Shown one piece after another: positions 1 through 64,000 of a stretch of DNA of 64,000 nt (its first letter is position 1; each line of letters opens with the position of its first letter). The DNA is from Fistulifera solaris (Eukaryota; Bacillariophyta; Bacillariophyceae; Naviculales; Stauroneidaceae): assembly GCA_030295235.1 (NCBI GenBank), contig AP026125.1, positions 2,108,001 through 2,172,000 on the forward strand, given 5' to 3'. The position numbers were made by a program, and so were the translations under genes. Under the pieces are notes generated by a model, which searched no databases, was not told where the DNA came from, and saw only the letters and a program-made list of their open reading frames with translations.

Positions 1-496
1 AATGATGAAGCGTCTTGATTTACCGCTTCTGGAAACTATATCTAGATGGCTCAGAATATCCATTGTACTTTTTTTTCGGTGTTTGGGGGCTACCGATCCC
101 TTTCCGGCAAAGACTTTCGTATGTGATAGGGCGACCGATCCATCCGCCCAGCCACGCAAACGGCGACGAGGAGCATGTTCGAGCCATGCAAGATCTCTTT
201 GTCAAGAACTAGAAAGAATATTTAATCGACACAAGGAGGCATATGGATGGGGACACAAGACGCTAAAGCTTTTAAAAGAGTAGCTTCTAAATTTCTATTT
301 AACTGGAATAATAGCTTGATTGTAGCTCAACACATGACGCAAATGTCAAATCGAGACTTGTGCACCATAGAATCATGTGTCGTAATAGCATCGATGTATA
401 GCCTTTTAAATTTGAGGTGAGCTTAGCATGATGTTGTGAGCGGCCCGTGTTTTTGAATCTCTGATAACGCGATAGTGAAAAGCTTGTAGCGGACGC

Positions 497-1837
497 TTAC
501 ACTCGCATAGTAGAAATTCCAGTAGATGACATGTTAGTGACAGAGTTCGTCCTCTTCGCAACAAGTTCCATACTCTGGAAAAGACGCGAAAGGTCAATGA
601 TGGATTCTTCGTAGTACCCACTATCTTCTTTTGATCGACGGTCTTCAATCAAATCCGGAGCTGTCAAAATACCATCGTCCAGCGGAATACTGTGCGGCGG
701 TGCGGTGCTCCGGTATAACAAAACACGGAATTCGAGAGAAACGCGAGTCGCATCAGTGGTATTTGCTACATCGAAATGAATGCATCGAGACCCGTCAAAG
801 ATATAACCCAGACCAGCGGATTTGGCTATCAAAGGATGCCAGTCTTCACGTCCGGGATGAGATTCAACATAAAGCGCATTGGTTCCGAAGGAAGGTGTCA
901 GCGGGACATGGAACTTCAGACAGCCAATACTGTGTCCTGAGGCCAGATCGCAGGTAGGTGAGAGAAGCTGTGTGTGCGATCCAGGTACATGAACGTGGAT
1001 TGTGGGGAAAGCCTGATATCGATAGACGATACATCCCGAAGAATTTGAATTGACGTGTAGCATTCGCTTCGATATTGCCATTTCATGGAGGAGTGGTATG
1101 CAAAAAGAATTTACGAAATTTTCGTAGGCGGAATGAATGCGTTCCCTAATCCCCGCTTGACTTAATTTGAATTGCAAATCCGAACATGGCTCTCCGCCAT
1201 ATACCTTGTGAAGACTAGCAAGATCGGTAACTCCTAATGTTGAAGCAATAATCTCATGGAGAGGATGGGTATGCGTATCAAAAAGAAACACTCTCTCTCC
1301 TCTCAAAGCAGTGTAAGGCACGCCCATTGAACTTGCTATCGATGCGTGCACCGCGTCGACTTTAAAAACGGTTCCATGAGCTTTCTTAGACCAGAATCAT
1401 GAAAGTCTGGTGATTGCAAGGCACCGTCTGTGTATTTTAAAATAGCTGTAGCAAGAGCAAGGTTGTCCTCATCGTCGGTGACAACACTCTGATCTGATTC
1501 CGAAGTTGTCACGCAGGATGCAAATGAACCTTCGGAGAAGGTACTGAAGCCTTCTGATAAGCTAGCAAAGACAGACTTGCTTCGACTCATTCCAAGGCCT
1601 CCAACGCTACTCTCTATTGATATTTGATTCATCGTGCCAATCCGATTCAAAGCTCCGAGCAAGTCGACACGCACTAAATTAGAGAATTTCCTTTGCGATG
1701 ATGGATTCGATGATTGAAGGGCTGCTTGCAAGAGCTTCTGGCTTGCTCTCGGTCATCCCGATGTTGATAGAAGTGATTTTGCGGTGATGGCGATGTTGAA
1801 AACGTTGATCGGTTCGTCGGGAAATGTCGAAAACCAT
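497..1837 (-). CDS. StrG/phytanoyl-dioxygenase-like cupin-fold protein, frame-broken
   Basis: The reading frame after about 1385 (C-terminal 284-residue part, 1351-497) resembles the streptomycin-biosynthesis StrG-like hydroxylase family: a YQAFPT segment, then PLTPSFGTNALYVES, then FDGSRCIHF and TRVSLEFRV, in the family order. The family's HxD iron-binding histidine appears to be replaced by Thr (TCD at the expected place), so iron binding is doubtful. The upstream 131-residue frame (1731-1336) is in a different frame; adding one T to the T5 run (A5 at 1364-1368 on the plus strand) joins them smoothly. A further frame change near 1680 would extend the protein to an ATG at 1837. The N-terminal 150 residues are Ser-rich and unrecognised. 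Transcribed away from the OB-fold gene. Family assignment is from remembered motifs; the start is uncertain. Confidence 0.45.
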
Positions 1838-2654
1838 CGAGAAAATGAAATGGCCACCTTTCGTGATTTTTTTTTGTGCGCATCATCGCAGCCATCAACG
1901 ATAGGAGTGACGCCTACAGTACGGAAGACATCAAACGGAAAAAGCTCACGTTGGGCTTGATTTCTTCAGTAATAATCAATGACGTCATGTCGAAAGAACA
2001 TTATTATTTCCGTATTTCACTGTAGTTGATAAAGTACTGGTAGATTGATTTTCCGTCGCTGACTGTAGGAGTGTCAATAAAGTTTAAACACCACGTGAGC
2101 AGAGACTCACTTCACATTTAAACCAGAAAATTAGCGTATCAAAACTAACGGTCCGATTTAAGCACTCCATCTTTGCGTTTCGTGGAGAGCGGAGGGGTCG
2201 ACGTCATTGGAATTCCACAGCAACCGGTACTCAAGTTTAACCTTGACTGAGTGTCCGTGACTCAAACTAAGGACCCGGAAATTGGTGGTTGAAGCGGATC
2301 ATGTCGTGCTTCGATCTGTTCGACTGAGTATAAGGCAAAGTGTAGTACAGGCATCGCTGTCGCACTGTTACTATGTCACATTTTTGCTTTTCGATTGATT
2401 CGTGCTCTGCACCTCAACATCTGCCATTGCACGTCTCCATGGGATCTTTGCTGTCTTTGACGTTCAACTCAAGTTAATAGCAGCTTTCTTTTCAAGCCCT
2501 GCACTTCGAGACTCGTTGCGGGTAAAGCAATCACTTATTTCATCGACGAACGACGTCCTTAGCCGTTTACTGCCTCGTTTTTGAGGGTCAAAAACTCTCG
2601 CAGAAGCGTTTTCGAAACAAAAGAGATCAATTGAGCGTTCGTTTGCTCAAGGTC
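1838..2654. other. Divergent intergenic region
   Basis: About 820 bases between the divergently oriented genes ending at 1837 (minus) and starting at 2655 (plus). I see no supported gene. It holds a perfect TGACGTCA site listed separately and AT-rich stretches; the 60-codon frame at 2402-2584 has no recognisable features. Confidence 0.5.
1980..1987. promoter_or_regulatory. TGACGTCA palindrome (CRE/bZIP-type site)
   Basis: A perfect TGACGTCA octamer 143 bases upstream of the proposed minus-strand start at 1837. bZIP factors bind this sequence, and diatom CO2/cAMP-responsive promoters use related ACGT elements. A second identical octamer lies at 28477-28484. Function here is inference. Confidence 0.3.
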
Positions 2655-3937
2655 ATGTCTGGCCCTGTTGAAATACAATATCAAGGTGGACCTATGACGA
2701 CCGTAAACCCCAATCAACCTGTCTTGCGACGTGCGACGTATGTTTCGGTCGCAGATTTGATATCCCCTTACCGAATTGAACCGGCTGCCCTCGAAGAAGA
2801 ACTCAACAGGCTCAAAGATCAGCAGCAGAAAACCAATGAAGAACCGGAAGCGCTCCATTACGATGGAGTACCTACAGAACTCGATACTAGTTTGTCACAA
2901 AAACGGCTCCAGCCGCCTCGTGGAGGCTTCAATTTGTGCTTGTAAGTAGTCGAAAAGGAAAATTTTTTCTGCACTTACTTTGGTCTCAATTTTTCCATGT
3001 TTCTAATGTCTTTCACAGACTGGTGGGCAGTGTCGAAGTTGTTGTGGACAAGAATCGCGTAGATGGCTCCCGTGTTCGATTGGCGGAAGTTTTAGTTGGA
3101 GATGAAACAGGTTGCGTCTCGCTTCGTGCGCGAGATGAGCAGATTGATATTTTGAAAGAGGTTTCCCAGCGTTCGGGAGCTGTTGTCCTCCGGAATAGTA
3201 CTTTAGAGCTATTTCAAGGGCGTCATATACGGCTGGCAGTCACCAAATGGGGAAAGATGAGTGTGTATCCCGATCAGATTGCCAGCACCCCTGCACCCCC
3301 TCAGAAAATGAACATGGATAGGAACTTTTCTATGATAGATCTGGTGCGAGTCGCATCCACTGGGAGTGAATTAGTGAAAAGCAGTGACCAAGAGGAGCAC
3401 CACAACGAGCAAAGTTATCAACAAAGTATGGCAGGTCGAGTACACATGAATCAGAGCCGTCGCGGAGGAGGAAACCGCCGAAATTCACCGCGTGGCGGTT
3501 CGTCCAGCGGATACTCTCCGCAGGGAATGCTGCAGCAGCAACATTTGCAGCAACAACTATACGCAGATGCTACTGCGCTTCAATATCCTCCACCAGGAGG
3601 CTTGCATGGTTATGGGACGAGGTATATGGACGGTGGGATGATGCAACAATATCCTGCTCACCACATGATGCAGCATCACGGTTATGACGCGGTACATACG
3701 CAAATGCCAATGTATCATTTATCACAAGGTCGCCATCATGTCGATGTGTCATCCGCCATGTCAGCTGGACCCTACCGGCAAGACATGCACGGAAATTTGC
3801 CGCAGTCATTCATGACTACTCCTGCTGCGCTTTACTCTCGCGACCCTAACGAAGCCAGGGCACATAACTATGATCCCACTTCGTCTCCTAGGATGAACCC
3901 CCGCGCCACGACGTTTGATCCTGCACCCAAAACGTGA
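2655..3937 (+). CDS. OB-fold nucleic-acid-binding protein (SOSS-B/At4g28440-like)
   Basis: Two exons, 2655-2941 and 3019-3937, with a canonical intron (GTAAGT at 2942, TTTCACAG ending 3018), give about 401 residues. Around residues 98-180 lies an OB fold: valine-rich first strand, RLAEVLVGDETGCVSLRARD, then ILRN-like and RLAVTKWGKM. This is the pattern of plant At4g28440-type and SOSS-B single-stranded nucleic-acid-binding proteins. The C-terminal half is low complexity: Arg/Gly-rich near residue 250, then Gln/His/Met/Tyr-rich, a disordered tail typical of RNA-binding or condensate proteins. The N-terminal 95 residues carry no known domain. The ATG at 2655 is used because it opens the conserved-looking segment; an upstream in-frame codon at 2631 is not ATG. 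Confidence 0.75.
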
Positions 3938-4141
3938 GCACGCACTTTGTGCTTTGTGACGTATTCAATGAAATGTGACGAGGACTTAATCGATGCAATT
4001 TTTCATATTTGACAGCGACCGTTTTCCCAGACACATGCAAAGCGATTTTACTTTAACAATAATTTATATTTTTCAAAACTGCCTTAGTTAATGATGTTGC
4101 TCACATTGCACGCTGCTCAAAAATATCATCCTTGTGTTTGG

Positions 4142-5302
4142 CTAGAGAGAATCTCGTCGTGTTAGCACCAGAAGATTGGGAATTGGACGACGTATAATAC
4201 ACGGGCAGCATGTTTTGTCCTTGGCGGCATATCTCGTCTGAAAGTCGATGGTCTTTTGTACATGACTTGTTGATTGTTGTAGCTTCTCTTGTTGCAATTG
4301 CTCTGATTTCGAATGTGCTAGCGCTAATTGTATCAATGCCTCCATAGCTTCCGGAACACCTTCTCCCGTAGCCGCACTCGCCTCACAGTGTTGCAGTCCA
4401 TTGCGACGACACCATAGCAAGACCATATCTCGATCTGGATTGGATTGGTCTTCCGAATTTAAAACCGAAGCCAGATACGACCAATCGTCGGTCCAATTTT
4501 CTCGATTGACTAAATAGGAGGAAATTTCCATGCGCCGCTTCGGTAGTTTCTTCAGATGACTTTGCGTGTATTGCGGTTGAGTTTGTTTCGACAACTGTGA
4601 GGAAAGCGACGAAGCCTTGGTGGGAGGAGTAACGTGATACTCGTAACGAAAATCATGCCCACGAAAATGTCCTCGCAATCCCATGACATCCCGTTGATGT
4701 ATCGAGGGCACGCGCCGTCTCAATGGCGAAGCTCCTCCTTGTACTGTTAAATCCAGTTTATTGCCAAGTACCAAAATCGGCAATGTTTGTTCGAGTTGCA
4801 ACAAATCAGCGTACCATTTTAGCAGTTGCTTGAACGAGGTACTGCTCGTGACATCATATACTAATAATACAGCATCCGCTGGTCGAAAGAACTCCTGTCG
4901 GAACGTTGCCGCACTCGAGTCGGCCGTCGGTTTATTCCGCGGATCCATGCGTTCACTGCCGGGCGTATCCCAACATTGCAAGGTCACGTGCGGATACACG
5001 CGACGCGTATAAAAATCGGCTCCCACCGTGGGTGTTCGTTCTGCATCGAAGCGCTGATGAAAGTAGCGGCGTAGTATAGACGTTTTCCCGGCCCCAGCAG
5101 ATCCGAGAACCTTGTTTGTATTGCAAGGAATGAAGATGCACTGTGTGAGAAAATTTTAAGAAAAAATAATGCGATCTTTATTTTGCAGTCTGTCTATAAT
5201 AACTTCCGTAAAGTGACACCAGAAGCACAAGCAAATGATTCAACGCACCAGACACTTTAATCGGACGGGCTTCTGAGAGGAAACGCTTGAATCTTTACTC
5301 AT
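4142..5302 (-). CDS. Atypical Rab/Ras-like small GTPase
   Basis: Exon 1 runs 5302-5249 (MSKDSS..RLKCL) and exon 2 5110-4142, joined by an intron with GTGCGT donor and AAG acceptor; together about 340 residues. The joined N-terminus reads RLKCLVLGSAGAGKTSIL, a clear Walker A. Further motifs: TVGADFY (switch I), WDTPGSER (G3, with Pro where Ras proteins have Ala), GNKLDL (G4) and SAATGEG (G5). A roughly 90-residue basic insertion separates G4 from G5, making the protein much longer than a 200-residue Rab. A CCPC motif sits 22 residues from the end, not at the terminus, so prenylation is unclear unless the last exon is mis-modelled. It shares a divergent promoter with the PAC4 gene. Likely a vesicle-trafficking or ciliary-type GTPase; exact subfamily unknown. 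Confidence 0.75.
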
Positions 5303-5384
5303 TGCTTGATCTTATTGTTGTGCATGATTTATGTGCAAAAGCGAGGAGCACAATGGGCCGACGATCGAGAGATCTCATCACAGC

Positions 5385-5695
5385 AGACCCCCACTTTTTC
5401 TGGGAACGTGAAAATACCACGCTCTCTGAACACGTGAAAATACCACCCTCCCACATTTTCTGGTGACGTGAAAATACCACGCTCCCACATTTTCTGGGCA
5501 AGTGAGAATAACACACCCCACATTTTCTGGACACGTGACAATATATTACTCTCTCACATTTTCTGGACACGTGAAAATGCCACTCGCCCGCAGTTTCTGG
5601 GCACGTGAAAATACCAGCACTCCCCCACATTTTCTGGAAACGTAAAAATACCACGCCCCCACATTTTCTGGTGACGTGAAAGACACACCCGTCAC
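5385..5695. repeat. ~35-bp tandem repeat array in divergent promoter
   Basis: About nine copies of a 33-36 bp unit made of CACATTTTCTGG, then an ACGTG (often CACGTG) core, then AAAATACCAC. Copies are imperfect, with the ACGTG core and TTTTCTGG most constant. The array fills the space between the GTPase start (5302, minus) and the PAC4 start (5782, plus). Minus-strand reading frames across it are repeat artefacts. Confidence 0.85.
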
Positions 5696-5781
5696 ATACC
5701 AGTATCTCTTTCCCCAGCCAACCCGTTTGATTCGGAAGACTACGTAACTTGTCCTTTCGTTTGTGAACTATAATTAGATAT

Positions 5782-6410
5782 ATGGACTCTGCAGCAGCAA
5801 TACCGGCAGAGCCGCCGAAACACATTCGCGTCATTCCGTTTGCCGTCGCTGTGCCTCCCGAACTCTTGGGCCCTCGCGCTTTGGATGTGTCGGGAGTGGT
5901 GGGGACGCTGACATTGTTGGGTGACAAATCCGTCATGGTGTGGTTTGGTTTGGGTCAAGTACAGGCCAAAGACGAATCAAATACGGCGGAGACGGCGGTT
6001 GTCGGAAAAGGTATGTTTTCATGCTCTATGTGTTTTATTGTTCAATTTTAAACACAGCATCCAAGGAAATCTTTCTTATTTACATTTTTAACTCTCATAA
6101 TTCATTCGACTATCCTATGGTAGCACTGCAGCGACCCATGGGACCCTTAATGCTTGCCATGCCGCGATCTCGGTACCAAGGAGCTTTCGGTTCCGAAACA
6201 CCCATCACCAAATTAATAGGACACGAACAAGAAGATACGGAACTACTGGCAGGGAAAATGGCTGCGCGATTGACACAACGTGTACAGAAAGCGGTTTTTG
6301 TGTCGTGTGATTTAGAGCCGGCTACAAACGGAAGTTTGAATCAAAAGTTGCAGCAAACGGTTGCGGCTCTGGCGGAAAAGGAGGTCTATCGGATATTACA
6401 AACGTCATGA
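5782..6410 (+). CDS. PSMG4: Proteasome assembly chaperone 4 (PAC4/PSMG4)
   Basis: Exons 5782-6010 and 6124-6410 are joined by an intron with GTATGT donor and TAG acceptor in matching phase, giving 171 residues, about 50 more than human PSMG4 because of an N-terminal extension. The conserved core is present: VMVWFGLG strand, MGPLMLAMPRSRY, then SETPITKLIG, a helix AARLTQRVQKAVFVSCDL and a C-terminal helix. This matches PAC4, which with PAC3 helps build the 20S proteasome alpha ring in the cytosol. Start chosen as the first ATG; the gene lies directly downstream of the 35-bp repeat promoter. Confidence 0.8.
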
Positions 6411-6575
6411 GAAAGAGAGGAAGATTGCATCTACAAAGATATTGTATTCATCAGTAACTAATAAAAGCTAATTTGGAAACATCTTTATCGTTATCGGTAA
6501 TGTTTGAATATTACAAGCCTGTTTCAGACACTGCATGTGTGTGTCCTCCTACAACTCCCACCTAATCTTGATCCT

Positions 6576-7273
6576 TTAAGGAATGTCATCGACAATACGA
6601 TCTGGTACATAGACAGTCATGCCGTCCATTTCTTTCGTCAACACTACCGCGGAAGCCAGTCGACTGCCTGCAAAGATTTCATCCCAATCCCAGTGATCTT
6701 CCAACATTTGCTCTTCAATGGGTGTCTTTCGCACAGCCTGATCGGATCCTTTTCCCACCAAAACAACATGATCGTATCCGGACGTTGTACCTTCCCCAAA
6801 AGTGGGTTCCGTCCACTGATCGGTGCGCAGAACTTCCGGGGCGCCGCCCACACTGGAAGGGCCAATGTCAATGCCTTGCATATCGCAAATTTCTGTCAGA
6901 GTTTTGCCTGTGTGCAGAAAGAAAGAATGGCAGATTCAGTGACATGTGTCGTAAAATAGTGCCGAGAAAGATCGGTAACTTGTAGCGAGAGTTGTTTTGC
7001 ATAGTCGAGCAAGCCGAACGCCCTCCTTCTTGAGCACCTCGAATAAAAAGCGTCGTTTTATTTACTCAATGCATTTCTCAGCATTCGCTTCTACGAAATA
7101 AGAACACACGTACCAACCAGTCCTTTGACTTTTCGTCGTGCACCACTGGGATCCACAAACGTTAAATCGATCAACAAGTCTTTGACCGACGGAGCAGCAG
7201 AACTCAAACAAGCCCGCGTCACCCGAAATGTGCGCGCTTGCGATACTGTTTTCGATACGACGGAACGGAACAT
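6576..7273 (-). CDS. Cysteine-poor ferredoxin-fold mitochondrial protein (complex I C1-FDX-like)
   Basis: Exons 7273-7114 and 6907-6576, intron GTACGT..CACACAG, 163 residues. The first 25 residues (MFRSVVSKTVSQARTF..) form a basic amphipathic mitochondrial presequence. The body follows the adrenodoxin-type [2Fe-2S] ferredoxin outline: a first strand pair with GARRKVKGLVGKTL, a middle loop region, then EEQMLEDHWDWDE..SRLASAVVLTKEMDGMTVYVPD, which corresponds to the ferredoxin C-terminus. The cluster-binding cysteines are missing: the mature part has one Cys (EICDMQG). Plant and protist respiratory complex I has a ferredoxin-like bridge subunit (C1-FDX) of this kind; assignment to it is inference, based on fold, size and loss of cysteines. 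Confidence 0.6.
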
Positions 7274-7425
7274 TGCTTATTATCTGTAAATTGATGAAAT
7301 AGACTATGCTTTGTTAAGAACGGCAACTCCTTTGCAATACACACAATAATAAACCTTTCATCTGCCTTTCATCGCAACAAAACAAGGCCCAAATGCACGG
7401 ACGCATGACAGACTTATTCAGTCTC

Positions 7426-7487
7426 AATATCCGGGTACCCCCTCTGTCGATAAATTTCCCCACGGGGCCTACGTATAACCCACGTAG
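7426..7487 (-). repeat. CTACGTG/ACGTAG element, copy 1
   Basis: Reverse-strand copy of a dispersed element: CTACGTG arm, short spacer, ACGTAG arm, then a GCCCCGT..GGGAAATTTATCGACAGAGGGGG-type tail ending CCGGATATTG. Other copies are at 40617, 40836, 51787 and 52007. It lies in the divergent spacer between the ferredoxin-like gene and the TRF4-like gene. Confidence 0.75.
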
Positions 7488-7654
7488 ACATTCGTCACAT
7501 TGCATCTTTCATGCTTTCTACAAAATGCAGACAAATATTGTCGATTATCGTTTACTGGCATGCAATATTCATGTAGGGGAAAACGAAGATGGCATTGGTG
7601 CACGGTGTGATCGCAATTGTCGCCGTTCCATTTGTTTTCCGTAAGTGGCGCGTT

Positions 7655-7704
7655 ACTGAAATGCAGTCACGGTCTGGTAAAACCAACACATCGATCCTAT
7701 AGTG
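7655..7704 (+). repeat. GACTG..CAGTC hairpin-family element (diverged)
   Basis: Contains ACTGAAATGCAGTC followed after about 30 bases by CTATAGT, the layout of the dispersed hairpin family described in the findings. This is the most diverged copy. Confidence 0.45.
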
Positions 7705-7858
7705 ACCCTGCAGTCAACGATCCGAAAGCTTTTCGAAGGCTTTGATCAAAATCTTGCGTCTCATTTAGCTAGACCTATCTTGACGAGTCTCTCCATTGAT
7801 TATACGTTTTAAGCTATCATTTGTGGCCCTCTTCACGACCCCGTCACAAGTTTGCATT

Positions 7859-7912
7859 CATGACTGAAATGCAGTCGTGGTAAAAGTAATATACAGTTTG
7901 GGTATATACTGC
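7859..7912 (+). repeat. GACTG..CAGTC hairpin-family element
   Basis: CATGACTGAAATGCAGTCGTGG, a 5-bp-stem hairpin, followed by a spacer and TACAGTTTGGGTATA. It matches copies at 17758, 45451 and 51565 over both the hairpin and the tail. Confidence 0.65.
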
Positions 7913-8148
7913 GGTGTCGTTCGGACATTTAGCGGTATTTGCGGTACAAAGTCTTCGGGATCGCGTCGGTTGCGCCTTGATTTTGATCTCCTTCCATTTT
8001 CCTTTGGCCTTTTCGACCATGGAAGGAGAACGAAGCATTGTTTCTGAAAGACACCCACATAACATCAAAGCACGTTTTTATTTACAAGAGCTTGTAAAGG
8101 TTTTCGATCAGCACATATGCACGATTCACCCGCAAACGTAGCAACACT

Positions 8149-11100
8149 ATGACAACACAATCGCAACAACAACAGCAACAACAACGCGCGGAAGAAGAAT
8201 TAAAAGGATTTCGTGCTTGGTTACAAAGCTTGTCGTGGGAACATTTGCGCGATGCATCTTCTATTGCGTATCCGTGTCATCCGCAAACCCGGAAAAGGCA
8301 TCATGAACTGGATCTTCTGCAGGAAATGCTGGATTTGCAACCGCCTCCGCCGACTCCCATTCACGCCAAAGCGATTCCCTATCGACCCATGGCAGCGAGT
8401 TACTCTTGTACGGATGGGAGAAATCAAGACGAATTGAGATTTCGGGGACGTTTTCGGAGGCCGTCGTGGTTTCAGTGGGAACAGCAACAGGAAAGTGCGC
8501 GTAACAAACGAAGTGGAGTGACTCGCTATCACGTCTATCAAAAGCGATTTGTGCAACCCGACGGGGCAGTTTATACACTCGGCTGTACGGAGCGACAGTG
8601 TCGTGCCGATGAGGAACTACTACGTCTTTGTGTTTTCGTGGAACCGATCGCCGAGTCGACCACGTACATTCAATTGGACGGAAAATTCGATCCTTCTCGC
8701 ATTCTTCAAATATTGCATATTGTTTCAAGAGGCGGATTTGCATCGATACCGCCGCCCAAGTCCAACACACAATCCCCGTGGCTGGATCCCACACAACGAT
8801 GGTTTTCGTTACCCATGTTTTTAGCGAGTCGCTTGGAATTGGCGCTCTGGAAGTCGTATAGAGAGAACAAGTTACCGCATATATCGTGTTGGCCGCGGAC
8901 ACTGAAGCAAGAGCTCACTGCGGCAGAAATATTTAACATTGTTGCGACAGTGGCTACGCAGTTTTTGAAACAGCACTTGCAATCGACACACGAACAGATA
9001 TCAACACTCATGGACAGCGTTCTGTGGAAAGCTTTGGTAGACGGACCAGGAATACTTCAATGGAATGTTCACTTTGGTTCTTTGTCGGAGGATTCTCTCT
9101 TGGATAGTTTGATCCGGCAGCCTTTGGTGGCACCGTTTGATTCGAACGTATTGAACGAATTTCGACAAGCGGCAAAAGAGGCATTGTATCAGGAGTTTTT
9201 GAACGCCACGGAGCGATCATTGATCATGGATGCTTCCGCGGATTCGAAACCTAACAAGAACAAGTCTGTTACAAAGAAAACGAAACGCCGCAACAAAAAG
9301 AAGCTGTCAGCAACAACAAGTTCCGTGGTTTCTCCTTCAGTGGTCACGGACGATCTATCAAGTCCGAATTCGGATGATTCACTAGTAAGCCAAAATGAAG
9401 GCAAAGATGAGACTTTGGAAGAATTTCTCTTTGCAAGTACTTTCGACTACCCAGACAACGGCACATCAGCGCGTGATCGCAACAAAAACATTGTCACAGC
9501 TCTTGGCATTCTAGATAGTGTTCTCGATAACGTGTTTTCAAAGGCTGGTCTGGAACCGGGTATTGAAACCTTTGAAGAGGGTGAGGAGGACCTGCTACGC
9601 TTGCCTGTTGCCACAGCCGGCGATGACAATGCGAAGTCGGGAGATGGTGATGAGCGATTACAAGTGAACATAACCGTGGACGAGCCAGCTATCCCTTCAA
9701 ACACTGGAAGCGTCACGTCTATTCCTGAGGGTTCATCACTGTCTCATTTCCCCGCAAACCCATCTGAAGAGTTTTTGTCCGGTAGTTATCAGCGATTTGA
9801 TCCTTCAGGGATAACGGTTGGTCTTTCCGAGAGAGAGGTGGATGAATGGAGTAAACAGAGTGGTTATGTGGATCGAAACGAGAGTATTCTCGAGGAATTT
9901 TTCCAGTCACAAAAGCATGCTGCATCTGAAAATGGGCAAATAGAGGCATCATCAACGGCAGCCTCGCTTGCTTCTTCGTGCAACGACGAACATTTGGAAG
10001 TATCCTTTTCAAAGGACTTTGCCACGGAGGAGAGTCACCCTTTCGATAAAACCACCATAAAGGAAATAGTCCAAGAGACCATTTACGAAGACGTTACCGA
10101 AAAGGTTACCCACGGGAACTCGGATGACGATGCAGAGTTTTTCGTTCCACTTCAAGAAAGTGAACCGTTGCTGTCGCAGGATTCGCCTTTCGAACAAGAT
10201 GTAGCGGAGACTGGGGGCACTGACGACGAATCACTGTCGCCTCCATCGACGCCCTCGCCTCGCTTGTCGCCGATTCTCATCACACTTTCTGATATTAGTC
10301 GGATGCAGAAAGAGAGCGCCGAGGTCTCAACGCTTGAAGACTCTTCCAAGATATGTGCGCGCTCTGTTTCCTCGGCTGTGGTTCAGAGTGTGTCGGCTAA
10401 AGAGCGCATGCTGGGATTGCCAAAAGTTACCTCTTCGCGGTCGATTGATGGGAGTAGGAACTCGGCTTTCCATGAGTTTGAGAAACGAAGCATTCAAAAT
10501 GAGATCGCCCCGCTTTCTCCTTCACTGTGGCGGACTCGCCAAACGTTCGCTAACACTAAACGGGCACGGGATGACCAAGACATTAGGATCAAAGGACATC
10601 ATCGCAAGTCTGTAGATGTTCTTTCGACCTATCGCAATGCGGTTGCGAGACCACTTACAGCACGCGATGATCACGACATTGAGCCTTTAAGGACAGGTCA
10701 CAAAAGCACGCCGTACAAGTCCGTTCTTCCTAAAGCACCTGCAAGATCTGTTTCGTATTCCAAGATGAATGACGCCTTTAGATCGCCATACAATCACCTT
10801 CAGATTGAGGCTGGATGGTGGAAAGCCAAGCAAACGAAGAAAACAGGGGCACGAAGTGAAACATCGCTGGATATTCAAGACGATTACCAAAATTGGCCCG
10901 ACTTGAGACAATCCCTAGAACGTGACGACGGAGACAACAATACAAAAGATGGCTCGACAACTATCACTTCTGCTCTTTCCAATAAAGATGCCGAAGACGT
11001 GTCAGCGCTTCGGGAGGAGCGCGATGCTTACAGAGATATGTGTCTTACCCTTGGTGCCGAGGTGGCGAAATTGAAGAATGTGCTTGCTGCTCAGAAATCG

Positions 11101-12729
11101 CTGTTCACACCGAAACCAACACCTGCGACGGGTCCATTTGGACTTACTTCTGGACCTTTTGACCCGCAACTAGTTGGCTCTCATGTTTTTGGAAGGATGC
11201 CTTTTGCAAGGTCCCATACAGCAATGAGTGATGCTGGGTTTCGTGCAGACTATGATTCGATAGCATCTGAAGATGAAGCCGCTGCTCGTGTTGCGTACGC
11301 AGCGTCTGTGGCAACCCACGTGGATTCTGACGCATCGATTGATCGTACAGCTACGAATATCACGCGAATAGCCATCGCCGTTCCGCCCTTGGCGCGCTAT
11401 GGGGCTGAACCTTCATACTTTTTAGGTATGCGTTCTAGGTTGACAAATGACATGCTCCGATTCTTACAGGCAACGGACTCGCACTTGAAAAACAAGAACC
11501 AATAAAGGCTGCAGCCATAGAACGCATGACACGTCTAGTGAACACGATGTGGCCACGTGCTCAGGTGAAGCTTTACGGAAGCAATGTTACGGGGCTTTCT
11601 TTGCCAACTTCAGATATTGACTTTGTTATTTGTCTCCCTGCTGTGCACAAGAAGGCTGTTGCGGTGGCTCCTGGGGTTCTCGAAGGAAGAAACGCCATCA
11701 ATGAGTCGTCTCAAAAACTATTGGCTCGGACTTTGAAAGGGGAATCATGGATTGATCCGCGTTCGATGAAGCTTATTGAGCGGACCGTTGTTCCTGTAAT
11801 CAAGGTATCTACGAAAGACACAAAGGCTCGATCATTGCAACTTGACATTACCTTTGACAGTCCTGGCCACCATGGAATCGAAGCAATTCAAATGGTTACT
11901 CAGATCATGGACGAGCTGCCGGTAATGCGTCCGCTGTTGCTGATTTTAAAACAGTTTCTCAGCAACCGTGGCTTGTTGACGGCTTATACTGGCGGCCTTT
12001 CTGCTTATGGTCTATTCCTCATGGTTGCTCGTTATCTTCAAGAGCAAGAGTCTTGGGGAGATTGCGGTTCACTTTTGATGGGATTTCTTGACTTCTACGG
12101 TAACAATGTAAGTTTGTGAAATCTGTCGGCGATTCTTACAACAACGAACCATTTGTCTAAAAAATTGTGCGCAGTTTGACCCGCGATCTACTGGTATAAG
12201 TGTTAAGAACCGTCAGTATTTTTCTCGGCTTTCTGCAGTCATGGGCCCCGCCCCACAATCAGTCCCTACAAATGAGACTGCCTGGAGACCAATCGGAGCG
12301 AATCACCTACCGACAACACAGTTCTTTCGTCGTTACAGCTTTAGCGATAAGGGCAACATTGATGCTCATCGCGGTGCGAATCCTTCTGTTATAGTCCAGT
12401 CAGCAACACCGATACCAGTGACGGCGAAGAACAACCATCATCGAAAGCCACCGACTCAGCCCAACAACGAAATTGATCACTCAGCCATGCCGTACACACT
12501 TGATCCTCTCTTAATCGAAGACCCGTTGAATGAGTCGAACAACGTTGGGCGAAACGCTTTCCGTATATTTTCGGTTCTACGGGCGTTTTCGGATGCTCAC
12601 AGGGCGCTGTTAGCCTCCTTAGAATGGGACTTGCATTCTAATGTCGAATTTCAGGATGACAGTGAATATCCGCTGCTGAAATTCCTTTTACAGAACGAGG
12701 ACGTTGTTTTTAATGACATTGGTAGATAA
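8149..12729 (+). CDS. TRF4/PAPD5-type non-canonical poly(A) polymerase, very long N-terminus
   Basis: Three exons: 8149-11425, 11470-12107, 12175-12729; introns are GTATGC..TTACAG (44 nt) and GTAAGT..GCGCAG (67 nt), both phase-consistent; 1489 residues. The catalytic part starts near residue 1090: VKLYGSNVTGLSLPTSDIDFVI is the nucleotidyltransferase GS..DxD motif, LQLDIT supplies the third aspartate, then PLLLILKQFLSNRGL, SAYGLFLMV, and FDPRSTGISVKN with IEDPLNESNNVGR, hallmarks of the TRF4/5 subgroup. Such enzymes tail aberrant RNAs for the exosome (TRAMP) or extend mRNA tails. The 1090-residue N-terminal extension is acidic, Ser-rich and unusual; its first 200 residues are ordered-looking. 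No frame break occurs in 4.5 kb, unlike many neighbours. Confidence 0.85.
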
Positions 12730-12818
12730 TGGGACGCTTGTTTAATGCTGTAAAAAGTGGTTGTTTAACTACATCTAACTTGTCGTTTGCTTAGCTAACA
12801 AGCAAAAGGATCTATTCT

Positions 12819-13982
12819 TTAGTTTAAACGCAAGATTGCAGCATTGATCATTTGAGGAATATCGAACTCGGTCATTTCTCCGGCCGTCTTTCCCGTCAAG
12901 GGAAACACTCGACACGTGAGACTCTTGTCCCAACGATCGGCTACCGCGGCCACATCCAAAAACAAAGACGCCAGTTCGTTCGAATCGACATCTCCAGGGA
13001 TGGGGACTGTATCTACGCCGACACCACAAACGTGGCTTATACTGAGTAAGTCCATGATGCGTAGACTACCTTGTAACGAGTGTTCGACGAGTCGAACATC
13101 TTCACAAAGAGGGAGCATGATTCCACAATATCCCGTCCGTTTGATGTCAGGTAGGGATTGCAGACACTTGGTCACCGCAGCTGCCACGGCAACAATTCCA
13201 GGTCCACCAATACGATGTCCTAATGATTCTAGCGCAGTCGCAATGGATCCTTCTGGCTCCAGCGACGGATTGAAACTGGTATCAATGCCAGCGAAACGCC
13301 ATTGTTGTTCTTGACTCACCATCTCACAAATCTCTTGTACCGGTAACAAGGCTTCCGTGAGACCATTCCGTAAAATATCAGGAAGATCACTGAGTTGCTG
13401 ACATTTCTGCAACAAATACTGAGCCAGCGGCCCATTCTCGAGTCCAATAGCAAAGGCCGGTTCGTGTCCCGCTTTGGCCGCGGGAAAGAAAGGAATTTCC
13501 GCCTTGACCGAGGCTGCGACCGCGAATCGAAAATTTCCCAAAACGTTCGTTCGTGCAATGTCTTGTACACACTCTGCGAGAACGTGCGCCATACGGTTGT
13601 CGGTGGCGGCCAGGTCCGCGGAACAGGAAAAGTAGTCCGTTTGAATGATTTGGGGAACCCATTCTTGAACTTGCGCCACGCTGGTGGCCGGTCCTAACGC
13701 ACAAAAGTCAATTCGATGTTCTTGCATCAATTGTTTGAGTCGATAAAGTTCATCTTTGTGCTTTAGCCATTCTCCAAAGGGATTGGTGGCGATCCGTGAT
13801 GTTTGTACGGTGTATCCTTCCTGTTGGAGTGCGCTTTTCACGGAATCAATGAGCTGAACGGCCTGGAGGAGTTGTTTGATGCCTTCTTCATCGTAAGCTT
13901 GCAACGGAACAAAGGCAGTAACTGTTCGAATGTTGAACAAGTTTTGATAAGGATGACTCTGTTGTTGTAAATGTTCTGACAT
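12819..13982 (-). CDS. DUF711/UPF0210 family protein
   Basis: Single exon, 387 residues, ATG at 13982. Family landmarks appear in order: NFRFAVAASVKAEIPFFPAA, FAIGLENG, GIDTSFNPSLEPEGSIATALE, GGPGIVAVAAAVT, GYCGIMLPLCED and CGVGVDTVPIPGD. This is the DUF711 (UPF0210) family, found in bacteria, archaea and some eukaryotes, related to the glycyl-radical/pyruvate-formate-lyase fold group; its reaction is not known. The protein is somewhat shorter than bacterial members. It converges on the TRF4-like gene with about 90 bases between stops. Confidence 0.8.
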   Translation of the reverse strand: MSEHLQQQSHPYQNLFNIRTVTAFVPLQAYDEEGIKQLLQAVQLIDSVKSALQQEGYTVQTSRIATNPFGEWLKHKDELYRLKQLMQEHRIDFCALGPATSVAQVQEWVPQIIQTDYFSCSADLAATDNRMAHVLAECVQDIARTNVLGNFRFAVAASVKAEIPFFPAAKAGHEPAFAIGLENGPLAQYLLQKCQQLSDLPDILRNGLTEALLPVQEICEMVSQEQQWRFAGIDTSFNPSLEPEGSIATALESLGHRIGGPGIVAVAAAVTKCLQSLPDIKRTGYCGIMLPLCEDVRLVEHSLQGSLRIMDLLSISHVCGVGVDTVPIPGDVDSNELASLFLDVAAVADRWDKSLTCRVFPLTGKTAGEMTEFDIPQMINAAILRLN

Positions 13983-14262
13983 GTTTGCTTGTTGTTGTGA
14001 AAAGAGAGAATTTTATGAGGGTGCTTACGCCTTCCTTTTCATTAGCCTTCGAATTCTTTTGGGTGTCTCCGAAACCGAACGAATTCCCAATATTCTATTC
14101 TGCAATGATGTGATGTTATTCGGATTCTGATTTGAATCTTGATGCCTCTAAAGGAAGTAAAAAATGATACGGAGTAGTTGTTTGTCAGGAGAAACATCAC
14201 CGTTTTATTATGCGTTTTGTTATGCTGTCATGCTTCCGGTCCTGTACGTGACTCCGAATCGT

Positions 14263-14830
14263 CGGCGTTTGCCATCATACAGAAATTCTGAGATGGGCGT
14301 TCCAGAAATTCTGGAAACGGTGGCTGGTCCAGAAATTCTGGACCAGCAGTGTTTGCCGTCCTACAGAAATTCTGTGACGGGCGTTCCAGATATTCTGGAA
14401 TCGGTGTTTGCTTTCTGGAATCGGTGGCTGGTCCAGAAATTCTGGACCATCAGTGTTTGCAGTCCTACAGAAATTCTGTGATGGTCGGGTCAGAAATTCA
14501 GGAATCGGTGTTTGCGACCATATTCTGCGGCTGGTCCAGGAATTCGGGACCATCCGTGTTTGCGGTCGTACAGTACACAAATTCTGTGGTGGGCGTTCCA
14601 GAAATTCTGGAATCGCTGTTTGCGATCATGAAGTTGCAGAAATTCTGTGACTGGTCCAGAAATTCTGGACCATCGGTGTCTGCGGTCATACAGAAATTCT
14701 GTGATTGTCGTTCAAGAAGAATTCTGGGATCGGTGTTTGCGATCCTATTCTGTGGCCGGTCCAGAAATTCTGGACCATCAGTGTTTGCAATCGTACAGAA
14801 ATTCTGTAAGTTACGTTCCAGATAATCTGG
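14263..14830. repeat. Palindrome array 1 (CAGAA-N-TTCTG family)
   Basis: Around 15 near-perfect palindromes share the core CAGAA-N-TTCTG. Arms come in three types: TTCCAGAAATTCTGGAA, GGTCCAGAAATTCTGGACC and TACAGAAATTCTGT, repeating in a fixed order with about 20-bp spacers that include TCGGTGTTTGC and ATCAGTGTTTGC. On this strand the array is the reverse complement of the one at 60640-61505. It separates the DUF711 promoter from the poly(A) polymerase start at 15008. All overlapping reading frames are artefacts. Confidence 0.9.
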
Positions 14831-15007
14831 AAAATATTGTCCGCACGTCCACCGCTCTAAGATCTGGGATTGCACTCGACGCTCGACGCGCTCGGTCGTG
14901 ATTTTCTCGCGTGCCCTCTCTTTGAGTAGTTTACAATCATGATCATGAATTGTATTTGACATACATTTGATTTATTATCCATTGAACTCATAATTATTAC
15001 AAATATC

Positions 15008-16947
15008 ATGTCATCAAACAAATCTTTGACGGACATGTCGACCAAAGTCGGCGGACGCGTCTTTCAGCCGGCTCTACCCGTCGTCGACGGCGCGCCTCCG
15101 ACCGCGATCGAACAAGGCTTTCAATCGACGTTACAAGAATACATTCAAGACAACATTCCACTCGAATCTTTAGAAGGCATTCGATTGCGAGAACGCGTAT
15201 TGAATGAACTCGGTGCATTGTGTCGGGATTGGATTCGTTCGGTGTGTGTCAATAAAGGATTTGCGCCGGATATTGTCGACGGCGCCGGAGGACAATTGTA
15301 TACTTCGGGAAGTTATCGACTCGGTGTACACGAACCAGGAGCGGATATTGATTGTATTCTCGTGGCTCCGGCAATGTGTCATCGTCATGACTTCTTCGGG
15401 ACCGCCGTAGCCGGTGCGAGTGACGATCATCCGCGCGATCCCAATTCACTGGCAGAACGCATTCGACGGCATCCGGAAGTTACCAACTTTGTGCCCGTCG
15501 AAGGAGCGGCGGTTCCCATTTTGACGTTTGATTGGTTGGGCATCAATATTGATTTACTATTCGCGCGGTTGAATATCAACTCCATTCCCTCCGGATTCGA
15601 TGTTGACAATGATGGAGTCTTGGATGGAGCGGATGGAGCCACGGAAAAGTCACTCAACGGTCCGCGGGTTACCAACTTAATTGCCGCATTTGTAGGAGGT
15701 ACTCCTGAACGTTACCAAGCTTTCTTGACGGTCGTGCGATGTGTTCGTAAATGGGCCAAAGCACGGGGTTTGTACAGCAACAAGATGGGATATTGGGGAG
15801 GAGTCAATTGCAATTTAGCGGTGGCACTGACCGTACAACTATATCCCAATGCGTGTCCTGCAACATTGTTGCGTCGTTTCTTTTGGTATTCAAAACATGG
15901 CGATGGCCGCAGCCGGTGCTTTTGACGGCACCACACGATGCGGGATACGGTTTGCCGGTGTGGAGTCCGTTGCAAGCGATGCGGCAAGTCGCGCCCATGA
16001 TTACACCGGCGTATCCCGCCATGAATTCGACACTCGCCGTTTCGCGACAAACACTCCAAATTATGACAGAAGAGTTCAATCGGGGATACGAAATTGTGGA
16101 TTCGTTGTGGAAAGAGTATCAGAGAGATACGAATGCCGAACTCAACTGGGGTCGTTTGTTTGAACCATCCGACTTTTTCATTGCCTATCCGGTAAGTAAC
16201 AGATAGAATACGAAATGGAGAGTCTGACTGGAAAGCTTTTTGTTGGGCTTATTTTGTTCATTTCGTTTTGTTTTTCGATCCACAGCGTTACTTGTCAATG
16301 TGTATCGTAGGTCCCACGCAAGAAGACGCGCAAGCATGGTACGTACACAGTGAATGTTGTGGTTGCGATTAGCTAGAGCCGACTAAGAACAGCAATTAAT
16401 GACTCTTTGATAAAGGGCCGGTTTCGTTGAATCGCGATTGCGTAAATTGGTATCGGACGGATTAGCAAGAAGTTTACCCATCAAAAAGATTCAATTGTGG
16501 CCAAAAAAGTTTCAAGTATGCATTGCCGACAAAAACGCCTTGCTGACTACGGCCCAACGTCAGAACTGTCTTACCTACTTTATTGGATATCAAATTGATC
16601 CGTACCGAATGCGCGGAAGCGATTTGAATGTTGAAATTCCACTGCATAGCTTTCGCGAATTTGAATTGAGTCGATTCCAACCGCTGGTACCTGGCATGGA
16701 TATATTGGTCAAATCATTTTTTGTCAAAGAGCTTCCTTTGTTGTGTTTCGAGGATGTGGGTGGAAAATTGGCCGCGATGAAGAAAAGACGGCAGTTGCGG
16801 GATTCTGATCCAGCTCGTATTGAACGGAGACGACAGAAACGATTAAAAGAATTGAAGGAGCAGATGGAAGAAAAGTTGAAACGCCAGCAGATGAAGAAGC
16901 GAAAGCGTACGAATGACGATGGCGATGAAGAGACACTAGCGCAGTAA
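15008..16947 (+). CDS. Canonical nuclear poly(A) polymerase, one frame break
   Basis: Exons 15008-16191, 16286-16338 and 16416-16947 with GT..AG introns. Residues about 85-125 carry LYTSGSYRLGVHEPGADIDCI, the nucleotidyltransferase GS..DxD motif; VPILTFDWLGINIDLLFA gives the third aspartate; then VRCVRKWAKARGLYSNKMGYWGGV (central domain), ITPAYPAMNSTLAVS, FEPSDFFIAYP and, after the introns, RYLSMCIVG..AWAGFVESRLRKLV (RNA-binding domain). The frame changes between LLRRFFW and VFKTWRWPQPV: one T is lacking in the TTTT run at 15881-15884. The C-terminus is a basic coiled segment. The enzyme adds mRNA poly(A) tails with CPSF in the nucleus. Break read as sequence error because both sides are well conserved. 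Confidence 0.85.
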
Positions 16948-17054
16948 AAATAGAGGAGGAGCGGAGTGCCATCGTCACAGAAAGCTCGAACGGAAAGGAG
17001 GAAACACCACAGGTAGAAGAGGAGGCCAATCTTCTGGAGAACGCACTCGATGCA

Positions 17055-17597
17055 ATGCAAGATGGTGGAGCGGAGGCCAACATTACCAAAACTAGACAAG
17101 AAGCCGAAGCCGATCGACAACGTCTTTTGGCAGGTGAGATATTGGACGAAGAAGGAGGAGGTTTTGAGGAGGATAGTGATGAGGAAGCTGGTTACATTGG
17201 GGATGGCGCTCGCGTCACATCTTTTGTGGTCAAGAAGAAGTCCACTCACAAAGATAAGCGCTCTCTGCCTTTGAGTGAACAAGAAGCTGAGGTTCTCAAG
17301 AATTTAGGATATTCCATCGTTAGCGACGACGAATGCAAGATCTTGGGAGCGAACATGTTGCCCCCCTGGAGAGCGAATGTTGTATCCACGGACGCCTTGC
17401 CAAAGCCACGAAAGATATCCGCACGATTTCATTTTCGTCGAAAATTTGATGTTGTTGAACTTGATGCCAATGGACACGTCATTGATAAAGGCGACGAAGA
17501 TTTCAAGCCATGCAAAGCATGGGAAGGTCGTTTAGCTGGTTTTGAATTTAAAATGGGCGAGCGAGGTCTGGGATACTACCGAACCGGGAAAAGGTAG
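17055..17597 (+). CDS. Conserved-looking acidic protein of unknown function
   Basis: 180 residues from an ATG at 17055. Acidic N-terminus (EEGGGFEEDSDEEAGY), then a hydrophilic middle, then a compact C-terminal motif around FDVVELDANG and KAWEGRLAGFEFKMGERGLGYY that looks like a conserved domain I cannot name. The frame is open upstream to about 16930, so it may instead be a C-terminal extension of the poly(A) polymerase joined by a frame change near 16940, though no homopolymer lies there. Only 107 bases separate the two stops and starts, which is also consistent with overlapping transcription units. Confidence 0.5.
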   Translation: MQDGGAEANITKTRQEAEADRQRLLAGEILDEEGGGFEEDSDEEAGYIGDGARVTSFVVKKKSTHKDKRSLPLSEQEAEVLKNLGYSIVSDDECKILGANMLPPWRANVVSTDALPKPRKISARFHFRRKFDVVELDANGHVIDKGDEDFKPCKAWEGRLAGFEFKMGERGLGYYRTGKR

Positions 17598-17757
17598 TGG
17601 TTCCGTCGAACATGGCTTATTAGCGTACTGCTGCGTAATCACTGGATGAGTGTGGTGCTTTTAGAAAGATGGGCGTATAGAGTACAGAGTTGTTAATTGC
17701 GGAAAAACACACATAATCAGAATTTCAGTCTGTTCAAGAACACTATAAACAATGTTC

Positions 17758-17808
17758 ACTATAGACCAAAGTGTATATGTATTTAGCCACGACTGCAATT
17801 CAGTCATG
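17758..17808 (-). repeat. GACTG..CAGTC hairpin-family element
   Basis: On the reverse strand: CATGACTGAATTGCAGTCGTGG, spacer, then TACACTTTGG and CTATAGT. It occupies part of the 326-base gap before the plastid peroxiredoxin-like gene; the rest of that gap shows nothing else. Confidence 0.65.
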
Positions 17809-17923
17809 AATGAAATAATCGCGATACGGAGAATTTGTTTCCATTACCAGGTAGTCTATTGCTGTCGAAAGGCTTGAAGTACTTACGAAGTACATCAAGT
17901 CGCATCAAGAAGGAACAGATAGA

Positions 17924-19018
17924 ATGCAAGCTTTGTTTTCGACTGTTTTGATAGTGACAATTCTCCATGGACTGCCGCAATCGACGGCTTTCTTTTCATC
18001 CCCCCAACAAGGTCTTCGACGACCGGAAACGTTGACGTGGTCAAAACGTAAAAGCACTCGCGATGATATTGATCCTTGGACTGTAATCACGTCGACGCCC
18101 GTGATCGATCCGCGAACAGGTCGTCTTGGCCCGGTTTTCTCAAAGCCTTCTTTGATAGACACAGTTAACAATATCGGAAAGCCGCCGAAGAAGCGTCTTG
18201 TTGTGATCAGTCCTCAACTGGGCGATTTCGATCCTTGGGAATATGCCGAGTTGTTAACAGCATGTTTACCAGAATTACAAAAAGCCAACATTGATTTAAA
18301 TTTCATAGCCATTGGTGACATTGGATCGGCGAAACGATTTGCTAGAGTTTCCGGGCTTCCTCTCGAATGCCTACGAGTTGACCCCAAAGGATCGATTCAT
18401 CGTAACTTGTTCGTACATGGAGGACCCAATTGGGACGTACCATCGTTCTTTCCGAAAAGTATTCTTGAGTGGTTCAAAGGTTACGTCGGTGCATCCAAAG
18501 ACAGCGATGAGCATCTCGTCGCTCGAGCTTGGCTGAACTACATGGCCATGTGTGCGGGTATTGCGGCACCCAACACTCTCCCCGAGATTTTAAGAGGCTA
18601 CATTGGAGATCGTTCCGCCCCCGAACGGCTTGCCGAGGATGAAGTGGTGACAATGGGAGATGACATGATTGTTATTCGGGGAACAACAGATGTCAAATTG
18701 GGGCCGATTCAATACCAGAGTCTTTGGAAAAACGAGAAAGGATACCAACGGCCTGCCGAACTGGCTACCGTCCGATTACGTGGGATGGTAGAGACGCTGT
18801 CGAACTTTAATGAATATGTACCAGACCAGACACTTTTACATCTGCGTGGTGCGACGTTCTTGTTTGACGAAAAGGCGCAAGTGTTGTATAAACACTACGA
18901 TACCGGGGTCTTGGCTTATTCGACAACAATGTCGAGGCCACTATTATTCTTGGAACCCTACATCGGAAAGAAAGCACTAAATCCATTAGGATTTCAGGAT
19001 GCTGCACAACTGAATTGA
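17924..19018 (+). CDS. Plastid-targeted peroxiredoxin-like (AhpC/TSA-type) protein
   Basis: Single exon, 364 residues. Residues 1-22 form a signal peptide ending STA, immediately followed by FFSSP: cleavage before Phe is the ASAFAP-type signal that directs proteins through four membranes into diatom plastids. The body, from about residue 90, resembles a thioredoxin-fold family shared by cyanobacteria and plastids: LVVISPQLGDFDPWEYAELL, FIAIGDIGSAKRFARVSGLP, LRVDPKGSIHRNL, then MAMCAGIAAPNTLPEILRGYIGDRSAPERL, YQRPAELATVRLRGMVETL and HLRGATFLFDEK. The peroxidatic CxxC of the broader AhpC family is absent at the expected site (QLGDFD), so classic peroxidase activity is doubtful. Function in the plastid unknown. 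Confidence 0.75.
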   Translation: MQALFSTVLIVTILHGLPQSTAFFSSPQQGLRRPETLTWSKRKSTRDDIDPWTVITSTPVIDPRTGRLGPVFSKPSLIDTVNNIGKPPKKRLVVISPQLGDFDPWEYAELLTACLPELQKANIDLNFIAIGDIGSAKRFARVSGLPLECLRVDPKGSIHRNLFVHGGPNWDVPSFFPKSILEWFKGYVGASKDSDEHLVARAWLNYMAMCAGIAAPNTLPEILRGYIGDRSAPERLAEDEVVTMGDDMIVIRGTTDVKLGPIQYQSLWKNEKGYQRPAELATVRLRGMVETLSNFNEYVPDQTLLHLRGATFLFDEKAQVLYKHYDTGVLAYSTTMSRPLLFLEPYIGKKALNPLGFQDAAQLN

Positions 19019-19168
19019 CCACGCCATATATCGTAATGGAAAATATTCTTATTAACTTCTATCATATTAAAGTATAACCTGAGTTATCGCACGACCTGTC
19101 AATGTAACATCAAGAGCCATATAGATTCCTCTGAAGCTGTTCAACAGCATGCACAGGAGCTAAATTCT

Positions 19169-21215
19169 TTATACGTGTTTGTTCTTTTTCGTTTTCGCAT
19201 CAGTTCCGTACGTTCGATGATTCGCGGAGGACAACCGACAAAGTGACGGCACGGAAGATCGTCGACTCAAAGCTGCTTTGGGAAGCGAGGACGACAAGTT
19301 TGTCACAGAAGCCACCAGCTTTTCTCCAAGATCGTTAACGCGGCTGAAGAGGCTGGACCACTCGCGCTGTGAAACAAGAGATACTTGGAGAATAGTCGCA
19401 ACTGCCATGAGTGTTCCAACTATTCCGAAGGCGGTTTTTACACTGCATGTCCAAATGACTGTGTCAGCTGACCAATAATCGTTTTGTTAAATTTTGAAGC
19501 GAATTTTCTGCACACTTACCTGATTATATTCGTCGACACGACACCTAACGCCACCGCAAAATTGACGATTATCCGAGGTAATGTCATGATGGAGGCACGT
19601 GCATTAGAGGGAAAGTAGAGGGATCGAATAACGCCTTCACATGGCAAGAAGATTCCAATCATGAGCTCGTAAACCAGAAAGGCAACCAGCGTGTTCGAGA
19701 AGGACAATGGGCTTTCTTCTTGCACCAGTACGGGGACAAAAAGCAGAAACGTCGAAATCATGTAGCATGTTGCCGCAAGAACTTCGACCGACATGGGTCG
19801 AATGGCAACAGTACCTTCACCGTCAATTTCGATTGTTTGAATAGGGGCGTCGTTATCATTGAGGGGTTGAACAACAGAAGTAACAAAACTTCTCAGTCTT
19901 GGTGCGAGTAGGCCGCCCGCAACACCACAGGCCATGTACGCGCCAAAAATTAGCCCGTATGCCGGCTCACCGTCCTCATCAAGGCCCCACGTTCCAGGCT
20001 TGGAAGTAGCTGAAAGGTGTCTCAAACAAGGAACCCAAAGATAGACAAAGATTTGAAGGCATCCAGCTGTGAGCCCTTGTAATATTCCCACGCGCAACAT
20101 CTTCGAATTGTTTGCATAAGCACATATGGCTTCGCGCAAGAAAGCATAAATGCTAGATCCGCTAGAAACTGAGCTTTCTTTACTTTGTTCGTCGCACTCA
20201 GTACATTGGCCATCGTCGTTATCTTTCTTCGCCGACCCGGAAGAGCCGTAATTTTCTGTCCAAACGCAAAGCACAACAATAAAAGCAATCACTGTGCATG
20301 TTACTGCACCTCGAAACGGACCAACGGCACCATATCGAGAGGCAAGAATGTGTGCGAGATAACCCGAAAAGATTGCAGCCAAATTACTGACAATCACAGA
20401 ATCACGAAGAATGAGCTCGTACTTTTCTTTCGGCAATCCCCGATTACGATACTCGGTGTCGAGCCACGTTTCAAAGACCGTCATGAGAAGATTTGTAGTA
20501 AAACCTCCAATCATGCGGCTAGCAACAAGTCCATAATAGAAAGGATATTGTTCGAGTAAGTTGATGAACGCTTCCAGACCGCAATAAAGAAGCGCTGCTT
20601 TCTTTCTTCCCATGTAGTCGACTAAGGGGCCAGTAACAGGTGACATTAACCCGCCTGTTGCGAAGCCCAAGCAGTATAACGTTGCAACCGAAAAGCCGTA
20701 GCTCTCGTAAAGAACATAGAGATGGGTACCTGTTGTTAAAAGGCAGAATGAGAGTGAGTATCGATTTTTGTGTTTTGCAACGAAAAAAGGCACCACATTC
20801 ACTCACCTTGCAACCCATCCGCCAGCATGATAACTAATGTAACTAACAAATACGTAACGCGAAGGATTTTGACCTGCGATTTTAACTCCGCGGAGGACTC
20901 ACGAAGAATGTTCTTTTGCTCAGCCGTTACGCCCTCCCGGTCGAATGAAGAAACAGAAATATCATCGCTGGCTGCGGTAGAGTGTCTCGAGAGGTTACTA
21001 AGTGAACTTTGATCCGAAGAGCTTGTGTCTGACAGATAATATTCTTCGTCTTCTTCCGTGGGACTCTCTTGTTTATTGAGCTTAGAATGTGAACGAGTCT
21101 TGTTGTTATGAACGGCTAGTTTGCTATCTGAATCGATGTTTGCGGTTGCATGATGGTGTGTATCGTTAACAGAATGCACAGCATCAATATCATCAAATAT
21201 AGGGGTAGCTGTCAT
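19169..21215 (-). CDS. MFSD5-type (molybdate-anion) major facilitator transporter
   Basis: Three exons: 21215-20807, 20729-19520, 19442-19169, with GTGAGT..AACAG and GTAAGT..TGCAG introns, both 77 nt and in phase; 630 residues. After a 110-residue Ser-rich cytosolic N-terminus, the membrane domain follows the MFSD5/MoT2 pattern: GTHLYVLYESYGFSVATLYCLGFATGG, LVDYMGRKKAALLYCGLEA, SRMIGGFTTNLLMTVFETWLDTEY, then SGYLAH and, after a charged central loop, ILQGLTAGCLQIFVYLWVP and FLPCEGVIRSLYFPSNARASIMTLPR. Homologues in green algae and animals transport molybdate. The final exon supplies the last membrane helix and a basic Ser-rich tail. Substrate is by homology only. Confidence 0.75.
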
Positions 21216-22084
21216 TTCTTAAATAGATCCAAAATAGGATTCGTTTTGCAGAATCAAAACAGGCGACGACGAAAAATTGATCGACAACTTATCATAAGGC
21301 TCAACTTTCCACACAACTATAGTATAGGCTCGATTTTCGTTTGCTTTTGGCTGGCGTTGATGATGATGGAGGTGTTTCAAGCTTGTATCAACGAAGAGGT
21401 GCGATCGCGAACTTGTGATATCTTTGATTTGTGATTTGCGAACGCCTCACTCGCAAAATTTGAATTTTATCAATTCAACGCGTTGAAAATTATGCATTCC
21501 ATCATCCACAAGATCCACACAAGCTCGTGCTTCATGGACAAAAACATGGCGCACAATGCACAATTGAAACACACTACTATTTTATTATAGCCCTCACGTG
21601 TACTTTCGGAAATTCTGCGCGCATGCCCATTACCGGAACTAAAATTTCACCACGTAGACATCTCAGGCGTCCTTCTAACTAAGTTTTTATCAAAACAAGC
21701 TATTTAGACGATGCAGTACCAGTTTCGGTCGTCAGATAGGCTTTCCTGGTTCGTGGAGGGAGAAAATTGTAAGAATAGATGACGTGCGCATTTCTTTGCC
21801 CATATAAATCTCATCTCAGTCCTTGCTCTACGTCATCGTGTCCGTCACAACAAAGAAATATCGCTATGGGTTAACACGTAGAGGTGCCACGTGTCTGTAA
21901 TCTATGTATGAAGCTATGGACTAAGAAGTACTTGCCACGTATTTCGTACGGTACGGAGTATACTCTAGAGGGGGAGTCGAGCGTCGAGCAGCTGCCTTTC
22001 CTTAGAAAAAAATAATACGGCAAAAAAAAAAACGGCAAGCCTTTTACAGTCGTTGTCTTATACTCCGTAAGATAGTCTACTCTA
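21216..22084. other. AT-rich intergenic region, no gene seen
   Basis: About 870 bases upstream of the transporter gene with no supported gene. It contains an A-rich run near 22010-22035 and CACGTAG at 21640, a single arm of the ACGTAG element family. Confidence 0.4.
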
Positions 22085-22635
22085 GTTTGCGGTAAAACAC
22101 CGAAACCCGAATATCTGGAACGTGCACGAAATGTGTGTTTTTTGACTCGAAACAATAGGTCCAGAATTTCTGGACCACTCACACAGAATGTCTGGCTGAC
22201 ACAAAAGCGCGTATTCCAGAATTTCTGGAATTCGGACAAACTTGTTGTAATTCTTTATTGAAACACTAGTTCCCGAATATCAGGAACATCCACAGCAATT
22301 TACATGATCCAAAACAACGATTCCAGAATATTTGGATTGTGCACGAAAGGTCTGTTTTTGACTCGAAACAACAGGTCCAGAATTTCTGGTTGAACCACGG
22401 ATTCGAGAATTTCTGGAATTTGCACAAATTGGCTGTGATTCTCAAAACACTAGCTCCCGAATATCAATACTGGCCACAGAATTTTTGTATGACCAAAAGC
22501 ACCGATTCCAGAATATCTGGAACGTCCACGAAATGTCTGGTTTTGACTCGGAACAACACTTCCATAATTTCTGGACCAGTCCCACAGAATTTCTGATTGA
22601 CACAAAACCACGGATTCCGGATTTTCTAGTCAAAA
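22085..22635. repeat. Palindrome array 2, degenerate (CAGAA-N-TTCTG family)
   Basis: About 14 copies of the same palindromes as arrays 1, 3 and 4, but more diverged: GGTCCAGAATTTCTGGACC, TTCCAGAATTTCTGGAA, CACAGAATTTCTG, and variants such as CCGAATATCTGGAACG, CCGAATATCAGG and CCAGAATATCTGG. Spacers include TTTTGACTCG and CACAAA. No gene is seen from here to 23220; a GACACTCCGACACTCCGAC short repeat lies near 22690. Confidence 0.8.
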
Positions 22636-23220
22636 GAATTCGAAAACTCGACCTCTAGCTAGTTTCTCTTACCGTTTGAATAATCCCGATGACACTCCGA
22701 CACTCCGACTCTTTCGGGTCACGGATGGTTCGTGATTCGTGATCATATCACTGGAACCGTATTCTTACTACTATGACACACAAAGTATGCGCGGTTTTGC
22801 ATTCTGATCTCTGATTCGCTGGAGTTGCTTCTTCGCCACCTGCTGCTCGTCTGCCACCTGCGCTTTGCTTTATCCAGTTTTTCACCCTCCGACGGCACAC
22901 TCCACCAATAGGAAACGAGGCACTACAAGTACACTGCAGCATAAACTACGAACACGCATGTCTACGCAACAACAGCAACAGAAGGCTTTTCTCTTTCGAC
23001 GTATCCAATTTAATCATTGCGACAAAGCGTAGCAATTGAAGCAGCCGACAAACAACCTGAAGCAGATCGCGCACACAACATTATCAGCTTTCTCCTTGTT
23101 GTAATAGCAAAGCGAACATTGACTTGCATCGGAACGCTCCATTTTGCTCGAATCGGATAATCCTAACGTCTCTCACCGGAAAGAAATTTAGCGTTCTTTC
23201 AGAATACTGTATCGCCTGAA

Positions 23221-25857
23221 ATGAATGATTATTCCATGCCGATCATACAACCGCCTGATTCGCCAGGACTGACGTCGACTTCAGAGGAAGATGAAAGCAA
23301 AGAATCCTCCAATTCGCATTCAAACGGGGCCGCTCAAATGCTTGTTCCTGCGTGTATTTCATCGGAAGTAAGCAGCGGCCCTGGCTCGCCTTATTGTCGA
23401 CAAACGAGAGAAAGTGTATTGCAAAGACTGTCAGAGGCATTGTTAAGGCGGTCATTAATCAAGGTACGTTCGAAAAGACGTCTACATTGCTGCTGCTTCA
23501 CAGCGTATCAATTGACTCTTCATTTCGCATCTAACTTCTTCTCTTTTTTTTCTTCCAGATCGATTTATCGCAACGTGGTTTGCAACCCACGGACGCCAGG
23601 CTCGTCAAAATGGCCCTGTTACAAAATGCTCACGTACTGGTGCTCAAGCTCGGATACAATCATCTGGGAGATCGAGGTGCCACGATCCTCGCGGATGGCA
23701 TCGCCAAGCATCCAGCCTTGGAATCGCTCGACCTGGGTTTCAACGATGTGGGAGACGAGGGCTGTCAAGCGTTGGCCAGTGCAATAGGACCCAACTTGCA
23801 CACTCTCTACTTGGCGGGAAACTTGATTGGCCAAGACGGGGCCTTTGCATTGGCGGATCTGATTCGACGAACGGGTGCCCTGAAGAAGCTTTACTTAACT
23901 GGTAATAGACTCACTGGTGAAGGGGTTGCTGCTATAACTGAGGCTATGCTCGACAACGAGTCCGATAGCTCAAATGGAGGAGAAGAAGAAAAGAAAGCCA
24001 CAAGTCGCGACGAAGAAAGAGCTACCTTAGATAGCTCAAGTGGGACGACAAGGGGAACGGAAGAGCTTTTCATAGGGGGTACTGACATGGGGAGAATTGG
24101 ATGTCATGCAGTAGGCCGACTTTTGGCGAATTCATCACACTTACGTGTGCTTTCGTTGACTGGGTGCGACTTTGGCGACAGCTCCATAAAGATCCTGGCC
24201 TCAAGCATTAAGTCGAATCGCAACAACGTTCAATTGGAGACGTTACAACTTTCGTTTAACCGTGTAGGTTGCAAGGGTATGGAGTACTTGTCCAATGCGA
24301 TTTGGGGATTGCACTCTTTAAGAGAATTACGGCTAGATAACAACAGGATTGGCGAGCACGGGGCTCAACATCTTGCCGGTGTCTTACCTACACTGCCATC
24401 CCTTGACACACTTGACATTGGATTTAATGCGATCAAGACGAGAGGGATTATGTTATTGATGAAATCGGTTGCCGATAGTACAGTCATGAAAAATCTATCG
24501 ATATCAGGAAACAAGGTTGACGCCAACGGTGCAAAAGCTTTGACTTATGCCCTAGCATACAGTCCTTCGCTGACATCACTAGCGGTGGAAGGTTGTGATA
24601 TACGATCTGACTGTCAGCGCCAGATTGTTTCGGGTATCTTCTCAAACAGCAGGACTGCTATGCGCTCTTTGGCTGGGTTCGCCGTAGGACCCGTAATCGC
24701 ATTCCTGGGCTTTCCAGCTCCAATCGAACACTGGAGCAACGAGCAAGTATTCAACTTCATCCACTTGATCTGGTCCAATCAGAGTGAAGACGAAGAGGAG
24801 AAAACTACTGACCCCCTGAACTTTCTAGATAGCGATGACCGTAACAAACCCATGCCGGTGGAAGCATCTATCGTCATCAAACTGGCGCGAAAAACTTTCG
24901 CATCTCTTGTTGAAGATGGAGTTGACATTTTCTCAAAGCCTGCTCCTCTTAAGCAAGCGAACTCGCCTCTTGTTGGCGATACAATAATGCTGGAGTCAGT
25001 CGATCTTCTCGTTCACGAAGGATCAACCAGATCTGGTCGGGACATCCCTTGCCCGGGAAAAAACAAGTCGTTTGTAGCGGCTCCAGAGGCATCGCATTCG
25101 AAGCAGCTACCACCTGACCCCGCGAGGAAGAAGCGCATTGTGGAATGGCTTTGCCAGAACATGCCTTTTTGAACAAAGTTTCACAGCAGCCCTTTAGTTC
25201 ATCTGAACTAGCTCGTCTTCATCAGTATTATTTTGCTCCAGTCGTCAATGAGAGTGGAGGAGGCGCGCCCGCGCCGACACCGGAAGAATTGACGGTTGGT
25301 GGTCCTTATCCATGTCCGTACCGGGCATGAAAACAGCGGAAAACAAAGAATCGTTCCAGGCGAGTAACCAAAATCTCTTATTGATTTGTGACAAAGGTTC
25401 GCCCACGAACGGCATCACATCGATGCCGACTTTGATGAAGCGCAAAGTTTCATATCGATTTCTCGGCGACGCTGCATTGGCCTCGGCCCCACGTCTCGAC
25501 TCGGAAGGCAGTACGGCTCCAAACACAATCACCGCTGATGAATTGAAGAGTCACGCAGGCTCAGCTGCTACGTTGATAGAAAAGGGCCCCGCAATGCAAA
25601 GTCTCCCGCCCAAGTCGAAGCGTGCTCGACGCAACCGCTCTAGAATATCCTTCGTCCCAAAGATCAAAGACAGGCTAGATGCCTACTTGGACGTGAACCA
25701 TGAAAAGGCTCTGAAAACGATGCGACAGCTATACTTTGTCGAGCAAGCTATTCTGTCCGGTCAAGTGAATCCCATTGATCCCATCAAAACAGTTCGGACC
25801 CATCTCTGCGGTGACAATGCTACGGATGCCGAGACCATCATAGTGGATATGATTTGA
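23221..25857 (+). CDS. Leucine-rich-repeat (RNH1/NLR-type) protein, two frame breaks
   Basis: Exon 1 23221-23463 and exon 2 from 23559 (GTACGT..TTCCAG intron). From about residue 85 there are roughly ten ribonuclease-inhibitor-type LRRs, e.g. LVLKLGYNHLGDRGATILADGI, LESLDLGFNDVGDEGCQALASAI and LRELRLDNNRIGEHGAQHLAGVL, interrupted by a 45-residue acidic insertion. No NACHT, kinase or membrane segment is visible. The C-terminal third is hydrophilic with a conserved-looking IVEWLCQNMPFLNKVSQQPFS. Two frame changes, both fixed by one added base, occur at the T5 run 25166-25170 and near the GGG at 25323-25325; the stop is then at 25855-25857. Such proteins are protein-interaction scaffolds; the partner is unknown. 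Confidence 0.7.
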
Positions 25858-26109
25858 ATGTACGCATTCTTTTTTATGATAATAATAGTGTAAATGCTTT
25901 TGTAACTTGTTATTCTGTGTCAACACTTGGCTGGCTCGCGTTTCTGCTGTTCAATGGCATGCGGCGAAATTTCAGAAGTCGTAATTAATATGAAAAAACT
26001 GAACCAATGATTGTCCGAAATGGCGTCTATGACTGAATGAATCATCGTTAATGTAATTCATCATGCTATTTAGCAGTGCTATAGCAAAACAATAGTTGGA
26101 ACGCGAGAA

Positions 26110-26400
26110 ACACGAGACCGAGCAATAGGAAACTGATTCCTCTCGTCACACTTTGTTCGATAGTAAAATTTATGCCGACGACGAACGATGTTCAACGTCA
26201 ATGGTCGACCTGTAATTGCCTTGATCATTGCAGCTGTAAATCATCATTCGTTTTAAGAGCGCAGATAGCAAAGCAATTGCTTCTGGGAAATTACGCGGGA
26301 ACGCGAGAAAGACAAAATGAATTGTTTTGACTCGTAATTCAGTCTTGTTTCCGGAAAACCTACACTTTGTCCGATAGTAGCTTTATGGACGATTTTCGAC
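26110..26400 (+). repeat. Two diverged copies of a ~240-bp dispersed repeat
   Basis: Two related segments about 200-240 bp apart share AACGCGAGAAA..., CACTTTGTYCGATAGTA, TTTATG and GACGACGA. The second also has the CAGTCTTG half of the hairpin family (26341). They occupy most of the 560-base gap between the LRR gene and the phosphatase gene, which contains no gene. Confidence 0.5.
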
Positions 26401-26472
26401 GACGACGATCCTGATGAGTTGCATTGCAGTGCAAAACTTGAACATGTTTTGCTTGCTTTAATAAATCAAACA

Positions 26473-27254
26473 ATGCTCTTTATAAAAGCTAAATCGTGTT
26501 TGTTCCTTTTCTCGGCTTGTCTGGTTCGCATGAGTGTGGGACTGGAGAAAAACATTGTTTTGATTCGACATGGTTGCACACACATGAATGAGTATTTGGG
26601 AAAACACATTTCTTTCGGTGCACCTCATTTCACCGATGTTTTTGAGGATACAAACGAACGAGACACATATTATCGAGACTCGCCACTGTCACCCCGAGGC
26701 GTTCAACAAGCGCAGGAACTATCGAAGCGAGCGGGCTCGCATTTAATGAATGATTGTGATTTGGTCGTAACGAGTCCTTTGACACGGGCACTGCAGACGA
26801 CGGAAATTGGTTTCGGAAATCATATTCAACCAGATACGCCCATTATCGCTCTTCCTCAGGCAGCGGAACGACTTTATTTGATATCGGATCAGGGGAAACC
26901 CCGTCATCAATTGCAAAAGCGTTTCCCCGCGTCGATTTCGAAACCGCGTTTGAAAATCACGACACAGATCAGTGGTGGTTCACACCGAACCATCCACACA
27001 ACTACGTCGAATGGCGACCGACCGGTCGTGGTCAAAAGTATGCGTGTCCTGGTGAACCGCAGCAAGATTTTGACAATCGCATGCAATCATTGATAAAGTG
27101 GTTAAATTCTCGACAAGAACGAACCATTGCTCTTGTTTGTCACTGGGGCGTCATCGATTGGATGCTCGATATGGATTTTGACAATTGTCAATGGAGAAAA
27201 GTACCATTTTCAGTCTTGTTGGAAAAGACAGCTCGGACGCGGACGTCCTTGTAG
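26473..27254 (+). CDS. Histidine phosphatase (phosphoglycerate-mutase-like) protein, one frame break
   Basis: From the ATG at 26473 a hydrophobic leader (CLFLFSACLV) precedes KNIVLIRHGCTHMNEYLG, the RHG catalytic motif with phosphohistidine. SPLSPRGVQQAQEL, VVTSPLTRALQTTEIG and the late ALVCHWGVIDWML (second catalytic His) complete the histidine phosphatase fold. The frame changes after LQKRFP: one C is lacking in the CCCC run 26925-26928, after which the other frame reads RVDFETAFENHDTDQWWFTP through to a stop at 27252-27254. The arrangement resembles the small plant/algal PGM-like family. The leader suggests secretory-pathway or plastid entry, but a later Met at 26530 is possible. Substrate unknown. 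Confidence 0.7.
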
Positions 27255-27299
27255 TGAAACTGTTTATAAATGATCCATTGCTCTAGAGTACAAACCAAT

Positions 27300-28160
27300 T
27301 TATCCTAATTGACAATTACATCGTCCCAAAAACTCGACCACATCCATAAGATCATTCAATACAATAGCACCTCGTCGCTGCCATTCTTGTGCAACATCCC
27401 CTTCATTGTAACGATTCAACAATACGGCGTGCATTCCGGCTCGTTTGGCTCCTTCAAAATCTTTGGCGTAATCATTCCCAATGTGCAATACGTGCCCCGG
27501 CAACAACGGATCCTGGGAATGATGATGCAGTAAACGCTCGGCTTGTTGCATCGCTGCCAAAAAGAAGCGACCATCGGGTTTCTCGAATCCCCAATCTTTA
27601 CTAAAACACATGAATTGTAGTTCGTCGTGCGTGAGACCCAACATGGGCAAAATGGAATCACCGTACCGTTCATCGGCATTACTCAAGATTCCACAGACAA
27701 TATTCTTTCGTTGGACCCAATGCAGAAACGGCAACGTGTCTTCAAACTTTTCGTACGCTTTCAAACTTCCAAATAAGGAATAAATTCGTTGAAAGACCGT
27801 GTCTTGTTGTTCCGGGGTGAGTGTCGTCCCCGAATGCGCAAAGGACCGTAAGACAACCAATTTCCACCATTCTTTCGCCGTCATCATTTGACTCCCAAAG
27901 CAGGGATATTCGCGACACATTTCGCGATACGCGCGGGCAAAACTTCGTTCAAACGAGGTTCCCCGGGGGATTTGCACGCCACATTTGGCCGCGGATCCCA
28001 AATAATGATCCGACAGTGAGCCACGAAACGATACGAGAGTTCCCGTGACATCGGTCGTTATGACACGGATCCGTCGGGGGAATTCTTTGGCCCACGTGGC
28101 CATGCGACGGCTCGAATGGCGTGCTGTGACAGGATTTTGTAAGATTTGGATCGACCACAT
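27300..28160 (-). CDS. HAD-superfamily hydrolase (HDHD3-like), mitochondrial
   Basis: Single exon, 286 residues, converging on the histidine phosphatase. HAD motif I is TTDVTGTLV (nucleophile Asp kept, second Asp replaced by Thr, as in HDHD3-type proteins); motif II ILSNAD; motif III Lys in GFEKPDGRFF; motif IV HIGNDYAKDFEGAKRAGM. A cap domain of about 100 residues lies between motifs I and II. The N-terminus is Arg/Ser-rich and lacks acids for 25 residues, suggesting a mitochondrial presequence. Phosphatase activity is unproven: the missing second Asp usually abolishes classic phosphomonoesterase chemistry. Confidence 0.75.
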   Translation of the reverse strand: MWSIQILQNPVTARHSSRRMATWAKEFPRRIRVITTDVTGTLVSFRGSLSDHYLGSAAKCGVQIPRGTSFERSFARAYREMCREYPCFGSQMMTAKEWWKLVVLRSFAHSGTTLTPEQQDTVFQRIYSLFGSLKAYEKFEDTLPFLHWVQRKNIVCGILSNADERYGDSILPMLGLTHDELQFMCFSKDWGFEKPDGRFFLAAMQQAERLLHHHSQDPLLPGHVLHIGNDYAKDFEGAKRAGMHAVLLNRYNEGDVAQEWQRRGAIVLNDLMDVVEFLGRCNCQLG

Positions 28161-28811
28161 GACAAGAAATATGGTGTTGTTTTCTTTTAAAGCTGTCGAC
28201 TCTCGCGTATCATGGATGCAGGCTTGATGAAGGAGTTGTTGGCTGGATGAAGAGGAAAAATTAGTTGACAGTTGTTAAGAAATAGTACCTGTAAAACGAA
28301 GAGGAAACGGATCAATGGCAACATGGAAAAAGGATTCTGTTTTTGTTGAAAGTGATCGATCGGACGCAAAAACCGAACCTCGGTCTTCAGAGTACATTCT
28401 CTTCTTACTGTGCGTGTCCTACTGGTAGATGTACTATTTTTCACACACTAGAGAGGAAACCGAAGGAATTCGCGGATGACGTCAGCAAGGAACGTCTTGT
28501 TGCGGGGTTCCGTTTTCGACGGGGTCGTGCTTTGGTCGTTGTTCTGCTTGCTGGCACTTTTTCACCGCAGCAACCAAACGTAACGTTGCTGTTGTTCTTA
28601 TTGTTGCAATAAGTGCCCTTTCCATTTTAATTTATCTATAAATTAACCAGTTGCATCTTTATCGCTCCTCTAACGCGTGGAACGAAAGCGACACGAGCAA
28701 ACGAAAGCCAAAGTATTGTTGAGTGATTGATTGACACCTCTTTACGAAACCTTCTCCGAGGAGTCATTCGTATTGATTTGTTTCTATTACTTTTCTCATA
28801 AAAAAACAAAC
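28161..28811. other. Divergent intergenic region with TGACGTCA
   Basis: 650 bases between the HAD gene (minus) and the RING gene (plus). No supported gene. A perfect TGACGTCA octamer lies at 28477-28484, the same site as at 1980. Confidence 0.4.
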
Positions 28812-29797
28812 ATGCCATTTGCTGTCATCAATGTGTTAGATCGACATCGCGCTCGCATTCAAAGTGAACGCGTGACGACGCAAGCGGAGGAGACGGATGT
28901 CGAACGAGGTGCGCCGGTTGCAGAAGACGAAGATGACAGTTCGTTGGTTTCGATTCAAGACGATATTGAGAACAACAATAATAATAACACCAGCAATAAT
29001 GACGAAGACACTCATCCTACGGGAGAAGAAACGACGACGACGACAACTCCGGTGTTCACACGACACCGCATGACATTAGCGGAATTAGAACACGAGCGCG
29101 AATTGTTTCGTCGCCGTTCGTCTCTGTGTGTCATCATTTCCATATTCTTTCTACTCCGATTATGGATTGAAGCCATCAATGAACAAGATATGGGATTACT
29201 CATGCTGTGTTTGGTAGGAACCAGCTGGACGGCACGATGGGTCAATCACAATCGGGAACGAGAAGAAGAACTCGATCAAATGATTGCCAATTATAACAAT
29301 CAACGACAAACCAATCGCAATGAACCGATTGACATGTCCATGTTGAGTTTTCAGGCGCAATTGGCGTTGGCGATTCTAGAATCGCAGCGTCAAATGATGC
29401 AAGGGGTGGATACGGGCATTCGTCCGATGCCCAAGGAGTCGGTGTGAGTGAAGAAGCCAAACAACAATGGAGTCGATTTGCCTATCAGGATCCCAAAGCC
29501 ACCACAAAGCCATCTTCTTCGGGTGTCTATGGAAGTGTCAAGACACTGGAGGATGATGATCATGGCGATGAGAGTGAAGAGCCGCATTGTTCCATTTGTT
29601 TGTGTGAATACGAAGGTGGTGATGCGTGTGTCAAATTACCTTGTCATCATATCTATCACGAGGAATGCATTTCGTCATGGACCACCAATCATACCAAATG
29701 CCCTCTTTGTAATCTGGAATTGGAAAGTGTGACACGATCGGACGAGGAAGCAGCGGCAGCCCCTATCAACAACAACGGACTTCCCGTTATTGTATAG
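28812..29797 (+). CDS. Membrane RING-H2 ubiquitin ligase
   Basis: ATG at 28812. An acidic, Asn/Thr-rich N-terminus is followed by two membrane segments (CVIISIFFLLRLWIEAI and GLLMLCLVGTSWTA, residues about 108-145), then a charged stretch and a C-terminal RING-H2: CSICLCEYEGGDACVKLPCHHIYHEEC..CPLC with the C3H2C3 spacing. The frame changes at about 29441. Either a 47-nt intron (29442-29488, GTGTGA..ATCAG, in phase) or one missing base explains it; the bases in between read as plausible protein, so I cannot decide. It is probably an E2-binding, membrane-anchored E3 ligase of the ATL/RNF type. Target unknown. Confidence 0.75.
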
Positions 29798-29925
29798 CCT
29801 ATCTGTCGAGCAAAAATCACAATTACAAATCTAATTTTATAGAAACATTTAGAAAACATTGGTTTATTGTCAAAAAGTCTATCAAATTATTGTTTACAAA
29901 AACCAATACTTCCGCTGTAAATGAT

Positions 29926-31616
29926 TCACGGATCCAAAAACCGAAAGAACGAGCTATCGTGGCTCATAGGGGACTTCAATTTGTTGTATCGTTGTGTATT
30001 CTGTCGTTGAATACCCAAAAGAATAGTCAGAATTCCCAAGGAGATGCTTGCTGAAACAGCAAACGTCAAATGCACAGGATACGGTCGAACTTCCGCAGCA
30101 GCACCCAACGCTTGACTGAAACTTTGTCGATAGTGCGGAGGAACCATACTCTTGGTCAGAACGACACAAGCCAAGCAATAACACGTCATTAGAAGTGTGA
30201 TCAAGATGGTGAGCAGTGATGAGGACGCGCCGTAAACAGTCGGCGGCGTCCCCGATCGATACATGTGTTGATTTGTGCCGTGTGCTTCAAAGCAGTTGCA
30301 ATGACGAAACCACGGAACGAAGAAGCGTCGATTTAGGACAGCGACAGTGCGAATGAATGTATTCATTTGTGAAATGCTCAATATGGCGGTCAGTATCAGC
30401 GATAAGAATTGAGACAGAGAGTTGTAATGAACCGTCGTTACCCATTGATGCCCGATCATCCAAGCGAGTGCCATGGTCACGGGGTCACTGCGAGTAGCCC
30501 GTGGTTCGTCTTGTAAACTGGTCATGGACAAATTCCAAAAAGCGGCGGCTAATCGCACCAACAGCACAATGGAAAAAGTGATACCCATCACCGAACGAAT
30601 CTTCCCCGCTCGTGTCCGAGCCCGAGCCGCCTCTACTTTCGCCAGACGCATTTCCGTCACATCTTCGACCAATTCACCCACCAATCCTTGCAGAAAATCA
30701 ATTTCCGACTGCAACTGATGTTTTCGTGTCGTAATATCATTTCCCATGGTAATAAAAGAATCCATATTGGTACTGGAATTGCTACGAACCGGCAACGCTC
30801 GTCCCGTGGTGGATTTGAATTCTTCCTGTCGTTGTTGCAGTGCGGCGGCGGCTTGTTCCAATTCTTGTTCTGCCGCGACAACCACATGATCCGGTACTGC
30901 TTCCAGAAACACACCACTCAAATGCTGAAAGGGCAAGGACACACTACCAAATCCGTTCAAAACCGCCGACAAAAGAATGCCGACTGTCGATAAACAGGAG
31001 ATGAGGCGTGTCAAAGGAGTCAACTCGGAAGACGATTCGGGTGGTACCGAAAGAGGGCCAATGAGATGATACAAGACGAACCACATAATTCCCATGGCCA
31101 GCACACCGCTAACGATGTCATTGAGGCTAAATCTGGTGTTTGTGACTCTGTTTTCTTGGAGCACACGAACCGGAAGTGTGTCGGCTTTTTTCGATTGTTG
31201 TTTTCGTTTCCTTCGAATGATCCTTCTTAACAGATAAATAGGATACGATAAGATAGAAAGTGCGAATTGTAAAGAATAGAAAAGATAGCCACAGCTGACG
31301 GGCCAAGCGAAATGAGTCGTAGTTGGCTTCCAACATTTCAAATGATGTGCAATCAACAACGGCGTAACGACCAATATTTGCAGTGCAATCATCCACAATA
31401 TAACTCGATAGGCGAATGTCAGAGCATTCTGTGTCATGAAGATATTCCATTCGTGCGGCGCCGCATCGAGCACCGTAAGGGCAAAGAGAGACAAGCAAAG
31501 AACAAACTGGCGTGCACTAGTTTCTGCACGGAAGTTGACGGCGCTAACGTCGCTATCAGATGCCGCGACAGCAAAGTGCTAACTATTGTGACTGTAGAAC
31601 ATATGCTGGCGTCCAT
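29926..31616 (-). CDS. Golgi pH regulator (GPHR/GPR89) family membrane protein
   Basis: About 563 residues if one base is added in the AAA run at 31573-31575 (plus strand), which joins MDASICSTVTIVST to FAVAASDSDVS; the intact 522-codon frame covers the rest. There are roughly nine membrane helices. Family landmarks: LTRLISCLSTVGILLSAVLNGFGSVSLPF (the conserved SR.G..L.LSGFG.V.PY region), a central Gln/Glu-rich coiled coil (residues about 245-330), SDPVTMALAW and the helical C-terminus. GPHR proteins are anion channels that acidify the Golgi; plant homologues are called GTG1/2. The 5' end is my reconstruction. Confidence 0.75.
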
Positions 31617-31829
31617 TCTGATCGTTTCATGCTGCTTGATCACTTTAAATCATGTGTTTGGCATTCACCTTTTTCGAAACATCGGAGGTCGGAGGAGATC
31701 GTTCGCGTCGTCAATGAATATAAAACAAAAAGTGTCGCCAAAATGGCGCGTGGTTCTTTTCCCCGTATTGAGTGCCGTTTGTTAAGCAAAAAAACGAAAT
31801 AAGGTCAAGACACGTGGGATTTTTATAAT

Positions 31830-33905
31830 GGTAAAAGTGCAATGCGCAGTACGGTTTATTGAAATTCCACTATTGCGCAGAGTGAAGGTTTACGCCAGCC
31901 AAGACTGGATTGTACAGTAGTCATGAACCGAACAACCAAGGGTTCCGTTTTGCGTCTCTCGCATCCGTCAATTGTCATTCAACTGCGAATAAAATTATAA
32001 TTACAGGTGAATGGTGAATGAAGTCGCAACAATGATGATTCTGAACTACTGGTTAAGAGTTTCTTTTATTTTCACGTCGAAAATATCCGAGGATCGACAT
32101 CGTGAATTTCCACTATGGAACAGAGTGTTGGTTTACGCCAGCCAAGACTGGATTGTCCAGTAGTCATGAACCGAACAACCAAGGGTTCCGTTTTGCGTCT
32201 CTCGCATCCGTCAATTGTCATTCAATTGCGAATAAAATTATAATTACAGGTGAATGGTGAATGAAGTCGCAACAATGATGATTCTGAACTACTGGTTAAG
32301 AGTTTCTTTTATTTTCACGTCGAAAATATCCGAGGATCGACATCGTGAATTTCCACTATGAAACGGAGTGTTGGTTTACGCCAGCCAAGACTGGATTGTC
32401 CAGTAGTCATGAACTAAACAACCAAGGGTTCCGTTTTGCGTCTCTCGCATCCGTCAATTGTCATTCAACTGCGAATAAAATTATAATTACAGGTGAATGG
32501 TGAATGAAGTCGCAACAATGATGATTCTGAACTACTGGTTAAGAGTTTCTTTTATTTTCACGTCGAAAATATCCGAGGATCGACATCGTGAATTTCCACT
32601 ATGGAACGGAGTGTTGGTTTACGCCAGCCAAGACTGGATTGTACAGTAGTCATGAACCGAACAACCAAGGGTTCCGTTTTGCGTCTCTCGCATCCGTCAA
32701 TTGTCATTCAATTGCGAATAAAATTATAATTACAGGTGAATGGTGAATGAAGTCGCAACAGTGATGATTCTGAACTACTGGTTAAGAGTTTCTTTTATTT
32801 TCACGTCGAAAATATCCGAGGATCGACATCGTGAATTTCCACTATGGAACGGAGTGTTGGTTTACGCCAGCCAAGACTGGATTGTCCAGTAGTCATGAAC
32901 CGAACAACCAAGGGTTCCGTTTTGCGTCTCTCGCATCCGTCCATTGTCATTCAACTGCGAATAAAATTATAATTACAGGTGAATGGTGAATGAAGTCGCA
33001 ACAATGATGACTCTGAACTACTGGTTCAGAGTTTCTTTTATTTTCACGTCGAAAATATCCGAGGATCGACATCTTGAATTTCCACTATGGAACGGAGTGT
33101 TGGTTTACGCCAGCCAAGACTGGATTGTCCAGTAGTCATGAACCGAACAACCAAGGGTTCCGTTTTGCGTCTCTCGCATCCGTCAATTGTCATTCAATTG
33201 CGAAGAATATTATAATTACGGGTAAATAAAGTCGCAACAATGATGACACTGAACTACTGGTTAAGAATCTATTTTATTTTCACGTCGAAAATATCCGAGG
33301 ATCGACATCGTGAATTTCCACTAGGGAACGGAGTGTTGGTTTACGCCAGCCAAGACTGGATTGTACAGTAGTCATGAACCGAACAACCAAGGGTTCCGTT
33401 TTGCGTCTCTCGCATCCGTCAATTGTCATTCAATTGCGAATAAAATTATAATTACAGGTGAATGGTGAATGAAGTCGCAACAATGATGATTCTGAACTAC
33501 TGGTTCAGAGTTTCTTTTATTTTCACGTCGAAAATATCCGAGGATCGACATCGTGAATTTCCACTATGGAACGGAGTGTTGGTTTACGCCAGCCAAGACT
33601 GGATTGTACAGTAGTCATGAACCGAACAACCAAGGGTTCCGTTTTGCGTCTCTCGCATCCGTCAATTGTCATTCAATTGCGAAGAAAATTATAATTACAG
33701 GTGAATGGTGAATGAAGTCGCAACAATGATGATTCTGAACTACTGGTTCAGAGTTTCTTTTATTTTCACGTCGAAAATATCCGAGGATCGACATCGTGAA
33801 TTTCCACTATGGAACGGAGTGTTGGTTTACGCCAGCCAAGACTGGATTTTACAGTAGTCATGAACCGAACAACCCAGGTTTCCGTGCCGTTTTGCGTCTC
33901 TCGCA
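31830..33905. repeat. 243-bp satellite, nine copies
   Basis: The anchor GTTTACGCCAGCC occurs at 31888, 32131, 32374, 32617, 32860, 33103, 33339, 33582 and 33825: exact 243-base spacing except one 236-base unit with a deletion near 33220. Copies are nearly identical in the middle; the first and last are most diverged. Some units hold a perfect TCTGAAC-TACTG-GTTCAGA inverted repeat, others a broken version (GGTTAAGAG). 243 is a multiple of three but every frame has stops, so it is not coding. It ends about 110 bases before the FIGNL1-like ATG. Confidence 0.95.
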
Positions 33906-34013
33906 TCCGCGTGTTCTCGTCGGGAAAGAAAAAATGAAAATGACAAGCATAACAAAAAGCTCTTTTATTGTTGCTTGTTAACACTCTTCGTTCTATTCGG
34001 TATTCTTCACACA

Positions 34014-36098
34014 ATGACATCATTACAAAGCAAAGATACCCCTTTATCTGTTCAAGAAGAAGCTTTCTTATACGAAACGGCGCTTATTGACTATCGGAAA
34101 ATTTTACAGACGACAACGACGTCTCCCAATGACACAGCAACAACCAAGGAAGACCGATTTTGCCAACAATTTACCGCTCGCGTCAATTTATTGTGCGCTG
34201 TACACAACAATCCTGTCTTTCGAGAGCGTACTGTACAAGATTTAGAAGAAGAATCGGATTCTTATGCGCAATTAATCGAATCAATCTTTGTTCAGAAATC
34301 ACGTCATAGAAGAAATCAACCACAGCAACTCACTCCTGTCTCGGTCAATGTGGACGGCTTTTTTGAAATGTATCCTGAATGTATGCGAAAATTTGGTGAT
34401 GATGATGATGAGTCAAGTGGGGATGAAGTAGAAGAAATCACCGAACAGCCCGAAGTTGTCGTTATGGAAACCAGCAAAGCGAAACGCATTGCCATTGACA
34501 AACCATATCCTTCGGTCAACAACTACCACCAAAAACCTGCTAACAATCCCTATGCGTCACGCCAGCACACCGAAAGTCATCCGCAAGTTACCAATCCTTC
34601 CTTGCCTTTCATTGAGCATTCTGTATCTCATCAACAACGTCCAGGATCCTGGCAAGATCCTACAACCAAGACGAATGGCACCAGTAGTAGTATTCACAAT
34701 CCATTTCAAACGGCTCGCGATGTATCATTAGCACCAGAGCCGTCGAACAAGACTTCAACTCATCATCAGCCGCAACATGCAAACAACAACAACAATCCCC
34801 CTATTCACTCCTTACCGGAGCACGCAAATGTCAACCATCATTGCACCCACAATCCCTATACGCCGCACAACAACTTTCAATCCACGGCTACTTCCTGGGA
34901 CCAACCTTCGCATGCTCCACCCGCAAATTTTCCGCCCGGTGGATACAATCCCTATCAACACAATTGTCCCAGTTTGTCATCGCCACCGCCACCACCTCCT
35001 ATGGAAATACGAGATTCCCTCAAACGGAAATTTGTACCACCCGTCAAGAGAGGATTGGCGAAAACCGTGCCTAGCGTATCGGATGGAGCGGCTGCCGCCA
35101 AGACCAGTCAAAATAACAAACCCGACAGCGAAAGTGATGATGATTTGCCGGAAGAACTCAAACGATTTGGTAAAGAATTGGTCGAAAAGATTGAATCCGA
35201 AATTATGGATCGTGGTGATCCGGTCACATTTGATGACATTGCCGGTTTGCTGGATGCCAAACAAACGGTACAAGAAGTGGTTTGCTGGCCCATGAAACGG
35301 CCCGATTTATTTACGGGTCTCCGACGGGCACCGAATGGTTTGTTGTTGTACGGACCTCCCGGTACCGGGAAAACGCTGATTGGCAAGGCCATCGCTCACG
35401 AATCGGGGGCTACCTTCTTTTCGATTTCCAGTTCTTCCTTGACCAGTAAATGGATTGGTGAGGGTGAAAAATTAGTTCGAACGCTGTTTGCTGTGGCGGG
35501 TGTACGTGAACCATCCGTGGTTTTCATTGACGAAATTGACTCGTTGTTGACCCAGCGTAAATCCGACGAAAACGAAGCATCGCGACGCATCAAAACGGAA
35601 TTCCTGGTACAACTGGACGGAACCGGAACGAGCGGACGAGGCCGCGTATTGATCATTGGCGCCACCAACCGTCCTCAAGAATTGGATGAGGCCGCCCGTC
35701 GTCGATTTACGAAACGATTGTATATTCCACTTCCCAACGAAGATGATCGAGAACGGTTGTTACGTGTACTACTGGACAACAACAAGCACAGTTTGGTGGA
35801 CAGTGAGATTGTGAAATTGGCCAAAGACACGGATGGTTTCAGTGGAGCCGATCTGAAAGCATTGTCGACGGATGCCGCTATGGGACCGATCCGTGAGTTG
35901 GGTTCTCGGGCGCTGGATGTGAACATTGATGATATTCCTCCGATTGCGTACAAGCACTTCCGGCAGGCCTTGCGTGGAATCAAACCCAGTGTGGCACCGT
36001 CTGATATGATTCAGTATGAAGAGTGGGATAAAACTTACGGCAGCAATCGAAGTCATGGAGAGGAGGGCGATGCCAAGGAAAGTGATGATGAACAATAA
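34014..36098 (+). CDS. FIGNL1: Fidgetin-like AAA ATPase (FIGNL1-type)
   Basis: Single exon, 694 residues from the ATG at 34014. The N-terminal 340 residues are disordered, Asn/His/Pro/Gln-rich. The meiotic-clade AAA module starts near residue 385: SEIMDRGDPVTFDDIAGL, CWPMKRPDLFTGLRRAPNGLLLYGPPGTGKT (Walker A), ATFFSISSSSLTSKWIGEGEKLVRTLF (pore loop), VVFIDEID (Walker B), GATNRPQELDEAARRRF (sensor 1, Arg fingers) and a C-terminal Vps4-type helix. The MDRGDPVTFDDIAGL and SSSLTSKWIGEGEKLVR wording is specific to FIGNL1/fidgetin. FIGNL1 dismantles RAD51 filaments; fidgetins sever microtubules. Expression may be affected by the satellite directly upstream. Confidence 0.85.
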   Translation: MTSLQSKDTPLSVQEEAFLYETALIDYRKILQTTTTSPNDTATTKEDRFCQQFTARVNLLCAVHNNPVFRERTVQDLEEESDSYAQLIESIFVQKSRHRRNQPQQLTPVSVNVDGFFEMYPECMRKFGDDDDESSGDEVEEITEQPEVVVMETSKAKRIAIDKPYPSVNNYHQKPANNPYASRQHTESHPQVTNPSLPFIEHSVSHQQRPGSWQDPTTKTNGTSSSIHNPFQTARDVSLAPEPSNKTSTHHQPQHANNNNNPPIHSLPEHANVNHHCTHNPYTPHNNFQSTATSWDQPSHAPPANFPPGGYNPYQHNCPSLSSPPPPPPMEIRDSLKRKFVPPVKRGLAKTVPSVSDGAAAAKTSQNNKPDSESDDDLPEELKRFGKELVEKIESEIMDRGDPVTFDDIAGLLDAKQTVQEVVCWPMKRPDLFTGLRRAPNGLLLYGPPGTGKTLIGKAIAHESGATFFSISSSSLTSKWIGEGEKLVRTLFAVAGVREPSVVFIDEIDSLLTQRKSDENEASRRIKTEFLVQLDGTGTSGRGRVLIIGATNRPQELDEAARRRFTKRLYIPLPNEDDRERLLRVLLDNNKHSLVDSEIVKLAKDTDGFSGADLKALSTDAAMGPIRELGSRALDVNIDDIPPIAYKHFRQALRGIKPSVAPSDMIQYEEWDKTYGSNRSHGEEGDAKESDDEQ

Positions 36099-36178
36099 GT
36101 AGCTTGGCTAAAACGCATGTTTGGCTTTGTACAAAAACCCGATACTTATAATGCAACGCCTTTGATTTTAAAGATACT

Positions 36179-39100
36179 TCAATGTGTTGCAACGACGAAA
36201 GAAAAAACACGCGCACCGACCGAGCAAATATCCCCGTTGCAAAGTGGAACGCTTCCTTCATCGTAGCTTAGTCGTCTTCCATTTACAGTGACAACATCAT
36301 CAACAGCTAAACAACTCATCTGAAAATCGCTCTCGGGAGTCGGGGCGAATCGAATGCATGCGGACGACTCGCTACAGGTTGCAGGGACGCCTCCTATATG
36401 ACAATCTATTCGTCCAATCGTGCCACCGATAGGTAGAACGCCAAGTCCAAGACGCTGATAGGCGTGCTGCGTTTTCTGGTTAGCACAACCGATCACAGAA
36501 ACTGTCCCTTGAATAACACTGATGAACTTTTCGTTTGCTCCATCCTCGTCGTAGTCCACAACTAGTAGCTGTATTGCTGTCATCAAATACTCTTTAGACC
36601 GAATTCCATTTGTGTCAACAAATGTTTGCAAATCCCATCCGCACGACGCTGGCGACAGCCCGAGGAGCATCGCGATACCTGCACGGTTGATGGATTGATC
36701 TGGTAAACAAGGTCGCGAAACTGGAGGTGCCGGCGACATCAGACTACCGCTATACAATGCATCCCGGGCTCCTTTCAGTCTTTTGGCAGCTATTGCCATG
36801 AGTTCGAGATCGTCAAGGTTTTCGAATTGACCGTTTCGAGATAAAATTGAAGCTCTTGCCACACCTTTAGTGATGATTCCCGTTATGGACTCCTTTAACC
36901 TGGCTGAGACAGTGGTCGAAAGACTTTTCCCTTTCTTTTCCGACAGGACTTTAATTTTCTTTTCGCTTCCCAAATTACCAGTGCTAGATCGTTTTCGTTT
37001 TGGAGATTTTTCGGTCGTCAACGGCAATTCTGGCTTAGCGACATCTGCGTCATCGTCTTTCTTCTTCGTGGGAGTACGTTTCTTTTTTTCGGTAATAAGC
37101 TCGGGAGCAGAAATTTTACCTTCTGCTATGTCTTGCTTTTCACGTTCATAGGCAGCGGCTGCTTCTTCGCCTTCTTTTTGTGCCTGCCTAGTAGCCTCTT
37201 CACCATAAAGGATAAGGTGTGCCCATGCGTAAATGGCAGCTGCGTCCCATTCACTGTCAAATGTCCCCAGGTAATGATTTTGTCCCATAAAAGAAATCTG
37301 ACTCTGCCATCGGTCGTGACCTTTTCTTGCTTGTCGACAAACCCCTCGGTACGCATACACATGTCTCTTTGAATTACCTCCAGTTCTTGACGTTTGGCGG
37401 GGGTCTCGAAGAAGAGGTTTTACATCTGGGGGTAGATCCTTCGCAAACATTGTGAGCGTTTGAACACGTACATTTCAAAATTCAGAAGGCGCTTACCTTG
37501 ATATTGATGACCGAAAGAGCAGGTACGACGTTCGCAGCACTGCCACCGAGGCCACTGGTTGTTGATAGAATGTCTTCATACACGATGCGGCTTCCGTCTT
37601 CGCTGAAGTTACATTCAACATGCTGGTTCTTTTTCCTATTCATTTTGATAATCTCATCGTATTTCCGAGCAGCATCGTCAAGAGCATCAAAAAACAAGAT
37701 GGACTCTTCTCTCTCACTCTCTGTTACCCTTTCCCCGTCGACTTTGATAAAGTGTTTGCCAGTGGGGTTAATCCATACTCCACGGTATCCAGGTACTCTG
37801 ATTGAGCCATCGGGGTCCTTTTCTTCTCCACTTAGTGGCCCCGAATGTGATGGCCCAGGTCTTCCTCCTTTCTTTTTCCCACACCACTCTTTGGACCGCC
37901 ACCTTGCCCTACAGTGGGAGGAGCGCCACTCAAGCCAAGGTTATCACTGTCGTTGGCTACAGCTATTAATGAAAATCACGATATTTGAGGCCAAGTATCA
38001 GTACAAATCACGCATAGTAGTGGATTGATTTTCTACACTTACCTAAGGCGCTAACGCCACACGATCGTTCATGATGGGTTCTCGCCATAGAAGTAACACA
38101 ATCCGTACTGCACGTACGACAAAGCCAAGTTCCAGGAGGGGCATGTAAAGCCGAAACCTGGAACAGCATCACATTGAGAAGCACATAGAATAATGACAGA
38201 AGTTCACATAGACTCTACTCACATGCTGCCGCAGGCCTTGTTCCGACCCAAAGTGTCGTCCGCAACATACAGCCATTCTATATGCTAGTGTTCCCGCTAC
38301 CTGACCACTCGCTCCTGACGATGTAGTCGACGAAGCGGTCGTGACCTCTTCGCACAAATGTCCATGCGTCTGTGATAATTTCATTACATCCAGAATAGGT
38401 TCCAATCTTGCGCTGCCCAACTCATAGCGAAGCCAAGCTTGTTCTAGATTGCTACCGAGCCAATTTAGAGTCCATCGGCGTGATGAAGACACCTTCCCGC
38501 TTGAAACAAACTCCTCATCTGTCACCACGCGTGGTACGGGGCTACTTGCACTTAAATCATCGGATCCTAGACTGCCGGATAGACTTTCTACGGCAATCGT
38601 ATCCATGTTTGTCTCCTCAATGTCCCCGGTATGATGAATTATCATCGAGCGTGCCACGAGTCGCCGAAAGTGATCCATACTATCGGCGTCGCTTGCTATT
38701 CGACTCCTGTCCCATTCTTCACGAACGCAGTCGGCGAAATGAGGCAAAACCAAAGAAACAAGACCAGAAACAGGAACCACTTCTAAATTATTCCTTTGCT
38801 GCGTAGCAAATGTACTCGTAGTGACGACTCGATGACGTGTCGTCAAGCCAACTTTGCCTCTTTCGCTATACTGGCAGGAATACTATCCAGTTGAAAATCC
38901 CACTCTTTGAATATTGGCGTTCCGGCTAACCCGATATGTTGATCGTTCGTGCTAAATATCCCTGTATCCCACAGGCTGTGGATGGAAGAGTTGGTATCGC
39001 TCTGAGCGGCTGCCATGAACCCTACTCCCTGGTCCACGACGGTGATGTCAAAAGGTATCTGGCAAAAATGTAAGTAATCTTTCAGGAAGGTTTTGTATGA

Positions 39101-40375
39101 AGTGATCAACACATGGAAAGGCGAGTCAGAAAGCCCGTTTGCTTGTGGAAAGTATCTCCTCCATTGACGTCGACTACGTCGTGACCCGCCGTAGGGTAAA
39201 GCTCGAAGGGAGCGAGATTCGTTGGCCGTTATAAGCCCTAGATGCTCTTGCACAGTAAGAAACTCTTGTGCATAAAGATCAACCTCTGGCTCCGTAGTGA
39301 TAATCAAATGCGGCCCCATTCGATCTCTCAATATGTCGGCAATGCGTCCATGTCGATTTTTCCAGTCCAAATCCTGATAGATAGCGTGTCCAGCACCTTT
39401 TTCTAAAATACTCAAAAATCGTCCCCGGCACTTGTTCCGCCACCACTCCGTAATCGCCGCATCATTCGGCTGATAAGGAATGGAATGTTCCATTTCGTGG
39501 TCGCTATCGTCGTCGTCACTGATAATCGCTTGATGTCGCTCGCGCCAATCAAAAAGATTCGGCAATTTCAAAAATCCTGACTGTGACTGCGATGCTGCGT
39601 AATCCAGCCTGTTCCGACGCCTTAGATCCGAGCGTCGTATAGCATTTTCAACGACTTGGATCGTCCGTTGACCTAAAGTTTGTGCTTCAATGACCACAGC
39701 GCCTAAATTAATATTGCTCGTCGATTTCTTGCCGATTTCGGGATTCTGAGGTACCGCCAAAATGTCAATATCACTTCCCGGTGTCAAGGCCGTCCAAGCC
39801 ATATTTCCCGCGGCACATAGAATGGCTCTGGAACTTGTGAAACGAAAGTCCAGAGCTGCTGCAGATGAAGCCGGAGTATTGCGGGTAAATTTGGGACCTT
39901 CGGAGGATGCAGGGACAATTGACTCCACGGGAACTTTAGGCGTCGAGGATGTAGTATCCTTTTTAGTTATTTTTTCGTCGGCTTGGGATTCATCCTCTTT
40001 GATGCTTTTCCGTTTCGCGTATTCCTTGTTTTCATGCGATCGACGTAAACAATCGATTCGCTTCTTTTGAAGCTCTTTGTACTCCAGTAACTTATCTGGT
40101 AGCTTGGACGCACAATCTTCGTCTTCTTCATCAACTTGGTCTTTTTCTCCTTTGAGGTATGATTGCTTTTCAATAGCATCAATAAGTGTGGATGCAGCAA
40201 TGTCAAAGATAGAAGGAAGAATGTCTTTCAGTGCCTGCCGTTTGCGCTCGGCTGCTTCGTGATCGAATCGTGTCGAAACCAGAGGTTCCCGCAAAACGGT
40301 TTCTTCCCACAAATCCAGTCGATCATCTTTGAGTTGCTGCGCTGCATCTCGAAGTCTCCAAGGTTTTTCTTCCAT
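36179..40375 (-). CDS. Multi-domain chromatin-type protein: degenerate INO80-like SNF2 lobe, zinc finger, AP2, FHA
   Basis: Coding blocks run 40375-38843, 38846-38223, 38157-about 38045, about 37965-37497 and 37438-36179, with GTGAGT..TCCAG, GTAAGT..AATAG and GTAAGC..GAAG introns. At about 39360-38900 the frame reads LIITTEPEVDLYAQEF, ALPYGGSRRSRRQWRRYF, PFHVLITSYKTFLKDYLHF, DITVVDQG and HIGLAGTPIF, lining up with INO80 motifs Ia-III. Walker A is absent and DEAH is replaced by DQGV. A Cys/His finger (CCGRHFGSEQGLRQH, then WLCRTCSTDC) follows, then an AP2-like YRGVWINPTGKHF repeat, a full AP2 domain (YRGVCRQ..YLGTFDSEWDAAAIYAWAH) and a C-terminal FHA-like domain (LGVLPIGGTIGR..VTVNGRRL). Two frame changes (near 38848 and the T5 run 37873-37877) each need one added base. 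That all blocks form one gene is inference from continuous phase. Confidence 0.6.
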
Positions 40376-40558
40376 TTGACGAGGAACAACAATGCTGATA
40401 AAGGCTGATGATACGACTTTAAAATGATCGACACAGCTTCAGTGTCAATGCAATCAGGCCAATGAATACAACTCTCCAAAATCCAGTCTTCTTTGTAGAT
40501 TGTATTGCAAGGTCAAGGCACCGCGCGGGCAAGCGCCATGGTCAAGAAGATATTGCAT

Positions 40559-40587
40559 CGTGCAACGTGCAACGTGCAACGTGCAAC
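40559..40587 (+). repeat. Four tandem CGTGCAA heptamers
   Basis: CGTGCAA is repeated four times without interruption, in the divergent spacer upstream of the minus-strand SNF2/AP2 gene. It may be a microsatellite or a clustered binding site. Confidence 0.7.
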
Positions 40588-40616
40588 CCATCGACGATGA
40601 CACGGTAAACTACGAG

Positions 40617-40680
40617 GTACGTGGATTCCACGTAGGCCTCGTAGGGAAATTCTATCGACAGAGGGGGAATCCGGATATTG
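40617..40680 (+). repeat. CTACGTG/CACGTAG element, copy 2
   Basis: Near-perfect palindrome GTACGTGGATTCCACGTAG followed by GCCTCGTAGGGAAAT, TATCGACAGAGGGGG and CCGGATATTG. Same family as the copies at 7426, 40836, 51787 and 52007. Confidence 0.85.
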
Positions 40681-40835
40681 TTCATGTCATACTTTCTCGT
40701 TTATTGGCTCTACAAAAGCCGAACCATAGAAATAGTGTCTCCCACAATAAGCTTAAATAAAATGATCTAGGCATCAACACTCCTGGACTTTCAAACATGA
40801 TTTAAATCAAAAAGATGCGATGACGACTCGAAAGT

Positions 40836-40898
40836 CTACGTGGATTCCACGTAGGCCTCGTAGGGAAATTTATCAACAGAGGGCAAACCCGGATATTA
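40836..40898 (+). repeat. CTACGTG/CACGTAG element, copy 3
   Basis: CTACGTGGATTCCACGTAG, then GCCTCGTAGGGAAATTTATC, ACAGAGGG and CCGGATATT. It lies about 220 bases from copy 2 in the same orientation and about 100 bases upstream of the ORF at 40996. Confidence 0.85.
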
Positions 40899-40995
40899 CT
40901 TCTGTTGGTTTGTCCGTTGTCCGTCAATGTTCATGACACCTCACGTTTTCAATCCGAACTCCGAACACATCGCGTGGTACTGATTTTCTATAGAG

Positions 40996-41202
40996 ATGTT
41001 CGCTCGTCTTATTTCCGGCACTTTGCCTGTCCCCACGGGACTATTACGAAGAACAATACTATTGCATACAAAGTATAACGAAGTCTTCAACATTGAGTCA
41101 CGAAAGAACGAGGGACACCCGCAGCGCACGCGGCCGAGCGACGAAGAAAACGAAGACAAAGACAGCGCAAACGAACGAAAACTGGAGCAAGCAGCCATTT
41201 GA
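40996..41202 (+). CDS. Possible short protein with presequence-like N-terminus
   Basis: 68-codon frame from ATG. It begins MFARLISGTLPVPTGLLRR, a basic, acid-free start that shares MFARL with the next gene downstream, then becomes highly charged. No domain recognised. It could be a mis-framed first exon or a 5'-leader frame of the 41360 gene. Confidence 0.25.
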   Translation: MFARLISGTLPVPTGLLRRTILLHTKYNEVFNIESRKNEGHPQRTRPSDEENEDKDSANERKLEQAAI

Positions 41203-41359
41203 AGGCAACTGCAAGGAAGACAATTCATAACATCGTGTTCAAAGCATAATTGAAAGCAGGAGTATCTGTCACACTCGTACGATATTGCTTACAACCGTCG
41301 GAAGAAAGCGCTAATTGATAGAAAAATAACAGAGCACACACGAGACACGCACACTCGAA

Positions 41360-41758
41360 ATGTTTGCAAGACTTAACGCTGTAACTCGACACAATGCTGC
41401 AAGTCAGTCATGGATGCGTTCGACTTGTAGAGCGATGCATTACAAACTTCCTTGGGAGAAAGAGCAACCACGGACTGTTCCGGAAACCGCGGTGATTCCG
41501 GATCACATTGGCTGGGTAACAATTAACGAAGGGACTTGGAAAGCCGAAATGGCGCGACAAGTACCGGGCGTCCCTCTTACGGTGGGATCGTGGTGGGCTA
41601 TTGAAGACAACGAAACTGACGAACAAGGTGAAGCTAATCGAATGGATCTTATGAATCGCAACTCGCGTTTCGGAAAGAAAGCAAACGGCGGCAAACGAGC
41701 ATGCTCGCGTCAGGCGCGAAGAACGAAGAGACGCGCCTTTGGCAATCATCGACGCTAA
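41360..41758 (+). CDS. Small basic protein, predicted mitochondrial
   Basis: 132 residues, single exon, ATG at 41360. The first 28 residues (MFARLNAVTRHNAASQSWMRSTCRA) have the Arg/Ser/Ala composition of a mitochondrial presequence with no acids. A middle segment (PDHIGWVTINEGTWKAEMARQVPGVPLTVGSWW) looks folded. The C-terminus is strongly basic (FGKKANGGKRACSRQARR, then KRRAFGNHRR), as in mitochondrial ribosomal or RNA-associated proteins. I do not recognise the family. Confidence 0.6.
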   Translation: MFARLNAVTRHNAASQSWMRSTCRAMHYKLPWEKEQPRTVPETAVIPDHIGWVTINEGTWKAEMARQVPGVPLTVGSWWAIEDNETDEQGEANRMDLMNRNSRFGKKANGGKRACSRQARRTKRRAFGNHRR

Positions 41759-42119
41759 ATGCAAGTAAATTCGATAACATGGAGCGTAATCTCCTTTTGG
41801 ACTATAAAGGTTTATTTTCTTTGTCGAAGAAGGATTGTCGTATTAGAAAACATTTCAATTAAAAACATTTGACGAATGCTGCGAACCGCAATATCTCTTG
41901 ACAATGAGGACGTGAAAAGCACGAAAATATGTCAAAATTAGTAGATTAAAGCTTGCAGGAGAGCTGCAAACTAGCAAACGCAAGTGCCTGGACAAGTTTG
42001 CCTACTTCCATTTCAGTTGTATTTCCCTTATGATTAATTTCAAATTTGACAATTGTACATGGATCACTTCATCGAATAGGTAGAACGTCTTGACAACGTC
42101 CTTAGCTTAATAAGCTCTT
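41759..42119. other. Intergenic region, no gene seen
   Basis: About 360 bases between the small basic protein and the tandem array. AT-rich, with no frame or element I can support. Confidence 0.4.
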
Positions 42120-43470
42120 TATGATCTAAAACCACGAGGTCAAAAGGTTATTGAAGGTGCACATATTTTTTTTTATATGACAAAACCTGGTCCAGAATTT
42201 CTGGACTGATACAGATTTTCTGTATGATGAGATCGCGGAGATCGCGGATTCCAGAATTTCTGGAATGTACTTGGAAACGATGTTTGGTGAAAAACAGCGG
42301 TTTCAAATTGGCTGGAACTAGCTCGGAAGCTCTTCATGATCTATAACAGAGAATGAGGTAAAAAGGTTATTGAAGGTGCACATAATTTTTGCGAGATGAA
42401 AACACGTGGTCCTGAATTTCTGGACTGATACAGATTTTCTGTATGATGAGATCGCGGAGATCGCGGATTCCAGAATTTCTGGAATGTACTTGGAAACGAT
42501 GTTTGGTGAAAAACAGCGGTTTCAAATTGGCTGGAACTAGCTCGGAAGCTCTTCATTGATCTATAACAGAGAATGAGGTAAAAAGGTTATTGAAGGTGCA
42601 CATAATTTTTGCGAGATGAAAACACGTGGTCCAGAATTTCTGGACCGATACAGATTTTCTGTATGATGAGATCGCGGATTCCAGAATTCCTGGAATGTAC
42701 TTGGAAACGATGTTTGGTGAAAAACAGCGGTTTCAAATTGGCTGGAACTAGCTCGGAAGCTCTTCATGATCTATAGCAGAGAATGAGGTAAAAAGGTTAT
42801 TGAAGGTGCACATACTCTCTGTGAGGCGAAAAGACCTGGTCCAGAATTTCTGGACCGATACAGAGTTTCTGTATGATGAGATCGCGGATTCCAGAATTTC
42901 TGGAATGTACTTGGAAACGATGTTTGCTGAAAAACAGCGGTTTCAAATTGGCTGGAACTAGCTCGGAAGCTCTTCATTGATCTATAACAGAGAATGAGGT
43001 AAAAAGGTTATTGAAGGTGCACATAATTTTTGCGAGATGAAAACACGTGGTCCAGAATTTCTGGACCGATACAGATTTTCTGTATGATGAGATCGCGGAT
43101 TCCAGAATTCCTGGAATGTACTTGGAAACGATGTTTGGTGAAAAACAGCGGTTTCAAATTGGCTGGAACTAGCTCGGAAGCTCTTCATGATCTATAGCAG
43201 AGAATGAGGTAAAAAGGTTATTGAAGGTGCACATACTCTCTGTGAGGCGAAAAGACCTGGTCCAGAATTTCTGGACCGATACAGAGTTTCTGTATGATGA
43301 GATCGCGGATTCCAGAATTTCTGGAATGTACTTGGAAACGATGTTTGCTGAAAAACAGCGGTTTCAAATTGGCTGGAACTAGCTCGGAAGTTTGCTGTGA
43401 TCTATAAAAATGAGGTCAAAAGGTTATTGAAGGTGCACATACTCTCTGTGAGATGAAAACACCTGAAGTC
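42120..43470. repeat. ~210-bp tandem array carrying the palindromes (array 3)
   Basis: The anchor AGGTTATTGAAGGTGCACAT occurs at 42145, 42364, 42584, 42794, 43005, 43215 and 43421, spacing 206-220. Each complete unit carries in order GGTCCAGAATTTCTGGACC, ACAGATTTTCTGT and TTCCAGAATTTCTGGAA, i.e. the same three palindromes as arrays 1 and 4, set in unrelated longer sequence (GAAACGATGTTTGGTG, CAGCGGTTTCAAATTGGCTG). The units starting 42584 and 43005 are almost identical, as are 42794 and 43215, indicating a two-unit (~420 bp) duplication. Four minus-strand 68-71 codon frames are repeat artefacts. Confidence 0.95.
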
Positions 43471-43682
43471 AGCTGCAGTCATGTGAATCAGTTATCAAAC
43501 ACGAAACCGTCATCCCGCCGTCCGCCATTTTAACCATTCTCCACCAATTTTCTCGCGACACGTAAAATTTTTTTCTTTATTCTTTCCACTCTTTATTGTT
43601 GCTGCTTAGTGTCAACCATTTTACGACCAAGTTAACGAATATTTCGTTCATTTCACATTAGTAAACTTTGCATTTCATTCTC

Positions 43683-44622
43683 ATGTCACGTCCGGAATTG
43701 ACTGGCCCGGCCGCACATTTCTACAATGAAAAGAGGCGCGCAAATATGATTCGTCGTCTCGCATGGTCGGTGTGCAACGGGAAATTACGGAACGAGCGAT
43801 TGAATTGTTGCGTCTCGATCATTCGCAACCGGCCTACGTATTAGATATCGGCTGTGGTTCGGGGCTTTCTGGACAAGTACTGGAAGAAAAGGGTCATTTC
43901 TGGTTGGGTTGTGATGTATCTCGCGACATGTTGCTGGTGGCGCAAGAGCGCATGCACAATCAAGCTAACGACGACGACGATGATGAAGGAGAAAGCGACG
44001 ACGAAAGCATGGACGGTGAAAGCAACAAACAACAACGTAAATCGACAGGAGATCTTATGCACCATGATATGGGGACAGGATTGCCGTTTCGACCAGCCAC
44101 GTTTGATGCATGCATCTCGATTTCGGCCCTGCAATGGCTTTGCTACTCCAACGCGGCCCACCAGAATCCGCGTAGACGTTTGACCCGATTCTTCTCGTCA
44201 TTATATACAGTTCTCAAACGCGGTGGAAGAGCTGTGTTACAATTCTACCCCGAGACGGCCGAACAGGCTGTCCTCATCACTGAATGCGCCACACGAGTCG
44301 GCTTCGCTGGTGGTGTCGTTGTGGATTATCCCAACTCGGCAAAAGCCAAGAAACACTATCTAGTACTCAGTTTCGACCGCAATTCCGAGCAAAAGCGCAA
44401 AGCGGCGCTGAAAGATGGTTTGAGCTCGGCGGCAGAAGAGCCACAATCGGTTCTCGTGACCGGCGCGAGTCGAGAAGGAGCCAAAAAAGCGCCCATTCGC
44501 AAAAAGAAGGGTGTCAAGACAAAGGAATGGGTTGTCCACAAAAGGAGACCCAGCGCAAGAAAGGAAAAGCGGTTCGTCCCGACACCAAATACACAGCTCG
44601 TCGGCGTCCTACCAAATTCTAG
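43683..44622 (+). CDS. BUD23: 18S rRNA (guanine-N7)-methyltransferase BUD23, two frame breaks
   Basis: Starts MSRPELTGPAAHFYNEKRRA at 43683, the BUD23/WBSCR22 signature. One missing A in AAA at 43742-43744 shifts the frame to YDSSSRMVGVQREITERAIELL. The SAM-binding motif VLDIGCGSGLSG, LGCDVSRDML, then PFRPATFDACISISALQWLC and LYTVLKRGGRAVLQFYPE follow. An acidic insertion (DDDDDEGESDDES) splits the fold near residue 100. A second missing A (AAAA at 44540-44543) restores the family's basic C-terminus ending RPDTKYTARRRPTKF with stop at 44620-44622. The enzyme with TRMT112 methylates 18S rRNA during small-subunit export. Both breaks are read as sequence errors. Confidence 0.9.
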
Positions 44623-44685
44623 TATTACTGTTCTTACTCCGTATTACCTTCATGTTCAAATTTATAGTTGTTAACCTATCGTACG

Positions 44686-45356
44686 TCATGATGCGCTTTC
44701 CTCCGCCTCTGTTAGGAGTAATGGTTGAACATCTGCGCGATCCACTTCGACATCAATCATCTGGCAAACGAAGCCGCACGTGTTAGTCGCGATGATTATC
44801 AAAAATGCGTATTCACATTTACACATGCCTATTTCGTGATACTCGAACTTACCATGGCCAAATGAAAATCGTGTCGCGACAACCCACCCAGAACCAAAGT
44901 ACGACAACGGACGGAAGTGACCACTTGCCAGTTTTTCTTGACAATTCTCCGTTCGAGTGACAGTACCGACGGAAAGTGATTGTTGATTTGTGCCACGGCA
45001 GCTATTTTGTGAAGAAATCGTGCACCCGAAAGATAATCGGGATGAATGAAGTGTCTTGTCAACGACAATGGTACAGTCAAATCCTCTTCATTCATTTCAA
45101 ACGTCCACTGTGAATGGATTGTTGACTTTAACATGGTGGCGTCGGTCATAGACAAAGGCTTACCCTCTTGTCCGTAAGGATCGCATTTTTGATTGGGCCG
45201 CTTCGCCAAAGGATCGTATATTGGCTTGGATGTCGAAGAAGACGAACGTTTGCAAAAGAAGGAGGAAGGACGATAATTCGTTGTGTGACGAAATGCATTA
45301 CGGATAGCTATTCTCCGCGCGATCTGTCCACACAAATTCTCTCCCACTTTAATCAT
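44686..45356 (-). CDS. Pterin-4a-carbinolamine dehydratase-like protein
   Basis: Exons 45356-44853 and 44760-44686 (GTAAGT donor, TTTGCCAG acceptor), 192 residues. The N-terminal 65 residues are Arg/Ser-rich, suggesting organelle import. The DCoH fold follows: WTFEMNEEDLTVPLSLTRHF, FLHKIAAVAQINNHFP, VVTSVRCRTLVLGGLSRHDFHLAMMIDV. The usual HHP and TH active-site pairs are altered (NNHFP, RT), so dehydratase activity is uncertain. Homologues recycle tetrahydrobiopterin or, in plants, assist plastid/mitochondrial functions. It converges on BUD23 with 63 bases between stops. Confidence 0.65.
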
Positions 45357-45450
45357 TCTGTTGCTAGCTTTAATTTAGATAGGTTGGCGAGTAAGAATGA
45401 AAGCAATGGTTGTCAATATGGCTCATCATCTCGCAAACTGCATCATGCCT

Positions 45451-45507
45451 CATGACTGAAATTCAGTCTTGGCGAAATACGGACATAACACTATAGGCTA
45501 TAGTATT
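45451..45507 (+). repeat. GACTG..CAGTC hairpin-family element
   Basis: CATGACTGAAATTCAGTCTTGG followed by a spacer and CACTATAGGCTATAGT. It sits in the 598-base divergent gap between the dehydratase-like and hemerythrin/RING genes; no gene is seen in the gap. Confidence 0.65.
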
Positions 45508-45667
45508 TTGGAATTGACTGATCCGGGTAAATTTCCCTGTTAAACGATTTCGTTGGGCAATACATTGAACTTCTAGTTCTAGGCGCTCTTTCTAAGCTTA
45601 TTTCTCTCATCACAAAAAGATCTTGGCGAAGTGAGAAGGAGAAAACAGAACCAGGAAATCTTTTCTC

Positions 45668-45717
45668 GTGACTTAAACGCAGTCTTGGAAAAGTGAGCTT
45701 ACACTTTGGAGGATAGT
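45668..45717 (+). repeat. GACTG..CAGTC hairpin-family element (diverged)
   Basis: CGTGACTTAAACGCAGTCTTGG, spacer, TACACTTTGGAGGATAGT. Same order of parts as the copy 217 bases upstream, but with one mismatch in the stem. Confidence 0.55.
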
Positions 45718-45954
45718 TTCACGCAATGCCTTAACGCTAATGATTATTCATTCGAGCTTTTCGCGAAGCGACGCGTGCTCGCGTGCTTCTCCTTGGCCGC
45801 CACGAACGAGGCACGAAGTTGTTCGCTGCACCATTTTGCGTCAACTTCATTCGTCCGTCTTCATTGCAAATGAATCCTTTTCCTTTTCTTTAGGACTAGT
45901 CCTAACGCATCGTTTTGTAAAGCGTTTTATATACATCAAACCCAACCCTTTGCA

Positions 45955-48303
45955 ATGTCAAAAGAAGAAAACATATCAGCTCTTTTTTTGTCAGAGAAAG
46001 TAGATGCAAAGCAGCATCATCGTGAACTTTTCAAAGATTGTGCTCTCGTAGAAATCATTCATCTTCACGATTGCTTGCGAGGATCACTCAAGGCACTGGA
46101 ACACGATGTACAAGACCTAGCAAAAGCCGTTCGTTCCGGTTCCGAAGAACAGCAAAGAATGCTAGAAAAGAAAGTGGCAGGACGATTTCAAGTCATTTGG
46201 AGTGTCTTTCGAGCGCATTCTTCCGCGGAAGATGAATTTATTTGGCCGGCGTTACAGCGAAAGACACAAGGACGAATTCAGGGACACAAACACAAAGGAA
46301 AGGACGCTATTATTGAACAAGAAGAATACGAAGAAGATCACGCGGATGAGGAACGCATGTTCTCCGAGATGGACCGATTGTTGACGCGATTGAGGCAATA
46401 TTTCCTTAAACCGGATTTGTCACGGCCCAGCAATATTCAACACACCGAACAAGTTATTACGGCTATTGCGCAACACACGTCGACACTGTCACAGCATTTA
46501 ATGCATCATTTGGAAAAGAAGAAACGCAATGCATGCCGCTGGTAGCTCAACATTTGTCGAAAGAAGAAATTCACGAACTCGTGGGGCAGATCATGGGCAA
46601 GCGCTCCGCCGATACGATTGCACAGATTATGACCATGGCAGTGCAAAGTTTGAACGAAGCAGATCGTATTGAAATGGTCAAGTACATGAAACAAGCCATG
46701 TCGGGTACGTTCTTTGATCGATGGCTTCTCATGTCGGGATGGATGTCACACGATGCACCGAACGCGGACATCGCGCCCAACGCGAGACCCGAACCACCAG
46801 AAAATGACGAAATTGCTGTGAATGAAGTTCAGGCGGGTGAGGCACAAAATCGTAATTTGAAACGAGGTGCAGATGTCGAGGAACAGGATGATGACACCAA
46901 GCGTGCCCGAATCGTTCCCTTGGAGGATGAAGAAGTCGAGGAAGGCAATTCTGGAGGATGGACGAGTCCGGAAGAACTGGAAAAGTTCATTCGTGCCATT
47001 GCTACAAATCCAGCACTAACGGCAGCGCAAAAGAACTCGACTATACAAGGTCTGCGTGATAGTGTTTGGAAAAGCAACAAGAAACATCGGGGATCTCGTC
47101 CGGCGGCTGCGACGGTCGTTAATTCCACCACCAGTTTTCACCAGCCTCGTTTTCCATCGACTGAACCGGGTCGCCCAGCTCTAGTCACTGCTTCCTCGAC
47201 TCGGCGAGTGACACCGCCATCCATGTATTTCAAGAAGAACAAGGCAGGGAAGGTGGTAGTGATATCACCCAATGACTCTCCATCATTATCGTCTGAGCCC
47301 TTGCCTCTTTTTTTCGGCATCAGAGATGGCACCTACATACCACGATGGTGCTGCAGCATCTGTGCTCGGATGTCCACATTACGCTCGCGCATGCAAACTG
47401 CGACATCCCAATTCGGGTCGGTTGTACACGTGTCGATTGTGTTGCGAACAACAACGTGAATTGGCCAGTGGTGATCCGGACGACCCACTTGACCGTTATG
47501 CCGTTACCGAAGTCCTGTGTATGAAGTGTCATGCGCTACAACCTGCTGGAGATCGTTGTATCAATGCGGAATGTGAATCACGAGGAAAACCATTCTCCAA
47601 GTACTTTTGCCGCATCTGTCATTTGTACGACGATGCCGCCAATAAAAATATTTTCCACTGTCCCTATTGTAATTGCTGTCGCCTAGGAAAAGGTCTTGGA
47701 ATTGACTTCCGGCATTGCATGGTACGTACCTGGTAATGCGATTTCAATAAGTTAGGTAATGATTTTCGGAAGGTGCTCACAAAATTGTTGCTTTGTTAAC
47801 AGCGGTGCAACGCCTGTGTATCGCTCGCTGACGATGACCACCAGTGTATCCCTCAGAAATTGCAAGGAAGCTGTCCGATTTGTCACGAAAGTCTCTTTCA
47901 ATCGACGGAACCTTTACGTGGTCTTAAATGCGGCCACGTAATGCACATGTCTTGTTTCACTGAGTATCGCAGGGGGCATTCGTACACTTGTCCGTTGTGC
48001 ATGCGGTCTATGGACGATATGAAAGGTAAGCTTTCACCAAGCGGATTGGATGATCTTCTAAGTGAGGGTCTCACAAGTCATTCATGCCTGTTCTTTGTAG
48101 ACTATTTCGCTATGCTGGATGCAGCGGTGCGCATGCAACCCATGCCGGCAGCCTATCTGACAACGAAGAGCAACATTTATTGTCAAGATTGCGGGAAAAC
48201 GGGACAAGTGCAGTATCACTTTGTGGGTCTGAAATGTTCCGATTGTGGAAGCTACAATACGAGAGAGATGGGACGAGTTGACTGTTCCGATGAGGTGCGG
48301 TAG
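45955..48303 (+). CDS. BRUTUS/HRZ-like hemerythrin-CHY-RING E3 ubiquitin ligase
   Basis: One gene in several frames and exons. Residues 25-195: a hemerythrin domain (LHDCLRGSLKALEHD, FRAHSSAEDEFIWPAL, HADEERMFSEM, HTSTLSQHLMHHLEKEE), followed by MPLVAQHLSKEEIHELVGQIMG, the post-hemerythrin segment typical of BTS/HRZ proteins. After an acidic, disordered linker come the CHY zinc finger (LGCPHYARACKLRHPNSG..CRLCCEQQ), CTCHY finger (KYFCRICHLYDD, CPYCNCCRLG), RING (CPICHESLFQS..CGHVMHMSC..CPLC) and zinc ribbon (YCQDCGKTGQ..CSDCGSYNTR). Introns: 47722-47802 and 48026-48100. Frame changes occur at AAAA 46514-46517 and at the T7 run 47308-47314 (indel or intron). Plant homologues bind iron and degrade iron-response regulators. 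Confidence 0.85.
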
Positions 48304-48499
48304 AGCTGTTCCACGTTACGTTTTTGTTAGATTATCGTTTTAAAGTCAAGTTCGGCTTGAGCACCTTTCACAATTGTAGTGCTAGATTTTGTCCGATTTG
48401 ACAGGTATTTCTACGCCCACTATTTGAAAGATCTTCACGTCAAAATATCCTTAAATAAGCAAATCTTGGTTTTTATCGATTCATACATCGTTATAGCTC

Positions 48500-50933
48500 T
48501 TACTCAGCGTCCTCGTCGTCTGGTCCCCCGTCAAAGATCATCGGAAGGTCGTCATCCGATTCGTCACTATCCTCGGCTGACTTCATTTCGCTTGGTTTTG
48601 CTGAAGCAAATGAGATCGGCACCTCCTTTTTCGATGCGGCCGTCTCATCGCGAGAGCTACCAGGGACTACCTCAGCTCCACTCAACTCTACTTTTGCAGC
48701 ACGAGGAACAGGCTCAGCTACTACATGTTTTTGTTGTCTGTCACTATCATTGGGAGTTGGTGCTGATAACAAGGTTTCCTCTTGAATTATCGACTTTGAC
48801 TTTTTGCTAGTCCCCCCTTCATCACTTTCCGGCGTTGATCCTGGCCGTTTTAATGATAAGTTTTCTGGTTGTGCCGTATCCGAATTCATTTGCCCCAAAA
48901 TTGCCCGGCTGAGCATAGAAAACTCAGCATACATGTTTTCATCAACTGGTCTAGATCGAACAACTGACAAAGCTGGTATCCGCGCAAACATTGCCAATTC
49001 GCAGGTGCGCGATCCACCATATGCAGCTTCTGTTCCAGGAACGCCTATTCTTTCGGGCCCATGGACAGCATTTGCGGCTGTCCGTAAGACGTCATGGCTG
49101 AGGGAACTGGAGGCCCCGTCTCTCCACGGAACCTGCGCGCATGCAGATGCGAGTTTGAAAATGTCGCTACATGTTGTTTCCATTTGATGTAACTTCCCTG
49201 TTTTCAATTGTTCCAAACATTCGAATGTGATGCTCTCGATCAAGTTGCGCATGTTGAGCGATAAATATTCCCCCGCTACAATGACAGTTGACGTGAGACA
49301 TCGTGCCGACGCAGTCAAAACGCTGAATCGATCGAGCACAGATCCCCATTCTCCCAAGTCTTTCCCATTGACATTCAGATCGTCTTTACTCAATTTCAAA
49401 GATTCCAAAAGAAAGCCAGAAACATACTGAAGGGATTGTTCTAAATCTCTGGAACATTCCTGAGATTTTTTGCCGTTGGACAGCGTTGATTGTGGATCTG
49501 GTCCACATGTCAAAATTGCTGATCGAAACGAGTCGATGGCAGCAATTCGTGCGGGAATCGACCGGTGCAGCCAACGCCGTCGCGTACCTGTAAATTGCAT
49601 GGCACTGGAGGGGTCCACCACTTGGCGAACCGAAGCAGAACTGGTCGTTCGAAGGCCAGCATGAGCGATTTGATAAATCTTTCTGGTGTAAGAAAGTGGT
49701 GGCGCCATGGCGAGCAATCCATTGAACAAAGAAAGCCCGCTAATGAACACCACATTGGCTACATCCCGAGCAAGAACAATCGTATTTAGCAATCCACCAT
49801 CCAAATACTCGGCACGTAACCGTTTGTTGGTACCATGAAAAGAAGTCTCCGCCGTCAGAGGGAATGTCATCATTGTTTCCACGACTCGCAAAATCAAATC
49901 AACGTTGAATTCGACAACAGTAGATTCCTCTGGCCGTTTCAATAGTTGTACACCCAACACCACCAAACCGTGAACTAAATTCAGAAAACGATGCCCGCGC
50001 TCTGTGTTATCACTTGCCTCACCCAATTGACTAATCCAGATATCCAACAGCCTTTGCATCAATGAATCTTGTTCCAGTGTTTCTTCGTAGACGTTGTTGT
50101 TTCGGTTCGGTTGCACCGTTGGGACAGTGCGCACAAGTACAAGCATCAAGCAGGACATGACCGCATCCAAACGAGGCCCCGAAGGGAGAGCTGTCAACAA
50201 CCGTGCCGCCGCTACTTGCACATTTGACTGGTTGCTGTCAAACAATGTTTTGAATGCCCACTCCCTAAGGTTGTTGAGCAGTTCCGTACTCCGTGCTAGT
50301 TTGATACCAAACAAAGTGACGAGCGCTGCCGCTGATTGCAAAATTGCTTCTCTCATGAGCGATGTTTCCTCATCGTCGATATCATCACTCGGTTTAGCGT
50401 TTGTTTCTACAGTCGCTAATTGTTGCAGCAACTGCTTTCCCAAAGTTCCCATGATTTCGAACGATGCGATAGTACTTGTATCGGGATTCTCGGCCGTACG
50501 AACTGTCTGACAGATAGTATTGATGAGATCCGCCGCTAACGCGACAAGAAGACTGGACTGATGATTGGAATACGAAGAGAGAATACGGAGAATAGCCGAT
50601 ACAATTAATTGTGCATCGACCGTCGGTCCTTGTGACGAGCGTTCGTCGGATTTCGACGACTTGTTTCCTCCTCGTTTTGTACTTTGCGTGGAAGCATTCT
50701 CCAAAACCGTTTGTGCATCGTGATGATTGTGGTAAAATAAAGTCCCTCTTCGACTGATAGTAGAAATGAGGAGTTGCAATGCATCCACCACTGGCTCATA
50801 AAGATCACAATCTTCGATATTCTTTTCGTACAATCGCAAAGACGAAGCACTTCCTGCCCCGTTGGCAACGCGTCTGTGGGAAGAGGAGGTTGAATCATCG
50901 TCATAGATTTTTTTGTGAGACAAACATATCCAT
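48500..50933 (-). CDS. PELP1/RIX1-like HEAT-repeat protein (tentative)
   Basis: A long open frame of alpha-helical repeats (LLVALAADLINTICQTV, LIVSAILRILSSY, VQVAAARLLTALPSGPRLDAVMSCLML) ends in a disordered acidic tail, ..SDESDDDLPMIFDGGPDDEDAE, which recalls the conserved acidic DGGPD ending of PELP1/Rix1 ribosome-biogenesis proteins. That assignment is weak. The open frame continues upstream to 51196, but that extension enters a dispersed repeat. Removing one base from the T7 run at 50908-50914 instead gives an ATG at 50933 with start MDMFVSQKIYDDDS, which I prefer. It is about 810 residues, with no membrane segments. Confidence 0.45.
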
Positions 50934-51124
50934 TCGTTGTATAATATCAAGAGAACGTTGTGTTCTAGATTTGCAAAGAACATGAGCACACGGGTGGAGG
51001 AGGACGCGAAAGAAAGACGCGAAAAAGGGTGCGCGAAAAGTTTGGCCCCGCGGATAATCTGGAATTCCGGATTCCTTTGTGAAAACGTCGCAATGCGCGC
51101 TGCGCGCAAAAGCAACCACCAATA

Positions 51125-51745
51125 ATCCAGTCGTGGATTTGTGAAACCAACAGTTTGGGTCATAGTAAAAACATGTAGGTCAGGATTCGAGAGCATTTGT
51201 GGCCTGAAATTGCAATTGACCGGAATTCCAAGGTTAGCACATAATTAGCTTTAGATCTATTATTGTATTGAGATTATAATCAAACTCGAAGAAGACAACA
51301 AATTCGCGCTGCAGGCTGCATGCAGAAAAGGATTGAAGAAATCCAGTCGTGGATTGGTAGAACCCACAGTTTGGATGATAGTAGAAACATGTGGGTCAGG
51401 GTTCGATAGCATTTTTGGCCTGAAATTGCAATTGACCGGAATTCAAGGTTAGCACATAATTAGCTTTAGATCTATTATTGTAATGCGATTATGATCAGAC
51501 GCGAAAAAGACAACGAATTCGCGCTGCAGGCTGCATGCACAAAAGGATTGATGCAGTCTCATGACAGAAATCCAGTCGTGGATTGGTAGAACATACAGTT
51601 TGGATCATAGTAAAAACATGTAGGTCAGGATTCGATAGCATTTGTGGCTTGTGGCCTGAAATTGCAATTGCGCGGAATTCCAAGGTTAACACATAATTAG
51701 CTTCAGTTCTATCAACGTAATGAGACTATAATCAAACGCAAAAAT
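51125..51745 (+). repeat. Three tandem copies of a ~216-236-bp repeat including hairpin elements
   Basis: Three units begin at about 51128, 51341 and 51567 with AATCCAGTCGTGGATT, then ACAGTTTGG, ATAGTAGAAACATGT, GGTCAGGATTCGATAGCATTT, TGAAATTGCAATTG, and TTAGCACATAATTAGCTT. The third has the full hairpin CATGACAGAAATCCAGTC. The first merges into the upstream end of the PELP1-like open frame. Confidence 0.85.
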
Positions 51746-51786
51746 GACAACAATGCGCGCTCTATTTATTGCCTTGCTTCGAGTGT

Positions 51787-51823
51787 CTACGTGAAAGTCA
51801 CGTAGGCCCCGTCGGAATTTTAC
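51787..51823 (+). repeat. CTACGTG/CACGTAG element, copy 4 (truncated)
   Basis: CTACGTGAAAGTCACGTAG followed by GCCCCGTCGGAATTT; the CGACAGAGGGGG tail is missing. Confidence 0.75.
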
Positions 51824-52006
51824 TACGTATCGATGTAGGTAGCACATTCACAATTTCGGATTTGACCTCATCGATTCAAATTTCCGAAAGCGACAAATAT
51901 CATCAGAACAATTTTCTAACGTCACGGATTACCTGAGCAAGATTTGTCATCAAATTGGAACGTCAAAACTTGAAAAAGACAGCAGATGCACCGCTGTTGC
52001 GGATGA

Positions 52007-52066
52007 CTACGTGCGTTTCACGTAGAACCCCGTAGGGAAAATTTATCGACAGAGGGGGCACCCGGA
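52007..52066 (+). repeat. CTACGTG/CACGTAG element, copy 5
   Basis: CTACGTGCGTTTCACGTAG, then AACCCCGTAGGGAAAATTTA, TCGACAGAGGGGGCACCCGGA. It lies 155 bases upstream of the TULIP/PDZ gene start; the rest of 51197-52221 holds only the repeats listed. Confidence 0.85.
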
Positions 52067-52221
52067 GTTTCTTCCTTTTTATTATCGTCGCGACGCGCAA
52101 CGCGAGGAAACAAAAATACAGAAGACACTTTTGTTGCGTTCATCTTTCATTACAGCACTATAAACAGCGATTTGCCTTACATTGATCAGCTTCGAGCGAC
52201 CTCATTACTTGACAAAGAAGA

Positions 52222-55200
52222 ATGGCGCCTTCTTTTTCACCCGGCGAGGCTGTTTCTACAATTTTCGGAGCCGGAGTCGTCGTACACCATGACCTCCAAC
52301 TGCAACAATATTGCGTTTGTTTATGGCGAATTCCTGGAAAATCTATCGCGTCTTCCTCCGTAGCGTACTTACAAGCTTCGGCAATCGTCGAGAAGATTCC
52401 GGTAGCTCCCGGAATGTTTACGAAAGTCGTACAGTCCTCGGAAGGCAAAGAAGCAGAAGAAAACAGTAAGGAAGTACTCGTGCACTGTTACGATGCTACA
52501 AACAAAACGTTTCTTGTTTCGGAGGTTCTTTCCGATAACAACAAGAAAAATGAATCAACAGAGTTATCTTTAGCGCTGTCTCACAAACAGTCACTGCCGA
52601 AACACGTATCCGCACTGCAATCTGTCACATCCCAGGAACTACAACCAGCACCGGCCGCTCAATTCTATCCATTTCTAGAAACTCTCATGAAGAGGGCGGA
52701 TGATACTGTCGTCATGACACGAAATATGTTACAAAGTCAACAAACGCAGCAGTTTCTGCAACACACCGACCGCGTCACGTCACAAGCTGTGCAAGCCGCC
52801 TCCTTGTCCGCCAACGACGTGAAAAATGTCGCACCTGCGGCGGAACAAGGATTGCATCAGGTAGTACAATTGATGAAAGATGAATCGTTGACGGAACTGT
52901 TAGAAACTTGTAAGAGTCGTTTGGATGAACTGGTACGCAGTACCGATATTTCCAAGACGACGCAACAAGTTCTCGAAAAGACGGGTATCCGCATTCAATT
53001 GCCCGAAAAGGCTTCCTTACAAAACACGCGAAAGGCCGCTTTGGAGGCACTGAATGATTTGTTGGAACGTCATAACAAAGGAGAAGACTGGCATGCGGTT
53101 CGGGGAGCAACTCGCGACACAATTTTCGACGACGTTTGATTCACTCGCGGCAGCGGCCAAATCCGATCGTCAATTGCAACAATGGTTTGGTGAGATCTCC
53201 GACAAAACAGCCATGTGGCAACAAGCCACGGGGAGACTTTTGCAAACACGGTCGGCGACTCTCTTTTAGAAGGCGCCAGTCGATTACAGAATCGTGCGGT
53301 AGCCTTAATTCGGCAAGCCAATTGGGCCGGAGATATTGGGTCACATTTCACCAAATCATTCACTGAGGGAGATGCTGCGATGGCTCGCGTCAAATCTTTG
53401 GAACTGGGGCGAGGCATTGAAATCTAGATTGGTTCACGCCATTGAGCTGAGAAGTGAATCGATTGGCGGATTGGATGGGATTATCGCTGGTGCATTGTCA
53501 GCTCTGGACCACAAAGGTAATGGCGATATCCAAGCATTACTTTCGAATTTGCAGAAACAAGCTAGCTCGGCAACAACCAACGCGCATGAAACGTTAATTA
53601 CTGTATTGTCGTCGCAGAGTGAGTACCGCGAAGCTGCTCTGATGCGACTCGAGAGGGTTTTGTGCTCGCTTTCCAGTCATTTGGGAGGGACACCGCAAGA
53701 GATTGCCGCAATGGCTCGTGGGGAAGGAGGTACCCATAAGATTTTTGAACCGATTGCCAAACAGGCCATGCAACAGATCGACCATCATTTGGATGCAGCT
53801 GAAACGCAGATCAAAGATCCAACCATATTGCATGTGTTACAAAAAGTCAGGAAGATTATGTCGGGAAAGATGTCTCCCAACGATGTGATGGATGAAATTG
53901 TATCCGTTTTGAACGATGACAAGGTAGTTGCAGCCAGCGAGACGATTGTACAGCACAGTGAGCATGTTCTCGATGCTCTTGAAGGCGTATCGGGTAACAA
54001 AGCCGTGGCCGATGCTATACAAATAGCTGAGCGTGCTGGAATCACAAAAGATTCAGTGCTGCAGGAGTTTGGGAAGCTTAACGTGGATGAGTTGATTGGG
54101 ACAGCAGGAACTGCTGTTACGGATGAGAAAGCTCGGCAACAACTACTATCGTCGGCCACAGATGCTGCTTTGGATTTTGCACTACGCGTCTTGCCGTCCA
54201 TGCCTGTACCTCCCTTTGAGGGAGTGAAAGACGGGCTCATTTATCACATATCCAATCTATCAATGAAAGGATTTCGTGTAAAAAAGGAAGACATTCACAT
54301 TGTTTTAGCAGGAATGCGAGCAACGAAAAGAGACCACAGGTCTTCCGCAATTTCTACGGAAGATAACAGTTCTTCTCTTTTGGGACTTACCAAGGACGAC
54401 TCCATGGAAGTTCAAGAGTTAGAAACTCAAGTGAAACCAACGGAGCTATTAATCATAGATATACGAGAGATATCCGCAGTTTTTGATAATGCTGAGTGGA
54501 GTTTTGAACAAACATACCTCCCTTACCTTAAGGGAGATGGGAAAGTCGATGTTAAGATGAGTGGTGGGGCGATACGACTACAATTCGAATTACGACGCCG
54601 TCGAAAGCAAACTGCAGAAGGCGCTGAGTTTTGGGAACCCGTGTTATGCTTACATGATAGGGAGTGCACCATATCGGATGTTGACATGAATTTGCAGGGT
54701 GATAGTAGACTGGCATGGATCATCAACAAAGCTGCAGGAATTTTTCGAGTTCCACTTAGAGATTATGTCGTACGAACAATAATTCGCATTATCGCCGATC
54801 GAAGCGGGTGGATTCTTAAGCGTCTGAATGATGTTTTGTCGCCTTACTGGGACGTTATTCTTCGCACAGCGAAGTTGAAAATGGTACGTTGTTCATCATT
54901 AGACCATAGTAGTGACTTGCCTCTTCTTTGTCTCACAACACCCTATAATTGAAGAACGACCTGGTAGAGGCGGATGAACATGTAGTTGTAGAAGAAGTAA
55001 AGAGTCAAGCTACAGTGATTGAATTAGTTTGGCGTGAGCGGCTTCCTCTAGGCATGAACTTACTAACAAACGATCCATCTGGTTTACTAAAAGTTGTGGA
55101 CTTTCCTCGCGGAAGTCAGGCACGTGCGGTTTGCGAGAAGCGAAACCTCACTCCAGCCTTGTTTGAAGGGGCGACCATCGTTGCTGTGAACGGTACGGAG

Positions 55201-56362
55201 TTCGAAACGGCTAGCGATGCCTTCGATGCGCTTCGTGAACCAGGACGGCCGAAAACAATCCGCTTTGAACTGGCCGAAAGCGAAGAAGCTGAAAAGCTGA
55301 GACTATTTGTCGAGGCCTCGAGAACAGAAAAGGTATCCGACGGGTACATCCGGGGGTCACCGCAACGCAATTTAGAGTATCGCATGGTTGAATTTATGTC
55401 GGATCGCGAACTGGGAATTGAATTTGGAACTTCGGTTGACAATGCATGCCTTGTTGTGACTTCCTTTCTAGAGAGCCCAAATGGTATTGTCTACGAAGCT
55501 GAGAAGTCAGGAAAGATTAGAATCAACGACATTCTTACACACATAAACGGGACTCTTGTGGCCGGAAAAGAAGGACCCAAAAAGGCTATAACTTTACTTG
55601 AGAAGAGCACGACGCAACAGACCATGACGCTTCAGTTTTCGGACCCGTACATGCACACAGTCTACGCACAAAAAAGTGAGCGAGGTTCCAGGAGCTGATT
55701 GCAATGGAGGGCCCGACGAGCTTGTACTCGAAGAGATTTTGCGCAAGGATGGTTCCAAACGGATAGCTGTCACTGGATTCAAAGAAGTAAGCGGAATGGC
55801 CGAAGGTGGCGGTATCATGCTCGGAGATTATTTAGTTTTTGTGAATGGGTTTCCAGTTGGTGCTGGTTGTCGATGGCTTGGCGTAGAACACAAGCCTGCT
55901 CTTGATGACGTCCTTGAGATGCTGCAAGAAGTATCGGCCTATCCCATGGGTCTCACATTCGCACGACCGAAACAAGGGAGTTCGTTGTGGGAAGCCAGCT
56001 TCGGAGAGACACATTTGCTTCGGGACGACGAAGCTGAAACAATTTGTATTACTGCGGAAAGCAGCGACAGAATTGGTTGTCTTTTCGATCAGGCAGACTC
56101 TGGGGATATCATGGTTCGCGACTTTCACGGCGTTCCCGGTCTTTTTCATCGCTATTTCGTTTCATGCATTGAGAATGATCTCCAACTTCCTCTGTCAATC
56201 GAGTCATTAAATGATGAACTTGTCCCTTCTTATGCTACCGTAGACATTGTCAGAAGTGCTTTGAAGCGCGGCTGGAACTCTGATAGCAGCGTCACTATGC
56301 AGCTTTGCAATGACCGAGTGAAAGATTGGTTGTACTCCTGTTGCGAAGAAGGGAGCACGTAA
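52222..56362 (+). CDS. Very long TULIP/HAM1-like lipid-binding protein with C-terminal PDZ repeats
   Basis: Continuous coding sense from the ATG at 52222 to 56362, about 1350 residues, through four frame changes, each corrected by one base in a homopolymer: GGGG 53102-53105 (one too many), GGGG 53230-53233 (one too few), GGGG 53406-53409 (one too many), A6 55670-55675 (one too many). An intron lies at 54884-54954 (GTACGT..TTGAAG). Residues 1-650 are helical, Gln/Ala-rich. About 54200-54883 resembles the HAM1/BPI (TULIP) lipid-binding fold: VKDGLIYHISNLSMKGF, WSFEQTYLPYLKGDGKVDVKM, LAWIINKAAGIFRVPLRDYV. From 55010 on come two or three PDZ-like units (LPLGMNLLTNDPSGLLKV, RELGIEFGTSVDNACLVV, GIMLGDYLVFVNGFPVG). 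Probably a membrane-contact lipid-transfer or tethering protein; inference. Confidence 0.65.
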
Positions 56363-56856
56363 CGGGAAGAGAATGCAACTATGAGTGCAGCCTTCTAGGA
56401 TCTTGTTCCTTTCGGTTTTCGCAAAATGCGGAGACCGGTGTCTAGAGACTAGACTTTAGAGAACAGAAGTTAAAACATTGATTTTGAGTGGTCTACATAG
56501 TCTCTTTAGTCTCTAGTGTTTGCTGTTAATAAGAACCTTAGCATTTGGCATTCTTCGGATCCATTGAATGCATTCCGAAATGTTGTTCATTACTGACTGT
56601 GCTTTTGCGGAATCATCGGTACCCGGTACCCATTCTGCTAAAAAGCAAACGGCGAATTAGGCCCAAGGAATAGCATTTCCAATCAGATTCTTATTGATAC
56701 AGTTTAGATCATAGTCACTGCTGTGGCCATTTACTTGGAGACCGTATAGAACAATTACTTGTTTCATACATAGTTTTCAATTTTCCTAAAGCCCTAAGTA
56801 ATCAACAATTCGACTGTCGTAGCAAATGTTTTATTTCTAAATAGAGATTTTGACGC
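56363..56856. other. Intergenic region, no gene seen
   Basis: 494 bases between two same-strand genes. It contains a short direct repeat of GTCTCTAG/TCTAGAGACTAGAC-type sequence near 56438-56515 (GTCTAGAGACTAGACTTTAG and AGTCTCTTTAGTCTCTAGTG), which could fold into a stem; nothing else is supported. Confidence 0.35.
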
Positions 56857-59041
56857 ATGTCGGTCTTCACCAATTCGAAATCCAAACATCGCCAAATCAA
56901 CCGCATGAAAAGAACACCATCCTGTTGGAAACAAAAGCACGAGCAAACGGTTGCACATGCTATCTCCATCGAAAAGGATACGATGAAAGGCTCCAGTTTT
57001 GTCGATAGGGGTAGTTTATTGTCGGGAAGCGCTCGACCCGGAAAACGCGCTTTGAGTTATAGCCAACATTCAACTGCAATTGACGACACGAGGCAAGAGC
57101 AATTTCACACACAGAGAACCATTGACTCCTCGGGACCAAGAGAAGGTGTCTCTTCAAGTGTACCATTTAATAAATTGTCGCCGCAAGTAGACATTCCGGA
57201 AAGAGGAGATATACAAGATGATGATGGAGCAGAACGGCCTCTTGTAATGAATTGCGTTTCGCTCAATACGTTTGTAGAAGGAATGAGAAGTCCTCTTTAC
57301 AGCCAAAGTACCAGCTCAACAAAAAGAAAAAAGCGCTAAAGTAAAGCAGGAAAAAGTACGGACGGGCCGTAGAAAGTCGAGAAATAGCTGTTCAGTTAGC
57401 CAGAAAACTCAACGCAAATCAAGGAAGAAACTTTCTCCACAACTGATGGCGTCCTTGGCTGATGTTGATGATGAATTGTCTCCAGTCGAGGATATTTCTA
57501 GCGATGACTTTGTTATGGAAGATCAGGATCAAAGTTACTCTATACATCATGAACCTCTCCTTGTGGACACTTCACGCTCCACGTCAAAACAAATACCACT
57601 ACCTGCTGAATCGCCGCGGTTCAGTGATTTCATCTCTGGGAATTTTTCACAGTTGCGAGGAATTTCCTCTCAAAAGTTTGATTTTTCAATTATACAACAA
57701 ACCATTGAGTCAGTTCAAGAGACTTCCCGGGCAATTACCACACCTCTGGTGACGAGATCAAATGAAATATCTGACTTGTTCTCAAGGAATTTCGATCGGT
57801 GTCGATGTGATGACGATCGGAAAGGATCACAATCAGTGGAGAGTTGTCCATCCGATGAAATGACTCCTCATACGCAAAGTAGCGATGATAGCTCATATAA
57901 TGAACCGCTCCAATTTATTAGCAGCCAACAAACAAGTCATACCGCTCGAGAAGAACCTTGCAGATCCATCCAAGAACTAATTGAAGAAAGTTACTTCCAA
58001 CACGTGATTGGTGAAGGTCTCTCGTACATTGAGGAAGAGACACCTTCTGGTATTAGAGGGGAAATGTCTGGCGATGAGGAATCTCTTTTGGTGTCGTCTT
58101 CTTCACCAGCGAATAGCGAGAGGACTCCTCTGCACCACGAGGCACGAGAGGACGAACATTTACAGATATCATTCGACGACGGCTCTGTCGCTGCTGATAG
58201 CAAACCACTTACGAACAATATCAAAGGTACTGGTCACATCTCGTCGAGGGTTATAGACTTAAATCAAACCAAGGAAGCGGAGGACAATATAGTGACCTCG
58301 TGCAAGAGCGATGAGCTTTCCATTGCATTTTCGTTGGACGACGAGGAATTCAAAGAGTCTGCTTCTACGAAATCATCCTTTGACTTTGTGGAAGATCGGG
58401 ACTTGAGAACGGTACTACGCTTGACGCTGGAAGGTGGTAACGCCGATCTTTTGTTTCCTTCCTTATCTAAAGTGAGGTCGGAGACACCAACAAATTTAAA
58501 AATAGGGGAGAGTGGGTCATCAGATGACGGCCTGGAATATGAGATAGAAAATCTAGAGGCTCTTGCCACAGACATTCAGCAAGAGATTGAGACCGCCGAT
58601 CAGTTTGCTTCATTTCAGAGGAGCCCAACGTCGCACATTCGGCCAGCTCCCTTGCGGAGGGTGGAACCTTTCGTGAGAATGCCTTCTCCTTCCGAAGCCT
58701 CATCAATGGATAGCAGCTACAGTGATGCCACTTCAGTTAGCCAATTCTCGCCTTCTTCGGTGGGACGAACACCTGCTGCTGGACGAAGAGTCCATTTTTC
58801 CAATGAGAACGAAGAATATATTTTCGTCACAGAATCTCGCAGCGCCGACAGCACCCGAAATGTGACCAACTTCTTGGATGATTTCTTGGTTGCTGTCGAA
58901 GACCTTATGGAAGATATGACGCTGACGTGTGCTCGTGCCGTCGAACACCACAGACCCTCGAACATGGAGAGTGTAATTGGAAGAGCGAAGGACGCAGCAC
59001 CGTCCAAGAATAAGAAGGATGAAATTAGTCAAACGGCTTGA
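56857..59041 (+). CDS. Disordered protein with RVHF (PP1-docking-type) motif
   Basis: About 727 residues after removing one A from the A6 run at 57327-57332, which joins TSSTKRK to SAKVKQEKVRTGRRKS and then MASLADVDDELSP. Composition is Ser/Asp/Glu-rich with nuclear-localisation-like KRKKR and RRKSRNS segments near residue 160. No folded domain is visible until the C-terminus, where GRRVHFSNENEEYIF precedes a helical stretch (NFLDDFLVAVEDLMEDM). RVHF followed by acidic residues fits the RVxF docking motif for protein phosphatase 1. Not recognised otherwise. Confidence 0.55.
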
Positions 59042-59147
59042 ATGTTACTTCATAGATTATAAACACTTTATTTAGCCGCGCGACACAAGAATCTTATGAA
59101 ATCTCAGTGATTGGGCAAATCGTACCAAGTAACACTTTTCAACAATG

Positions 59148-60539
59148 CTAGATTTCTTTGGCTCGTTGGTTTGGTTGATTCTCAGATGCTAGTGCGGCAG
59201 CCGTCAATAAGCGTTTTCGTCGTTGTGAATCATTTGGGGTATTATTCTGCTGACTTTGTTCGTGCTGCAATAGTTCTTCACGCTTCGCAAATGATTCGAC
59301 CGAGGCTTGCTCAAACCACTGCAACATGAGTCGATGAGGATGACGGTGCGGAAAATGTTGCTGTGAAAGCTGCGCCCAACCGATAGTAGGATGCTCCTCC
59401 ACGATTTGCAGTAGTTCCTGTTTTTCAGCAGAAGTAAAAGGCTTCGTTGTGTACTGTTCCGGGTTGAGAGTGCGATTCCATTTGTCGGCGACACTTTTGG
59501 AGTTTCGTGGGAAATGAGACGACGCTCGATATAATGTCAGCGAAGAATGGTTTTGTCGTGCACCCGGTTCTATTTCTCGATCAACTCGATTGTCATCGTC
59601 AATATCGGCATTGGCAGCTAACGTGTTGTTCTCGCCAGTTGCACCGTTCTCGTCGTCAGCACTCGCACCGACTGTTCCCTGTCGTGATGGCATAGGGTCG
59701 TGGTAGAACTTCATCAAAAGAACTAGTTTTCGTTCTTCGTCCAGCGTCCAAAAATCATGTACGAAATTGGGATTGAGCAAAGATTGATGAATGCGATTGA
59801 AGAATTGCTGCCTGGTTTTATGCGGAAAGAATTGAGCAGTCATTCGTACAAAGGAATCGATATCCCAAACATGCTGCGGTCCAGCTGCAGCTATGTATTT
59901 CAAGAGCAATTCATCTTGTGGTAATTTCCATGCATGATTGGCTGGCGGATTGGCTTTCAAATTTGCCACAAGTTGCTTCCAGGGAGAGTCGACAACAGTA
60001 GGATCATGGCGCGCGTATTGGATACGACATTCCTCAGCAGTTCGCCGTGGTTCGTTGGGTACTCGCTTGTGCAAAGCAGTAGCGACCTGCTCCCAGTCAA
60101 CCGATTCGTTCGCGGTGACTACTGCTTGCAGTGCTTGGTCTTGTGCCGACGACCAGGGCGGCTGCGTGTGATAGAAGAAAGTCGATGCTTCCAGTTGCTG
60201 TCGTCGACGTAGAGTATCCGGGTTGGGTGCCGGTTGTGATTGACGCGAATCGGAAAAGAATCGTTCTTGTCGCTTGCCGTATAGATTTATCGCTGGAGAA
60301 GGAACATTGTTGTCTTCTGTCTGGCGACTTTTTCTCTTGCGCGACTTAGCAGGTTTAGCAATGTGTTGTTCCTGTTGTTGGATGTTCTGCTTTGGTCGTA
60401 ATTGTTGAGTATAATATAAAGCCCATGAACGATTTTGTGCTTTGTGTTGAGCCAGAATACGCAATTCCTCACGAATCTTTCTTTGCAGCCTTCGATTCGT
60501 TTCTAAGAGCTTTTGCCGTTCTACTTCCGGCGCTTGCAT
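59148..60539 (-). CDS. Multi-repeat Myb/SANT protein (SNAPC4-like)
   Basis: Single exon, 463 residues from ATG at 60539. A basic coiled N-terminus (ETNRRLQRKIREELRILAQHKAQ) and an RKRKSR nuclear signal precede three to four Myb/SANT repeats: PPWSSAQDQALQAVVTANESVDWEQVATAL..RTAEECRIQYARH (residues about 125-180), WKLPQDELLLKYIAAAG, WTLDEERKLVLLMKF and FTSAEKQELLQIVEEHPTIGWAQLSQQHFPHRHPHRLMLQW. Imperfect tandem SANT repeats with this order resemble SNAPC4, the small-nuclear-RNA promoter-binding subunit of SNAPc. It converges on the RVHF gene with 106 bases between stops. Confidence 0.65.
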   Translation of the reverse strand: MQAPEVERQKLLETNRRLQRKIREELRILAQHKAQNRSWALYYTQQLRPKQNIQQQEQHIAKPAKSRKRKSRQTEDNNVPSPAINLYGKRQERFFSDSRQSQPAPNPDTLRRRQQLEASTFFYHTQPPWSSAQDQALQAVVTANESVDWEQVATALHKRVPNEPRRTAEECRIQYARHDPTVVDSPWKQLVANLKANPPANHAWKLPQDELLLKYIAAAGPQHVWDIDSFVRMTAQFFPHKTRQQFFNRIHQSLLNPNFVHDFWTLDEERKLVLLMKFYHDPMPSRQGTVGASADDENGATGENNTLAANADIDDDNRVDREIEPGARQNHSSLTLYRASSHFPRNSKSVADKWNRTLNPEQYTTKPFTSAEKQELLQIVEEHPTIGWAQLSQQHFPHRHPHRLMLQWFEQASVESFAKREELLQHEQSQQNNTPNDSQRRKRLLTAAALASENQPNQRAKEI

Positions 60540-60639
60540 CTTTGATTTATCCTAGCAACAACGATTATAAGATACGAAACACAGTCTACTTCATTCTCCG
60601 TTACCTGGTATCATGAACAACAACACAGCCACAGAATGA

Positions 60640-61505
60640 GATCGCAAACACCGATTCCAGAATTTCTGGAACGACAATCACAGAATTTCTGTACGACTGC
60701 AAACACGGATGGTCCAGAATTTCTGGACCAGCCACAGAATACAGTAGGATGGATCGCAAACACCGCTTCCTGAATTTCTGGAACACCCATCACAGAATTT
60801 CTGTAGGACTGCAGCACGGATGGTCCAGAATTTCTGGACCAGACACAGAATACAGTAGGATCGAAAACACCGATTCCAGAATTTCTGGAACGCCTATCAC
60901 AGAATTTCTGTACGACTGCAAACACGGATGGTCCAGAATTTCTGGACCAGCCACAGAATACAGTAGGATGGATCGCAAACACCGATTCCATAATTTCTGG
61001 AACGACCATCACAGAATTTCTGTAGCATTGCTAACACGGATGGTCCAGAATTTCTGGACCAGCCACAGAATACAGTAGGATGGATCGCAAACACCGATTC
61101 CATAATTTCTGGAACGACCATCACAGAATTTCTGTAGCATTGCTAACACGGATGGTCCAGAATTTCTGGACCAGCCACAGAATACAGTAGGATGGATCGC
61201 AAACACCGCTTCCTGAATTTCTGGAACGCCTATCACAGAATTTCTGAACGACTGCAAACACGGATGGTCCAGAATTTCTGGACCAGCCACAGAATACAGT
61301 AGGATCGAAAACACCGATTCAAGAATTTCTGGAACGCCTATCACAGAATTTCTGAACGACTGCAAACACGGATGGTCCAGAATTTCTGGACCAGCCACAG
61401 AATACAGTAGGATCGCAAACACCGCTTCCTGAATTTCTGGAACGCCCATCACAGAATTTCTGTAGGACTGCAAACACGGATGGTCCAGAATTTCTGGACC
61501 GACCA
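60640..61505. repeat. Palindrome array 4, 108-112-bp units
   Basis: Eight unit starts (GATCGCAAAC or GATCGAAAAC) at 60640, 60752, 60860, 60971, 61083, 61195, 61303 and 61411. Each unit has TTCCAGAATTTCTGGAACG, CACAGAATTTCTGTACGACT, GGTCCAGAATTTCTGGACC and a half site CACAGAATACAGTAGGAT. The unit corresponds, in reverse orientation, to array 1. Variation is concentrated in the spacers and in the first palindrome (CTTCCTGAATTTCTGGAA). It lies between two divergent genes (SNAPC4-like, minus, and dioxygenase, plus). Long minus-strand frames are artefacts. Confidence 0.95.
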
Positions 61506-61803
61506 GCAGTTGTCTTATTCAATGTCAATGCAACATAATGTAGCTCAATGTTTTGAAAAACGAGTAAGGAGTGATCACTTCCTATCTTCCCTTTATCTGT
61601 CTATTTGTTTTAGTATAAGCTGGTCGATACATTGATCGAGCGCGAAACGAGATCGTGAGAAGGCTTGTCAAGCCGGAGCGTGTGGTCGTAATCAAAGAGA
61701 TCCTTGATTGATTTGACGAAAGAATCGTCGTTTCTACGATTCCCAATCCTGTATAATAATTTGCCGTGCCTTCTTCAAGAACAGAGCAGTTGTTTATATT
61801 GAA

Positions 61804-63312
61804 ATGAACGCGTCTCGCGCACTTGGGTTCGTGCGACGAGCAACCGCATCGCAGAAGCGACGTGCTTGTTTTTCGAACACGACGACAACAGCTCCGTCGG
61901 TTGCGATCGCACCCGATGGACTGTCGCTGCACCTCTCTTTTCCTTCCTCTTCTTTATCAAAGAAGAGAGAAGCGAAGAGTTCTGCAGTTTTTGCAGCGCC
62001 GTGGTTGTTTCATCAACATCCTAATTCGATTCATCCTTCTTCAGGACAACACATACGACCATTGGTGCAGGCACATCAGTACAAACTCCGACATGCACAA
62101 ATCATCCAGCGAAGCCATATTGTGCATCCTGTGGCTCCACCCTTGGGCTGTTTTCATTCCGTAGGGTCTGTGTATTCGAATCAGATGGATACTCCTACAA
62201 GTGATTCGGACGCGCCGAAATGGATCCTTCAAGTCCATTGGGAAGGACCTCAACCACTCCACACGGCTTATTATGATATCGGATGGTTACAACAGTGTCA
62301 TACTATGAGCTTACATGATAATGACAAGTCGAGTATCCACGCAAATAAAACGATTGTCACGCAACAAACACAACTCCTCTCCTTTGATCATGACAAAGTC
62401 CTACGACACGACGACAACTTGTTTCGGCTCTTACGATCCTTGCTGGAGTACGGAGCTGTCTTAATCGAAAACACGCCCAATACAGACACGGCCTGTGCCA
62501 ATATTGGCAAACGACTTAGTGGAGGCACATTGTCACATGGATCCTTGTATGGAGATGTCTTTGACGTCCAATCAATACCCAATGCACACAATATCGCCTA
62601 CACCAATGATGCTCTTGCCGTACACCAAGATTTGGCGTATTATGAATCACCACCGGGCTTTCAGTTGTTGCATTGTCGGACGAATACCGTGACGGACGGC
62701 GGAGCTTCGCTCTTGATCGATGCCTTGGCGGCCGCAGAAACATTGGCCAATCTAGCACCGGATCTGTTTGCTACATTGACTCGTGTACCGGCCACCTTTT
62801 TGAAGCAACGTTCCGGGGCGGATATGATGTACCGTCGTACCCATATTCGTGTATCCGAACACAATCGCACTGAAGTATTGTCGGTGCACTGGGCTCCTCC
62901 TTTTGAAGGTCCATTGTTTTCGTCGTCTGAAGAAGACACTCGCGAGTACTTTGTGGCCCGTGCCGCCTTTGAACGCATGCTGGATGTTTTGTTACCGCGT
63001 CAAGAACGATACTTGCCAATGCTCGATCGGCAGTTGGAACAACAGTTGATCGATTACGCTCATAACTATACCTGGCAACAAACCTTACAGCCGAAGCAAA
63101 TTTTGGTGTTTTCCAATCAACGACTCTTGCATGGTCGAACCGCTTTTCGTATTGATACAGCGAATGGGGGTACCCGTCACTTGACGGGATGCTACACAAA
63201 TGTGGACGAGACGCTGCAACAATATCGTTTATTACGAAGACAGCGATTGCGAGGCGCACAAGACCTTGAAGCTTTGCCGGTGATGGGGCATGGCAGTCAT
63301 CGAATTTCGTAA
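61804..63312 (+). CDS. Gamma-butyrobetaine/trimethyllysine dioxygenase-type Fe(II)/2OG enzyme
   Basis: Single exon, 502 residues. The first 30 residues (MNASRALGFVRRATASQKRRAC) look like a mitochondrial presequence. An N-terminal region corresponds to the family's DUF971-like metal-binding part but lacks an obvious zinc ligand set apart from HTAYYDIGWL. The catalytic TauD fold follows: LLEYGAVLIENTP, TNDALAVHQDLAYYESPPGFQLLHC (HxD iron ligands, residues about 277-279), TVTDGGASLLIDAL, VLSVHWAPPFEGP and QILVFSNQRLLHGRTAF (distal His and 2OG-binding Arg). BBOX1/TMLHE carry out the two hydroxylations of carnitine synthesis; which one cannot be told here. Confidence 0.8.
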   Translation: MNASRALGFVRRATASQKRRACFSNTTTTAPSVAIAPDGLSLHLSFPSSSLSKKREAKSSAVFAAPWLFHQHPNSIHPSSGQHIRPLVQAHQYKLRHAQIIQRSHIVHPVAPPLGCFHSVGSVYSNQMDTPTSDSDAPKWILQVHWEGPQPLHTAYYDIGWLQQCHTMSLHDNDKSSIHANKTIVTQQTQLLSFDHDKVLRHDDNLFRLLRSLLEYGAVLIENTPNTDTACANIGKRLSGGTLSHGSLYGDVFDVQSIPNAHNIAYTNDALAVHQDLAYYESPPGFQLLHCRTNTVTDGGASLLIDALAAAETLANLAPDLFATLTRVPATFLKQRSGADMMYRRTHIRVSEHNRTEVLSVHWAPPFEGPLFSSSEEDTREYFVARAAFERMLDVLLPRQERYLPMLDRQLEQQLIDYAHNYTWQQTLQPKQILVFSNQRLLHGRTAFRIDTANGGTRHLTGCYTNVDETLQQYRLLRRQRLRGAQDLEALPVMGHGSHRIS

Positions 63313-63432
63313 TCGAATCTGTATACAAATAGAATTGGATTCAAAAGGGTCTTGTAATTAATTCTGATGTTTCTAGCATTAGTAGCGATGCTCGCGAATC
63401 TTCATGTTCCTCTTCAACTTATTTTGTATGAT

Positions 63433-63999
63433 TTACAAATCCGGCACATCGACGAGTGCATCAAAGAAATCTTGTACCAAATCATTCATTTTCTGTGCCA
63501 CTAGAACGAATCCAGTCGCATCTTTTGCACTGACAGGCACATCGGCTGCTTGTGCATATTGTCGCAATTTGTCGGCATCTTGTAAAGCTCGTTGTTTCAT
63601 GTCGGCACTTTGAATGGTCCCTGCTACCACTTTCATATCATCTCCAGCGAGTGAATAGATTTGGCGCAAGAATTTTCCGACATTATCCCATTCGGCGGCA
63701 TCCATTTCGCTGGAATTCTCTTGTACTCGCTTTGTTACCTTTTTCAGATCACGTTTCAACCGAATGCATCGATTGAATTGAGCCACACCTTGGGGTAATT
63801 CCGTGCCGGAATAGACATCGGCATGTGCGATAGTAGGCTGTTGCGTAATCACTGCCGTTGTAGTCAAAGCTGCCGTGAACATTCCTTGTAAGAATCTTTG
63901 TCGATTCATTGTTGTTGTGGAGAGGGATGCCGATTCAGAGACGGCGGAACGAGAACGAAGGGTATCGGAAGCTGTGGCACGAGAAGTGACCCAAGCCAT
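63433..63999 (-). CDS. Thylakoid-lumen PsbQ-like photosystem II protein, partial
   Basis: 188 residues, running to the window edge, so the 5' end (probably a signal-peptide exon) is not seen. The visible N-terminus has a Ser/Thr/Arg-rich transit-like part, then a second hydrophobic segment NRQRFLQGMFTAALTTTAVITQ ending AHA|D, a thylakoid signal-peptidase site. The mature part (about 125 residues) is a four-helix bundle: QFNRCIRLKRDLKKVTKRV, WDNVGKFLRQIYSLAGDDM, KQRALQDADKLRQYAQAAD and LVAQKMNDLVQDFFDALVDV. Length and helix layout match PsbQ/Psb31-type extrinsic subunits of photosystem II in red-lineage algae; which of them is undecided. The minus-strand start at 63999 may be internal. Confidence 0.6.
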   Translation of the reverse strand: MAWVTSRATASDTLRSRSAVSESASLSTTTMNRQRFLQGMFTAALTTTAVITQQPTIAHADVYSGTELPQGVAQFNRCIRLKRDLKKVTKRVQENSSEMDAAEWDNVGKFLRQIYSLAGDDMKVVAGTIQSADMKQRALQDADKLRQYAQAADVPVSAKDATGFVLVAQKMNDLVQDFFDALVDVPDL

Positions 64000-64000
64000 T

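Follow-up and report, generated by a model that had tools for sequence, protein, structure and literature searches.

A degenerate INO80-type SNF2 lobe and a plant-type AP2 domain in a probable single gene of the diatom Fistulifera solaris

Introduction

Can a chromatin-remodelling ATPase lose its motor and persist as part of a DNA-binding protein? The question is raised by a locus of Fistulifera solaris, which has been described as an allodiploid diatom (PMC5935921). The assembly comprises 61 contigs and 51.7 Mb, and the locus lies on its contig C5, within a stretch of 64,000 nucleotides that we refer to as the window and whose positions we use throughout unless a contig is named. Many of the matches that we recovered from this assembly are paired on contigs with neighbouring numbers (C1/C2, C5/C6, C9/C10), and the locus itself has a second copy on C6. 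A preliminary description had proposed that a catalytically dead INO80-like lobe, zinc fingers, AP2 domains and a terminal FHA domain are encoded here in one protein. To our knowledge, few non-catalytic relatives of remodelling ATPases have been described (MOM1 and Hda2/Hda3), and we know of none with a plant-type AP2 fusion. A literature search, judged by titles and the starts of abstracts, returned nothing that describes a diatom protein combining AP2, FHA and SNF2 parts.

Results

The minus strand between positions 40375 and 36179 can be read as a single four-exon gene, with an ATG at 40375 and a stop at 36179, as the preliminary description had placed them. Once the introns are removed and two one-base breaks of the window copy are bridged, the product has 1329 amino acids. 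Exon boundaries were obtained by aligning the window copy with its homoeologue (C6:2026745-2031214; 90% DNA identity), and all introns have GT-AG ends (Table 1). The homoeologue has the same exon order and is spliced alike, and 1234 of the 1327 comparable residues are identical. The proposal of one gene is supported by this second copy, although it needs three introns and, in the window copy as assembled, the two frame breaks.

Four one-base differences break the reading frame, two in each copy, and neither copy is fully open as assembled. The window copy is one base short at about 38855 (exon 1) and at about 37881 (exon 3), where the homoeologue is without breaks. At 40146 the C6 copy carries one base too many, and at 37089 one too few. 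All four breaks are in, or adjoin, homopolymer runs, at sites that differ between the copies, and comparable one-base differences occur at 35421, within the adjacent AAA+ gene, and at 49466, within the open reading frame at 48503-51244. Given the homopolymer sites, the breaks of the same kind in neighbouring genes and the purifying selection that extends across the breaks, we take them to be probable assembly errors; the gene is, in our reading, presumably functional.

All four exons are under purifying selection. Between the copies, dN/dS is 0.119 overall and ranges from 0 to 0.194 across nine segments. The value of 0 belongs to a segment of 99 amino acids around the AP2 domain, in which the copies encode an identical protein and differ by 22 synonymous and no non-synonymous changes. 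Substitutions favour the third codon position in each of the four exons (first/second/third positions: 36/23/105 in exon 1, 0/0/6 in exon 2, 6/7/21 in exon 3 and 14/14/84 in exon 4), and all six in exon 2 fall there.

Table 1. Parts of the gene and of its predicted product, in window coordinates
Feature	Coordinates	Strand	Remarks
Whole coding region	36179-40375	-	four exons; homoeologous copy at C6:2026745-2031214
Exon 1	38223-40375	-	N-terminal part, SNF2-like lobe, first half of zinc finger 1
Degenerate INO80-type SNF2 lobe 1	38592-39463	-	aa 305-595 as segmented for dN/dS; in exon 1
SNF2 lobe core	38909-39322	-	aa 352-489; DQGV in the place of the DExx box, aa 448-451
Two zinc-finger-like clusters (C2H2-like, then C2HC-like)	38043-38267	-	residue pattern; split by intron 1
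Intron 1	38158-38222	-	65 nt, GTGAGT...TTCCAG; 5 of its 65 bases differ between copies
Exon 2	38043-38157	-	end of finger 1 and C-x2-C...H-x3-C cluster
Intron 2	37957-38042	-	86 nt; 15 of 84 aligned bases differ between copies, plus indels
Exon 3	37497-37956	-	one base short relative to the homoeologue, in a G run near 37881
AT-hook-like motif GKKKGGRPG	37854-37880	-	from sequence; open in the homoeologue
Diverged AP2-like repeat (YRGVW...FFDALDDAARKYDE)	37653-37793	-	ERF096, E 0.18
Intron 3	37439-37496	-	58 nt; holds ATG 37450
Exon 4	36179-37438	-	AP2 domain, basic linker, C-terminal FHA-like part
AP2 DNA-binding domain	37193-37372	-	WRI1 and TEM1 matches; exon 4
Basic stretches KKKRTPTKKK and PKRKR	36983-37087	-	from sequence only
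FHA-like C-terminal region (GGTIGR, CSESSACIRF, VNGRR, LCNGDICSVGARVFSF)	36182-36427	-	unconfirmed

In the N-terminal half of the protein, the first lobe of an INO80-type SNF2 domain survives in degenerate form, without the ATP-binding loop or the DExx box. The motifs LRALPYGGSRRSRRQWRRYF, FHVLITSYKTFLKDYLHF, VVDQGVG and LAGTPIF are present in the window copy. Among sequences of PDB chains, the window copy matches INO80 at E 1.7e-05, and INO80 supplies the top 7 of its 10 matches; the C6 copy reaches E 3.6e-06, and INO80 supplies the top 8 of 21. These eight are all the sequences with E < 0.01 for the C6 copy, CHD-type remodellers coming next at about 0.35. The similarity spans 65-67 residues and ends at the motif II position. 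The Pfam SNF2 family (PF00176) was matched below its cut-off in both copies (E 0.00099 for the C6 copy, 0.093 for a fragment of the window copy) and was absent from the Pfam results for the whole first window open reading frame, even at E 10. Profile-profile comparison with SNF2 places of the same genome, using a template from 26 of 30 loci (four were left out because they lacked the selected motif pattern), gave a probability of 94.9% and a score of 58.9, compared with at most 22.5 in 30 column shuffles. This alignment starts at motif Ia and extends to the position of motif II. The INO80-type motifs named in the preliminary description were found, and the match to INO80 is above chance.

The ATP-binding and hydrolysis motifs are missing, as had been stated. 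Neither copy contains a Walker A motif of the form [AG]xxxxGK[ST], and both have DQGV in place of a DExx box. Pfam scans of the exon pieces, taken to E 10, gave no match to a second RecA lobe (Helicase_C), likewise said to be lacking, although very weak matches may be hidden by HMMER's filters. In the pieces scanned Pfam placed no domain above cut-off. A single-sequence structure model of the lobe is uninformative (mean pLDDT 43.6); a fold search with it gave no match at E 0.001 or better and no SNF2 remodeller among the 45 matches listed.

To what subfamily the lobe belongs is less sharply marked. A fungal INO80 segment matched 20 places in the genome, with a SWR1-like pair first (52% identity), the homoeologue of our gene third, a CHD-like pair fourth and fifth, the window copy sixth and 14 places below; the labels SWR1-like, CHD-like and ISWI-like are our presumptive assignments. 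In two versions of a small tree, ultrafast bootstrap support for grouping both copies with that INO80 fragment is 73% and 43%; for a group that also takes in SWR1-like sequences it is 77% and 82%. The copies sit on a long branch. A profile built from the two copies and run against the SNF2 open reading frames of the genome ranked an ISWI-like protein first, and the SWR1-like pair was not among its 8 matches. The DBINO domain had no match in this gene.

An SNF2 profile search, which ignores introns, found 82 places in the genome. We read the motif region in 26 of 30 excised loci, parts of loci L023, L027 and L038, and 13 further stretches, 12 of them over SNF2 places, one of which overlaps the place of the last locus, L035. 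No canonical INO80 ATPase was seen among the places read, which are part of the 82; by position and score, the other places look like homoeologues or further exons of those read. Sequences on C27 and C29, considered as INO80 on account of weak DBINO hits nearby, read as ISWI-like and were dropped. Two pairs of YL1_C proteins are present (C9:107907, C10:123541, C22:295914 and C21:329319), of which we take one to be Swc2-like and the other, which is short, to be Ies6-like. A search for PAPA-1 matched nothing anywhere, its controls included, and is uninformative. Searched by title and abstract start, the literature on INO80 in diatoms yielded nothing describing this protein. In other work INO80 appears as a well-conserved control that is lost in some Ecdysozoa (PMC10538959).

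The C-terminal third contains a plant-type AP2 domain, in agreement with the preliminary description. It matches WRI1 at E 3.3e-06 with the whole chain and 0.0014 in the best stretch, and TEM1 at E 0.027, though Pfam AP2 does not call it. BLAST with this domain found two places only in the genome, the gene and its homoeologue. The Pfam AP2 profile reports no AP2 domain anywhere in the genome, this gene's included; since it misses this one, diatom AP2 counts made by Pfam may be too low. A tandem second AP2 repeat is not a requirement for every AP2/ERF member. The diverged repeat that had been described ahead of the AP2 domain was not confirmed: its best match among solved structures is a plant ERF (ERF096) at E 0.18, and 10 of 60 shuffles scored as high against the good AP2 domain. 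As a second AP2 it is only suggestive.

Other parts may also contribute to DNA binding. Removal of intron 1 brings together the residues of a C-x12-H-x4-H finger (CCGRHFGSEQGLRQH joined to VSALH). The Pfam family zf-C2H2_3rep is matched at E 0.0046, below cut-off; three zinc-finger families and TSTD2_N were matched in Pfam, none reaching cut-off. A zinc-finger pair is plausible on this pattern. The motif GKKKGGRPG is one that we take to be AT-hook-like, and KKKRTPTKKK and PKRKR could be nuclear localisation signals.

The C-terminal region did not bear out the phosphopeptide-binding FHA domain that had been placed there. The order of its motifs (Table 1) presumably resembles that of an FHA domain, whose fold is a beta sandwich. 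Pfam FHA had no match at E up to 10, and a sequence search of solved structures with the region found no FHA structure. Against a profile of the genome's own FHA places (15 of 19, the weakest 4 dropped) the region scored 15.1, and 3 of 40 shuffles scored higher. A model of the C-terminal region has eight strands in its last 76 residues, but its confidence is very low (mean pLDDT 37.1); a fold search with this model gave no match at E 0.001 or better and no FHA structure among the best 50 of 142 matches.

Several features of the surroundings were recorded. A convergent AAA+ ATPase gene lies at 33975-36098 on the plus strand, and the gap at 35421 is a one-base homopolymer gap in its homoeologue; gene models of this assembly therefore need care. 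Upstream of our gene, at 40590-40920, are two copies of a repeat of about 70 bp around CCTACGTGGAATCCACGTA. This repeat has at least 110 matches in the genome, the window site included (40 of 277 candidates were scored), often arrayed at intervals of about 213 or 427 bases. All but 5 of the 110 matches listed are on odd-numbered contigs, which hints that the repeat may be subgenome-specific. Beyond this genome, no relatives of the gene were found in collections of viral contigs and genome contigs, neither of which is diatom-based; this is no evidence of absence.

Discussion

Looking across the entire locus, we lean towards a single working gene, in an allodiploid diatom, that encodes a nuclear, ATP-independent, DNA-binding chromatin scaffold. 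The AP2 domain, perhaps together with the zinc fingers and the AT-hook-like motif, would guide the protein to certain sites on the DNA. The dead lobe would act not as a motor but as a binding surface, either for DNA or for remodelling or histone-modifying partners, and the C-terminal part, if it is an FHA domain, would add a phosphorylation-dependent contact. The preliminary description had suggested a sequence-specific, catalytically dead chromatin adaptor. This fits the anatomy of the gene; the DNA binding and the adaptor role, like the nuclear location, the DNA targeting and the scaffold function, are what we infer from it.

It could be argued that two adjacent genes, one with the INO80-like and zinc-finger parts and a separate one with the AP2 domain, have been misread as one, given that no open frame runs through intron 2 or past the one-base assembly breaks. 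Counter to this, the zinc-finger exon is separated from exon 3 by a gap of 86 nt that has GT-AG ends in both copies. Furthermore, the ATG at 37450, which lies inside intron 3 and opens a listed open reading frame of 423 amino acids, reads ATA in the C6 copy, and the ATG that the C6 copy has near the start of exon 3 corresponds to TTG in the window copy. Because the candidate start codons are not common to both copies, a separate downstream gene is disfavoured, and we consider the two-gene interpretation improbable. We give still less credence to a pseudogene decaying in both subgenomes. The two breaks in each copy would then be real, but the low dN/dS and the strong third-position bias argue against decay, as do the homopolymer positions of the breaks, their different sites in the two copies and their counterparts at 35421 and 49466.

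A further alternative is compatible with the scaffold interpretation and would be a special case of it: the gene may be what remains of INO80, a degenerate orthologue of the ATPase that forms the non-catalytic centre of a reduced INO80-type complex. Arguing for this are the third and sixth ranks of the two copies in the fungal INO80 search, their grouping with INO80 in the tree, the two YL1_C pairs, one of them short and presumably Ies6-like, and the SNF2 places read, none of which looks like a canonical INO80 ATPase. On the other hand, the INO80-specific DBINO domain was not found in the gene, no second lobe was seen, and the tree gives weak support with a long branch. The two-copy profile, moreover, prefers an ISWI-like protein and does not retrieve the SWR1-like pair, and the places read, with their presumptive subfamily labels, are a portion of what an intron-blind search returned. 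We regard this alternative as rather doubtful, if the least so of those considered.

The scaffold that we favour can be set beside several known systems. It shares with the INO80 ATPase the short similarity up to the motif II position, and differs from it in having no Walker A motif, DExx box (DQGV instead), second lobe or DBINO domain, and in its fusion to zinc-finger and AP2 parts. Its AP2 domain matches that of WRI1 among the plant AP2/ERF proteins WRI1 and TEM1, but the similarity is low enough to escape Pfam, and the domain sits in a protein of 1329 amino acids with a dead SNF2 lobe. MOM1, as far as we know, has no AP2 domain. The Arabidopsis chromatin protein is likewise derived from an SNF2 ancestor and its SNF2 helicase motifs are dispensable for function, but it is of CHD3 origin and carries its own CMM2 motif, in contrast to the INO80-type lobe found here (PMC2507757). 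For yeast Hda2/Hda3, SNF2-like domains have been proposed to serve as a DNA-binding scaffold (PMC7062823); those domains are similar to the C-terminal lobe and show no sequence preference in binding DNA, whereas the diatom protein has the N-terminal lobe.

Should the gene indeed yield one protein, it would be a natural case of an ATP motor converted to a DNA-reading scaffold. The gene also raises the testable question of whether diatoms keep any INO80 motor. A bolder extension, which we hold to be unlikely, is that INO80 has been lost as an ATPase in this diatom lineage and persists only as a single dead lobe, joined to AP2 and zinc-finger modules that read DNA sequence. If true, a nucleosome-sliding enzyme would have been turned into the site-specific tether of a motorless INO80-type complex.
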